Shown here: piece after piece, positions 1 to 64,000 of the stretch | Layout: each line of letters starts with the position of its first letter | How positions within the stretch are numbered: position 1 is the stretch's first letter | Translations under genes and position numbers: made by a program | From: Stomorhina lunata | Lineage: Eukaryota > Arthropoda > Insecta > Diptera > Rhiniidae | Assembly (NCBI GenBank): GCA_933228675.1 | Contig: OW121740.1 | Location: 130,107,799 to 130,171,798, forward strand | Direction: 5' to 3' | Length of the DNA stretch: 64,000 nt | Notes under the pieces: generated by a model | Database searches by the model: none | Seen by the model: only the letters and a program-made list of their open reading frames with translations | Told to the model about the DNA's origin: nothing

Positions 1-232
1 GATAAGGATAGTTTAAACGTGATACATTAAGAATTAAGGCAGCAGATTCTTAAGAACACCATGATATTCGGCAGAGCAAACTTAATGATTTCGAGTGTTT
101 TATTATAGGAATCTTTTGTGTTCAAATTTTATTATTTTTTATATTAACTTTCTCCAAGTGAATGTTTCTTTGTTTCACTACCTTAAAAACAGTTTATTTT
201 TTTGATTTTAGAAATAAAAGATGCTGAAACTT

Positions 233-238
233 TTTATT
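233..238 (-). terminator. Poly(A) signal of the first rhodanese gene
   Basis: AATAAA on the minus strand about 50 bp downstream of the TAG stop. This is the expected position for 3' end formation. Confidence 0.6.
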
Positions 239-287
239 GAAACATCCTATATTTCTATTTAAACATACAACATATTTTTACTATCTA

Positions 288-818
288 TTATTTGACTAGA
301 CCTTCCTTATCGGCCCACTCTGTCCATGAACCCAAATAGTTTTTCGTATTTTTGTAGCCCAAAGTTCTGGCTAATTCTGCCGCATTTTGTGATCTCCTAC
401 CAATCTTACAATGGAATATTATTTCAGTATCCTTATCCGGTTTATCGCGACCATACTTTGCCTTAAATGCACCCTTGTCTAAACTATCCGACAATTCCTC
501 CGTTACTTTCCCCAGAGGTATATTAATGCTTGTAGGTATTTGTCCGGTTTCTTGGAGTTCATTGGGTTCTCTAACATCTATTAAGAGCTTCTTAGGATGT
601 TTTGCTATTTGTTTTACTTCCTCATAGGTAACTATTGGTATATTATTGATGGCCGAAGACGAGTATTGTTTAACAAAACTATCACATTTGTCCGTCTGTG
701 GGACTGCTAGTAGTCCAGCTGCCTTCTTCAGACCCACTGATGCTGCAAATCCATTATATTTTAAAAAATTAATGGAGGCAATTCTTGTTATTTGATTTAT
801 AAGATACATTGAAGACAT
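288..818 (-). CDS. Single-domain rhodanese-like sulfurtransferase, probably mitochondrial
   Basis: 176-residue single-exon protein. The rhodanese fold spans about residues 62-172, with the DVREPNE segment near 81 and the active-site loop CKIGRR at 137-142, so Cys137 is the predicted persulfide-forming residue. Enzymes of this family move sulfur from thiosulfate or persulfides to acceptors such as cyanide or glutathione. The first ~60 residues lie outside the domain, lack a long hydrophobic run and are basic and Ser/Ala/Asn-rich, which fits a mitochondrial presequence; this is inference. The first Met of the open frame was used; an alternative Met is at residue 4. A poly(A) signal lies about 50 bp past the stop. 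A second rhodanese gene lies 3.8 kb away on the same strand with a different N-terminus, so this is half of a duplicated pair. It resembles the small Drosophila rhodaneses (Hsp67Bb/CG12279/CG6000 type), but I cannot say which is the orthologue. Confidence 0.9.
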   Translation of the reverse strand: MSSMYLINQITRIASINFLKYNGFAASVGLKKAAGLLAVPQTDKCDSFVKQYSSSAINNIPIVTYEEVKQIAKHPKKLLIDVREPNELQETGQIPTSINIPLGKVTEELSDSLDKGAFKAKYGRDKPDKDTEIIFHCKIGRRSQNAAELARTLGYKNTKNYLGSWTEWADKEGLVK

Positions 819-1182
819 TATTTGTTTACTTATTTTTAATGAATATTTTAGTTATTTTCCAATTATTGCATAATATAAGACAAGCACTAGCGGCTTTTGA
901 CTACTAATAACAAATAAGGTCAGTGTAGCCAGAAGTATTAAAGTAAAGCCTGGGTAGCCAGATGTTGATTTACAACATTATTTTCGAAAAGATTAATGTT
1001 AAAAATTAGAATTTGTATTATCAATTTCTTTGAAAAGTTTGGTTTTAGTATAAAATATGTAAAAAGAGTATGAAATATCATGGAAATTATATTTCATAAA
1101 TTCCCCACCCCCGAAACCTTTTATGTGATAAAAAATAGCAAATTAGAAAAAATATGATAACTAAATTTAGCAAAAATATTAT
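819..1182. other. Upstream flank of the rhodanese gene, no gene seen
   Basis: AT-rich sequence upstream of the minus-strand rhodanese start. It should hold the promoter, but I see no clear TATA box or other recognisable element and no coding potential. Confidence 0.4.
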
Positions 1183-1997
1183 TATACCCTTCACCACCAT
1201 AGGTGGAAAGGGTATTATAAGTTTGTGCTGATGTTTGTAACGCATAGAAATATTTGTCTTAGACCCACCTTTTAGTATACCAATAGGCTTAGAATCACTT
1301 TCTGAGTCGATTTAGCGATGTCCGTCCGTCCGTCTGGCTGGCTGGCTGGACGGCTGGCTGGACCCCCATGTAAACCTTGTAATCAAACTACAGGTCGCAA
1401 TTCTAAAGATAATTTGATGAAATTTGGCACAGATCATTTTTTGATAATGGGACCATGGCTATTGAAATTGGTCAAAATCGGTCCATTATTTATGGTACCT
1501 CCCATAGGTCCCACTTCCCGGAATAGCAATATTGGCCACGAATATCAATATTTTTTCATGAAATTTAAAACAAATACTGCTTATGTCAACTAAAACCACT
1601 GTACCAAATTTTGTTGAAATCGGTCCACATTTGACCATAGCTCCCATACAAACTCTTCTTTAAAAACGCACTAAATGAGACAAAAAGTCACTAAAACGGT
1701 CGTAAATCTAAAGATAATGGAAATTTTGAGTCTATTTTCTGCATACATAATTTTTGTAACAACTGTAATCAATCTGCCAAATTTCGAGATAATCGGTCCA
1801 CATTTGACCCTAGCTCTCATATAAGTCCAAATGACGGAAACAGGTTGAATATATAAGTTTTGAGAAAATGTTTGTATGATGGCAAAATTTAGCAAATATT
1901 TGTCTTTACACAGGAAAAATAACACCTTTGACCTTAGTGGTGAAGGGTATCGTATGGTCGGCTTGACCGACTATAGCGCTTTCTTACTTGTTTTTTA
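1183..1997 (+). repeat. Interspersed repeat family 'R150', copy A
   Basis: About 815 bp, starting with ATACCCTTCACCACCATAGG. An inverted version of that end lies near the right side (...GTGGTGAAGGGTAT), followed by a terminal CGACTATAGCGCTTTC. Inside, a segment containing CGGTCCACATTTGACC and AGCTCCCATA recurs at roughly 150-bp spacing. Other copies lie at 5.4-7.1, 9.5-10.7, 35.5-36.1 and 36.9-37.8 kb. Small open frames in it reflect the repeat, not genes. The class is unknown; the inverted ends suggest a non-autonomous DNA element. Confidence 0.8.
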
Positions 1998-2404
1998 TTA
2001 GATATGTCTGAAAACTTAAATATTTTCTTTAAAAGTTTTCACAAAATATTATTTGTCAAAACAGTAAAATATTTAACGTAGCTTTAAATTATGTAGACAG
2101 CTACTTTAAATTATTTGATGTTAACAAAAGATTAACATCGGTTTAGATAATACTTTAAGGAATTTTGCTAAACTTTAGTTTACCAATCGTTGTTAAATTT
2201 TTTTGCATAAGACCGTAAAAGTTAAGGGATTTGAGTATATTATAAAATTTAGAGATTTTTCGAGCTCTTTAATGGGTTAGAATCTTATGGTTTGGGAGAT
2301 AAATGATCGATGAAGTAGGAATTAACGTTATTAAATAGCGGTTAGAAATAAAAAAACAACTTTACGATGTTCATATTTTGATCCTTTATTATATTTGTGA
2401 AAAA
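1998..2404. other. AT-rich spacer, nothing recognised
   Basis: No coding frame with family resemblance and no clear repeat structure. It separates the repeat copy from retrotransposon fragments. Confidence 0.4.
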
Positions 2405-2880
2405 GAAATAGGCCACTTCTATCAAAACTTATTGGTTTTGGTGTCGGTAATAACTTTTCTCGATTTATATGGAGCTTCCTTAAAGATTATGGGCATTAAG
2501 TCTTGGATCGGTGAGGAAACAGCTAAGAACTGGCATAACTTGGACACTTGCACAATATCTGGGACCTTATGGCCCGACTTAAATATACGCAAGACCAAGC
2601 TCTTGCTAGGTCTTAGCAGAACCAGTCTTAGGAAATGCATAGGTTTTCTAACCAGAGACTTAAATTTCTTGGTAACAGATTCCATGAGGAACTGGGCGAC
2701 ATACAGCAGTGCGAACTGACTGACGTTGTAACACTTTCTAGAAACTTCTACCTCCACTCTTCTCTCTCTTTCTCTTCCCGTTATCGTTATTTACTTTCAG
2801 ACCTGAAGGTCTCCGAGTGAAGACGCCGCTTTCCTTACATTACCTTTTCAACCTAACCTAACATAACCTCCTCAAAGATC
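2405..2880 (+). mobile_element. Degenerate non-LTR retrotransposon, 3' coding piece
   Basis: The plus frame at about 2540-2720 reads a segment around LLLGLSRTSLRKCIGFLT, which resembles the conserved stretch after the RNase H domain in I/LOA-like non-LTR elements (usually ...LLSLSR..L....GLLTGH). It is interrupted by stops and ends in a CCTAACCTAACATAACC stretch typical of fly retrotransposon 3' ends. No intact frame remains. The family assignment is tentative. Confidence 0.4.
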
Positions 2881-3440
2881 GCACTATACGAGTCGTTATA
2901 GATGGAATCTCATCAAACAAATTCAAGATTAGTTCACGGGTACCGCAAGGCTCTGTTCTTTCTCCTACACTATTTCTTATCTGTATAAATTACCTTCTAC
3001 GTCAAACTTCTAATCCTATCTGCTCTTTTGCAGATGATAGTAACATTTGCCATTCTTATTTATTCAATCATAGACCAAGCCTTTTTAAACGCACGGCATA
3101 TAATATTACTTCATCTGTATTAATAGGCGGTATAAATATTAAGGAATCAGATGCTCTTGATGTTCTGGGCATGAGAATTCAATGTGGGTGTCCGTTAGGC
3201 AAATCACATTTTTCAAGTGTCGCAAGAAGCATTCAAGTGCCTCGGTTTTTTAAAACGGTGTAAGAGATACTTCACTTCATCTGATCTCCTTACTATTTAC
3301 ATCACCTATATCCGACCGAAAATAGAATACAACTCTCATGGATGGGCCGGTGCTTTAAAATCTGGAGCACAGTCACAATATGGGTTAAGTCACACTGTTC
3401 CATCGTTACTACTTTGGAATGTGCTCTAACGAAATCAGGG
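2881..3440 (+). mobile_element. Degenerate reverse transcriptase fragment of a second LINE
   Basis: Translating with frame changes gives RT hallmarks: VPQGSVLSPTLFLI near 2940-2985, then SFADDSN near 3025-3050 (the catalytic Y/FADD box), and downstream AFKCLGFLKRCKRYFTS and YIRPKIEYNSHGWAGA at about 3225-3350. These blocks are in order, but stops and gaps separate them, so the copy is dead. It abuts the fragment upstream and may be a separate insertion. Confidence 0.65.
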
Positions 3441-4586
3441 AGCTCGTTCCCGATACTCGCAAAAAAACAAACAAAACAAAATTTGATCAAAAATTTAATT
3501 TTGCGACATTATTTTTGTTATAAAAATATATTTAATGAAAAAAGTAATTTTTTTAATCGAATATTAAAAAACCGTTATAATTTATTAAACTAAAAATTCA
3601 AAATATATGGGCAAAAATCAAACAGTTTTTATTCCTTTGAAAACGATTTTCAACTTGAATAATTTTTGTACCTTAGGAGTTCGGAAAATCTAATTACAGA
3701 TTTTGAACCCGCAAAGCTTCAGGTATACTGAACATAATATCTAAGTAGCGCAAATTTGCGCTTCTAAGCGTAATTGGCATGCAAATTAAAAAAAAAAAAA
3801 GTTAAAAAATCGATTGAAGCATTCAAGTTTTTCTTCATATTTCGTCTTCTTCTACATTTGTTCTAACATTTGCACCCAAGTCGTTATTCTACGAAATAGA
3901 CACCACACTTAGGGGATGAATCCACTTTCCTCTAAATTTTAATTTCGTCACTTCTAATACTACTTAATGGCTGCCAAAATTTGAAGCACGTTTTAGAAAT
4001 TTCCTCAGGGAATTTCAAAAAAAGTTTCAAAGAATTTCAAAAAAATACATAAGGATTTGTATATCTTTCAGTTTCGCATCTTATATTGCTTTTAATGGTT
4101 TTAGATTGCAAACTGAGACAAAATCACATAAGGCATGAAAGCGACGTCATTTATAACCGATTTGCATCAATATTTTGTCAAATATCTCTTTATTAGCTGA
4201 GAACGCAAAGGTTTTATCTAAAAACATTTCAATGAAGCACATCGCGAATTTTGCTCAAAATCGATCAGGAATGGTCTTAAAACTATTCTTTAATACAGCT
4301 TTACCTTAGATCTGAAGCGCACCAAAATATTATAAGGATTAACGATTTGATGGACCAAATAAGAATTTTATCAAAAAAAAATTTTGAATTTTGTTAATTT
4401 AATGGACCGGTTTCTTGTTATAAAATACAAACCTGAGACCAAACATTGGTGGTGTATAAATGTAAGCTTTATTTAACAAAAAACATAATATTTTTATTAC
4501 ATATAAACATATACGTAATTATATAAAGTTTGATTTACTCAAATTTTGGTTATTCCATAATAAAGTTATTTTCCTTTGTTTTATCT
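3441..4586. other. Intergenic, no gene seen
   Basis: AT-rich DNA downstream of the second rhodanese gene. It has no long open frame, no recognised repeat end and no RNA gene that I can support. Its right edge includes that gene's 3' UTR. Confidence 0.4.
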
Positions 4587-5057
4587 TTATTCCTTAGGTA
4601 AACCTTCATGTTCGGCCCAATCTAGCCACGACCCCTTGTAGTTTTTAACATTAGTATATCCCAATTGTACAGCAATTTCTGCAGCCTGTTGTGCTCTCTT
4701 GCCCGATCTACACGAGAAGATAATTTGTGAATCACTTAATGGTTTATCACGACCATATTTTTGCTTAAAATCTTCTGCTTTCACATTCGACGATAATTCT
4801 TGTTGTACCACAGCCAAAGGTATATTGATGCTTGTGGGTATTTTACCCGTTTCTTGAAGTTCCTCGGGTCTACGTACGTCGATTAAAAGTTTTTCGGGGT
4901 GATTTGGTAGATCTTTAATTTCTTCATAGTAGGCAATCTGTATTTTATTTTCGGCATTCGCCATTGTTTCCGTATGAGTCGTCTGAAGTATGACAAACAA
5001 TGGCAAAACGAAAGTTGCGAATCGAAATTTTGTAGTTGTTGGTTTCATTTTACGCAA
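4587..5057 (-). CDS. Single-domain rhodanese-like sulfurtransferase with signal-like N-terminus
   Basis: 156-residue protein, paralogous to the gene at 288-818; they share the ETGxIPTSINIPL and KYGRDKP segments. The domain spans about residues 42-152 and the active loop CRSGKR is at 116-121, with Cys116 as the expected catalytic residue. The N-terminus differs from its paralogue: after a basic start comes a hydrophobic run, FATFVLPLFVILQ (13-25), that looks like a signal peptide or anchor. If translation instead began at Met32 (MANAENK), the product would be a compact cytosolic rhodanese of 125 residues. I therefore rate the domain as certain and the location as open. The stop codon overlaps an AATAAA on the coding strand. 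An N-terminal hydrophobic leader is unusual for this family of small cytosolic or mitochondrial enzymes. Confidence 0.88.
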   Translation of the reverse strand: MRKMKPTTTKFRFATFVLPLFVILQTTHTETMANAENKIQIAYYEEIKDLPNHPEKLLIDVRRPEELQETGKIPTSINIPLAVVQQELSSNVKAEDFKQKYGRDKPLSDSQIIFSCRSGKRAQQAAEIAVQLGYTNVKNYKGSWLDWAEHEGLPKE

Positions 5058-5447
5058 TAGACTGTTTTGGTTGGACCGAGAATCATCTAATAAATCAAAA
5101 CAAGCTTATGGTCGGTCACTCATATCATGAACACAGTCTTGGCTATATACTCGTATGTGTTCATGACATTCAAATTTTATTGCTTTAAGTTAAGCTTCCT
5201 TTAGCTTTTTTCAAGAGCTTTGTTTTCTATGAAGAGATAATGTGGAGTTAAACCACTGTTGTATTTTAAGATTGTAACAGAAAACATTTCGTGTATATAC
5301 CCATGCAGAATTTTAAGTTCGAACGGCAAATGCATTAGTAAGAGAACCGTAACCGTTGTGTTTTTTGCAACCGTTGACGGCAGTCTACCTCGCGTTTTTA
5401 TGAGAAAATGAAAAAGCAAATTTTGTCTGGTTATTAAGCATTATATT
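5058..5447. other. Upstream flank, no gene seen
   Basis: Short intergenic piece upstream of the second rhodanese gene, up to the next repeat. It presumably includes the promoter, but no motif stands out. Confidence 0.35.
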
Positions 5448-7690
5448 TATACCCTTCAACACCATAGGTGGAAAGGGTATTATAAGTTTGTGCTGATGCA
5501 TGTAAAGCATAGAAATATTTGTCTTAGACCCACCTTTTAGTATACCAATAGGCTTAGAATCACTTTCTGAGTCGATTTAGCGATGTCAGTCCTTCCGTCC
5601 GTCTGGCTGGCTGGACCCCCATGAAAACCATGTAATCAAAGTACAGTAATTTGATGAAATTTGGCGCGGATAATTTTTTTGATAGTGGGACCATGGTTAT
5701 TGAAATATTTATGGTACCTCCCATAGGTCCCACTTCCCGAAATCGATATATTGACCACAATATTTTTTCATGAAATTTAAAGCGAATCCTGCTCATGTAA
5801 AATAAAATCACTGTACCAAATTTCGTTGAAATCGGTCCACATTTGACCATAGCTCCCATACAACCTCTTCTATCAAAACGCACTAAATGAGACAAAATCA
5901 CTAAAACGCTCGTAAATCTGATGATAATGAGAATTTTAACTTTATTTTTTGCATACATAATTTTTGTAATAACTGTAATCAAGGTGCCAAATTTCGAGAT
6001 AATCGGTCCACATTTTACCATAGCTCTCATATAAGTCCAAATGACGGAAACAGCTTAAATATATATATGTTTTGAGAAAATGTTTGTATGATGGCAAAAT
6101 TTAGAAAATATTTGTCTTTGTACAGGAAAAAGAACACCTTTGACCTTAGTGATGAAGGGTATCGTATGGTCGGGCTTGATCGACTATAGCATTTTCTTAC
6201 TTGTTGTATTATATAAATTTGAACAAGCTGTACCGTTAATAGTGCGCTACCATCAAGCAAGCTTGATAAATGTTATGGATACTCTGCCACATTCTATTTC
6301 ATTGTAAAAAAGGAGAAGCTATATGCATCTGACATGGCTCAGTCGTATTAATTTTGACTGATAACTTAGTTAAGAGAAAGCTTTCTGCAAGATGGCTGCC
6401 TCATTTGCTCATAATCAAGTACAAACGAATTTCATAAAAATTTTGGCGTTGTTCAAAAGTAATACAAGTTTTAGCACCGCTGACGTGGATCAACAACAAA
6501 ACACTCGAGACGAAACAGTGCATTTGTCGGAATGAATCGGTGGTAAGACCGCATTTGGACAAGAAATAAGTCATTTTTCAAAAGTAATTTTTCAAAAAGC
6601 TACTACAAATTTTCCAAATTTTCGTAAACTCTTGATAGTACGGTCAGGTTTGCTCAATTTTAATTCTGTCAGTTTTTTCTCATACAAATTCAAGACTTGA
6701 AATCGGTCCACATTTGACCATAGCTCCCATACAAACTCTTCTATCAAAACGCACTAAATGAGACAAAATCACTAAAACGCTCGTAAATCTGATGATAATG
6801 AGAATTTTTACTTTATTTTTTGCATACATAATTTTTGTAATAACTGTAATCAAGGTGCCAAATTTCGAGATAATCGGTCCACATTTTACCCTAGCTCTCA
6901 TATAAGTCCAAATGAAGGAAACAGCTTAAATATATATATGTTTTGAGAAAATGTTTGTATGATGGTAAAATTTAGCAAATATTTGTCTTTATACAGGAAA
7001 AAGAACACCTTTGACCTTAGTGATGAAGGGTATCGTATGGTCGGGCTTGATCGACTATAGCATTTTCTTACTTGTTTTATTATATAAATTTGAACAAGCT
7101 GTACCGTTAATAATGCGCTACCATCAAGCAAGCTTGATAAATGTTATGGATACTCTGCCACATTCTATTTCATTGTAAAAAAAGAGAAGCTATATACATC
7201 TGACATGGCTCAGTCGTATTAATTTTGACTGATAACTTAGTTAAGAGAAAGCTTTCTGCAAGATGGCTGCCTCATTTGCTCATAATCAAGTACAAACGAA
7301 TTTCATAAAAATTTTGGCGTTGTTCAAAAGTAATACAAGTTTTAGCAACGCTGACGTGGATCAACAACAAAACACTCGAGACGAAACAGTGCATTTGTCG
7401 GGATGAATCGGTGGTAAGACCGCATTTGGACAAGAAAAAAGTCATTTTTCAAAAGTAATTTTTCAAAAAGCTACTACAAATTTTCCAAATTTTCGTAAAC
7501 TCTTGATAGTACGGTCAGGTTTGCTCAATTTTAATTCTGTCAGTTTTTTCTCATACAAATTCAAGACTTGATAAGCCAAACCTGACTATGTAAAAGTAGA
7601 CAAAATATTATTTTGACAATGTATGCCGCAACCAACGGTTAAGGGTATTATATAATCGGGCTTGACTGATACTAATACTTTCTCATTTAT
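5448..7690 (+). repeat. R150 repeat copy B, composite with an 871-bp tandem duplication
   Basis: This starts like copy A and carries the same CGGTCCACATTTGACC blocks. An 871-bp segment at 5829-6699 is followed directly by a near-identical second copy at 6700-7570; both end in CAAGACTTGA. Each unit contains the right half of an R150 element plus about 490 bp of other sequence, part of which (TACGGTCAGGTTTGCTC and neighbours) also occurs in a MITE at 21.9-22.5 kb. The few differences between units suggest a recent duplication. No real gene is inside. Confidence 0.85.
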
Positions 7691-8712
7691 TTAATTATGA
7701 GATTATCAATCCGACTGTTATCAAAAGTTTACTTTTCCCCATTGTTTTTTACAGATTATTAATCCGGTTCTTATCAAAAGTTCATTTCTCCCATTGTATT
7801 TTCCTGTTGTATTCAACAGATCACACAAAATTCTTTAAAAACTCCATGTCCAGTTTTTAAAGATAAAAATATAAACATCAGAATATAAATAAATAACTTA
7901 TTTTTAACATATTTCTATTATCGAATATAAATTGAAATGACGAAAAAAAAATTGAACAAATTTAATTTATATTAAATTTTTGCACTTCAGCTAACGATAT
8001 ATGTACATTTACCACCAAGTTTTATACTAAGCTAAGATTAATAATAAATTGTCAATGAATATTTCACACATTTTACATTCTAATCTTATTTCACTACGTC
8101 ATAAATGGGTTTGAATTTGTATTTCGGACATGGCGTGAGGTTTTTTCCAAATAAAGTCCGGGTTCATTTTGAAATTTTCTCAAAGAAATAATGTTATTGT
8201 TTTTTTTAACGACAAAAATGATCCGACTAGTATTATTATTATTATTAATTGAGATCAAATAATATAACCCAATCTAAGAGTGTGACTTATGTCTGGGTGG
8301 TCATACCCTACTGAATTTCATTCGATTTAGGTTTACTTCCTGAGTCGGTTTAACGATATATGTATATCTGAATTTTCCTTTTATATTTGCAATTTTCGAA
8401 TAATAATTTTCAAGTTTCAAATGCATTTCAGAATTTTCGTTCCCGGATTTTTCTCTTTTTTACGATTTTCGAATCACCATGTTTAAGTTTTAAATGCATT
8501 TGAGAATTTTCCATTCGTTTTTCAATGAATTCTATTAGTATTTAAGAAATTCCTGGACCTCTATTTTCTTCTCGACTTAACTCAATTTCATTACTTTCTT
8601 ATCTCTTCCATTTTCTCTATTTTGGAAGAATCGCGATAGACCCACCGATATTTCAGAAATTTGTAAATGAATTTAAAAAAGCAAAACAAAATTATAACTA
8701 TTTTAAATTGTT
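7691..8712. other. Intergenic, no gene seen
   Basis: AT-rich spacer containing a short ATT microsatellite near 8230-8250 and the 3' flank of the ATP synthase e gene. Nothing else is recognised. Confidence 0.4.
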
Positions 8713-8718
8713 TTTATT
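8713..8718 (-). terminator. Poly(A) signal of the ATP synthase e gene
   Basis: AATAAA on the minus strand about 34 bp beyond the TAA stop. Confidence 0.6.
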
Positions 8719-8751
8719 TAAATCGCGGTTTCATATGTAAATAAAATGATT

Positions 8752-8991
8752 TTAGTCCAATTTTCCCGATAATATATCGATGGCACGCTTCTCGGCTTCT
8801 GCTAAACGTTTTTTGTCTTTAGCTATTTTTTCATCACGTATTTTTTTGATCTTAGCCTCCTCTTCTCGGGCTATTGCTTCCTTCTTTGCCAAACGTTTTT
8901 GATTAAATGCACCATAGAAAATACCTAGGCCTAACATGGACCAACGTCCAAGTTTTATTAAACCTGAGACACGATGCGGCGGCTGGCTCAT
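8752..8991 (-). CDS. ATPsynE: Mitochondrial ATP synthase subunit e
   Basis: A 79-residue protein, the usual length for subunit e of the F1Fo ATP synthase (Drosophila CG3321). Subunit e is an inner-membrane supernumerary subunit needed for dimer formation and cristae shaping. The start SQPPHRVSGLIKLGRWSML leads into a membrane segment (about residues 16-28, GLGIFYGA) with closely spaced glycines, in line with the family's GxxxG dimer motif. The rest is a basic/acidic helix (KEAIAREEEAKIKKIRDEK) expected to project into the intermembrane space. It is a single exon with the first Met used, and the whole family profile is present. It stands alone between repeats, with no partner gene nearby. Confidence 0.93.
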   Translation of the reverse strand: MSQPPHRVSGLIKLGRWSMLGLGIFYGAFNQKRLAKKEAIAREEEAKIKKIRDEKIAKDKKRLAEAEKRAIDILSGKLD

Positions 8992-9467
8992 GATGCTTTT
9001 CTTAAGAGAGCTATTTCAAAATTTGATGTTTTGATTAGTGAAGATAAAATTCCGATAAACCATTACAAGATTTATTAAAGATGATAACTAATGCAGAGCA
9101 CAGTGGGATGACATTTTTTTTATCTTAGGGACATAAAATTTCATTTCGCGGGTGACTCAGTTTTATTAGCTGAGTCCAACTATGAACATCGATCAGTTTG
9201 AATTGTTAGATATTAGTTTCTGGTTTCTCTTGGAAACTGCTACCTAGAAATTTAAGCATCTGATTCTCGAGCGGATGGTAGTGGCAGGGAATAAGTTTAC
9301 CTATTTGGGAGTGTTTTTATCTGATCATAGTCTACATATATTCGAAAACCCTCTACCCCCCTACCCAACTGAATCAACATATTTCCAATGCAAAATTGGA
9401 CAAGCCTTAATCGATTTTTAGGAGCGGCTAAGAAACATTTTTTAAAAACATAAAATAGCCTGACAAT
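8992..9467. other. Upstream flank of ATP synthase e, no gene seen
   Basis: Presumed promoter and 5' UTR region of the minus-strand gene, then plain intergenic DNA up to the next R150 copy. No motif could be assigned. Confidence 0.35.
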
Positions 9468-10716
9468 TAATAAAACAAACAAGTAAGAATATGCTATAGT
9501 CGGTCAAGCCCGACCATATGATACCCTTCACCACTTAGGTCAAATGTGTTCTTTTTCCTGATTAAAGACAAATATTTGCTAAATTTTACCATCATACAAA
9601 CATTTTCTCAAAACTTATATTTAAGCAGTTTCCGTCATTTGGACTTATATGAGAGCTAGGGTCAAAAGTGGACCAATTATCTCGAAATTTAGCAAGTTGA
9701 TTACAGTTTTTACAAAAAATAAGTATTCAAAAACTAAACTTAAAATTGTCATTATCTTTAGATTTACGAGCGTTTTGGTGATTTTTGTCTCAGTGCGTTT
9801 TGACAGAAGAGTTTATATGGGAGCTATGGTCAAATGTGGACCGATTTCAACGAAATTTGGCACAATGATTTTGGTTTACATAAGCAGTATTTGTTTTAAA
9901 TTTCATGAAAAAATATTGATATTTGCGGCCAAAATATCAATTCCGGCTAGTTTGACCTATGGGAGGTACCATAAATAATGGACCGATTTTGACGAATTTC
10001 AAAAGCCATGGTCCTACTATCAACATAATTATCTGTGCCAAATTTCATCAAATTATCTTTAGAATTGCGACCTGTACATGGTTTACATGGGGGTCCAACC
10101 AGCCGTCCAGCAAGACGGACGGACTGACATCGCTAGATTGACTCAGAAAGTGATTCTAAGTCTATTGGTATACTAAAAAATGGGTCTAAGACAAACATTT
10201 CTATGCGTTACATACATCAGCACAAACTTATAATACTTATAATAGTGCGTTTTGACAGAAGAGTGTGTATGGGAGCTATGGTCCAATGTGAACCGATTTT
10301 AACGAAATTTGGTACAGTGATTTTAGTTTAAGCAGTATTTGTTTGAAATTTCATGAAAAAATATTGATATTTGTGGCCAAAATATCAATTCCGGGAAGTG
10401 GACCTATGGGAGGTACCATAAATAATGAACCGATTTTGACGAATTTCAATAGCCATGGTCCCACTACCAAAATAATTATCTGTGCCAAATTCATCAATTA
10501 AATTATCTTTAGAATTGCGACGTGTACATTGATTACATGGTTTACATGGGGGTCCAGCCAGACGGACGGACGGACTGACATCGCTAGATTGACTCAGAAA
10601 GTGATTCTAAACCTATTGGTATACTAAAAGGTGGGTCTAAGACAAATATTTTTATGCGTTACATACATCAGTACGAACTTCAATACCCTTTCCACATATG
10701 GTGTTGAAGGGTATAA
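9468..10716 (-). repeat. R150 repeat copy D, inverted orientation, internally duplicated
   Basis: The same family as copy A, read on the opposite strand: it opens with the complement of the right end (AAGTAAGAATATGC...) and closes with the complement of the left end (GTTGAAGGGTAT). On the plus strand the internal blocks TATGAGAGCTAGGGTC, TATGGGAGCTATGGTC and TATGGGAGGTACCAT begin near 9646, 9817 and 9958, that is, 140-170 bp apart. A second version of the distal half (about 10246-10716) follows the first at an offset near 450 bp, so this copy also contains a tandem duplication. Confidence 0.8.
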
Positions 10717-11893
10717 AGAAAGAATATACATATGTACATCGAGCAGATGTACGAAATTATTGTTAAGTTCACTAAAACAATTAATTGTTTTTCGGTTTTT
10801 ATCAATTAATTAATTGTAAAAGAGGTGCAACAAATTAAAAAAAAATTGTATAAGATTAATTTTTTTTTTTGTTCTAAATATCAAAAACATATCCATTATT
10901 CTGAACTGGACTGCTAAGATTCTACAGGCATTGATTCTACCAGTGTACAGTAGGAAAATACCTGTGGACCACCTCTTTCAAAAATGTTACAGAAGCTATT
11001 ATAAAATCTTAACCCTCTAATTCATAAACGAAAAATACAGCTATGACAAGCTTATAATTCAAATGTTCCATACAAAATTCCTAATATAAGACTTTGATAA
11101 CTTTATAATTCGTTTATAAATTAGAAGCTAAATTTATAAATAATAAAAATTATGTGAACAGTTTTGAAAAGTTTTTATATGATCCTATTTAGGTATATGC
11201 TCGCAACTATTTTTAAAATTTTTTTGTAAACAAGTTTTATTTATAAATATAAAAATACAAGTTTCATTCTTTATTCTTTTTTTAAAGAGATAAACATAAA
11301 TAGAAATTAATAAAGGTAGTTTGTGTTAATAAATTTTAACTTTAAATTAATATAATAATAATATAGCAGTTTCTTAACTCTTAAAAATAAAAATATAAAA
11401 ATATGTAATACAATTTTTTTTTTTTGCTTTTAATATTAATATTATTTAATAATAAAGGGAAATAAAAATACTTGAAAATCAACTAATTTATAAATTTTCA
11501 TTATTTGAATAATTTATGAAAATATAAACTGAAAATATTAAAAAATTTAAATTATAAAAAACTAAATGTTGTTTAAAGTGATATTTCTAAATTTTTTAGA
11601 TATTTAATTAGGGTATCTATCTATGAGGTATATTTCGATATTTCAAAAATATAGAAAAAAACAATCTTAACTTTAAGATTATTTTTAACATTATAACATG
11701 ATCTATTGAAAGAATAAATCAAACAAATCTCATATTATTTTGTAGGAAAAATATATGTTTCCAAAGTAGTCTGAAACAATGTTAAATTAACATTAACTTT
11801 CAGTAGTACCATTACTGCTTTTTAAGGAAAGTATGTAATCAAATTTAAATTAGTATTGCCAACAACTAAATTTGAAGCTTTTTAATTTTCATT
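10717..11893. other. Intergenic, AT-rich
   Basis: Very AT-rich DNA downstream of PISD. It includes that gene's 3' UTR but has no gene or clear repeat boundary. Confidence 0.4.
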
Positions 11894-13183
11894 TTATTCA
11901 AGATTACCTAATGCCTCACCTACTTTAACCTTCTGGCCAGCCTCTATGCTAAAACGAAAATTAGTGGGAGCCTCAAAAAGCAGCACTATAGTACTGCCCA
12001 TATTAAACTGACCCACTAAGTCACCCTTCTTTAACACTGGCTTATTGTCCATCAAAAGTTCATCATAGTCTCGATAAGTTTTTAAATAATTCCAGCGATT
12101 GGTTTTCAATTTTTCATCCATAACAATTTCCATGGAACCGACATTTGTGGCACCGACAGCAGTGTAACTGAAGAAACCGTGTTTCCATTGACCCACATAT
12201 AAAGCACGTTCGTTGAGAACAAATAATCCTGGTAGCCAGTTGGCAATTTTTGGATTAACCGACAATAATTCACCAATAAAATGTCTTCTTAATGTTGGCT
12301 GCCATTCGGCGGGAGAATGAAAACGATGATAGTCTCCGGGAGCTAAGTAAATAACACATTGGTATAGTGTAGTCGAACCATCTTGTTTATGCATAATGTT
12401 ATCAGCATACTCCTCGACATTCTTGTTGTTATTCTCCAGCCATGTAGCGGGTCCCAGAAAATCTTCTATACTATAGTTGACACCTTTAACTTGCTCGATA
12501 AGGGATTTAGAGGCTGTTCCAAAATGTAATATTTTACCATCGGCTGGTGATACCAAACAAGCCTTCATATCAATAGGTCTGACACCATCACGTAGAGGTC
12601 TGGTGAAAAATTGAGAAATACTGTGGTAATATTTGAAATCTGGATGTAAAGCCTCTTCAATATTAACGCCAAACGTTCTGGAATACCAACCGTAAACCAA
12701 GGGTCTTAAATTTTCGGGTATATAACATGCAGCTAACCAACCCCAAGTTCTACTGATCAATCTCAAGGGCAATGAACAGTAAAAAAGGCTCTGAAATTGT
12801 GAAGCTCTCTGTGGCTGATTTTCGCGTTTACACTTCCGCTTATGTAACTGCCATTCCAAAGCAGCGAACACACAAATACTCACAGGAGCTAATTTCATTA
12901 GTAATACAGTCCATTTATACCAAATGTTTAAAGGTGCTTTTCGTAAATTTCCAGAGTTTTTATTTGAATTTATATTTTTAATTAGATTATTAACTTTATA
13001 CTCTGTCGTTTCATTATTATGATTTCTTCCAGCTGTTTTTGTACAAAAGTTTTGACGAAAATACTTTATTGAGGTCCATTTGCCCGTTTGAACTTGGCCA
13101 GCTTGTTGATGGCGCTGGTAAGTCTGCCGTAAATTTGCTCCTTTGATAAGAAAACGACCGCGAGGTAAAAAGTAGGAAACCAT
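11894..13183 (-). CDS. PISD: Phosphatidylserine decarboxylase proenzyme, mitochondrial
   Basis: 429-residue, single-exon enzyme that converts phosphatidylserine to phosphatidylethanolamine at the inner mitochondrial membrane. A basic N-terminus (presequence) is followed by a membrane segment near 89-109 (IWYKWTVLLMKLAPVSICVF). The catalytic body has SPADGKI (212-218, Asp215), APGDYHRFHSP (281-291, the conserved His) and the self-cleavage site MGST at 395-398. In this family the proenzyme cuts itself before the Ser (here Ser397), giving a beta chain and a ~33-residue alpha chain with a pyruvoyl N-terminus. The usual motif is LGST; here the first position is Met, while the Gly-Ser pair is intact, so activity is expected. 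The AATAAA nearest the end overlaps the stop codon. Its nearest upstream gene is Atg6, divergent and 3.9 kb away. Confidence 0.95.
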   Translation of the reverse strand: MVSYFLPRGRFLIKGANLRQTYQRHQQAGQVQTGKWTSIKYFRQNFCTKTAGRNHNNETTEYKVNNLIKNINSNKNSGNLRKAPLNIWYKWTVLLMKLAPVSICVFAALEWQLHKRKCKRENQPQRASQFQSLFYCSLPLRLISRTWGWLAACYIPENLRPLVYGWYSRTFGVNIEEALHPDFKYYHSISQFFTRPLRDGVRPIDMKACLVSPADGKILHFGTASKSLIEQVKGVNYSIEDFLGPATWLENNNKNVEEYADNIMHKQDGSTTLYQCVIYLAPGDYHRFHSPAEWQPTLRRHFIGELLSVNPKIANWLPGLFVLNERALYVGQWKHGFFSYTAVGATNVGSMEIVMDEKLKTNRWNYLKTYRDYDELLMDNKPVLKKGDLVGQFNMGSTIVLLFEAPTNFRFSIEAGQKVKVGEALGNLE

Positions 13184-14036
13184 AATTATTTCTTAATAAC
13201 AACTAACGATAAAATAATTTAAATGTCTCTCATATGATTACGTATTATATTTTTTTGTTCCGAGATTTTATAAGCGCTATCAATCAAAAACGTTCTGTAA
13301 TTATTCTTAGATTGTTCTGCCGAAACAAGAATCACGTCTACTTCGAGCGACTTTATAAAATTCAATGAATATTCTTCTGCTGCCGTTTGTCCAAAAATTG
13401 GGTTAGTTTTCTTTCATTCGTTTGATTATTATGGTATGATTTTTTCCGCTTTTTTCAATAAAAGTTTTTGTTGTAATTTTAAGTAGTGGTAATCATCTTA
13501 TCACCAAATTTTTATAATTTATTTCATTTTTGTTTTGGTTCCCCTCTTCTTTACTTTTATAAATGTTAGTCAAGGTTGCCGTTCTTATGCAATATTATAA
13601 AACATTTTTTATAGTTAAGAGTTGCCATTTGTCAGAGCTGTAAATAAATTATTAAATAAATATGTTACCCTCAATTAAAATTTTCCTTTTTTGCAATTCT
13701 TTCTATTTGGAGCTTTATTAATATTTTTATGAAATTCTCTCTAAAGCAAATATGTACACACAAAAATAAAATAAACAAAAAAAGTTCACATATGTATAAA
13801 AGAGTAACAGCAGGGTTGTAAGAAAGTGGTATTTTTAGCATGTGCTCGTCGAGTGAGTATAGAAAATATAACATATTCCCATGTTTTTGATGCAACATGT
13901 TATGAAAAGAATAAATGTTAAAAAGGATGCACGTTTTTTTTAAAGAACAAAGATTTTTACAATGTTACATGGGTGTAACGTTTTTGTTAGAAAAGAAATT
14001 ACCATTAGTTAACTGAAATGACGTAGATGATGTAGC
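13184..14036. other. Upstream flank of PISD, no gene seen
   Basis: The first few hundred bases should contain the PISD promoter and 5' UTR. The rest is AT-rich DNA with no supported feature. Confidence 0.35.
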
Positions 14037-15740
14037 CCTCAGTGCAACATATAGTGACCTATTCAAAATAATAAAGAAGTCTGCAAGAAGGGACAAGATA
14101 ATGTGGAAAGACGAGCAAGCGAGCCAATCTGAATCAGCTGCAAGCAAAGGCGATATGAAGACCCTGTATAACATATCAAGGGCGTTGTGTGCCAAACCTA
14201 CTTACATTAACAAGTCCATCTTGAGTAGTAGTGACACACTCCTTTCAACTACGGATGAACAACTAATACGCTGGATGGAGCACTTTAAGTCAACACTTAA
14301 CAACCCAATTGGTTTAACACCACTGGCTGAAGTGCATGATGAAAAAAATCATGACAGTATATTCAGAGGAATTTCTGACAGTCCGCCATCAATACAAGAA
14401 GTGAAGAACTCTATTAAAATCCTTAAAGCAACAAGGCCCCGGGCAATGACAATATTTCAGCGGAGATGCTTTTATGTGATATTGACGGATCGTCGAGATT
14501 GTGGCACCCATTTGTGCGTAAAATATGGGAAGAAGAAACTCTGCCAACCTCTTGGAATGAAGGTATACTAGTCAAAATACCAAAAAAGGGTGACCTCAAA
14601 GACTGCAATAACACTTCTCCCAATACCGAACAAAATACTAAGTCGTGTTATTTTGAACAGAATATCCGACGCAGTTTCCTCTACACTCCGCGAAAATCAG
14701 TTTGGGTTTAGAGAAAACCGTTCTTGTGTTGATCTAATCTACACAGTAAGAATAGTATTAGAGCAATGTAATGAATTTCGCACTCCCATTTACCTAGCGT
14801 TTATCGACTTTATGAAGACCTTCGACAGTGTCAATAGAAGCTATCTATGTAGAATTTTAGAAAATCGTAGCATGCCGACGAAAATTATCAACTTAATCCA
14901 GGCAATGTACGTTGATTTTTAATGTCGAGTCCTACACAAGGGTAAACTATCAGATCCGTTAGATGTTACTACTGGAGTAAGGCAAGCATGTATATTACCA
15001 CCTATACTTTTTATCATCGTCATCGACAGCATAATGCGCATAGCTCTAAATGGTAGACACGGTATCCAATGGACACCCTTTAAACAACTTGATTACTTGG
15101 CGCAAACTCGTTGACACACATCAATGTGGATAACAAGGTTATTGGACGTGTAGAAGTTTAGTAACTACAAAAGGTGGCGCAGATGGGGATATTAAAAAAA
15201 TCTGTATTCGGCATTCTTCGAGCTATTGGAAATCTCGGCAAATATCAACAACAACTAAGTTACGAATATACAACTCGAATGTCAAGTCCATCCTGTATTA
15301 CGGCTACGAAACATGGAAAAGCACAAATGCCATCGATAAACGACTGCAAACCTTTACAAACAAATGCTTAAGGCAAATTCTTAATATATGGTGGCCGAGT
15401 CGCATAAGAAATTAAGATCTACTTTATGCGACAAACCAAATCCCTGCTTCCACAAAGGTATGTCAACGGAAATGGCGGTGGATAGGCCACACACTTCGAA
15501 GGCCAAATACCAACATTGCTCGGCAAGCGCTTCTTTGGAATCCACAAGGAAGCGGCCGTCGTGTTGGTGCACCTGCTAGAACGTGGAGAAGGTCAATTGA
15601 TGCGAAGTTACAAGCAGCAAACTATTAATGGAATGATGTATGCCTAACATCTCGCACTAGAGTCCGATATAAAAGGATGATTGAGGCCCTATGCTTCACT
15701 GGGAGTTGTTATCCTTGAAGAAGAACTGAAATAAAAGGAA
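14037..15740 (+). mobile_element. Dead LINE (non-LTR retrotransposon), 5'-truncated
   Basis: Reading across frames gives an ordered LINE polyprotein: LIRWMEHFKSTLNN (about 14270), LPTSWNEGILVKIPKKGDL (14540-14600), ITLLPIPNKILSRVILNRI (14605-14665), NQFGFRENRSC (14695), YLAFIDFMKTFDSVNRS (14790-14840) and then GVRQAC..PPILF (14970-15010). The expected FADD box near 15080 is missing, replaced by a short deletion and stops. The C-terminal tail KWRWIGHTLRR / TWRRSIDAKLQAANY runs to about 15630. Several frameshifts and stops make it non-functional. It belongs to a LINE clade whose RT starts with the KKGDL..CNN signature; I do not assign the clade. Confidence 0.85.
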
Positions 15741-17064
15741 AATTTTTAAATTCAATCCGAAATCTCGAGCAAAATCTCGTTCTAGATTTTGAGGTAATGT
15801 AAATTCCTTATTAAATTTCAGTAGCTTAATTAAAAAGTATCAAACCTTCACTCGGAGACCCGATTAAAATATCGCTGGCTTAACATGCAAAAGCAATGAG
15901 TCCACTTGTTTAAAAATCGAGATTTTAATCCAGTAATAAAAATACATCGATTACAATGAAAAAAAAAACTAATTTGTCTCGTTTTTTGTTTCTGTCTAAT
16001 TTTTCACAAGAAAAAATTGTAACTCCATATTAAAAGTACAGTTTAATAATGTACTTAAAGAATAGAGTAACTGTTTTATAATAATTATTGTAGCTGAAAT
16101 ATTTTTCAATATCAACATGTCAGTAATGTAACGATGGTACAACTTAATAATGTTAATGTTTAAGTCCAATTTAATAAATTACATTTATTTGTTTCGTTAG
16201 GTGTATTTACTCCTTAGGGCTTAAATGTACTACCCTCTTTTATCACCTTTGGGTGTTTTGATGGGAAGACTTAAGTTCTAACGAGTAATCTAACGGTTTT
16301 TTATTAGTTATAGTTGTCTTCAACTATTTTTTAATTACTTGTTGAGTGACCGCCATTACCGCCACATCTCGCAGCCAAAATATAAAAACCTTTATATTTA
16401 ACATTTATATCAAAGGTAAATAAAATTGAAGATTTTTATATCTGTTTAAAAACAATCTTTTTAATTGTGTTTTATTTTTGTATTTCCACGCAAACAGTTA
16501 ATTTTCATAGTTATTAACATTTTTTAATATTTGCTTTATTTTCTACTTGTAAGTAAAATTATACTTTGAAATATTGTTTTTTTCTTTTAACTACAACTTT
16601 GGAACTCAATTCGTCGATAGCGATTAAGAAATTAAGCCAGACAACGCGTGGGAATCATAATTCGTAGAGAAAAAGATATATAGTAAAAAATAATTGATCA
16701 TTTTAAGGTCGAAAAGTTTAATTTCGTTGACTATTGTTATATAGCAACAGATTAATCTAGAGTAACACATTAAACATCTTTTTGTCGCGCAAAAACTCTA
16801 CTTTACTTAGTCCTGAGGATTTCTGGACTCATCCAGTGAAAGTAAAACAAATTCCCAAATCTATCCTCTATAAAAGCTCCATTACATTGACTACTTAAAG
16901 TTCGGGTATCCGAATATAATTTAAAAATCATCACTAATTTAATGACAATATTTGTTAAACATCAGCTGAGTGATAATAGAAAACATCAAAAGAAAACACA
17001 AAACAATTGTAAACTACGGAATTTTATTTTGGAATTTTATGAAACATATAATAAACACAACGAA
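15741..17064. other. Intergenic; contains a repeat related to the one interrupted at 46.6 kb
   Basis: AT-rich region upstream of Atg6. Positions about 16420-16500 (TAAATAAAATTGAAGATTT ... TATTTCCACGCAAACA) match the sequence on both sides of the 1107-bp P-like element near 46.6 kb, so this is a related copy without that insertion. The last part should hold the Atg6 promoter and 5' UTR. An upstream in-frame Met at 16942 is not used in my model. Confidence 0.5.
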
Positions 17065-18471
17065 ATGAGTGCGGCAGAAGTTGAAAAGGTTCCAGTTTCC
17101 TTTGCCTGTCAAAGATGTCTACAGCCCATAGTCTTAGATGAAAATCTTGACCATATAAGTGTCCATGCAATGGCCGAATTATCGTGTAAGTTTCTTCATG
17201 AAAAAAATCAATGATTCACAACAATGGAAAATATTTATTTTATTGTAATTTTTACTAGTACCCATATATGCCAGTAATGTGAATACAATTGATACCCAAG
17301 ATTCGAGTGGATTTGATCATTTTGTACCTCCATATCGTCTAACTGACTCTATTAATGGTACAGGCTTTATGTTGGTCTCCGATGGTCGCGATAATAAGAA
17401 ATGGAGTGCTGATTTTAAATTAAAAGCTGAGTTATTTGATTGTTTATCTTCGAATTCGGAAATCGATCATCCCTTGTGTACAGAGTGTGCCGATTCTATG
17501 CTAGAGATAATGGATCGTGAATTAAAAATTGCTGAGGATGAGTGGTGTGATTATAAAAATTATTTGAAACAATTGGAGCAACAAAAAGAATGTCCAAATG
17601 TTTCCGAATTAGAAAAGGAATTGTCCGAATTGAAAGAGAGTGAAGAGAAACTTTTGGGTGAACTGGGTAAGCTGAAAGATGAGGAACAATCTCTTAATAA
17701 AGCCATAGAAAATGAAGAATTAGAAAAACAAAAATTGCAAGAACAGGAAGCCAGTTACTGGCGTGAATATACAAAGCATCGCAGGGAACTTATGCTGACT
17801 GAAGATGACAAACGTAGCCTAGAGTGTCAAATTGCCTATGCCGAACAGCAATTGGAAAAACTTAAAGATGCCAATATCTTTAATATCACATTTCACATCT
17901 GGCATGCTGGACATTTCGGCACAATTAATAATTTTCGCCTAGGTCGCTTGCCTTTAGTTTCAGTGGATTGGTCGGAAATTAATGCTGCTTGGGGGCAAAC
18001 TGTGTTATTACTTTGTGCTTTGGCGCGAAAAATAGGTCTTTCCTTTGAAAGATATAAAATTGTGCCATTTGGTAATCACTCATATGTAGAAGTATTGGGT
18101 GAAAATCGTGAACTGCCTCTGTATGGCACAGGGGGTTTTAAATTCTTTTGGGATACCAAGTTTGATGCTGCGATGGTTGCATTTCTGGATTGCCTAACAC
18201 AATTCCAACAAGAAGTGGAAAAACGTGATCCAGAATTTTTGCTACCCTATAAAATGGAAAAGGGGAAAATTATAGATCCCTCTACAGGACATTCCTATTC
18301 AATAAAGTAAGTTTTCAACGTAAACATTTAAATGTTGTCATATAACCCATATTTCATTGCAGAATTCAATTTAACTCCGAGGAACAATGGACCAAGGCTT
18401 TGAAGTTCATGCTTACAAATTTGAAATGGGGACTAGCTTGGGTATCATCACAATTTGCAAATAATCAATAA
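17065..18471 (+). CDS. Atg6: Beclin 1 / Atg6, autophagy and PI3K complex subunit
   Basis: Three coding exons, 17065-17185, 17259-18306 and 18363-18471, joined at GTAAGT donors and AG acceptors, give 425 residues (Drosophila Atg6 is about 422). Beclin 1 is the scaffold of the class III PI3-kinase (Vps34) complexes in autophagy and endosome sorting. Seen in order: the N-terminal CxxC (ACQRC), the BH3-equivalent region ([10 protein letters not shown]) followed by a second CxxC (CTEC), a long coiled coil (roughly residues 140-240), and the C-terminal evolutionarily conserved (BARA) domain with [15 protein letters not shown] and [22 protein letters not shown]. The start [16 protein letters not shown] was chosen because it matches the family start; the longer frame from 16942 adds unrelated residues. 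It converges with SDE2, with 80 bp between the stops. Confidence 0.97.
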
Positions 18472-18508
18472 TAACTTTATTTTGATAGAACGTACAATTT
18501 TTGTATAT

Positions 18509-18514
18509 TTTATT
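18509..18514 (-). terminator. Poly(A) signal of the SDE2 gene
   Basis: AATAAA on the minus strand, 38 bp past the SDE2 stop and within the 80-bp gap to the Atg6 stop, so the two 3' UTRs probably overlap. Confidence 0.55.
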
Positions 18515-18551
18515 TGTTAGTTGCAAACTTAGTAAATAGATAAGATAGAAT

Positions 18552-19417
18552 TTAAGCTTCTAATTGTCTTCTCATTTCTTGTTTACTGGAGTTAGAACTG
18601 CAAGCCGAATCTATGGAATCTTTATTTTTATCAGATAATTTAGGGGTGTGTGAATCTTCGGAATCATTGTCTTCACTTTTTTTAATTGAACTTTCTGAAG
18701 AATTAGTGTCCTCATCGGAGTCACTATCATCACCCGAAGAAATATCTTCATCTAACCACAAAGCTGGTTTCTTCTTTTTAGTTTGAATACTTTTTTGAGA
18801 ACTAACAGCTACCTGCTTACGTTTTAAATCATTTGTACTTGAAGTGCCAGCTTTTTTGAAGCCTTCCTCTACAGCATCACATACTTTCTCCGTAAGTTTC
18901 GATCTGGCTTCTTCATACTCCTCGTCTTTGAATTCGTGCTTGGGTACGGCTAGCAACTTTTCAATTTTACGTTTCTTTCTTTCCTCTGCCTCGCGTTCAC
19001 GTTCACCTTGCTTTTCTAGCCAGGCCTTTAAACGCTTCTCTTCATTAATATCTCTTAAACGTCGGCCACTTAAGTCTCTACAGGCTTCACGATTAGTAGT
19101 TTTTTCTATTTGTGCTCCAATAGCCCTAAGCATAGATCCAAAACCACCTTTACCTCCTAAAAGGCACAAACGAACGTAAATAGGAGACTCCTGTGCCAAG
19201 ACTTCATTTAAACGTTTTCCATTCTGCTCTAGATAAAAATCCTTTGCCGTCAAATTCTGTAAACAAAAAAAAAACAAGTGTACGGAACTTTATTTTATAA
19301 ATGTATCTCTTTATATTTCAATATTACCGTTGTTTCTGCAACATATTGTGTTATTTCCTCAATATTTTGAATTGAAATTTCTTCGTGGTTTGTTTTATTT
19401 AGGAAAATTTTTACCAT
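18552..19417 (-). CDS. Sde2: SDE2 homologue (replication stress / spliceosome factor)
   Basis: Two exons on the minus strand, 19417-19328 and 19256-18552, give 264 residues. The 71-bp intron accounts for the apparent MFFFCLQ start in the second exon. SDE2 is made as a ubiquitin-fold precursor that is cut after a di-glycine; the C-terminal part then acts in pre-mRNA splicing and, in vertebrates, in PCNA-linked replication stress. Seen: the N-terminal ubiquitin-like part (residues 1-65) ending in LLGG, then Lys66 and the family signature KGGFGSMLRAIGAQIEKTT and CRDLSGRRLRDIN. A charged helix rich in Glu/Arg/Lys follows, then a Ser/Asp/Glu-rich tail. It is shorter than human SDE2 (about 450) and lacks a recognisable C-terminal SAP domain. 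It is divergent from Rrp36. Confidence 0.93.
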
Positions 19418-19554
19418 TTTGATGAAATTGTATTTTTTTTGCGTATTTTACAATTCCTCTTTGTTTTCCATTTTGATATCACCAGTAATATCAATTCACC
19501 GATTTTTTTTTAATCAGGCGATTTTTAAATTTTAGCGAGAACATGTACATTGCA

Positions 19555-19815
19555 TTGCTGCCACATTAAGTTTTCCTTTCATGATTTTTACACACATATC
19601 TTGTTGAAATGTGTTATAATTGACAGCTGTGACGTAGGGTGCACGCAAATTATAAGCAATTTTAAAAAACTCTGACAAAACTGAAATTCAAACAATTTTT
19701 GTTTGATATATAAGAAAAATGGAATGAAAACTGAAAAGAAAATGTTCGTGTGTGAACGTTCAGAAGAAGTTTGAGGAAAATCAAGTAAACCCGACCTGTG
19801 TGAAACGGCACTCAG
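19555..19815. repeat. MITE-like repeat between the SDE2 and Rrp36 starts
   Basis: About 260 bp. The left part (AAGTTTTCCTTTC ... TTGACAGCTGTGACGTAGG) matches 22165-22266 in the same orientation. The right part is the reverse complement of 21893-22000 (GTGCCGTTTCACAC ... TTCACACACRAACATTTTCTT). The outward ends are thus inverted relative to each other, as in a MITE. It sits inside the 507-bp gap between two divergent genes. Confidence 0.7.
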
Positions 19816-19923
19816 GCAACACTGCCAATACTAATGTCAAATGTTTTTTTTTATATAAACAAAAAACGTAAACAAAACACGTGAATTTCTTCAAAATACA
19901 TTAATTCCTAAATATCCATAAAA

Positions 19924-20801
19924 ATGAGCTCTTCCGATGAATCCCATAGCTCCTCGGAGGAAGAAGAAATTCCAGATGTACAGAGAGTAAGTTTTAAATG
20001 ATACTTTAACTAAATCTTTCCAAAAGTAAAATACATAAATGTACAAACTTATTTTACCAGAATGAAATTCGTGACGATTTAAAATCCATGACATTTGAGG
20101 AAATTATGAAACTAAAAGAAGAACTTGGAGCTAAGGTCTACAAGGAAGCCGTCTTGGGTGTAAATACGACAACTAAAACGAAAAAAAGTAGCAAAGATTT
20201 TAAACGCTTAAATAAAAACCGGCCACGCGAACAGAGCTCTAAAAGACAAGTTCCCTTCTTAGGAGTAGAAATGCGCAGCAAACGTAAAAAAGAAGAAAAT
20301 AACATACGGGATCCTAGATTTGATGAACGTGCTGGAGAATATGATTCAAAAAAATTTAAGGAAAATTATAAATTTGTCAGTGATATAAGAGAAAAAGAAG
20401 TCCATCACTTAAAGAGACAACTAAATCGGGTAGCTGATGAAGAAGAAAAGTTGGAACTGAAGAAAACTATGCAAAGATTGATTAACAAAAATGTGGAAGA
20501 AAAGAAATGGCACAAAAAGCAAGAGCTTATTAAAGAAGAACAAAGTGAAATTCAGAAAGCTGTAGCGGAAGGCAAGCAGCCTCATTACATGACCAAAAGT
20601 TAGTTTTAATTAAAAAAAAAATATATATAAAAAGTTTATTATATTTCATTCATATTTCTTAATATTTCAGAGGAAAGAAGAACCAAGGAATTAGTTGCTC
20701 AATTTGAGGATCTAAAGCAAACTGGAAAACTCAATAAACATTTAGAGAAACGTCGTAAAAAGAATGTGGCCAAGGATCGCAAAAGAATTGGTTTCGATTA
20801 G
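19924..20801 (+). CDS. Rrp36: Ribosomal RNA processing protein 36 (Rrp36) homologue
   Basis: Three exons, 19924-19986, 20061-20598 and 20671-20801, give 243 residues. Rrp36 is a nucleolar component of the small-subunit processome needed for early pre-rRNA cleavages. An acidic Ser/Glu-rich start (residues 1-21) is followed by the conserved SMTFEEIMKLKEELGAKVYKE, then VPFLGVEMRSKRK, the core IRDPRFDERAGEYD, KKFKENYKFVSDIREKE, and a long charged helix ending KRRKKNVAKDRKRIGFD. The order and spacing fit the family (DUF947). The first exon is only 63 bp and was placed from a GTAAGT donor and an AATGAAATTCG acceptor in phase. It converges with mRpL11, with 77 bp between the stops, and a poly(A) signal lies 23 bp past its stop. 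Confidence 0.94.
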
Positions 20802-20823
20802 ATTGTATTCAATTCATTTTTGT

Positions 20824-20829
20824 AATAAA
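20824..20829 (+). terminator. Poly(A) signal of Rrp36
   Basis: AATAAA 23 bp after the stop, in the 77-bp gap between the convergent Rrp36 and mRpL11 genes. Confidence 0.6.
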
Positions 20830-20878
20830 TTGTATATTTTAAACATTAACTTAACATTATTAACAATTAATTTCAAGC

Positions 20879-21663
20879 TTAACCAGTACGCAACATCTTG
20901 GCTTCACGTTTTTCTTGTAGTTCACGCCTTTGGGCTTCAACAATAGCTCGCCTCTCTTCTAGAAAGACTGCATATTCCTCAGCTTTTAATTCTCGTACAA
21001 TCTGTATGCCACAAGTGCGAGCAATGCCCACTAACATTTCACACATTTGCTAGAGAAATTGAAATATAAATTTAAACAAATATTCAGAATTTATGTACAT
21101 TTATGCAAGAAAAAAATATTTAATATTAATATTTGTTTCATGCATTTATGTATTTATATTAAAACTGATTACTTACTTGCATTGTTAGTAAAGCATTTGG
21201 GGGGTCCTGCATTTTTATTGCCGCAATTTCATATAAATGTTTCAATGTAATTTTGCCCGCTATTTCTTTACCGGGATTCATAGCTCCTCTTTGTAGGCCA
21301 GCAGCCTGTTTAAGTAGAAATGTTGCTGGTGGTGAGTGTATGGACAAATTGTAGCTGCGATCACTGTTAACTGTTATGCGACAGGGTAAAGGTATTCCCT
21401 CCTTCATTTCGGCAGTTCTTGTATTAAAATCTTTGCAAAACGCAGCAATATTAATGGCACGCTGAAAAATACATTGTTATCCACTTAATAATTATGTATT
21501 ACATGAAAACTACAGTATATTAGTATACCTGACCCAACATGGGACCCAAAGGAGGACCGGCCGCTGCCATGCCAGCGGGTATATTTGTTTTAAGTTTTGT
21601 TGTATGAGTGACTTTTTCCATGGTCTTCTTCATGGTTTTCAATTTCCCTGCTGCTTTAGACAT
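20879..21663 (-). CDS. mRpL11: Mitochondrial ribosomal protein L11 (uL11m)
   Basis: Three exons on the minus strand, 21663-21529, 21461-21177 and 21049-20879 (45, 95 and 56 codons), give 196 residues, the same as Drosophila mRpL11. L11 forms the stalk base of the large mitochondrial ribosomal subunit, where it binds rRNA and helps recruit translation factors. The N-terminal domain shows the diagnostic IPAGMAAAGPPLGPMLGQ and RAINIAAFCKDFN; the C-terminal domain shows KITLKHLYEIAAIKMQDPP and a conserved end, MVGIARTCGIQIV-like (here VGIARTCGIQIV). A basic C-terminal tail follows. All splice sites are GT..AG and all junctions keep frame. An N-terminal basic, Lys-rich leader (residues 1-22) is the probable mitochondrial import signal. 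Confidence 0.96.
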
Positions 21664-21879
21664 GTTTATTGTCACAATTTTTATTTAAAATCACAAAAAA
21701 ATGTTAAATTAAGTATGGTTATGCAAAAAATATATTAAGATTGATTCTTTGTGAGTGTTGGTGTCAAAATTAAAACAGCTGTTGAAAAGAGTATAGAGAT
21801 GCCACCTCTAATACTCAAGTTTTGTCGAATATATTATGTTAAGTGTTGTCTACAACAACATTAACATTTATTCTAGTGT

Positions 21880-22500
21880 TACAGTGATTGTGCCGTTTCA
21901 CACGAATCAAGTTTACTTAATCAGTTTTTCTTTAAATTTCTTTTGAACCTGAATTCATGTTCACACACAAACATTTTCTTCATCAGTTTTCACTTTATCT
22001 TCCTTAAATTTCATAGAAATTTTCAAAATTTTCGTACGGTCAGTTTCGCTCAATTTTAATTCTGTCAGTTTTTTCTTATAGAAATTCAAGACTTGAAAAG
22101 CCAAACCTGACTTATGCAAAAGTAGACTTTTTGTGCTTATGGATATGGTTAACCCTGAAGCCACACGATCAAGTTTTCCTTTCAAGATTTTCAGACACAC
22201 TGATTGTTTAAATTTATAAAAATTGACAGTTGTGACGTAGGCTGTGCGCAACTTGAAAGCAATTTTGTTTTCAAGATGCAATTCTTCAATGGCGGCAAAG
22301 TATTTGTAGAAATAAAACAAAAAGTAGTTTGAAAGTATTGTAATCAGCTGTTTTCTTAAACGTAAATTGAAACACTTTCTTAAAAGAAAAATTGAAAACA
22401 AGTCCGTTTCAATTTTAAAAAGTATGAGTGTGTTGGTAAAATGTGGGAATGTATTAAAAATTTAAAGGCAAAACTTGATCGTGTAACTCCCAGTTACATA
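21880..22500. repeat. MITE-like repeat upstream of mRpL11
   Basis: About 600 bp with inverted ends: left GCCGTTTCACACGAATCAAG and right, read on the minus strand, GGAGTTACACGATCAAGTTT. A third ACACGATCAAGTTTTCC lies inside at about 22163. Parts recur at 19.56-19.81 kb and at 6.6-6.7 / 7.47-7.6 kb (GGTCAG..TCAATTTTAATTCTGTCAG). The long minus-strand open frame here (21961-22401) follows the repeat and has no protein family resemblance. Confidence 0.65.
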
Positions 22501-22614
22501 CATACTTCAATATCACGTTATGTCAGCTTTTAATGTTTATTGTTCTTGTAGGTTTAAGAATTAGTACTGAAATTTCCATTTTACAATTATGTAATACATA
22601 AAGTACTAAAATAT

Positions 22615-22620
22615 GTTTTT

Positions 22621-22663
<43 letters not shown>

Positions 22664-24270
22664 TAATTCACAATAATATATAAAAGCCACATAGGTCAAT
22701 TAACATATATTACAAAGATTTAATCCTGACTAAAACTAATACTTTTAAAAATAAATCATATTCTCATTCTATATCAAAATACATATCTTAATAAATGTAT
22801 TCATAGGCTCCCCAGCCACAAAAAAAAGATTTAAAAAAAAAAAAATTTAGTATATATAAATAATCCCATAAGTAGTAGAGAATATATTAGCAAAATAAGC
22901 TCTATAGAATAACCAATGCAAAATTTAGAAGAACAGGTAAGATCAATGAGTATATATAGAGAAGAAAATCATCAGTGAAGGGACAAATATCTCAAAAGTT
23001 TTAGGCGAAACACATTGTTGGAATGGGAAAATAAACGAAGTTCACGGGGTAAAGTATTCCAAGAGCGCGCTACTCTAATAAGAAAAGAACGCCCGAAAAT
23101 TGAACATCTTATTCTCGGAATTAAAATCTGCGAATTTCTTCTAGAACGAGAAAAGATAAACTCAGAGCGTAAATGAGTAGGCATACCCATTTTAATAACC
23201 TTAAAAAACATAATCAAGTTTCGTGAATCAATAAAGTTCTTAAAATAAGTACCTAAGAAATCCTCAACATATGGTGAAATATGCGCTCGTCCACGAACTT
23301 TAAATACATAACGAACAATAATATGAACAATACGTCTAAGTTTAGAGATGTTGTATTCCAAAGTGCCACTAAATACCTCCAAGCCATACATAATATGAGA
23401 CATCAAGAGCGAAAATGCAATAATATATCGATTACGTCTAGGTAAATAAACACCAATAGAATAAAGTCTACGAAGGATGCCAATAATTCTGGAGCTAAGT
23501 CTATCAATATGATAATCAAACGTAAGTTTTCTATCAAGGATTAGTCCCAAACACTCAATTTTATCATCAAAATCAACCCTAGTGCCAGAAACACAAATCC
23601 TTAAGTTAGGTAGGTTAGCATTACCAAACAACATCGCTTTGGTTTTAGATGAATTTACCGACAGACAATTATCAGAGGACCATTGAAGAAATCGTCCTAT
23701 TGAAAAATCAATATTCGACTGCAAAACATCAACATTATCAATATTAGTTCGGAACAATAACAAAACATCATCTGCAAATAAAAAGGTTTTACAAACTGTG
23801 GTACCAATACAATCAGGAAGATCATTAATATACAAAATGAAAAGTAGAGGTCCTAGGACTGAGCCCTGAGGAACGCCAGACGAAAGGGGAAGCAACGCCG
23901 AATGTGTACCTCCAATATCAACAAACTGCAACCTCTCACATAAGTAGGAAAAAATGAGTTTGCAAGCCGAACTAGAAAAATCAAATAACCTTTTAAGCTT
24001 CCTTACAAGTACACAAAAATTCACTGAGTTAAAAGCCTTTGCCAAATCCATTGATACCAAAGCCGCAAAATTACCATTATTTAAACTCTCACGTACACCA
24101 TCAGTCAAATTAAGCAACAGTGATGTTGTGCTATGGCCACGACGGAATGCATACTGAGACGAAGAAATCCGATTACTAACATAGAGAAGAATCTGATCTT
24201 TCATTATATGCTCAACAACCTTAGATAGAGATGGAAGAATAGAAATAGGACGTAAATCATTCATACTTTG
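22615..24270 (-). mobile_element. 5'-truncated LINE with (AAAT)n tail and an open reverse transcriptase frame
   Basis: On the minus strand the element runs from an abrupt 5' truncation near 24270 through reverse transcriptase to a 3' UTR (22971-22665) and a 12-fold AAAT-type tail at 22617-22664. No second target duplication could be fixed by eye. The frame downstream of the truncation has no stop until 22972, which points to a young insertion. Confidence 0.85.
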
Positions 24271-24306
24271 TTTAAAGTGCAAACACAAAAGGCGCTGCAA
24301 AGTCAA
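22972..24306 (-). CDS. Reverse transcriptase (C-terminal part) of the LINE
   Basis: 444 codons without a stop; the first ~10 residues probably come from flanking DNA. RT blocks in order: MNDLRPISILPSLSKVVEHIM, the region around SSQYAFRRGHSTTSLLL, VSMDLAKAFNSVNF, LSSGVPQGSVLGPLLFILYI, TFLFADDVLLLF (catalytic FADD) and LSVNSSKTKAMLFG, then the thumb and the C-terminal tail with FKVRGRAHISPY. The N-terminal endonuclease and RT block 0 are missing. The style is that of the Jockey/CR1-like LINEs; I do not claim a clade. It cannot move on its own. Confidence 0.85.
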   Translation of the reverse strand: MTLQRLLCLHFKQSMNDLRPISILPSLSKVVEHIMKDQILLYVSNRISSSQYAFRRGHSTTSLLLNLTDGVRESLNNGNFAALVSMDLAKAFNSVNFCVLVRKLKRLFDFSSSACKLIFSYLCERLQFVDIGGTHSALLPLSSGVPQGSVLGPLLFILYINDLPDCIGTTVCKTFLFADDVLLLFRTNIDNVDVLQSNIDFSIGRFLQWSSDNCLSVNSSKTKAMLFGNANLPNLRICVSGTRVDFDDKIECLGLILDRKLTFDYHIDRLSSRIIGILRRLYSIGVYLPRRNRYIIAFSLLMSHIMYGLEVFSGTLEYNISKLRRIVHIIVRYVFKVRGRAHISPYVEDFLGTYFKNFIDSRNLIMFFKVIKMGMPTHLRSEFIFSRSRRNSQILIPRIRCSIFGRSFLIRVARSWNTLPRELRLFSHSNNVFRLKLLRYLSLH

Positions 24307-24873
24307 ACTTACACATAATTTTATTCTTGTCTTTTGAAAACAGATTTTTTAACATCTGATGTTGTTAATGACAATGTTATCAATTTCATATAATTTGGTT
24401 TGTTGGGTTAACAGAGAAAAAAAGCGTCAAAGCGATTTTTAATCAAAACAAAATTGTGTAGCACCCCTGGAGCCATTGAACATTTGACAAACTTCATTTT
24501 TAGGGGATGAAAAACGACTGACAGTAAATGAAAAGAAAAAAGTGCAGTGTGAAGTTTTTTCGGTGAAAGATTTAACAAAAATGTAAAATATTTAACAAAA
24601 ATCATAATTGTAAAAGAAATAGTTGTATAAAAAACGGTCCTAGCAATATAATATATATGTAAAATACGCAATATTGCAATTTTAATGCGGTTTATAGTGA
24701 TAAATAAAGAAGTAATATAAAACTAAATAAATGGAAGAAGGGGGTGAATAGATTTTTTTCGTGTCTCCAAACAAGTAATTTTTGTGCTGAAATTTTGAAA
24801 GTATAAGGGGGTTTCGAATTGTAAACTACCCCTGAAAAATAATTTTTAAAGTTTCCCCCCTTGAGGTAATCCG
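24271..24873. other. Upstream flank of spastin
   Basis: AT-rich DNA between the LINE and the spastin start. It should contain the spastin promoter and 5' UTR. No motif could be assigned. Confidence 0.35.
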
Positions 24874-27800
24874 ATGGTGCGTAACAAAACCCAATCATCT
24901 TCATCTTCTTCATCATCGGGCAATGCCAGTAATAGTAGCAGCACTAAATCACCCATACGTCAAAATACTCATCGCAAATCGTCCAGTACTTGTAGTGTAG
25001 CTTTAATAGATGATGTCAAACCCTCCACATCCTCTGCCCGTCGTTCGCCCAACTCCTCACCAGACGATGACACTGATGACTACGATACAACACCCGTAAC
25101 CCAAAGATCAGCATTTGGTTCAGTACACAAACAAAATCTTTACGTTGTTTCATTTCCCATCATATTCCTGTTTAATGTACTACGTACGCTAATCTATCAG
25201 CTGTTTTGTATATTTCGTTATTTGTACGGTGCCAGCACCAAAGTCATTTATCGTCCACACAAGCGTGAATGTAATATAGAAATTGTTGTTGGCTCTTCCT
25301 CATCGTCAGGAACAGCTCAAACCTCCGCATTAACAACTCTAACATCGAAAGATAGACATCAACTGCTCGAGCAGGCGCACAACGTAAATACTTCCACTGC
25401 AATTGCTCCATATCCACTTATTGGCTCTCAACGCATACGTCCACAACAGCAATTGGAAATGTTTAATAGAAATAATGCTATTGCTTCAGGGCCAGGACCT
25501 GGTGATCCACTGTTGGCCAAACAGAAACATCATCATCGTCGAGCTTTCGAATATATTTCAAAAGCATTAAAAATTGACGAAGAAAATGAAGGTAAGTTGT
25601 TTACTTCTTTATTTTTAATTCTTTCGATTTTTTCACTATACTCGTACAATTGATAATCTACAAATTAAATGAGTCATAAAAATGTTTGTATGATTTTTAT
25701 GGCGGATGAGGGGGACAAAACAAAATCAATAAAATTGGCTATGATTTTGCTTTTGTTTATAATTAAACATATAAACAACATTTAAAATTGATTTAAAAAT
25801 ATTATTAGAGTTCATTTATCCTTTTTTACAACTCTCTAACACTGCACGGCTATAGACAACTATGATGTCATAGGTATCTAAAAAATTATACTATTATAAC
25901 TACTTCAGATGTTCAGAATAAGTGTTTTTTTTAAATGGTCTTTAAAAATTACACTAAGTTGAAATGATAGGTTAGGTTTGAATGGCTTTGCCAATATTTA
26001 ATGATTAATTGGAGACCCTTGATGTCCATGGCGATCCTTCCTTGATAGAAAAACAAGTAGTGAGGAGAGAGCAGCGTCGAAACTAGAATAATTAAGCAAG
26101 GAAAAAATTAGAGATAATCAGCTAGTATTACGATAGATTTGAAAAGAGTTATCTAAGCCCTCTAAGTACAACTAGAGGGTTTAGATAACTTGGTAAATGC
26201 ACCTGGCCAAGCTAATCAAGCTACAAGTCCTACTATAAATGCTGGGGAAAGGAGAGCTATCCCGAATAGAACCTCAATCAGCAAAAAATCAGCCAACATT
26301 GGCAAGAACACTCTGTTCATGAGACCGAGTACTTACAAAGCTGCTTTGGCCACACTCCCTGTTTCGGGTTCAAGTACCCTTCCTACACTCTGGTTCAAGT
26401 ACCCTCCCTGCCCATAGGAGTCCTAGAGCGGGGAGTGAAATTCCCTCTCAAAAGACTCCTATTCAGTACAGCAAGGAGACCCCAAACCTGGTTTCGGGCC
26501 CACCTAATGCGTTACTAGGAAGCAATCTACCCCGCCCAGAAGGGCCTGAAGACTCCCTTATTCCTGAGGAGAAAGCATTAAAAGAATGGGCTACTAAGAC
26601 GTTGGTTGACTCTCAGGCCAAGACTAGTCCTCGGACGCGCCTAAACGGCAACGCTCCAAGAAGGAGATACTTCGCAGACCTAGTCCTCTGCCAAGGAGAT
26701 ACTGGAGCACCTTCAGATAAGTAATTCGAGCTTATCTGTCCATGAATGGAAGGTAGCTAAGATCTCTGAACCTGAAGAAGCTCTCCTTACGCAGGAAAGT
26801 CTAGCTCTGCTCCGAGAGATGTGAGGGAAGATTTTCTACGTTTTCAAAGAAATCTCCCTGCAAGTCTACCGGGGTGATTATAAGCACATCGGTCAGTTCA
26901 TCGGATCCCCCGGTAGGAATGATGACGTTTCCGGCCCATCGCTTCTTATGCAATCTGGATATTCTACAGGCTACCATATTACACCAAATCCTTGCGGTTT
27001 TTCCTTTTTCTTTAACAGATAATGTCTTATGCACAATAAGACATATTATTATACCCTATATCTCCATAGTAAGGAATGATTAAAAGGGTGTGTGCTGATA
27101 TATGGTACACATTGTACCGATAGACTTAAAATCGCTCGCTAAGTGTAGTTCGGATAACTGGCAGGTTTGGCGCCATGTAATATTGTAATCAAAATACAGG
27201 TCGCAGTTTTTAAGATCAAAAAATGAAACTTGTCACAAACATTTTTTTCGGTTTTGAAATGGGTTGTCATGAAATTTAGCTTAGCGGTTTTAGTTTAAAA
27301 AACTTGTATCACCTTAAGATTGCGGTGCTGACTGTATAGGTAAGCTTGTTATCGCAAATTTACCGAGAAATTAATAATATTTAAGCCTGGTCTAAGCATC
27401 TAAGCATAAATTATATTTTCTTATATTTCTTATTTCATACTAAATAAAAAAAAAACACAAAACTATTTTATATTTTTATTAAACTATTTAAAATATTTTT
27501 AATTCAGGTCATAAAGAACTAGCAATCGAATTGTATCGCAAAGGTATTAAGGAATTGGAAGATGGTATTGCTGTTGACTGCTGGAGTGGTCGCGGTGAAG
27601 TTTGGGAACGAGCTCAACGTTTGCACGATAAAATGCAAACAAATCTATCAATGGCAAGGGATCGTTTACATTTTCTAGGTAATGACAAAAAGCATTTACA
27701 AAATTTATTAAATTATTTAAACTTTTACATTATTCTAAAGTAGTGAAATTTATAATATGTAGCATGTATTTTACAACTTTTTATAATTTAAATTTTCGTT

Positions 27801-29849
27801 ATTTTTAAGTTTTTATTTTATTTTTCTGTTGTTTTTTATTTTTATTTTTTATGTCATAAACATCATTTTGTTGTTGTGTTACGTTTTGTGGTATAAAATA
27901 ACAAACTCAAAATTGTTCGAAAACAAATATATAGAGTTGCGTGATGAACAATTACGATTGGAACAACTAAACCTCAAGGAAGTGCATAAAGAACAAAAGG
28001 CTAGTGGAAATGAATCAAATTTAAAACATAGAAAAATTACAAAACCTTCGTCTTCTTCGTCTTCGGCAAAGCCATCTTATGTACAAATCGTGCAGCCCAT
28101 GCATTTTGAATCGAATAGTAGTCCAACTACAATACCCACGGTTCGTACAAATAATACCACTAAGTTACGCAGCATAGCTGCACATAATATAAGAAATAAT
28201 AATTCAAATACAACCAATACCTCCTCCTCCTCAAGTTCTAGTTCGAGATTGCCTTTAACCGGTAAGTTTTTATATTTTATTCAAATATTGTAATATGTAC
28301 AAAACTGACATGGATCAAACAAACAATGAAATAATTGCACAATATAATATTTGTTTTTCTCAAATTCGTATAATGTTAGAGCAATGCTTATTTTAAAAAT
28401 TCCATCTCATCATCATCACACATTAAGCACGTTAAACAAAATGATTTCTTATTTTATTTTTTAATTTTCTTATTGCTTTTTATAAAGAAATTAATTTTTT
28501 AATCATTTAATGTAACTAAAATCTTTATTATAAAATTATTGTCATTTCAGCTTCGGGACGTAAACTTACTGTTAGCTCTAAGCGACCTGGCAATTTGGCT
28601 GTTGCAAATAAATCCCAGACTTTACCACGAAATTTGGGTTCCAAAAATGCAATAGCTGGTATACCACGTCAACCGATTAAAACTGCAGCAACGCCTCCAG
28701 CCGTTCGAAGACAATTTGTAAGTAAATTTTGTCTTCTACCAATTACAGATTAATGATTTTTAATTCATTCATTTATTAAGTCGTCTGGACGTAATACACC
28801 TCCTCAACGATCTCGTACTCCTATTAGCGGTATTGGTAGTGGACAATCAAATAGTGGGTCTAATACTCCCAGTGTTAGTGTTAAAGGAGTTGAACAGAAA
28901 CTAGTTCAAATAATACTCGATGAAATCGTCGAAGGTGGTGCGAAAGTAGAATGGAGTGATATAGCTGGCCAGGAAGTTGCCAAACAGGCATTACAGGAAA
29001 TGGTTATACTACCAGCTGTCAGACCAGAACTATTTACTGGTAAGAGAATTGTATATAAATTTATTTGTACAACATTTTAATTAATTATTTCCTGTCTACT
29101 CAGGTTTGCGCGCTCCTGCTAAAGGTCTTTTACTTTTCGGTCCACCGGGCAATGGCAAAACTTTACTTGCACGTGCAGTAGCTACAGAATGTAGTGCAAC
29201 ATTCCTAAATATTTCAGCAGCTTCGCTAACGAGCAAATACGTAGGTGATGGTGAAAAATTAGTAAGAGCCCTTTTTGCAGTCGCTCGGGAAATGCAACCT
29301 TCTATAATATTCATTGATGAAGTTGATTCTTTACTCTCTGAACGTAGCAGCAATGAACATGAAGCTTCTAGACGTCTAAAAACGGAATTTCTTGTTGAAT
29401 TTGATGGCCTACCGGGAAATCCTGATGGTGATCGTATTGTAGTCTTAGCCGCCACTAATCGCCCGCAGGAATTGGATGAGGCCGCTTTAAGGCGTTTTAC
29501 AAAACGTGTCTACGTGGCTTTGCCCGATGTAGAAACTCGAGAACTATTATTAAGGCGCTTGCTACAAAAGCAAGGTAGTCCTCTAGACACAGATGCTCTC
29601 AAACGTCTTGCCAAGCTTACAGAAGGTTATTCCGGGTCAGATCTTACTGCTCTAGCAAAAGATGCAGCTCTAGAGCCTATACGTGAATTAGATGTTGAGC
29701 AGGTTAAATGTTTGGACATAAGTGCCATGCGTCCTATAACAGAAAATGATTTTCATAATTCTCTTAAACGAATACGTCGTTCAGTGGCTCCACAGAGTTT
29801 AACATCTTATGAAAAATGGTCTCAAGAATATGGTGATATTACCATATAA
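24874..29849 (+). CDS. spas: Spastin, microtubule-severing AAA ATPase
   Basis: Six exons, 24874-25591, 27508-27678, 27935-28261, 28551-28717, 28781-29039 and 29104-29849, give 795 residues (Drosophila spastin is about 758). Spastin severs microtubules and shapes ER and neurites. Seen: a Ser-rich start, a hydrophobic hairpin-like segment (about 91-118), the MIT domain (about 222-305, with [20 protein letters not shown]), a low-complexity linker with the microtubule-binding region, then the AAA module with Walker A GPPGNGKT (560-567), Walker [13 protein letters not shown] (about 614-625), [15 protein letters not shown] and the C-terminal helix ending YGDITI. All junctions are in phase. Exon 3 was fixed by its acceptor (ATATAG|AGTTGCG), since the alternative AG gives a stop. 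The first intron is 1.9 kb and holds transposon debris. Confidence 0.96.
25960..27035 (+). mobile_element. Degenerate retrotransposon ORF1-like piece in spastin intron 1
   Basis: The base composition rises in GC here and no longer looks like an intron. A plus-strand reading near 26745-26885 gives [15 protein letters not shown] ... LALLREM ... [13 protein letters not shown], a pattern like the DUF4780-type domain found in ORF1/gag-like proteins of insect retroelements. Stops and frame changes show that it is dead. The family call is tentative and rests on pattern memory only. Confidence 0.4.
27036..27200 (+). repeat. Diverged left end of an R150-type repeat in spastin intron 1
   Basis: TTATACCCTATATCTCCATAG ... 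GTGTGTGCTGATATATGG ... ATAGACTTAAAATCGC follows the same order as the left end of copy A (cttcaccaccatagg, gtgctgatg, ggcttagaatcac), but it is strongly diverged. Confidence 0.5.
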
Positions 29850-30740
29850 AAAAAGTAATATTTATAACATCGACATACATTTACATACAATACACATACA
29901 TAAACATACAAACAACGTGAAGAACTCCACCACTATAAACTAAACCTTTTTAGGATAATTTAAATGCATATATTCTATAACTACATACTATATATGATTT
30001 TTTCCTTACATTTATTTAATCTATCACCACTACAGCAATAACAAATATGTAACCACCTTCACCGTACTACTCCTTCCTACCCCCTAAAATGCATAATTTC
30101 CTCCTGCACATATTTAATTTGAACAAGCACAGAGAGCGAGTGATATTGTATGGCAGTTGCATTCTAAGGAGTTTACACTATAATTCTATGTGAGTGTATC
30201 CCTTTACTTATTTTTATATTATACTAGTTTTTTAATAATTTAGTTTTAGTCTCTTGTCATCAATACATTTCCATAGTGTTATTTGTTTTCATATAACAAT
30301 TTTTATTGTTAAAAAATAGCTTAAACTATTTTTTTTTTTTAATTTCATGCATAGAAAAGTGCCCTTTAAATAATTTTAAATTAATTTAATTTCTTGTTGC
30401 TACATTATATCTCATTGTATTGTCATATTTTTTTAACTATTAAATTAAGTTTTTCACCATTTTTGAGATTTGTTTTAAAATTTCATTTATTAGTAATTTT
30501 TAGTAAAAAAAACTTAAACTATGTGTTACAGGCTCCTACGGTAGAGGCATTAAATCTAACAGATAATAAATTATATGTGAAATTAATTTCGAAATAATTG
30601 AAATGTTTTTGATAGAGAAGAAATTTTTGATACAAACATTAAATAAAAATAAATATAACGGAGAAACGGTTTACCTTATTCAATTTCTGTATGTGTTCCA
30701 AACACTATTTTTTAAACGCATCAATTTTATTTATAAGATA
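29850..30740. other. Spastin 3' region
   Basis: AT-rich sequence, probably spastin 3' UTR at first and then intergenic. No gene is supported; short open frames here are chance. Confidence 0.4.
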
Positions 30741-30925
30741 ACAGGTGGTCTGAAAAGTTCGCAGTCTCACATAGATTTTTTTTTTTGTTTATACAATTTG
30801 ATTTTATTGATGACTTCGAATGCGATACAGTTTTATAGCACGAGTTATCTTTAGCTTCAAAATAGATCTTACTTTCGGCAATTACCTTTTTACGCCACAA
30901 ATTTCCATATAATTTTGCCATCGTT
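30741..30925 (-). mobile_element. Mariner-like element remnant, C-terminal end
   Basis: On the minus strand the frame reads KKVIAESKIYFEAKDNSCYK, like the C-terminal (ViaEseaYFeaKdkSfYK) segment of mariner transposases, then runs to an end ACAGGTGGTCTGAAAAGTTCG-like on the plus strand, which resembles a mariner terminal repeat. The rest of the transposase upstream (to about 31450) is too decayed to read. Confidence 0.55.
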
Positions 30926-33900
30926 TTTATAATTTATGACACGGTATATTGTCTAGATAAAATTTACTTTTTTGTTTTTTAATTGTCTTATCCTTCAAAC
31001 GCTTAAATAATGATTTTCAAGATATTCGGTAAATATTATTTCAAATGTATTACAAAATACTGATGCGTCTTTTCACGTTTAGTCCTCTCGACAGAATGTG
31101 CGAATTAATGGAGCCATGTTTTATTCTTTGTCAAATGTTGACATTAAAATTCGGGTTTATAACGTAGAACATCTCCAAAAACAGTTCTAAACCATAATTT
31201 CGTTGTTGGTTTTGTTTTTTTTTGTAACCTTGTGCGACAGTCTCTCAAAACGAAGCTTTCGCATACTTAAACTTTCTTTCAAGATAAGTCCTTTTAAATG
31301 CTTTTGTCGTTAACAGCTTTTTTAAGGCATCCACTGTGTGAATCGTTCTCGATGCTTATTTCGCCTCAAGCCACTTCTTTACAATTAACACCTCCAGGTA
31401 ATGTTTACTATCAGTTAATTTTTCGCCTAAAAGCTAATTTTTATTAACAATTACCTTGTATCCAATTGTTTCCAAGTTCTAAAAGTCTCTTCATTAAAAA
31501 TGTCATATCTCTCGAATTAATAGTCCGACAGGTGTCTTTTAAAAGTAAAGGCTTTGTATGAATCATATTTGTATATTAAATACATGTACATACATATTTA
31601 TCAAAATACAAATTTTTCAGTCCACATGTTACTATAATTTCAAAAATATCGAACCGAGTTTTGTCTTTCAATATATTTTTTATAGCGACCATCGGACTCA
31701 TTGATGGTTTGTAATTTTTGTATATTTGTAATTTTCATAATATTGGCTTAAACCCGAAAAAGGACATATATCCTGAATCCCTATGAAATTTTAAGTCGTT
31801 TGTGCGATGACTGTCTGTAGTCTGTACGTCCGACTATTAAAAAAGATTGGTATTATAATTGGTAGAAATCCGTTAAAGTTTAACCATATAGCTTGTATAT
31901 AAATTACTTACGGAAACAGCTTAAATACCAAAAAGAATAGTATTGTTTAAAAGCCCAAAATAGCGAACAAAGTTGTTATTTTAAAAATATTTATAAATTT
32001 AATAAAAATTGATATTGGGTATATGATATTTGGCAAAGCCGAATATATTCTCTAACTAGTTTTCCATATCATATTCATAACACCTACACCTACACATACA
32101 TATGTATGTAAGTTAATTTTTGCCTTTACATTCCATTAAGTTTTTCTTTCAAAACCTTGATATCCTTCCTCTTACTTAATTTTTGTATGATATTAAAGAC
32201 ATAAAATAGTATACATATATAAGTTATTTAACAATTTTAAAGAAATATTTTAACATGTTTAGCTGATATCTGAAGAATAATGGAAATATGTAATCAAAAA
32301 TGGCAACTTTTATTTTAACCCATCGCAAATCAATTTCATTATGCTTCGGTTTTGAAAAATTCATAAATTAATTCATTAATTATATATTTTAGTTATAATT
32401 AATATAAATCAAGTTAAGTTATATTAGTGAAACATGCTTAATTTCCCAGTGCTATTCGCTAATTTTTCTCCTAATAATATTAAATAGTTCCTTAGAATTT
32501 ACTTTTGGTGTTATATATTTTTTTGTAATAAAAAACACTAAGAAGTTTCTTTAATTGTTATTAGTTTTATTTAATGTAGAATAAGCTTAGAACATTTTAA
32601 AAAGTGCTAATTTCGAAAGCACGATTTAGAGTTATATAATACTTCTGTATGGGTTCAAAATTCTAGTTCCAACAATGCTATTAGAGTCATTCTGGCTACT
32701 ATACATTATTTTAAAAACTTATGATTTTGGACAAAGTTTTACCAAAGACTTTATAATATAAAGATGTTGCACTTCCATACATTGATTTGCCGTATGGTCG
32801 TTTTAAAAAATCCCATAAAAAGAGAGTATACTGCCAATGAGAGGAAGCTAAGGCACACACACATGCTCATGAAATGTATGTTTGTAAGTAAATGTGTTTT
32901 TCATTGTTCTTTATCCAATTGTATTTCACATTTGACAGAAAAAAATGTATGGAGTACAATATCTTTATATTATATTGTCTTTGGTTTTACATTTCTTTTG
33001 AGATATTAAGTTCTTGCAACAACATCATTCCTATTGCAAAAAAATAATAATTTTAGTCCTCTGATTTCAGTTGTACTATTAATTTTTCGAATTTAACTAT
33101 GAAAAAATTACCGGACTTAAAAAAATGTCGCTCCAATCCAATATCTACAAAATCAGTTCCTTGAATTACTTATTCTACTAAATTAACAAGAAAATTTAGA
33201 GAACAACTTTATATTTAACCAGTTAAACAGTGTTAAATGTTTAAAATGATCAAACGTGTTTTTCAAACCTTATTCAAATAAAGGCCGATGTTTGAAATTT
33301 TTTTTATGTATTTTCAAAATTTATTAACCTTTGAAAAATTATCATTTTTCAAATTTATAATAAAGGTTATTATTTTAAAACCTGGAAAAGAAAATTCTGT
33401 AGCTGAATTTCGATCGAAATGGTTTTAGGTTCTATAGATTCCAAAACATTTTCAGTGCTCAAAAACATTTCAAAACAAGATTTCTTTCAGTTGAAATCAG
33501 TAACACTTTCTTTGTTTCAACAAATAACAATAATTAATTGAAGAAATTGTTCAAATGATTAATAAACAAAGAAAAACATACAAATTCTATTCCACTTTGA
33601 AAATAGAAAGTAGTTTCATTCCAAAAAAATAATCGTTTTGCTTTTTCTATAGAAGCAAAATACGGAATTAATTCCACTTCCGAACGGAATTGAATTCTGT
33701 GAAATGGCTAAATATATCGTCGTGAGGGTGTTTATGCGCTCTATACGCCAAAAATGCACTTTGAGAAAATTGTTCTAGAAGTTTTAACTTAATTTTTAAA
33801 AAAAAAAAACTTTACAATAGAATTTCGAGATTTTTACACCATATATTTGGCGTATAGACCAAAATAGTACAAAATATCTGTTTTCAAGCATATAGAACAA

Positions 33901-35177
33901 AACGGATATAGAACAAAACGGAAAAATGTGCGATTTAAAAATCTTTTCTTTAGAAAAATTTTTGATATTTTATAAAATTATCGATATTGTCTAAATATCG
34001 AAAATAAGTGAAAACATTGATAAAGATTACTATTTATATGTCAACGAATATTCGGGCCTAAAAAAATTAATCAAAAACGTCATTGATCAAATTTTTGAGG
34101 TTAGACGATACAAACGAGAACAGACACAAAAAGTTTATCATTTTAATACAGAAAATTTTTTATATTTAAAAAATAAACTATTAAATACATTCCAAAAACT
34201 CTTAATAATTGTTTTATATTGGTTTAATTAAATTTATAATTAGTTTAGTTATAGTATGTATCTATGTAGACCTTATTTCCCTCTACAAAAAATAATTATA
34301 CAATTTTTTAGTTATTAAATGTTTAAATAAAATATGTAACACAAAACTTCCACTAATCCAACATAAAATATAAAATGAAAATTCATACCCAAATGTATTT
34401 TGAATTATTCAATAATCGAAATACACATCTTTGTAGGCATATGTAATCTATATTTTTGCTAATTAATTATAGAAACCATAAACGAAACTCAAATCAAAAA
34501 CCATAAACTATCATTGTAAATTGTATTTTAATTTATATTAAAAATTATTAATAAAAATCAAACACAAATATACAATTTTTAAACCTGTAGAAATTGGGAA
34601 AGTTATTTGTAATTGTCATTTAGTTATCACATACGATTAAATTGTTGTATGATCATATGAATTGGTTTTACATGAAACAGACAAATAATTTTAAATTTTA
34701 AAGGTAATACAAGATTTGTTTTCACCTTTTTCATTCGTTTGCATTTCTTCTTACACTATTAAGTAGTTTTTTATATATAAATCACAAATAGTTTTAAAAC
34801 ATACAAACAATTTTATGTGTTTACCATTTTTTATATTTCAAACTTTCTTTATTTTTAATTTAGTGTAAAAAATAAATTTACAAACAATAAAGATAAAAAA
34901 GGATATTTATTACTTGTAAATGTAGCATTAAAGATTTTGCATAATATTTATTATATTTTATGATTAGTATACATCCAAACATAATTAATTATTAATTAAG
35001 TGGAGCAACGTATTTTAGAACGTTTAAAATAATAAAGATTTAAAAAAATATTCATACAAAAAACAAAATATATATACATACGTATATCGTGTATTATTTA
35101 AAAATGGCATTTACTATCAGAATAAAACTTATTATTTTTACTGATTCTATTAAATTTACATTTAACATAGGAAATAT
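30926..35177. other. Gene-poor AT-rich stretch
   Basis: About 4.2 kb without any recognisable gene. Around 31740-32060 a few phrases (GACTGTCTGTAG, ACTTACGGAAACAGCTTAAATACC, TTTGGCAAAGCCGAATATA) suggest a worn R150-like repeat. The rest is simple AT-rich sequence. I see no tRNA or other RNA gene. Confidence 0.45.
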
Positions 35178-35194
35178 CAATATTCTTTATAGTG

Positions 35195-35440
35195 GTCATA
35201 CAATTTCTCGATGTTATTTTTATATAACGATTTGTTTTTGACTTCAAAATAGGCCTCTGATTCGACAATTACGTCATCATCGATGCATTATTTCTAGGTC
35301 TGAAAACAGAAAAATATCGCGGGGTCCAGATCATAAGAGTCAAATCAAAAATTTTCTAACACGTACTGAACCACACCATCTCCTATTTCGACGAAATTAT
35401 GTATATCGTCACCTAAATGACGAAATAACCTATCTAGCAA
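35195..35440 (-). mobile_element. Second mariner-like remnant
   Basis: A minus-strand reading of 35195-35280 gives DDDVIVESEAYFEVKNKSLYKNNIEKLYDHY in short form (start DDDVIVESEAYF), a close match to the mariner C-terminus and different from the copy at 30.8 kb. It is bounded on both sides by a 22-bp direct repeat, TCAATATTCTTTATAGTGGT-type, at about 35178 and 35445. Confidence 0.6.
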
Positions 35441-35469
35441 ATTTCAATATTCTTTATAGTGGTCATGTT

Positions 35470-36112
35470 ATTATACGGCAAAATCGGTTCACATTTGACC
35501 ATAGCTCCCTTATAACCTCGTCTAGGCTATTTGCTTATTTGCTAATAAATGACAACTTATAATAGCTATGATGATAAAATTTGGTATATAGAAGTACTAG
35601 GCAGTATATAAAATTTAATTAAAATCGGTTCACATTTAACCATAGCTCACATGCAAAAAACTTACGGAAACAGCCTAATTTCCACCTAAAATTCACTTAA
35701 ATGCCAATAAATGATAAACTGTAATATCCACTAAATTAAGCACAAGGAAGTCTTATGTCAATGCCAGCCAGTGTGCAAAATTTTGTCACAATTTGACCAT
35801 AGCTCCCATATAAAATACCTTCGGAAACACAAAAATACATCTGTCTGTCAGATAAAAGCGCGATACCTCCTGTACTACAAGAGATACATTTATACATTTA
35901 TGCTGATAAATTAAATTTTGTCAGTATGTAAAATTTTATAGGAATCGGTCGATTTTTGACCATAACTTTCATATAAAAACCGCTACCGGAAACCACTTAA
36001 ATGCCAAAAATGTCAGTTAAAAGCTATTAAATTATAAACTGTAACAACCATGGCCACTAATTTTGCACAGTATATAAAATTTTATGACAATCGGTCAACA
36101 TTTGGCTTACTT
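35470..36112. repeat. Degenerate array of ~150-bp units (R150-related)
   Basis: The phrase aatcggttcacatttgacc (with variants) followed by atagctcccatata recurs near 35480, 35622, 35790, 35945 and 36085, that is, every 140-165 bp. The units between are diverged but share AAATGATAAACT and AAAATTTTATG. The same phrase is the core of R150 copies A-E, so this array and those elements have a common origin. Confidence 0.7.
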
Positions 36113-36342
36113 ATTTAAAAATATTTTTGTAAACATTTTTTCTATAGAACATTTTTTATAACAAACATTTGTCTTAGAAAATTTTTTTTAACAAACATTT
36201 TTCTTAGAATTTTTTTTTTCCAAAAATTTTTCTTAGAGAATTTTTTTATCAAACATTTTTCTACAGAAATTTCTTTTTATCAAAAATTTTTACATAGAAA
36301 ATTTTTTTATCGAAAATTTTTTATCAAAAATTGTTCTATAGA
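36113..36342. repeat. Minisatellite with ~30-bp T-rich units
   Basis: About seven imperfect units of the form TTTTTCTTAGAAAATTTTTT followed by ATCAAACA or ATCAAAAA, each 29-33 bp. Degenerate copies of such T-rich runs are common in calyptrate fly DNA. Confidence 0.7.
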
Positions 36343-36730
36343 AGGAGTCTGTGGCGAGGTAGAGATACCAAGCATTTTGAACGTTTATATGCCTGGATAT
36401 TGAACAAGTGGTTTCAATGGACCAAGTATGCCTAATTATTGATTTGCAGGCGGATAGCGGTAAGCCGTAAATTGGTCGATGTGATCCCAACTCAGGAAAC
36501 CACCGGATTTAGCAAGTGGGGTTCCTAGTTATGTTCTTGTGCCCGGGAACCAAGAAAAGTTCGATATTGCAATGTCTCGCCATCTGGTTAAGAGATGCCC
36601 AGCATTCGCGAGTTAGAACAGATATCGTGTGGACATTAGATAGGGATTTTATGGCAGCCTGACTGTCGATACAGAAACGAATATTCCTGTCCTATATTCT
36701 GTGGTATCTAATAGTTATTTTGGGCAATAA
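36343..36730 (-). mobile_element. Degenerate RNase H domain of an I/R1-type LINE
   Basis: The minus strand reads IDSQAAIKSLSNVHTISVL, TRECWASLNQMARHCNIEL, LVPGHKNITRNPTC and WFPELGSHRPIYGLPLS, the RNase H block of I- or LOA-type retrotransposons. The Asp in (I/V)DSQAA and the His in PGHKN are visible. Stops split it and no RT was found beside it. Confidence 0.65.
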
Positions 36731-36908
36731 TATTGGTTTAATTTCACGTTGAAATTGAACTTACTTTCAAAATACTTCTTGTTTGATAAAAGTGAATAAA
36801 AATGAAATGTACAAAGTATAATTCAGAACATCAAACATTTAAACTGAAGTGATTTCAAATTAAAAGTGAAATTTAGAACATGCCTGAATAATTTGATTAG
36901 TTCATATT

Positions 36909-37818
36909 TATACCCTTTACCACCATAGGTGGAAAGGGTTTTATAAGTTTGTGCTGATGTATGTAACGCATACAAATATTTGTCTTAGATCAATAGGCTT
37001 AGAATCACTTTCTGAGTCGATTTAGCGATGTCACCATGGCTATTCAAAATCGGTCTATTATTTATGATACCTCCCATAGATCCCACTTCCCGGAATTGAT
37101 ATATTGGACGCAAATATCAATATTTCATATATTCAATATATTCATGAAATTTAAAACAAATACTGCTTATGTAAAGTTAAATCACTATACCAAATTTCGT
37201 TGAAATCGGTCAACATTTGACTATAGCTCCCATACAAACTCTTCTTTAAAAATGCACTGAGACAAAAATCACTAAAACGTTAGTAAATCTGAAAATAATG
37301 AGAATTTTGAGTTGATTTTTTGCATACATAATTTTTGTAAAAACTGTTATCAATTTGCCAAATTTCGAGATAATCGGTGCCCATTTGACCCTAGCTCTCA
37401 TATGAGTCCAAATGACGGAAAAAGCTTAAATACATAATCACATTGAAATCGGTCCACATTTGACCATAGCTTCCATACAAAGTCTTGTTTAAAAATGCAC
37501 TAAATGAGACAAAAATCACTAAAACGCTGGTAAATCTGAAAATAATGAGAATTTTGAGTTGATTTTTTGCATACATAATTTTTGTAAAAACTGTAATCAA
37601 TTTGTCAAATTTCGAGATAATCGGTCCCCATTTGACCCTAGCTCTCATATGAGTCCAAATGACGGAAAAAGCTTAAAACCTACATAAGTTTTGAGAAAAT
37701 ATTTGTATTATGGCAAAATTTTACAAATATTTGTCTTTGTACAGAAAAAAGTACACCTTAATGGTGAAGGGTATCGCATGGTCGGGCTTGACCGACTATA
37801 GCACTTTCTTAATTGTTT
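36909..37818 (+). repeat. R150 repeat copy E, with a ~241-bp internal duplication
   Basis: The left end (TTTATACCCTTTACCACC) and right end (GACCGACTATAGCACTTTC) match copy A. The segment from GAAATCGGTC..ACATTTGAC to GACGGAAAAAGCTTAAA occurs twice in a row, at about 37200-37438 and 37441-37678, with small differences. Confidence 0.8.
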
Positions 37819-39996
37819 TTTGTAAAATACTAGGGTAATAGACAAAATTATAATACCCTACAATCTACTGACACCCTATACTCCACTGGGATTCAAGGAT
37901 AACAGAAGAAGAATCTACTGATAAAGAAAAATAAAAACCCAACTTTTTTTATCTTTTTAAGTTTTATTTATTTTTTTGTTCTTTTTTTACATAAAACGCA
38001 TTCAGTTTTTTCTTTTTCTTTTTTTACATTGTTTTTAATTTCATTTTATATGTTTCTCTATTAACGCTAAAAATGGCGTCACTTAAATATATATTTTTCT
38101 GCATTTTCTTTATAATAATTTAGTAGTTTCTTTTTTATTTTTCGTTCTTCTGCTGCATTTTTACTTCATCCTTATATTGTATTTAGTAAAATAAATTATC
38201 ATTTCAACAATAAATTTAATATTTTTTCTTTTTTTGGATTTCTTATAGAGATTAAAATCCCAGTCATTATTATAATTTTTGACGTTATTAAACGTTACAT
38301 TTTTTGTTTTTGTTTTGAGTAGTTACTTAATTTAAATGTTTTTTTTGTAATTTTGTTTTTGTTGTTGGTGTTTTGGTTGCCTCACACGAAATTTTGTTGT
38401 AGAGTTTTTAGTTCTTTTTTGTTTTTGTTTTAGATACATAAATTACAATCATTTTGTAGAAAAAATATTTTATGATTTATGACTAATTAATTAATCAGTT
38501 TTTTTTGTTTGCTAAGCAAAGAAATGAGGAGAGAGAGAGAGAGATAGAGATGGTAACGACAATATAATAATAAAATGTGAAAAAGGACGAAAAAGTGACA
38601 GATTCCTTAGTTTTCACTATCACTTGTTGTTGTTGATTTTGTTTTCTAGTTTCTTATTACTCTTCTTGCAATAAAGTTTCCTTTGCAGTTTATTTTTAAG
38701 ATTTGTTTTATTTTTATTATAATTATTCTTTTTTATTTTAAATATAATTTAATTAACAACGACCTAACATCTATGTTTTTTTTGTTTGTTTTGTTTTATT
38801 TGTTTGGAGATTGTAAGCGAATATTACAAGATATATATAATGGTGGTGATGAATATGAAACTATCAGAAGAAGGCCGAGCCTTTTTCTTGTTGAATTCAA
38901 AAGTTTAAAAGAATCTTATGTATCATTGCTTAATTATCATTATCATCGATGTTTAAAAAAACGCAAACTGATATTTTTGCTGTTTGTTTCATTTCAAACC
39001 AAAACTTGAAAATTTTTAAAGTATTTTCGTTGTTTTTGTTTAAGCTGTCTAATATGATATTTCACACAATAAATATAAATAGTGTAATAAATAAATGTGG
39101 AATGGGAAAAATTTTAATTAAAGCTTCTTTTTTCAAAAGCAATCGATTCATAAAAATAACTCTTTTTTTAAACTTTTTATATAAAGGTATATGGGGGTAG
39201 GTATAGAGGTGTGTATATGAAATATCAACGGAAGTAGAAGGTGGTGAAGTAGCCTGTCTATTTTTATAGGAATTATGTAAAATTATATATAAAATAATTG
39301 CTATTGTTTTATAAAGCAATCGTTTGAGTTTACAATCGATTTGTCGTCGTATCTGCAGTTATAAGGAGGAACTTTAACTGGACCTGCTGTTTGCTTTTAC
39401 ATTTTGTATTCTAATATTGTGGGGTTTGGTTATGATGGTGTATTACATATATATTGTATTATTCGCAAGCAATCAAGGAATATAGCGAGAGAGATTTGTT
39501 TGTTGTGGTTTTCAACTGTTTTTTTTTTTGTTTTCTGTTTTCATATAAATAATTTTTTATGTTTTGTCTCATATTGATAAAAAAAAAATTTATCGATTGT
39601 TTCCGGTTCCGGATATCTGATTTCATTCTTATTTTTTGACGCTTACATAAAAAAATGAAGATTAGAAGTCAAATGTTATTCTTTTGACAGTTGACAGTAC
39701 AGTATTTGAATAAAGATGATGTTTTTAAGCATGTTTGTGTACAAGTTGTAAATTTTTAAATGTTTTCATTAGAGTGTTCACAAACATTTAAAATGTGTTC
39801 TTCTCTCACTTTCGTTCGTTCGTTCTTTATAGGTTTTTATATCTTAATAATACAACATCACACTTGTTCATTTGTCCAAATACACATTTGTTCTTGTCCG
39901 CTTAATGACAAGTAAAATTATAATAAAAAACACTCGTGAATAACTTTGTTTTGGCTCTAACAAAATTTGTACAAAACACGCTCTAGTTTAGTAGCT
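37819..39996. other. Rox8 3' region / intergenic
   Basis: Very T-rich on the plus strand (A-rich on the Rox8 strand), with an AG microsatellite near 38526. A long 3' UTR for Rox8 would lie here, but I cannot fix its end. No gene is supported, although the region has small chance open frames. Confidence 0.4.
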
Positions 39997-40377
39997 TCAT
40001 TGGGTTTGATATTGTGGCATCGCGGCACTGTACATCATTTGAGGCCCCAGAGAACCGTTTGCTGCTGCTGAAGCTGCTGTAACACCTGGTACTACCGTTC
40101 CTGGAACTCCCCAAGCTACATTCGGCTGAACCATTCTATAACCAGCAGCTGCAACAAAATAATTTCATTATTTCATAACTTATTTTATCTTAACTTGACG
40201 GAGTAAGAAACTTACGCATTCCTCCAGCTTGTTGCGCACTTGCTGCATATGCGTATGGATAGTAACCTTGTTGCATATATTGTGTTTGCATTTGCGCCGC
40301 TTGATAGCCCTTAAATATATGAAAAGACAATGTTAAATTTTACTTTATTTAATCTACGCTTTAGTTAAGTTTATTTA

Positions 40378-40409
<32 letters not shown>

Positions 40410-42727
40410 TAGGCTTGAGTTCATTAGCTATTTCTAGATATCAACTAGAAAATTTTGATATAACCCTGCAGTAAATGCCAGCAATAAAACATAACAGCTT
40501 TACTTTTGATAATGTCTCTGCGGTTGTACGGGAGGTGGGCGTGGCAGTGGTCCATTGGCCTAGTAACACCTTGTACCAAAATTTATAAGTTAAGATTCTT
40601 TTTTTCCAAGATATTTAATAAAATCACCCTAGAATCTTACACTTTGATGAAATTGGGGCCTATGATTTTAATTGTATGTAACCTTAACGCACATAATGAA
40701 TTCACGCAAACTTATTCAATATTTTTACTATGCTTTTCTGTGAGCAATCGGTATTACCTTTTTTTGAATTAAAGACATAAAACATAATTTTAAACATGAC
40801 GGATTTTGTAACAAAATTCCACTTTTGTAACAAAAGTCCACTTTTAAAGAGAATTGTGACTTTGATGCCGTTTGGTAAAGATATGTTTCGTCTATTTGAG
40901 TGTGTAAAAAGGTTTGATAAGAAAAACTGCTAATGTAATTTTTGGGTTTAAAATATAAGAACTCCCTAATAATTCATAAACGAAAATTAATGCTATGACA
41001 AACTTATAAATCAAATTTTCCTACAATAAGCCATTAATAATTTAATAAATTGCTTATGAATTATTGTACAGCCATAAAACCACTTCGATCGGAATTCAAC
41101 TACGATATGGTTTTAAATCCGAACGGAATTTGTGACATTCCTGATTTTATGTTTTTTCTATCCCCTGTTTTATTTTTAAAACTGAAAAACACGGGATTTT
41201 TTTTTTAAGTTTATAAGCTTAAACTATGCGCAATAGATTTGTTTATCTACAAGAACAAAATTGTCAGTTACCTAAAATTGTGAAGAAAATGTAATGTGAA
41301 TCTATATGATTTTCTACTAAGAAATTTTGGACCCTCTTTTTTAAATTAAATGTGTTTTTCGATTTAAAATTATGCTTGTGTTTTTCGATTTGTCTAGAGT
41401 GGTTGTAGAGGAATGGTTGTTACCACCAGTATTTTTTAGTTTTATTAATAAAATATTTTTTATAATTTGTAACAAATTCAAACTCACCGCTGGTGGATAC
41501 CAATAACCCATTTGCTGATATGCCGTCGCATAAGGATATTGTACTGCTGCAGCAGCAGCGGCAAGCTGTTGTTGTGTCATCATTTGTCCAGGTATCGTGG
41601 CACCAGCAGCGGCAGCTGCATTTGCAGCCGCTTGTGCTGCGGCCGCTTGTTGTTGAGTTGTTTGCATACCACCGGGGCCAATTATAGCCCCAGCTGCTGC
41701 TGCAGCCGCCGCAGCTGCAGCGGCTCCAGCTGATGCAGCTGCCATATTATTCATCTGATGATCATTGTTCACAGAAGCGTTAATGCCACCATTTTCTTTG
41801 CCCCAGAAACACTTGACTGTATTCCCGAGCACTTCCGAGTTGTGTGTATGTTCGATAGCACGAGCTGCCGATTCTTTTGAAACAAACTTGATGAAGGCAT
41901 AGCCTTTGTCTTTGAAAACACGTATGTCTTGTATATGACCGAATTGCATGAAATGCTTGTGCATAAGTTCTTCGGTAATCACATTTGGCGGAAAGCCACC
42001 ACAATAGACTGTGGTATTCATGGGACTTGACTGATTGTAGACCTCTTCGAATGTTTGTCGAGAATTGCTTTTAATTCCACCAACTCCGCCGCTCGCATTT
42101 GTTTTACTACTCTCACGTGGTGGTGCTAGTTTGCGTGTCGACCAGTTGGTACGTATGGAACGAGAACCAATCCATTGACCATTCATTGATTGTATTGCAT
42201 TTTCCGCTTCTGCCTTTTTTACGAACGAAACAAAGGCATAACCTTTCGATTTCATTGTCTGCGGATCACGTACAATGCGGCAGTTAGAGATCTCTCCAAA
42301 TGGAGCAAATGCTTCGCGCAAGCTTTCAGTTTCTATTTCAGGACTTAGATCGCCCACAAAGATATGGTGATGTGAGCTGATGTCTGTTTTCGGCTGATTG
42401 CCGGGACTGGTTGCCCAATTAACCTAAAATAAAAGCAAAATATGAGATTTTTCATTAAAAAATGTGCAACATTAAGGAATTGGTTGGTTGATGGTTTACC
42501 TTAATTTCTTTATCAAGAAATAAGCGTTTATTCATGGCTGTTAAGGCGGTCGTGGCTGATTGATAGGATGAATATTCGATAAAAGCATAGGGATCGTTGC
42601 CGGGTTCGCGAATAATTTTACAATTTTTGACTGAACCCATTTGACTAAATAGAGCAACCAATAAATCCTCTGACACAGATGCATCCAAATTCCCTACATA
42701 CAACGTTTTCGGCTGTGACTCGTCCAT
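39997..42727 (-). CDS. Rox8: Rox8, TIA-1/TIAR-type RNA-binding protein
   Basis: Four coding exons on the minus strand, 42727-42500, 42423-41488, 40309-40216 and 40148-39997, give 469 residues. TIA-1 proteins bind U-rich RNA and act in splice-site choice and translational silencing. Three RRMs are visible. RRM1 starts at KTLYVGNLDASVSE (residue 7), RRM2 at HIFVGDLSPEIETE, and RRM3 at TVYCGGFPPNVITE. RNP1 motifs are DPYAFIEY (46-53), GYAFVSF and GYAFIKF. The C-terminal half carries Ala-rich and Gln-rich runs followed by aromatic YPYA/YWYPP segments, typical of the prion-like tail. Intron 2 (1178 bp) contains an ATT microsatellite. Reading past the exon 2 donor would give a stop after about 50 more residues, so intron retention is possible but unproved. 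Its upstream neighbour is cyclin C, divergent and 9.8 kb away. Confidence 0.95.
40310..41487. repeat. Rox8 intron with ATT microsatellite
   Basis: A 1178-bp intron between exons 2 and 3. It contains a run of ATT repeats at about 40386-40411 and nothing else I can name. Confidence 0.5.
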
Positions 42728-44865
42728 TGTGGTTAGATTTTTTGTTTGAGTTGATTTATGGATGGATGGATGGTTGGATGATGTTGTTATTGTTGTTGTT
42801 GATTTGTGGTAAATTTTTAATCTGTTTTGGCTACACTATCTATCTATCTATATTTATTATTGTATTCTAAGTTTTAAACAGAGTTCAGGTTACTTAGCCT
42901 ATAATAGTTACGATTTATGTTTGTTGGTGCTGGATATATTTCTTATTTCAATTATTTAAAAATTGTTTGATGTGGATACAACTGTTTTTATTCCCCTGAG
43001 CTATTCTTTTTGACCCTTGTATGTAACTTATTTGTTTTGCAAGGGACAGCAGCCTTTAATTTTCTTAGCTTTAGGAGCTAATTGAGATAATATGCGTAGT
43101 ATTTATCTCAGCTTTTTTATCTATGATCCTATTTAGTTATTTATTGCTGTTATAAGATTATTGATTGTTGCGGTTACTGGTTAAAAAGGTTTTAATGTAT
43201 TTTTCCTCCAAACAGATGTTTTCTCCTCCAATGCAATTTTGAGTCGCTTTGTTGCAACTTCTATAGCTGCTGCTTGTTGCTTTTAGATGATTTTGGATAT
43301 TTTTGTTACTTTTTCTACTTTTAGCACTGTTGCGATTGTTATCGTAATTAAATGATGATCTACTTCTCTCTGATCTGCTTACAAACACACACATTTAATA
43401 TTTTAATATATGGAATATATACATGTATATATAAAAATAATTGTTGATATACTGTTTCAGTTCCGTTTCCTTAGGCCCTTAACTCACACAACTAACGCTA
43501 AAACGTTTGGTTTGTTTGTTTCCTTTTTATTTTTAAATAAAATGTTTAGTATGATGAATTGTTAGAATTTATTCTAAGTTATTCGCGAGTGAATCTTGCT
43601 GAATGATATAAATATTATATAATAACTCGGTTTGCTTTTTCCTGTCGTTTGTTATTAATATTTTTTTTTACAAGAAAAAATATTCGAATACTTTTGATAC
43701 TATAAATATGTATATATTTTTTAGTAAAACACGTTTGTTTTTTTTTAATTTTTTTGTTTGACCTCTTTGTGGCTGACTTTAGTATAAACTTGTTTGTTTT
43801 TGCTTGGCAGGTTAAATTTTGGGTGGTTGGTTTTACAAGGAATCCACTTGGATGTCTTCTTTAATTATCCTTTAATCCGTCTTGCCTAATATGTTTAGTA
43901 TATAGAGTAGAGTTGTTTATAAATAAGTTATTTTTTTTGGATACAATTTAATTGTTAAAACTAATATACAGCACTAATGGAGTGGCTTAAAGTTTTGCAT
44001 TTTGTAGAAATTTATACTATATTTATTATAATTCAATATTTAAATAGTAGACATTACTCTAAAAAAATGTCTCTTGGAAAAAAATTGTTCTTTATAAACT
44101 TTGTTGAAGTATCACTCGTTGCTGTTGATATTTTGCTTCTTAATATTATTTACTTACAAATAGTTGTTTATTTTAATTTATTCTTTGTATATACGATTTT
44201 ATATTTGAAATACGTTCGCTATGTAGCTGAGTCAGGCTCTTTTAGACTATTTTAGGGTTTACTAAAATATAAAAAAGAATGATTATTTATTAGTAAGTAT
44301 AATGATAATGAAACATGTATAGATAGTAGATTTTGAAATATTTTAATTAGGAATTTATATTTTTTATTATTTTAAAAACTTTCACGGCTTCTAAAAGCCA
44401 TTTGTTTTGCTGAATTTTAGTTTAAAATTTGTTTATAGTCAGTGAATACCTCCGATTGAAGTCAAATAGACACATACGAAGATTTCCAAGAAACCTGGGT
44501 CTCAGACAAATATTTCACCATTGAAATGTCAGTAAAACTAACGAATCCTATGGGATTTGCAAAAATATGACATTGGATATATTAAATCGACTTCGTATTT
44601 ACTAATAAAATTTGCCGATAATATAGATAGTGAAAAAACTATCGATATTTTAGAAGAATGTATGTGAACATATCGAGACAACCACAAAAAAAGCTTAAAT
44701 GTAATATTACAAACTTTACAAAGAAAGGGTTTTTAAATTATTAAATTAAGTTTTCAGTATTTGCAATAATGGCCCTACGGTAGGATAAATTTGACCACCA
44801 AGTGTATGAAGAAACTCTAGGTCCATGTAGCTTTTGCATAAACATACATATCGACGCTTTAGATT
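42728..44865. other. Rox8 upstream region
   Basis: This includes GATG-type (42760) and CTAT-type (42838) microsatellites and low-complexity sequence. It should hold 5' non-coding exons and a promoter for Rox8, but none can be located. Confidence 0.35.
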
Positions 44866-45540
44866 AAAAAGTGCGATCTACATTTTCGACCAAAATGGTT
44901 TTTAATGGAAACGTGTTCCTTGGCTTATTTGTCATATGTCATATAAATTTTAAGGAAGAAAAATAATTTTAAAACATTTTTTTATAAATTGTGTTTGTGC
45001 TATCTACACATAATCAAAAAATAGTGCTATCTACATTAAAAATATTTGTGGAATTAATTACAATTGTTATAAAATATACAATGTAATTTGTGATAAACCA
45101 ACAAAATGGACCACAATTCCATACAACGTACTGTAATCATGGATTTCTAAAATATACTCGGCCTTTGACCATAACAGATTATAAATAAACATTTATAATA
45201 AATCTTGTTTTATTCAAAAAACTTATTATTTTATTTAAAATTCGTGATATTTTGATAAAAGCCTCAATTTTCGTTATATTTTATTTTTTTCCTTGTTAAA
45301 ATAATGCTATCTAATTGCTTTAGTATTTGAAACGATAAAATTTTAACTCGTAAAAAGTGCTATCTACTATTAAAGCGAAAATAAAAGGAGTTGATAAAAA
45401 AACATACTTTGTACAAGATCCTAGCCCCAATTTGTATGGTATTGTAAAACAAAGTTTATTTACTTCTCTTATAGTTAATGACAAAAACAGTTTTTTCGCT
45501 CTCCTCTCTGTGAATTTGTAGATAGCACTTTTTGAATATA
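44866..45540. repeat. Element with inverted ends and repeated GTGCTATCTAC motif
   Basis: The left end is AAAAAGTGCGATCTACATT (44866-44884). The right end, read on the minus strand, is AAAAAGTGCTATCTAC with WTTC (45518-45533). The 11-mer GTGCTATCTAC occurs directly at 44997-45007, 45024-45034 and 45357-45367, once on the minus strand at 45518-45528, and as near-matches at 44871 and 45303. It has no open frame. The structure looks like a non-autonomous DNA element with many transposase-site-like repeats. Confidence 0.6.
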
Positions 45541-46633
45541 AACCCTCGATATATTACCATCAAACAAAATGATACATTTTTAAAATGTTACACAGAAAGC
45601 AAAATGTCTATATTTTTTAAAATTTTGAAATATGTATTTATATACAGTGAAAATAAAAGTGATATTCGGAAGATAAGCGTTTAGGTTTATTAAAACCCTG
45701 AATTAAAATAAGTAATTAAAAAAACTTAACATTTCATATTATAATGATGAACAATAAGAAAAACGGAATGATACATTTTTGAAGACTAACGATTTTCCAT
45801 TTTCAACTCAGTTTTTAAAGCATCTTTAACTAGTTGAGTTTTTGTAGACCCTACGAGCTAATTTGTAACACAGACATTGAAAATTAAGAAAAAGCTTGCA
45901 AACTTGAATCATTATGATTTAAACATTATCCTGATAAAAAGCAAAGTTGTCTTTTATCCCTAATGTTGAGATATACAAATCCCGAATGTTGAGATATACA
46001 AATCTATTCAACTAAATACAAATCTCCCCAAACCATCGCAGAACCTATCTATAAACTATTCCATAGTTTTTATCATATTCAAAAAATCTTGAGTTTTTAG
46101 TAAATATTTTTAAGCAAAGTTTACTTTTATAAACTTTTTTCTAAAAACTCTTCATAATAATCTTGTCTTCTTAATACACTTCTAAATGTTTCATAGCGTA
46201 CCGATTTTCTTTTGTTGGTCTTCTTATATTTTTGTAACTCGACGGCTGATTTTAGCGGATTTTTCTTTAATTTGAATAATATGCGCCTCTCAACATTCTC
46301 GCTTAAGATATTCCTATCTTTACTTTTGTCCGATTTTTCGTTTAAGTCACTGTATGAATTTGGATATTATTTATTACAAGTTTGAGATTTTTTTTTTTCA
46401 AAAATGTTTATATTTTAAATATTATTTAAAGAACCAATATGCACTTAAGCTTAAATTATTTTTGATATAAGAACGTTACGGTATTTTGTAAGCCGGTAAA
46501 AATTTAGGACTGGATGTAAGTAAATACGCCCGAGCTTTGATATAAGATGCTAATTCGAAAATCATAAAATTAAATAAAATTGAAGATTTATATCTTTATA
46601 AAATTGAAGATTTATATCTTTATAAAAAACATA
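45541..46633. other. Intergenic, with a 24-bp tandem pair
   Basis: AT-rich DNA. AAAATTGAAGATTTATATC (part of a 24-bp unit) occurs at 46577 and again at 46601. The last part belongs to the repeat also seen at 16.42-16.50 kb. No gene is seen. Confidence 0.4.
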
Positions 46634-46641
46634 TTTCTAAT
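46634..46641. repeat. Left 8-bp target duplication of E3 copy 1
   Basis: TTTCTAAT, repeated exactly at 47749-47756 on the far side of the element. Confidence 0.85.
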
Positions 46642-47748
46642 CATGGCAAAAAAATTGTAAGGTATAACCGTTCTCTCTTACAAAAAAAATTTTTGAAGTA
46701 AATGCGAAATATTTGAAATATGTTTTTTGTAAACAATTATTAAAGTCGTTGCCACATGTGAGAAATGGGAATATTATTATCAGGAAATTTTTAACGTATA
46801 ATGTGTAATGTGTTGTAAACATTTCGTTAAAACTTATTTTATAAAGTTTAGCGGATCCTGCACAAGGAAAAGAAGACTTGAGACAATTCAATTTTGTCAT
46901 AATATATTTAAAGTATTTTTGTGTAACATATTTTTTTATAATTTATGTTACAGTTTCTTCATTTTCTTTTTGGGATTGAAAATTGTATTTTCACCAAAAT
47001 TTTATTTTAAAAACGTATCTTCAAATATGTTCTTATAGATAGATTTTGGTGTGATCTTTTATAGTATGAGAATTATGGGCTTTTTAATTTTCAAAAATTA
47101 TACGGCATAACTTTAGAAGTTTATATCCGATATAAACCGGTATATCAAACAAAAGCTACTGAAAGTATCATTCAAATGATATACATTCTTCCGATTTATA
47201 AAGATTAAGAGCTCATATACTCAAAACTTATTTTTACAACCGACTTTGGTTATAAAAATTAGCATATCTTAAAATAATATATACATAAGTATGGTCTTTT
47301 ATATAATGAATTTTATACAGGATATACTGGACTTTTATATAACATAAACTACTTAGCTCTAGCATATGTAGCGTGTTAGTTATGACAGCGTAAAATTTTA
47401 CTTTTATTGAGTTAGAGTTATATAAATGTACACATTTATATTATATATAAAATGTATATATATTTTTTGTCTACGTCTACAACGGTAGTCGGTAGTCGAG
47501 TGGCTATGTCGACGCTTAAAAAAATTATCTCTATTTGAATGAATCTATTCTAATTTTAACAGGTTGTAGCCCGTAGCCTGCAGTCGTGATTGTGTTTAGA
47601 GTTTAACAGCAAACAGAAACTGGGATTTTCAAAAGTAGTATGGTAGCATAATTTGAGAAAAGAAAATAATAATTCGATCAAACGTCAGAAAGTTAATATG
47701 GCTGACAAAAGAGAGAACGGTTATACCTTACTAATTTCTTTTATCATG
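46642..47748 (+). mobile_element. P-like non-autonomous element E3, copy 1 (1107 bp)
   Basis: Left end CATGGCAAAAAAATTGTAAG and right end, on the minus strand, CATGATAAAAGAAATTAG; both lead into TAAGGTATAACCGTTCTCTC. Flanked by TTTCTAAT on both sides. CATG ends, an AAGGT near position 20 and an 8-bp target duplication fit the P-element superfamily. It has no transposase and no convincing gene. A second copy of the same length and orientation lies at 57286-58392 in the cyclin C intron. In all stretches compared by eye the two look identical. Confidence 0.85.
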
Positions 47749-47756
47749 TTTCTAAT

Positions 47757-50700
47757 TGTGTTTTTATTTTTGATTAATTTATATTTCCACGCAAACAATT
47801 TCTCTTCGGAACATTCCTCAGTCGACCGAGAAGAAAATAAAAAGAGCTTTCATTCATTTTTTGATGGAGCATGGCCTTTAAATGTTTCTGACTGAACTTT
47901 AAAAGTGGTATGACATTTAAATATTTCTGTCTGCACTTTAAAAATCGTTTCACATTGCATTCTAATCCCCAAAAAAAAAAAAAAAAAAAACAAAGCCACA
48001 ATGACATTTACAGCATCCGTAAATATTTATGAAGCAGTTTCCACTGCAGTCGGAAATTTTAAGACTCTGACCAAGGGTTGCCTTCTTCGACATTTTTAAA
48101 AACATAGCAGTTACAGTCAGTCGTTCATTAACATTTATCATTATGTCTTACATTGTGTCTGCTGTATTTTTAAAATCAATTTTTTACGTATAGAAACCAA
48201 AGATCTGCTTTTCATTATGATATAATTATCAAAACTCACAGCGTGATGATTATATCATGACGAAAAGCGATACTTTACTTATAAATTATAGATAATTTTA
48301 TGTTTTAAAATTAAAGTAATTTTTTAAAAAGAAAAATTTCATGATGAAAATGTTCGAGTTTAGATGAACTAGACTTGTTCCTAAAAATTCTGGTGAAATT
48401 ATACCTACTAGGCATTATGATAAAAATCATCAGTTGAAGACATTATGTTAAGGCCATTAAAAATAGCAATGTTCACAACGACCCCTTCTGGTATGATTGA
48501 TATTTATCCTCGTAGAGCTAAAAGCAACAGGCTTTGAAATCTTTCTAAGGTAATTGGTTGGAGAACTGATTACTTTAAAACAAGTACAACTATCTTCTTG
48601 TGTTATTTTATCTTTAATTGAAGTTGTACATACTACACAATTCAACGGTATTTCTAAGCAACCCCCTCTAATGTTTTTAATGAAAACGTTAAGGTCAAAA
48701 ACTTGATTTTTTTACTAAAGCCAATCAAATGAAAATTAAACTTAACTTAAGCTATACCGTATACTAGTGGAAACAAAACCTACTAGATCTTAACATTATA
48801 TTTAACCAATTTACGTGAGTTTCAAAATTGTGATTGAAAATATTTGGAATGTTATTTAAAGTAACTTTTTCACCGCCTTAAATTGTTCTTTTTTAGTTGG
48901 CGCTTTGAAGTGTACATCTAATACAATACACACTCCATGTTACAAACACAAAAACACATACAATCATTTAACGCGCCTCATAGAAAAAAAAGAAAAGAAA
49001 AAAGGAGACTTCCTTCATCGTTTCATCAAATGTTAATATAATGTTTATTTGAGTAGTTTACGTACATGTGTTTATGATTTAGTTTTCACAAATACCTTAA
49101 CTTGACTTTTTAACTATTTTATGCACCAAATAAATATTCCCCAGCAAATAATTAATTAAAAAAATACTAAAAAGTTTAACACACTAGAACAAAATCAACT
49201 ACAGAAGAAATGGCTCTTCGTTTGACAAGAATTAAAAAGACGACGATGATGATTGAAAGAAAGAGTTGCAAAAATATTAAATACCGGTATTATATAGTTC
49301 TTCTCTTCTAACGCACATAAAAATAATGCAAACAATTGCAAACAATGAAAATGAACAAAGCAAAGTAAAAACGAAAATTAAAAAAAAAAATGCAAAAAAA
49401 ACCGGCCATGTAGGGTTGCATTTACATGCAGATTGTGTGCTGTACATTAAGTGCTTTTTCATAACAGATATTTAACATCAATGAATGCAAGTAAACGTAA
49501 TAATTTTGGTTTTATAAAAAAAAACTATTACAATAATAAATAATTGTAGTAAATTGGAATCTTAGTGCAATACACTACAGTAAAACTTTTTAAGAAAAAG
49601 TGATTGTTTTATCTTAATTGGGGATTTCCAAAAACATACAAATATTGGACGAATCCAGCTTATGGTTCGAGTTTTTGGTATTTTATTACAGCAAATTATC
49701 TCAAATTTTTGACTGAGCTACTAGAAAAAAAATTGCCTGTAAAAAAATTTATTTCATGTGAAATCACATTATTTTCGACTTAGGATGATTGTGATATAAG
49801 TATAAATATACAAGAATGTAACACATTCCGATCAGAATTGTTTTAATTACCTTTTCAGATTTCGAAAAATTTATAAACAATCTTTTTATTTTATTCCCTG
49901 ATATAGAGGTTTCAAGTTGTTTTCATTTAAAAACATAATGCTCGATAATGCTCAACTTTTTATACCTAAATTAAAAAATAGCAAAAACTCTTTTTCTCAA
50001 TATGAATAACATTGCTTTTATGAAGATGTTTCTGATCATATATGTATGAATTGAAAGCATGAAGGTAGGTTTCGCGACCAAATTAATTAAAGCAATTTTA
50101 AGGGGGTAAAATAAAAAAATAAAATGTTTTTATTTACTTGATCTAGACTTTTCCAACTGTTCTCCAATATGTGTTACCATTTCTGACCGCATCTCATAAA
50201 AAAAGAAAATAATGCTTTTTTTCTTATTTTCATATTAGCAACATTGTAGTCGATTTCACTTGGATTATATGGAAATATCAGAAAATTTGTATATAGTATT
50301 CAAATAATAACTGAATATTAAAAACAAAATGATTTTATTAAAAAATAAAATAGCATTTAATACTTTTCTGTCTAAATATGAACCAGTAGAACCCTGCGAA
50401 ATACCATAAAGGTCTATTTTAAAAACTTTTTTTTCCGTTTTACGACTTTTACACTTTTCTTTTTCAATGCAAATCAATTTTCACAATTATTAAAAAATGT
50501 TTGAAAAAGTCCCTTGAATGCCTTCCAATGACCAGAAGCAACAAACAACCACCACTATTATTTTATTTGACACTAACGCCGCCGTTCATTGTTCTTGAAA
50601 ATAAAAAAAAACTTACGACACGTCTCTGGTGTGTGTGTATGTGAGGAACAATGGTTTGAAAAAAAACTTATTAAAAAAATGTAAAATTGAGTTTAGCTGC

Positions 50701-52570
50701 CGTTCCTCCTAAAGTGCATCCACAATGACGTGGCTTAAATCACTTCATTTAATGGCATTTCACAATGAAATCAATCGATTTCTTTAATAATTAGATTTAA
50801 TAATAATTAACACATAGTTTTCTGAAATTTTATTTAATATTTTCCAACTTATAATTGTTAAAAAACGCGTCGATAATTTATATTTTACCTTGCGCTAGAA
50901 GCGAACTTATAAAACTAACATGGCTGCAAGCACAAAAAAGTAGTAGTTTTTCCTTTCTTTGCAAAAAGGACATTTTTAATATTCACAAACATTTAAAACA
51001 TACATTTTTAAATACTTACAAGTAAAATTACTATTTTTTATTAAATTTTATTTATAATATCGCGAATCACAGTATATTCTATTATTTTGTCTTTAATATT
51101 TATTAAACTAAATTAATATTTATATCCACGAAATACTACTAAAATTTACATTACTTTTTTAATTAATAAGAGAAAAATGTATGAAAATGGATTTTCTATT
51201 TCTTTTACTCTAATGCAAAAACCACTTCAATACATATGGCCGCCAGCTGCATGCAGAGATGGAAGTTGCATCAAAAGTTTCATTTAATAAAACTAGATGT
51301 CGTTGTGTTCTTTTAAATGTTTGATGTTCGGAAAGCAGTGTTGCCAGCTTAAAGTAAATATTATTTATCATAAAAAAATATGGAATTTGTGACTAATGAA
51401 ATTTAAATTACTCGGTTAATCAGAAACCTGTGCAAAAAACCGATTAAATCTCAAATATTTGGCAACCAAATAATGGACCTGTAGTAATGTAGGAGATTTT
51501 GGATACCAAGCAACGGTTCTGATTATTTGGTAAGCTCAGACCTATCTTGGTTATACTTTATCTTAACACAGAATCCTCGTATTATTACCCGAGGAACTAC
51601 GTCAACATCCGTTAATATAGTGAGCTAACATGTGCCGCGAGTTCTCCCATAAATACTATAAAAATATGAGTTAGGACGTCGGGCTGGTAGCCCACTCCTG
51701 GAAAAAACAATTACTATAAAAAAGCTTAAATTATAATAATTGTAAGAAGAGGACTCCCGAAACGCCCACACACGAATATTTTCTTCAGTTTCATTTTCTT
51801 TTCCTTAAACTTTATGTATATCGTTTAAATGTTTTTCATAAGCAACAACGTAGTCCACATTATTAAAAATAGAGCAAACAGTACTGATCATGGAGGGATT
51901 TGTTTTTTGTTCACTATTTTACCACTATTTTTGAAAGAAAAAAGCAATTTTTAATTAAATGTTTTCATTTTATAATGTTTTTTTTTTGCTTTTCCTGTAA
52001 AATTATAATAATGTGGGTTACGTCTTTGTCCATTTAAGGTGTCGATATTGAAGAGAGTGTGCCAAAATTGTATCAAGACTATAAACTAAAGGTTGGACCC
52101 AGCGCCCCACCGTCTCAAATAACTAGTGCATATATTTGTCTTAGTTGCAATTTCACATAAAATCCGAAAGCTCTCAAAACATCTTCGGATATATTAGGTA
52201 GTGTTTCCAATATAATGTAATCGCCGCGCTAAGTGTTCTTATAATTATTTTTTGATGCTGATAAAAAATTGCCTATACGTTATGAATACCGAAAAAAACA
52301 TTAGATATCATGATCTAAAACAGTAGAGGAAGGCGTTTCATTAGAGTAGTTCAATGGCAACGATTTACAATCATGATTTGTTGTCAAATACACATTTATA
52401 TTCATTGTATTGGCAGCATTGTTTGTATTTTTAAAATCGCATGATTTTCCATAAAAACGCAGAGTTGTCATTGTTTATAGTAGTGGCCGCTTATTTTTCA
52501 CCTGTTAAGAAAATAGCAAACGATTATTGAATTTTTTGGTAAATAGGTGACATTTTCCTGCATTTCCCTT
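47757..52570. other. Gene-poor stretch upstream of cyclin C
   Basis: About 4.8 kb. Its first ~45 bp continue the repeat interrupted by E3. A 20-base A run lies near 47970. Around 51470-51720 the GC content rises (CGAGGAACTACG, GGACGTCGGGCTGGTAGCC), which suggests an unidentified retroelement end. The final few hundred bases should hold the cyclin C promoter. No gene is supported. Confidence 0.4.
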
Positions 52571-55500
52571 ATGGCTGGTAATTTTTGGCAAAGTTCCCAC
52601 TCCCAGCAATGGATATTAGATCGTCAAGATCTAATACGCGAACGCCAGTATGACCTGCAATTGCTTTCCGAAGAGGAGTATCAAAAAGTATTCATATTCT
52701 TTGCAAATGTCATACAAGTTTTGGGTGAACAATTAAAGCTACGGCAGCAGGTAATTGCCACCGCAACAGTTTATTTCAAACGTTTCTATGCTCGGAATTC
52801 ATTGAAGAATATTGATCCTCTACTACTGGCACCGACCTGTATACTGTTGGCATCTAAAGTTGAGGAATTTGGTGTGATCTCAAATTCAAGATTAATATCT
52901 ATTTGCCAATCTGTTATAAAGAGCAAGTTCAACTATGCTTACACACAAGACTTTCCCTATCGTACAAATCATATTTTAGAATGTGAATTTTATTTGTTGG
53001 AAAATTTAGATTGCTGCCTAATCGTGTATCAGCCTTATAGGCCATTGTTGCAGTTGGTTCAGGATATGGGACAAGAGGATCAATTACTGACACTAAGTTG
53101 GCGTATAGTTAATGATTCGTTGAGAACTGATGTTTGCTTGTTGTATCCACCATATCAGGTAAGTTTTTTGCATGTTTCTTCGTATATGTACATATGAGAG
53201 GTCGTGTCGAAAATATAACTAGCTCTTTTCGTTCCGGCTCTATCGTGCCGACAACATACAGACAGACGGACCTCGCTCAATCGTCTTCGAATTTCATACG
53301 GATTGAGAATATACAGGTATGTGATGGATGTTTTTCGTTTTCAAATCGATCGATTTCAGGCATATTTTTTTAGCTAATTTTCGGTTATTTCCCCCAAAAA
53401 TGAAATTTTAAAAATTTTAGCTTTAATCCTTTTGACTGATATTTTATCTTTCATATTGGTTTGAATTTTTTGGGAAAATAACCGAAAATTATCTCAAAAA
53501 TATATCTAAAATCGATCGATTTGAAAACGATCGTTTTCCATCACATACCTGATACATTCATTTTGGTTTTGGAGCCAATATCCTTGATATTACAAACGAA
53601 ATACAAAACTCCCAATTGATCATTTTATTTTTATTTTATTTTTATTTATTTCATTTTTGTAATATTCAAAGCCACATTTGGCCAATTATACTAATATCAA
53701 GGCATATATATTGAAGGTAATTTCACTTGCTTTCATTAAATTTTAATAAGGGTTTTTGAAGTTTGTCTTTCTACGTCATATGAAATATAACGTTACCACA
53801 TTTTAAAAAAGTATTTTCTTTTTTTTGGAATTTTTTTTATAAAATGTGTAATGTGTACAATATAAATTATACATGATCAAAAGCTACTAAAATAAAAACA
53901 GTGTATTTTCTCCCGAAGAATCTCATTCTCGAAATTGCTCGATTTATCCAATAAAGTACTAAAGTACAACTGAAATACGCAAACAGAAATAAAAATACAT
54001 CGGATACAAACTGAATCAAGTGGAAAACCGAAGCCAAGCAGACTCATAGGAGAAATACTTTCCGCTGCGCGGGAAGTGTATTTGCATTTATAACAAAACA
54101 TACATTATTTTATTGTCTCCAGTTAATTGACATTAAAATTTAAGACCCAATTACAGATTATTTAAATGAATTATATAATTTAGTTTATAATAGAATGATA
54201 AATTAGCGATATTTAATTCAATCACTTTCACTTGACAAAGTTTGGATTTTTCTTTAAAATAAAGCATTCCATAATTGGTGTTAATGCTATATGTTCTTCT
54301 GAAGCCAATTCGGCATGTTCTCACATAGCCAAAAGTACGGGTGTTGTATGTGTTTGGAAACCGGTAATAGTCATGGATTTTCCAGCTTGTCCCACAATAT
54401 CAATGACTGTACCAACGCGCACCGGCACTTGCAATAGCGCAACAGATTTGCCAAACGAACGGTAAGCAATCTAAGCACCAATAGGCACAGATATCTGCCA
54501 ATAAAAATAATAATGGCAAGATTCGAGCCGGCATATGGAGCAGTATACTTAACTGCTAAGGCGAACGTATTCTTTCTGGCACTTTAAACCGGTACACTTA
54601 TTTAACTGTTTATAAATAGGCCAACTGGTTTGCGCCCATTTGATATATGGCATAGACCGATAGATGTGGCCCAATTTTTCCAGCTTTAAACCTCTATATT
54701 GGCACAAATCCCACTAATTTGTATTTTACCATCTTATAGAAAAGAACTTTCATCAGCAGCAGAACTATTACAACAACCTTTCTGTAAAAATATAAAATAT
54801 TATTTATATTTTTTCTATTTTAATAATTTTTTACCTTTATATTTATCAAATTATATTTATATTTTCAAAATTTCAAAATTAATTTGTAAAACTTCAAATG
54901 GTCCCTGCGACTACAATATCAGCTATTTGTTTTTTTCCTAAATACCTAGAACATCAACGTAGCTAATCAAAATTTTATTTAATGTGTATAGTAATTATAT
55001 ACTATCCCGCTTAGTTCTCTATTAACTAGTAAAATATAGTTTTAACTATTAGATATGAAGATACACATGCAATAAAATGTTTTTACATTTTTACACATAA
55101 CTCATATTGTCGGCGCAGCGACAGAAAATAATGGAAAACTTAAAATAATATGGTAGCTTTATTTCTATGGAAATGTCAGAACCCTTATAATTGTCAGAAA
55201 GTGAAATTAAATTTAGTAACCTGAAGTGAAATTACCTTCATTATAATCTACCTTGACTAATATTATACAATTAATACCAAGGTAGATTATAATGAAGGTA
55301 ATTTCACTTCAGGTTACTAAATTTAATTTCACTTTCTGACAATTATAAGGGTTCTGACATTTCCATAGAAATAAAGCTACCATATTATTTTAAGTTTTCC
55401 ATTATTTTCTGTCGCTGCGCCGACAATATGAGTTATGTGTAAAAATGTAAAAACATTTTATTGCATGTGTATCTTCATATCTAATAGTTAAACTATATTT

Positions 55501-58500
55501 TACTAGTTAATAGAGAACTAAGCGGGATAGTATATAATTATTATACACATTAAATAAAATTTTGATTAGCTACGTTGATGTTCTAGGTATTTAGGAAAAA
55601 AACAAATAGCTGATATTGTAGTCGCAGGGACCATTTGAAGTTTTATAAATTAATTTTGAAATTTTGAAAATATAAATATAATTTGATAAATATAAAGGTA
55701 AAAAATTATTAAAATAGAAAAAATATAAATAATATTTTATATTTTTACAGAAAGGTTGTTGTAATAGTTCTGCTGCTGATGAAAGTTCTTTTCTATAAGA
55801 TGGTAAAATACAAATTAGTGGGATTTGTGCCAATATAGAGGTTTAAAGCTGGAAAAATTGGGCCACATCTATCGGTCTATGCCATATATCAAATGGGCGC
55901 AAACCAGTTGGCCTATTTATAAACAGTTAAATAAGTGTACCGGTTTAAAGTGCCAGAAAGAATACGTTCGCCTTAGCAGTTAAGTATACTGCTCCATATG
56001 CCGGCTCGAATCTTGCCATTATTATTTTTATTGGCAGATATCTGTGCCTATTGGTGCTTAGATTGCTTACCGTTCGTTTGGAAAATCTGTTGCGCTATTG
56101 CAAGTGCCGGTGCGCGTTGGTACAGTCATTGATATTGTGGGACAAGCTGGAAAATCCATGACTATTACCGGTTTCCAAACACATACAACACCCGTACTTT
56201 TGGCTATGTGAGAACATGCCGAATTGGCTTCAGAAGAACACATAGCATTAACACCAATTATGGAATGCTTTATTTTAAAGAAAAATCCAAACTTTGTCAA
56301 GTGAAAGTGATTGAATTAAATATCGCTAATTTATCATTCTATTATAAACTAAATTATATAATTCATTTAAATAATCTGTAATTGGGTCTTAAATTGTAAT
56401 GTCAATTAACTGGAGACAATAAAATAATGTATGTTTTGTTATAAATGCAAATACCCTTCCCGCGCAGCGGAAAGGATTTCTCCTATGAGTCTGCTTGGCT
56501 TCGGTTTTCCACTTGATTCAGTTTGTATCCGATGTATTTTTATTTCTGTTTGCGTATTTCAGTTGTACTTTAGTACTTTATTGGATAAATCGAGCAATTT
56601 CGAGAATGAGATTCTTCGGGAGAAAATACGCTGTTTTTATTTTAGTAGCTTTTGATCATGTATAATTTATATTGTACACATTACACATTTTATAAAAAAA
56701 AATTCCAAAAAAAAGAAAATACTTTTTTAAAATGTGGTAACGTTATATTTCATATGACGTAGAAAGACAAACTTCAAAAACCCTTATTAAAATTTAATGA
56801 AAGCAAGTGAAATTACCTTCAATATATATGCCTTGATTAATACCATGACTTAATAATTCTGAAGGTTGTTCCATTCTCTCTTTTTGTCGCCATGATAACT
56901 TTCTGACGTTTGTTAGGATAGTAAAAGTTTATGCTACCATATTTTTGCCGACAATCCCACTTTTCTAATATTTTATGATGACAAAATTTATGTAAATTTA
57001 TGCATAAAAAACTTACGAATATTTACGAAAAAGCTTCAATAAATAATCATACAATTTGTTCCAACTATATTTCTTTGATATTGAAGTCTTTATTATATGC
57101 TTAACTTCAAAATTACACATTTTTGATAACTAATCCCAATGTATTACGTACACCTTTTCTTAATATGGCAACATTTTTCTTTTAATTGTTTTCAAATATC
57201 AAACTTCAAAAACCCAATATACTTCAAAATAATTTTGAACAGAGAGAATGAAACTTCCTTGTTATTATTATTTCATGATTAATACCATGGCAAAAAAATT
57301 GTAAGGTATAACCGTTCTCTCTTACAAAAAAAATTTTTGAAGTAAATGCGAAATATTTGAAATATGTTTTTTGTAAACAATTATTAAAGTCGTTGCCACA
57401 TGTGAGAAATGGGAATATTATTATCAGGAAATTTTTAACGTATAATGTGTAATGTGTTGTAAACATTTCGTTAAAACTTATTTTATAAAGTTTAGCGGAT
57501 CCTGCACAAGGAAAAGAAGACTTGAGACAATTCAATTTTGTCATAATATATTTAAAGTATTTTTGTGTAACATATTTTTTTATAATTTATGTTACAGTTT
57601 CTTCATTTTCTTTTTGGGATTGAAAATTGTATTTTCACCAAAATTTTATTTTAAAAACGTATCTTCAAATATGTTCTTATAGATAGATTTTGGTGTGATC
57701 TTTTATAGTATGAGAATTATGGGCTTTTTAATTTTCAAAAATTATACGGCATAACTTTAGAAGTTTATATCCGATATAAACCGGTATATCAAACAAAAGC
57801 TACTGAAAGTATCATTCAAATGATATACATTCTTCCGATTTATAAAGATTAAGAGCTCATATACTCAAAACTTATTTTTACAACCGACTTTGGTTATAAA
57901 AATTAGCATATCTTAAAATAATATATACATAAGTATGGTCTTTTATATAATGAATTTTATACAGGATATACTGGACTTTTATATAACATAAACTACTTAG
58001 CTCTAGCATATGTAGCGTGTTAGTTATGACAGCGTAAAATTTTACTTTTATTGAGTTAGAGTTATATAAATGTACACATTTATATTATATATAAAATGTA
58101 TATATATTTTTTGTCTACGTCTACAACGGTAGTCGGTAGTCGAGTGGCTATGTCGACGCTTAAAAAAATTATCTCTATTTGAATGAATCTATTCTAATTT
58201 TAACAGGTTGTAGCCCGTAGCCTGCAGTCGTGATTGTGTTTAGAGTTTAACAGCAAACAGAAACTGGGATTTTCAAAAGTAGTATGGTAGCATAATTTGA
58301 GAAAAGAAAATAATAATTCGATCAAACGTCAGAAAGTTAATATGGCTGACAAAAGAGAGAACGGTTATACCTTACTAATTTCTTTTATCATGATTAATAC
58401 TGAATATTACAGAGATTACAAATTCATATGCCATAAAATATGTTTATACATTAATTCATAAATATTATTAATTAAATATTGAAAAACAATCTAGAAACTA

Positions 58501-59183
58501 TGGTCCCCCAACCAAAAAGTAATAAAATATTACTGCAATGTAGTATAATACAATTTTTTAAAAATAAGTCCATGTAAGCTTTTTTTTTTAGGAACATTAG
58601 AGTTATTATCAGATTATTATTGTTTAAGAATCATGCCAGAATTACTTAATCTGGTTCTGATCTGGTCCTATCTGTCAGGGCTTTAAGTTACCTGATTATT
58701 TAGCTATCAAAAAAGTCAACAGCAGACATTAAGGGGTTCAATTTGATACTTTTTAATATTTGTAGCTGTAATTATTTAACACACAAGTTTTTGTTTTAAA
58801 ATTGTATCCATTACGAAATTAAAATTCAGTCCCGCAAAGCGAAATGGCGTTTTAATGTATGTATGTATATATTATTATGTTCATAATGGGAGGAATAGGA
58901 AAAGAGAGAAACTTCTTGAAATTAATATTTACGTTTGAGATAACTATTAATATTATTTTCATTACAGATTGCTATTGCCTGTTTACAAATTGCCTGCGTT
59001 ATATTGCAAAAAGATTCCATGAAGCAATGGTTCGCCGAACTTAATGTCGACCTAGATAAAGTTCAAGAAATAGTGCGTGCAATCGTAAATCTATTCGAAT
59101 TATGGAAGGATTGGAAGGAAAAAGATGAAATACAAATGTTATTGTCTAAAATTCCTAAACCAAAGCCAGCCCCGCAACGTTAA
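52571..59183 (+). CDS. CycC: Cyclin C, Mediator kinase module subunit
   Basis: Two exons, 52571-53158 (196 codons) and 58968-59183 (71 residues plus stop), give 267 residues, equal to Drosophila cyclin C. Cyclin C activates Cdk8 in the kinase module of Mediator and so tunes RNA polymerase II transcription. The N-terminal helix [18 protein letters not shown] is diagnostic. The first cyclin fold holds [19 protein letters not shown] and [15 protein letters not shown], and the second has [17 protein letters not shown] and [22 protein letters not shown]. The end is conserved ([13 protein letters not shown]). An in-frame Met 24 bases upstream (52547) exists, but MAGNF is the family start. The donor is CAG|GTAAGT and the acceptor ATTACAG, and the phase is zero. 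The 5809-bp intron is mostly transposons. It converges with GPALPP1, with 145 bp between the stops. Confidence 0.97.
53311..53554. mobile_element. Foldback MITE in the cyclin C intron
   Basis: The outer ends CAGGTATGTGATGGA (53314) and TCCATCACATACCTG (to 53551) are perfect inverted repeats. Similarity continues inward for about 80 bp on each side through AAATCGATCGATTT and AATTTTCGGTTATTT. The 238-bp body has the trinucleotide ATA on both sides, a possible 3-bp target duplication. No coding capacity. Confidence 0.8.
53690..53697. repeat. Left target duplication of E1 left copy
   Basis: ACTAATAT, repeated exactly at 55256-55263. Confidence 0.85.
53698..55255 (-). mobile_element. P-like element E1, left copy (1558 bp)
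   Basis: The ends are CAAGGCATATATATTGAAGG and, inverted, CAAGGTAGATTATAATGAAG; both continue GTAATTTCACTT. Flanked by ACTAATAT on both sides. It is the inverse of the right copy at 55278-56835, has the same length, and differs by a few bases and two compensating 1-base indels in homopolymers. The AAGGT at positions 17-21 matches the place of AAGGT in the P-element terminal repeat. Inside, on the minus strand, is a fragment of Rpn1 (54228-54431). Confidence 0.85.
54228..54431 (-). pseudogene. Captured Rpn1 (26S proteasome) C-terminal fragment in E1 left copy
   Basis: This is the mirror image of the fragment at 56101-56304 and gives the same reading, with one or two substitutions. See that entry for the match. 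The frame contains an internal TGA, and nothing shows that it is expressed. Confidence 0.75.
55256..55277. repeat. 22-bp spacer between inverted E1 copies: two target octamers
   Basis: It consists of ACTAATAT (right target duplication of the left copy), TATACA, then ATTAATAC (left target duplication of the right copy). Two different octamers show two separate insertions only 6 bp apart. Confidence 0.85.
55278..56835 (+). mobile_element. P-like element E1, right copy (1558 bp)
   Basis: The same element as 53698-55255 in the opposite orientation, with ends CAAGGTAGATTAT... and ...ATATATATGCCTTG. It is flanked by ATTAATAC at 55270-55277 and 56836-56843. From its left end, CTTTCTGAC begins 54 bp in and GCTACCATA 98 bp in; the same two blocks at similar distances occur in E2 and E3. 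It carries the Rpn1 fragment in plus orientation and no transposase. Confidence 0.85.
56101..56304 (+). pseudogene. Captured Rpn1/PSMD2 C-terminal fragment in E1 right copy
   Basis: The frame reads [35 protein letters not shown], stop, [30 protein letters not shown] and a final stop. This matches the last ~65 residues of the proteasome subunit Rpn1/PSMD2 (known pattern: VRVGxx[46 protein letters not shown]). A TGA at 56209-56211 stands where Rpn1 has a sense codon, so it is not an intact coding end. The fragment ends at the natural stop of the gene, as expected for a piece of the last exon taken from genomic DNA or cDNA. The full Rpn1 gene is not in this window. Confidence 0.8.
56836..56843. 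repeat. Shared ATTAATAC octamer between E1 and E2
   Basis: Right target duplication of E1 and left one of E2. The same octamer stands at 55270, 57278 and 58393. Confidence 0.85.
56844..57277 (+). mobile_element. P-like MITE E2 (434 bp)
   Basis: Left end CATGACTTAATAATTCTG and inverted right end CATGAAATAATAATAAC; both lead to an AAGG block and CATTCTCTC. ATTAATAC is on both sides. The left subterminal part (CTTTCTGACGTTTG 55 bp in, ATGCTACCATA) matches the right end of E3, and the right part (GGGTTTTTGAAGTTTG on the minus strand) matches the outer end of E1, so the three elements are relatives. No coding capacity. Confidence 0.85.
57278..57285. repeat. Shared ATTAATAC octamer between E2 and E3
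   Basis: Right target duplication of E2 and left one of E3 copy 2. Confidence 0.85.
57286..58392 (+). mobile_element. P-like non-autonomous element E3, copy 2 (1107 bp)
   Basis: The same length and ends as copy 1 at 46642-47748. ATTAATAC is on both sides (57278-57285 and 58393-58400), so it is a separate insertion from copy 1, whose target was TTTCTAAT. No transposase is encoded. A shared source enzyme elsewhere in the genome is implied. Confidence 0.85.
58401..58967. other. Distal part of the cyclin C intron
   Basis: The remaining intron between E3 and the acceptor at 58967. No repeat or gene is recognised. Confidence 0.45.
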
Positions 59184-59236
59184 ATTCATTTATATTATAT
59201 TCTACAGCATTTAATTTTATACAAAATATCGAACAT

Positions 59237-59242
59237 TTTATT
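59237..59242 (-). terminator. Poly(A) signal of GPALPP1
   Basis: AATAAA on the minus strand 87 bp past the GPALPP1 stop, in the 145-bp gap to the convergent cyclin C gene. Confidence 0.5.
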
Positions 59243-59328
59243 TATCATCCTAATAATAATTTAAGTTAAAAACTCACAAATACACATTCTTAAAACTCAT
59301 TTTAATAAAAATGTTATTGTAGGCACAA

Positions 59329-60490
59329 TTAAAGATACTTTGAATGGCCAGTAGAAAATTTTGTGTTTAAAATTTTTGCCTTATCAACAATTTGTTTAGT
59401 TTGATTGCGATCGATTTTATTCAATTTCAAGTCTACATCCCTAGTAAACGGTCGTCTTTCAGGTTTGGCACCACTTTCTCTTAGTTCTCTGGCCTTTTTC
59501 TTTTCCTCTTTCCGCAATTTCTTTTGATGTATTTCCACCAAAGATTCTTCGCGTTTATGTTTCTTTTTGTGTTTCTTAGCAATAGCCTCCTGCTCTGTAT
59601 CGCGTTGCTTTTCATACAAGATTTGAGCTTGCTGTTCCAAGTCTTCTTTGGAGTGTTGTGAAGTTGATGGTTTTTGATTATCGGCCCCTGATTGTGGCGT
59701 TTTTGTCCAAGAAGATCTGTAATTATTAAGGTAATTCATATATATGTATGTATATACTTTTAAAAGTATTTATTTACCTGTCACTAAAATCTGGCTTTTC
59801 TTTGCCTTGATGGAAGCCTCGTTTCAAATTGTTTAACGCTGCTAAACCACTTTTTAGCCCCACCTCAGGTAATTCCAACATCCATTCTTCGCGTACATTT
59901 TGTTCCGTTGTTTTGACGTTGATACCATCAATAGCAGCCATTTTCAATTCTAGAGCTCGTTGTTCCAACTCAATTTGTGCCGCTGTCATTTCACTTTCAT
60001 TGGTGACCGGCAAAGGACCATAAGAACCTTGTAGATTTTCTTCTTCACTTTCGGATTTACTAGAATTTAGTAAATTACTTGGTGGTGCTATTTTTGTTGA
60101 ATCGTGGGTCTCGAATAGCTGTAAATTTCCAAGAAGCTCTTTAGGAATTAACGGACCTATTACAACAGCTTGCTCTGTGTTTTTCTTTAACAAATGTGGC
60201 GGCAAAGCAGGACCAAATGAGTCAGTTTCATTATTAGTATTTATATCTTCTTTATTTTTCATTTTCTGAGCTTGAAGTGTTTGACAGGCCACGTTATCTT
60301 CTTCACTAGAGTTTACAGTAGTTTCTCTACGTGAACGCTTCTTTTCCTTGTGACTCGTTTTACTTTTTTGCTTCTTATGTTTTTTTGATTTTTTCTCAGA
60401 CTTCTTAAGTTTTTTATGTAGTTTACGTTTTCTTTCCCGTTCGCACGAAAGGCTTAATGATGAACTACTAGTATCCGTCCCACTGGTCAT
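59329..60490 (-). CDS. GPALPP motifs-containing protein 1 homologue (DUF3752)
   Basis: Two exons on the minus strand, 60490-59778 and 59716-59329, give 366 residues (human GPALPP1 is about 340). The family is a conserved, probably nuclear protein of unclear function. Seen: a Ser-rich start, a very basic Lys-rich block (residues 20-55), the signature GPALPP at 93-98, degenerate versions IGPLIP (111-116) and YGPLP (157-161), then the conserved core with REEWMLELPE and GLAALNNLKRGFH. The C-terminal part in exon 2 holds SSWTKTP, KEDLEQQAQILYEKQRD, a Lys-rich helix and RPFTRDVDLKLNKID. The 61-bp intron and phase were set by GTAAAT..ACAG. The Met seen in the intron is not a start. Confidence 0.9.
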
Positions 60491-61425
60491 TATTACTTTG
60501 TATTTTTTTTATTTTTCTTCAAAAAATTTGTGAAAAAATTATGAGATGATATCGTGTATGCTGAGTGTGGTGATTGGACTAAAAAGAAAAACTGCATAAG
60601 TAATAGGTTTCATAGATTACATTTTATTTTTATTAAAATAATAGGGAGCTATTACAAAATTTACAACATAATTTACATAATTTTTGGCTTTTTTTAAGAG
60701 TACTTAACTCTTAAAAAAGGAAGAAGGATTTTTAAGAATTTGTAGCTTCTAACTTAAGTTTTTAAGGGTTCTAATATTAATATAAGTAACATATGGTACA
60801 TATTTTATTTCTTTCTATAATTCATTAAATGCATTCTATTTGCAAAACTAAAATTTACACAATATTTGAATATTATATTTAAAGCTTATAAGATATAATT
60901 TCTTGTCTATTGGAAACTACTTATTGTTAAATATTACACAAATGCTTTATTTTGTCATTTACCATTTGGTTATTTTACTAAAGTCGATATTTTATCTAGT
61001 TTTATTTTTCAATTTCTTATATATTCGATATTAATCCTGAGTTCCTAAACTCGATTTGAATCGGAATTTATGATGTTTTGTTGAAAACTGAGGAATATTC
61101 CCTTTTTGAGGTTCAAAATTTATATTTTTATTAGATGCTACTAAATATCGGTTATTGAGTCGTTTTAAATCGACTACAAAATGCTGCCTCAAAATTTAAG
61201 GTTTAATATGTTAAGAAAAAAAAAGGAAAACAAGAAATTCTTAGATTGTCTTACAAATATGTAGTTAATAATATTAAAAAGTAAAGCATTTTAAGATTAA
61301 GAGAAATTCTATTTGATATTGGACTTTTTTGCTCCAGCATTAACAAAAATATGGGTCAGTTTGTACGTATTTTAAATACAAAATTTTAAAATCGTTTTTG
61401 TGTATTGTTTTTAATCTTAACGTAA
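60491..61425. other. Spacer between GPALPP1 and TAMM41
   Basis: About 930 bp containing the GPALPP1 promoter at one side and the TAMM41 3' UTR at the other. No other feature is seen. Confidence 0.4.
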
Positions 61426-62433
61426 TTACTGCGAAAATGTTTTCAAAGCTTTACGATAACCATATATTAAGGATTTAAGCAAACCCGCGCTTGGTATATT
61501 TTTCACAGACTGTTTTATACTACTACGCCAAACAATATCATTCACCGAAATTTGCACAATTTTGTGAATATTTTTTAAAGCCGCTAAATTTTGTATTATA
61601 TCAATATAACTGCCAGTGAAGACAGCATTACGTATGATATGACGTCGTAATTCAGCTGGTGCTTGGCGCAAATGATATTCCAGGGCTTTTTCCGATTTAT
61701 CTTGTTCGAACTGTGTAACAATACGATCGGAACCCTTTTCCTTGGCCTTAAAGTCAACGGCCACATAATGCGCCAAATCTTTCATTACTGGGGCATACAA
61801 TTCAAAAAAATCTTTTTCCTGAGCCTTGACTATATTGGCAACTTTATTTTTATTTTCACCAAAGATCATGCGAAAATCTCCCTTATAACTAAGACTCGAT
61901 ATTGTGTGGAACAATTCAAAGCTGCTAAATCTTTCGGGCAGTAAAAGTAAAGCAACATGAAAGGCATTGCGTAAATTTATGGCTAAAGCTTTCTTAAGTT
62001 CCTTATCGTCATCGGCAGGTACAATGTCCTGTACTGGTTTATGCAAGCGACCTGCTACATAAAGGTGCCTCCACTCCAATAGATCCTGCAGCATTTGTTC
62101 TTTTGATATGACACCGTATTTGATTTGTACTCCCAAATCGCTTAAGGGAACTAATGTATTAAAGTATACACCAGCACCAAAATTTTCTTGATATTTCATG
62201 ATGCATTTAGGTCCAAAGTGTCTAAAAGCCGAGTAGTGGCTTTCATGGCGACTTATATTTTCAGCATGCCAACCTAATGGATCCCGAACACAAAATATTA
62301 AATCGATGATACTGTCTTTCTGTTGGCCAACTTGCTCATAACCCACTTGCTGTTTAACACCAGATCCATAGGCAAATACGTAAGAAAGACCGCCCCGGGG
62401 AAATCTTGCCAATATGTCTTTGAATAAAGTCAT
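61426..62433 (-). CDS. Tamm41: TAMM41, mitochondrial phosphatidate cytidylyltransferase
   Basis: 335-residue single-exon protein. Tam41 makes CDP-diacylglycerol from phosphatidic acid and CTP on the matrix side of the inner mitochondrial membrane, the first step toward cardiolipin. It has a nucleotidyltransferase fold: YVFAYGSGVKQQ (residues 18-29, with Gly-Ser-Gly at 23-25) and IIDLIFCVRDPLGWH (42-56, with Asp44 as a likely metal ligand). Conserved PKCIMKYQENFGAGVYFN and VQIKYGVIS follow, then the C-terminal part with GDFRMIFGENKNKV and an amphipathic tail. The length matches the family. The start is the first Met, with FKDILARFP as the expected leading helix. It is divergent from Rrp6 (623 bp between starts). 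Confidence 0.94.
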   Translation of the reverse strand: MTLFKDILARFPRGGLSYVFAYGSGVKQQVGYEQVGQQKDSIIDLIFCVRDPLGWHAENISRHESHYSAFRHFGPKCIMKYQENFGAGVYFNTLVPLSDLGVQIKYGVISKEQMLQDLLEWRHLYVAGRLHKPVQDIVPADDDKELKKALAINLRNAFHVALLLLPERFSSFELFHTISSLSYKGDFRMIFGENKNKVANIVKAQEKDFFELYAPVMKDLAHYVAVDFKAKEKGSDRIVTQFEQDKSEKALEYHLRQAPAELRRHIIRNAVFTGSYIDIIQNLAALKNIHKIVQISVNDIVWRSSIKQSVKNIPSAGLLKSLIYGYRKALKTFSQ

Positions 62434-63056
62434 TTTTATAAACTCACTTAATTTAGTCGATTTAGTTATTTTAATTATTTAAATAATTACTTGTATGTTT
62501 GTCTTCTTTACTACTTTTATTGATAAAAAAATGTAAATTGTGTCCTTGGCAAAAATACAATTTTATATATAAGTTTTTAATTTATGTCGAGGAGTATGTT
62601 CAATATATTAATAATTTTCATCATATGTTTTTTACTCCCTTTTCTTGCAACTATGTAACATGTGTTATCGCATTTTCTGTTTTCCTCTTAAAAAACACAA
62701 TAACAAAATGCGAATGTCAATTGATGAACATCTCTTTATACCAGGAATGTTAATATGTGATTCAAAAACAAGTCAATAATTTATACCTTATACACATAAT
62801 TCCTCATTGCAAACTTGTATATTAGTTATTATAATTACGAAAAGTTTTAAATAAACTCATTCATCTTTTAGAAAAAAAAATATATATTCTTTCGGTCTCA
62901 TACACCACTAAACGAAACATTTGTTTGAGTTTTGTCTTTAGTTAGATAATTGTCATTTCCCATCTCTGGTTTAGGGTTCACCACGCTGTTTACGTTTTGT
63001 AAACATTAATTCCTTATAACTTTTCCATTCAGTCACATATTTTCATCTTTAATATA
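62434..63056. promoter_or_regulatory. Shared upstream region of TAMM41 and Rrp6
   Basis: 623 bp between two divergent starts, so it should hold both promoters. No TATA box or named motif could be fixed by eye. Confidence 0.4.
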
Positions 63057-64000
63057 ATGGAAAATAATGAAAATCCATCAAGTAGCTTAAATGATAAAAG
63101 AAAGCAAAAAACTACTACCATAGGAGGGTTCCAAAGTATCGAGGAGTTTACCAAAGTAAGTGTAATTTATATTGGAAAAAGTAATATCATTCAATGTTTT
63201 TTCTATCCGACAGAAAGGTTTAACTGAAATAATAGAAGCCACAAAATGTGCCAACGCCTTTCCACAGGGATCATCCAGAGATCTCTATTGTGCTTATCCT
63301 ACCTTTGGCCGTATAATAGATGAACAGTCTCATAGAATATTAGGTGTAATATCGCACGTGCTCAAGTGGCAAAATGTTAAGGGCAACATACAGCGGCGTC
63401 AGCCGGATGAGCAGTTTGAAATGCTATTGGAATGTAATGATGTTATGTTCGAGAGACTTCAGTCAAATTTAGATGAATTAGCGGGCATTAAAAAAAATCC
63501 TCAAACTATAGTGGTGGAATCACGCCTTAATTCCTTAACACCATCGGCCTTAACACCCGGCAAGGGTGCCGGAAGTTGGAATTTGAAGAAGAATGAAAGT
63601 AGTCCTACAGTAGCAGCCAGACTAATAACTGCCAAAAATATAGCGAGACCTCAAGTTAAATTTCAAATTCCTGTGGACAATAGTGCTGAAACACCCTTTA
63701 TTCCCAAAATCAAAGACAAACCAAATTCATTAAAACCTTTGGCAGTATTACCAGAATACGATGAGACGGGCAATATTATAAGTTATTTACATCCCTATGA
63801 ATATGAACTAATGAAATTTGAAGTTCCCAATACTTTGTTAAAATCCCGGCAACCAAAAAAACCTAAAGATAATGCCAAAACAGAACTAGTATATGTAGAT
63901 ACAGATGCCAAATTAAAACTCGCTTTGGCAGAGCTAAGAAATGCTACTGTGCTAGCTGTAGACGTTGAACATCATTCTTATCGTACATTTTTGGGCTTTA
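63057..64000 (+). CDS. Rrp6: Rrp6 / EXOSC10, nuclear exosome exonuclease (5' part, cut by window end)
   Basis: Exon 1 is 63057-63155 (33 codons, GTAAGT donor). Exon 2 begins at 63214 and runs open to the window end, giving 295 residues with the C-terminus missing. Rrp6 is the 3'-5' exonuclease of the nuclear exosome, acting in rRNA, snRNA and RNA surveillance. The N-terminal PMC2NT domain, which binds the Rrp47/C1D partner, spans about residues 33-130 with FPQGSSRDLYCAYPTF and RRQPDEQFEMLLECND. A linker follows with PHPYEYEL-like LHPYEYELMKFEVP. The final residues, TVLAVDVEHHSYRTFLGF, are exonuclease motif I (Asp-x-Glu) of the DEDD family, so the catalytic domain starts just before the cut. 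Confidence 0.94.

What the first reader, a model, noticed from the sequence alone, without database searches (positions are those of the whole stretch)
55270..58400. Three different P-like elements lined up, each flanked by the same octamer ATTAATAC
Seen directly: ATTAATAC stands at 55270, 56836, 57278 and 58393, and between these four copies lie exactly three complete elements: E1 right (1558 bp), E2 (434 bp) and E3 (1107 bp), each with its own inverted ends. The simplest inference is that one element inserted and the next ones then inserted precisely into the duplicated target of the earlier one, so the chain grows without any other sequence between members. P elements are known to favour insertion near or in other P elements; a three-member chain of three distinct relatives sharing one octamer is an unusually clean case and may show an end-directed or site-specific mode of integration.
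Basis: partly seen in the sequence, partly recalled or inferred. Interest (0 to 1): 0.88.

Follow-up and report, generated by a model that had tools for sequence, protein, structure and literature searches.

The report
Transposon chains sharing one insertion octamer
In this fly genome, small P-like jumping genes repeatedly land exactly in the 8-base duplication left by an earlier one, building spacer-free chains at many unrelated places, and one of the chain members carries a stolen piece of a proteasome gene.

Summary
Confirmed. ATTAATAC stands at 55270, 56836, 57278 and 58393, with three complete, different P-like non-autonomous elements between (1558, 434, 1107 bp), in an intron of cyclin C of a probable calyptrate fly. 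Copies elsewhere carry other octamers, so the octamer is target-derived. It recurs genome-wide: a scan for a TCATG end, 0-30 bp, then an E2-type end gave 63 distinct junctions, 37 at exactly 8 bp (32 octamers), 26 over the other 30 spacings. At 20 of 24 informative matches the far flank repeats the joint octamer. Of 40 E2 loci read, 8 are same-octamer chains, one with four elements and five GTTATAAC; 3 more look like chains moved as units. Target preference is weak (2.7 bits over 14 bp); chain sites fit it better than others (p 0.012), so it helps, but falls over 100-fold short under an assumed 10,000 elements. Best reading: end-directed insertion into the duplicated target. Same-position P insertion is on record (singed, Hsp70; via a citing paper), so this is a genome-wide variant. 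New: E1 has an inverted partner 22 bp away, E3 an identical copy in the window, and E1 carries a decayed piece of host RPN1, with 87 matches genome-wide.

The parts
52571..53159 (+). cyclin C first coding exon; splice donor follows at 53160
   Evidence: 99% amino-acid identity to cyclin C of Stomoxys and Cochliomyia; splice signals read
53160..58967 (+). cyclin C intron that holds the whole array
   Evidence: GT...AG borders
53690..53697 (.). target duplication ACTAATAT, left copy, of E1 left
53698..55255 (-). E1 left, inverted near-copy of E1 right (8 mismatches and 2 gap columns)
55256..55263 (.). target duplication ACTAATAT, right copy, of E1 left
55264..55269 (.). six unduplicated target bases TATACA between the two insertion registers
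55270..55277 (+). octamer ATTAATAC, copy 1
55278..56835 (+). E1 right, P-like element carrying an RPN1 piece
56002..56301 (+). RPN1 (PSMD2) C-terminal coding homology inside E1 right, decayed; homology to the host gene's 3' non-coding DNA runs on to about 56411
   Evidence: Pfam PF18051, PDB RPN1, tblastn, host gene 232/268 and 40/45 identical
54231..54458 (-). same RPN1 piece in E1 left
56836..56843 (+). octamer ATTAATAC, copy 2
56844..57277 (+). E2, P-like short non-autonomous element
57278..57285 (+). octamer ATTAATAC, copy 3
57286..58392 (-). E3, P-like non-autonomous element (orientation by its left-type end)
58393..58400 (+). octamer ATTAATAC, copy 4
46634..46641 (.). target duplication TTTCTAAT, left copy, of the second E3
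46642..47748 (-). second E3, identical to the first over 1107 bp
47749..47756 (.). target duplication TTTCTAAT, right copy

Best explanation
E1, E2 and E3 are non-autonomous P-like elements that make 8-bp target duplications. SHOWN: joints of two element ends separated by one single octamer occur at many places with many octamers; in eight loci read in full, chains of two to four elements carry the same octamer at every joint and both outer flanks. INFERRED: each chain grew by successive insertions, each newcomer using exactly the octamer duplicated by an element already there. INFERRED: the reuse is largely end-directed, helped by a good local target. The resident terminus (or transposase sitting on it) fixes the register, so the newcomer is joined across the adjacent 8 bp; the CATG termini also supply two of the three flanking bases (ATG / CAT) of the weak target consensus ATA-[GA]TTWWAA[CT]-TAT. 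INFERRED: some finished chains then move as one unit from their outermost ends, making composite elements. INFERRED: E1 acquired its RPN1 piece before its two window copies inserted, presumably by gap repair or template switching on the host gene.
For: Spacing: of 63 distinct junctions of a TCATG end and an E2-type end at 0-30 bp, 37 are at exactly 8 bp with 32 distinct octamers; the other 30 spacings share 26; the pattern read backwards gives 2+2 matches. Far-edge test on 32 of the 49 gap-8 matches (the other 17 lie in loci already read): 20 identical to the joint octamer, 1 with one mismatch, 3 different, 8 uninformative. In 40 E2 loci read (39 fetched plus the window): 8 same-octamer chains (window, L019, L024, L025, L029, L035, L046, L047), L024 having four elements and five GTTATAAC; 3 with matching outer octamers but other inner ones (L014, L015, L044); 2 unresolved (L026, L037); 27 without such a joint at the E2 copy. 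Target information only 2.7 bits over 14 bp, 40 sites; with the leave-one-out odds of those sites, about 0.3 E2 joints would be expected if 400 E2 copies met 10,000 other P-like elements (both numbers assumed). Ordinary 8-bp duplications flank 36 of 43 full E2 copies and 22 of 30 E3 copies. Shared subterminal motifs at all six ends (with up to 3 of 10 and 5 of 13 mismatches), 0 of 2000 shuffles.
Against: No transposase or binding data. The order of insertion cannot be read, since the octamers are identical, and no one-element intermediate was seen. Chain sites fit the target consensus better than the other sites (mean 4.4 against 1.5 bits, 8 against 32 sites, one-sided p 0.012), so site quality contributes. 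E3 copies join chains less often (2 of 30 sampled copies flagged, one of them with unequal flanks). The 40 target sites show no more within-site complementary pairs than column shuffles, so a palindromic target is not supported beyond the symmetrised consensus. E1 ends are CAAGG/CCTTG, so the CATG-mimic idea does not cover E1. Some junctions have other spacings (2 bp; 22 bp; several).
Confidence: 0.68

Rival explanations
1. Sequence hot spot: the octamer with its flanks is simply a very good target, hit several times independently, with no role for the resident element.
For: Chain sites fit the target consensus better than the rest (p 0.012; a perfect site would have log2 odds of 10.5). E1 left and E1 right inserted only 14 bp apart in register, and the longest chain read has the symmetrical octamer GTTATAAC.
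Against: Two of the eight chain sites fit the consensus poorly (-0.3 and 1.1 bits), and the mean odds of used sites, about 27-fold, predict about 0.3 E2 joints under the assumed copy numbers against 37 found with one kind of neighbour end. Octamers are diverse; three other ATTAATAC sites in the window are empty.
Confidence: 0.2
2. Chains spread mainly by macrotransposition of a few ancestral composites.
For: L014, L015 and L046 share the ATTTTTCC joint; L014 and L015 have matching outer octamers of their own; L044 has matching outer octamers and another inner one. Two loci share joint ATTTCGAC with different outer flanks.
Against: A moved composite has outer octamers unlike its inner ones, yet 20 of 24 informative far edges equal the joint, and 32 distinct octamers need many separate origins.
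Confidence: 0.07
3. Assembly artefact, with the palindrome or chain produced by misassembly.
For: E1 left and right form a long near-perfect palindrome, a known problem for assembly (recalled).
Against: The arms differ at 10 columns and end exactly at element borders with different octamers; 8-bp joints lie on contigs C1, C2, C7, C10 and C11; no N in the window.
Confidence: 0.03
4. Recombination between alleles carrying different elements at the same site, or gap repair, rather than fresh insertions.
For: P excision gaps are repaired from templates, including ectopic ones (PMC1562414, passages read).
Against: An 8-bp homology is very short for crossing over, and gap repair would not duplicate the local octamer for each added element (inference); joints are intact 8-mers in the window and at 20 of 24 informative far edges.
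Confidence: 0.02

Closest known systems
Recurrent P-element insertion at one exact position in Drosophila melanogaster (singed; Hsp70 promoter)
   Same: P-type elements inserting again at exactly the same position; PMC6415491 states this, citing Roiha 1988 and Shilova 2006 (passages read).
   Different: The two cited papers were not held; from recall the singed case is a double insertion. Here chains of two to four elements of different families occur at many unrelated octamers, with a spike at 8 bp.
P-MITEs of Anopheles gambiae
   Same: Non-autonomous elements with P-type ends, 8-bp duplications and unrelated interiors; en-bloc movement of a tandem pair was proposed there (PMC1562414, section 6 and passages read).
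   Different: The parts read do not describe single-octamer chains; no autonomous P partner was identified here.
Pack-TIR elements of animals
   Same: Inverted ends and target duplications around a host gene piece, with the parent gene elsewhere in the genome.
   Different: PMC8277862 (abstract, section 7 and passages read) found 370 in 100 animal reference genomes, none in insects, 4 multicopy, plus one family in fly populations. E1 is P-like, in a fly, and its piece has 87 matches.

Membership tests
P superfamily (as non-autonomous members) | 8-bp target-site duplication | tested here: met
   8 bp at all five window copies; 36 of 43 full E2 copies; 22 of 30 E3 copies
P superfamily (as non-autonomous members) | Inverted ends resembling the P end CATGATGAAATAACATA | tested here: inconclusive
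   E3 right end 13 of 17 identical (p 0.0067 given CATG); the other five ends 6-11 of 17 and not significant given CATG (P end from PMC4004357)
P superfamily (as non-autonomous members) | Left/right distinguishable ends with internal binding-type motifs | tested here: inconclusive
   Two motifs at similar distances from all six ends, 0 of 2000 shuffles each, but chosen by eye first; left-type and right-type ends distinguishable. Binding by transposase is not tested.
P superfamily (as non-autonomous members) | Encodes a P transposase (THAP, Tnp_P_element) | tested here: not met
   No transposase domain in the Pfam frames scanned: six of E3, two of E2 and two whole frames of E1, and parts of E1. 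This bars 'autonomous P element', not 'mobilised by a P transposase'.
P superfamily (as non-autonomous members) | 14-bp palindromic target like ATRGTCCGGACWAT | tested here: inconclusive
   Consensus symmetrical by pooling of strands, ATA-[GA]TTWWAA[CT]-TAT, but complementary pairs within sites no more than shuffled columns (2.45 against 2.59)
Pack-TIR | Host gene piece inside inverted ends with target duplication | tested here: met
   RPN1 piece in E1 left and right, each with its own duplication
Pack-TIR | Parent gene present elsewhere | tested here: met
   Open RPN1 frame at C7:101290753-101290953; 232/268 identical DNA including 3' non-coding
Pack-TIR | Multicopy by transposition | tested here: inconclusive
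   Two copies with distinct duplications in the window; 87 RPN1-piece matches genome-wide, whose element borders were not read

The most novel reading that the evidence does not exclude
P-type transposition in this fly has an end-directed mode: the octamer beside a resident end acts as a self-renewing landing pad for relatives of different families, so chains grow without spacers and then move as units, turning neighbours into new composite elements.
Probability: 0.5. Interest if true: 0.85.

Novelty: new variant of a known kind. Interest (0 to 1): 0.77.

Why it matters
How P elements choose targets, and why they insert beside each other, is an old question usually put down to chromatin and weak sequence preference (recalled). 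A genome with dozens of single-octamer joints, in many octamers and element combinations, makes end-directed targeting directly testable and shows how composite elements can arise stepwise. E1 is moreover a natural P-like element carrying a host gene piece that has many copies in a fly, where a survey of reference genomes found no such elements in insects (PMC8277862).

Tried and rejected
Octamer as part of the elements: rejected, because the second E3 and E1 left have other octamers. ATTAATAC as a required site: rejected. Transposase remnants: none found in the frames scanned. RNA genes in the window: none by ARAGORN or at Rfam gathering scores. E3 core end in viral contigs: 0. A free 10-mer motif search over the six ends was not convincing (14 of 200 shuffles as good); the two named motifs, picked by eye from the alignment and then tested, gave 0 of 2000, so that test is partly post hoc. 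Published precedents: full-text searches (21, 29 and 33 returned nothing); I saw no description of single-octamer chains of different P families in their listings or in the passages read, but two cited key papers and the target-site paper were not held. The E3-end spacing scan gave 7 of 15 matches at 8 bp, but its reversed control was high (116 and 29), so I do not rest on it. The E3-to-E3 scan gave 3 hits, spacings 8, 8 and 22. Rows dropped: L011, L026, L030, L037 and the second E3 of the window from the 40 target sites; 10 of 40 scored E3 hits from the edge sample (two in the window, one already read, four partial, three not asked for). The E1 family search and the E1-end and E3-left-end scans did not complete.
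Full report
OBSERVATION. Each element begins CA, ends TG, has imperfect inverted ends, and is bounded by a direct repeat of 8 bp and no longer. A scan of the 64-kb window for identical 8-bp repeats around CA...TG inverted ends gave five elements: the three of the finding, E1 left (53698-55255, octamer ACTAATAT) and a second E3 (46642-47748, octamer TTTCTAAT). In ten shuffled windows a looser form of the scan gave 0-2 hits each, the best scoring 15; the E1 and E3 copies score 19-20.5, E2 only 10.5, so E2 rests on its genome copies rather than on this scan. The two E3 copies are identical over 1107 bp and their identity stops exactly at the element borders. The octamer is therefore target sequence. 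E1 left and E1 right are inverted, differ at 8 mismatches and 2 gap columns, and lie 22 bp apart, that is 8+6+8. The bare octamer is not rare in the window (7 seen, 8.27 expected), and its three other sites, at 3117, 6345 and 7216, flank no element found by the scan.

SETTING. The array lies in an intron of cyclin C (exon 52571-53159; next exon from 58968). This exon is 99% identical in protein to that of Stomoxys and Cochliomyia, so the host is probably a calyptrate fly. The genome held is 728 Mb in 104 contigs.

WHAT THE ELEMENTS ARE. No transposase domain was found in the frames scanned (six of E3; two of E2 and two whole frames of E1; parts of E1), so all three are taken as non-autonomous. 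Their ends share a layout: terminal CATG or CAAGG, an AAGG block, a TTTCTGACGTTTG-type motif starting 49-66 bp in (0-5 mismatches of 13) and a GCTACCATAT-type motif starting 90-107 bp in (0-3 of 10), at all six ends (0 of 2000 shuffles each; the motifs were chosen by eye first). Left-type and right-type ends can be told apart, giving orientations E1 left minus, E1 right plus, E2 plus, E3 minus. The E3 right end matches the published fruit-fly P end at 13 of 17 positions; the other five do not match beyond chance once CATG is given (P end read in PMC4004357). With the 8-bp duplication, 'P-like, non-autonomous' is fair; proof needs the partner transposase.

GENOME-WIDE TEST. E2 has 684 first-look candidates, of which 40 were scored. 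I read 39 stretches, covering each listed place outside the window, plus the window. Of 43 full E2 copies, 36 have a perfect 8-bp duplication, with diverse octamers. Eight of the 40 loci are same-octamer chains: the window; L024, GTTATAAC five times around four elements (E1-like, E2, an unnamed 778-bp element, E1-like); L025, GGATAGAT; L029, GATAGAAC; L019, GTTGAAAT (E3, E2); L035, ATTTATAC (E3, E2); L046, ATTTTTCC; L047, GTAAAAAG. Three loci have equal outer octamers but different inner ones: L014, L015, L044. That is what movement of a finished chain as one unit would leave; L014, L015 and L046 share the joint ATTTTTCC. Two loci are unresolved (L026, L037), and the other 27 show no such joint at the E2 copy, L011 (one-base slip) and L030 (truncated) among them.

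SPACING. A pattern for any TCATG end followed within 0-30 bp by an E2-type end gave 76 matches, or 63 distinct junctions: 37 at exactly 8 bp with 32 distinct octamers, and 26 spread over the other 30 spacings. The pattern read backwards gave 2+2. Of 766 exact E2-type ends in the genome (reversed control 79), 49 are at such an 8-bp joint (counted from the table); neighbour ends of other kinds were not counted. I then read the far edge of the E2-like member at 32 of the 49 matches (26 joints); the other 17 (11 joints) lie in loci already read. Of the 32: 20 identical to the joint octamer, 1 with one mismatch, 3 different, 8 uninformative because no element end lies at the expected distance (L115 judged by eye from that output). 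E3 is less often chained: of 30 sampled copies (of 40 scored, 2102 candidates), 22 have perfect duplications and 2 have a flush neighbour, one of those with unequal flanks.

MECHANISM. Forty reconstructed target sites give a weak consensus, symmetrical by pooling of strands, ATA-[GA]TTWWAA[CT]-TAT, worth 2.7 bits over 14 bp, without more within-site complementarity than shuffled columns. For comparison the fruit-fly target is ATRGTCCGGACWAT (PMC10299278, passage read). Scored leave-one-out, the eight chain sites fit this consensus better than the 32 others (mean 4.4 against 1.5 bits, one-sided p 0.012), so good targets do attract chains. But the mean odds of used sites, about 27-fold, predict only about 0.3 E2 joints if 400 E2 copies met 10,000 other P-like elements, both numbers being assumptions, while 37 were found with one kind of neighbour end. 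The excess over preference is more than a hundredfold under those assumptions. The resident element most likely guides the newcomer (inference). Two non-exclusive ways: transposase bound at the resident end captures the adjacent DNA, or the CATG end itself supplies the A and T that flank good targets. The second cannot apply to E1-type ends. Sequential insertion is inferred from the anatomy; no intermediates were seen.

PRECEDENT. Recurrent P insertion at one exact position is on record for singed and Hsp70, as stated in PMC6415491 with citations to Roiha 1988 and Shilova 2006 (passages read; the originals are not held). PMC1562414 describes P-MITEs with 8-bp duplications and proposes en-bloc movement of tandem copies (section 6 and passages read). 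What is added here is that the behaviour recurs genome-wide, mixes families, reaches four members, uses many octamers, and peaks at exactly 8 bp.

CAPTURED GENE. E1 holds a decayed piece of RPN1, the proteasome subunit PSMD2: Pfam RPN1_C at 8.7e-21 with the stop dropped and 6.8e-22 with X at the stop; PDB RPN1 at 1e-22. The likely parent gene, in a stop-free frame of 275 residues at C7:101290753-101290953, is 232/268 identical to E1 in DNA, including 3' non-coding sequence, with a further 40/45 downstream. The capture thus includes 3' non-coding sequence of the host gene. The piece has 87 matches in the genome, 97 of 97 candidates scored, eight of them at 100% of 66 residues, which includes both window copies; the 87 include the parent and a few matches that lie side by side, and not all need be E1. 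A survey of 100 animal genomes found no Pack-TIR in insects and four multicopy cases in all (PMC8277862, section 7). That paper also records a fly population family, Ssk-FB4 (abstract).

LIMITS. The chain order cannot be read. The search service scored only the best 40 candidates per DNA query and was mostly busy, so E1-type joints were not counted. The number of P-like elements in the genome is not known. No experiment or read-level check was possible.

Noticed in passing
55256-55277; also G000 C1:84725124-84725166: Two P-like ends 22 bp apart, consistent with 8+6+8 (two target registers 14 bp apart), seen for E1 left/right and again for an E3-E3 pair (outer octamers of that pair not read). 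Fourteen bp is the length of the P target; unexplained.
   Followed up: partly
L082-L085 (G000 C10:48879453-48880558 and C2:39696833-39697940): E3 copies apparently joined to a CATG end of another element by only 2 bp (GT or AC) instead of 8; perhaps a deleted octamer.
   Followed up: no
53698-56835: E1 left and right make a 1558-bp-arm palindrome with a 22-bp loop in an intron, with an RPN1 piece in both arms; a possible hairpin-RNA source. The longest exact match of E1 to the RPN1 stretch read is 24 bp.
   Followed up: partly
53314-53405 and 53460-53551: Small separate fold-back repeat in the same intron.
   Followed up: no
6345 and 7216: Two ATTAATAC sites lie in the same repeated context 871 bp apart, not next to P-like ends.
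   Followed up: no
22972-24348 (-): Long reverse-transcriptase-like frame, probably a non-LTR retroelement (judged by eye).
   Followed up: no
37200-37677: 247-bp unit in two tandem copies.
   Followed up: no
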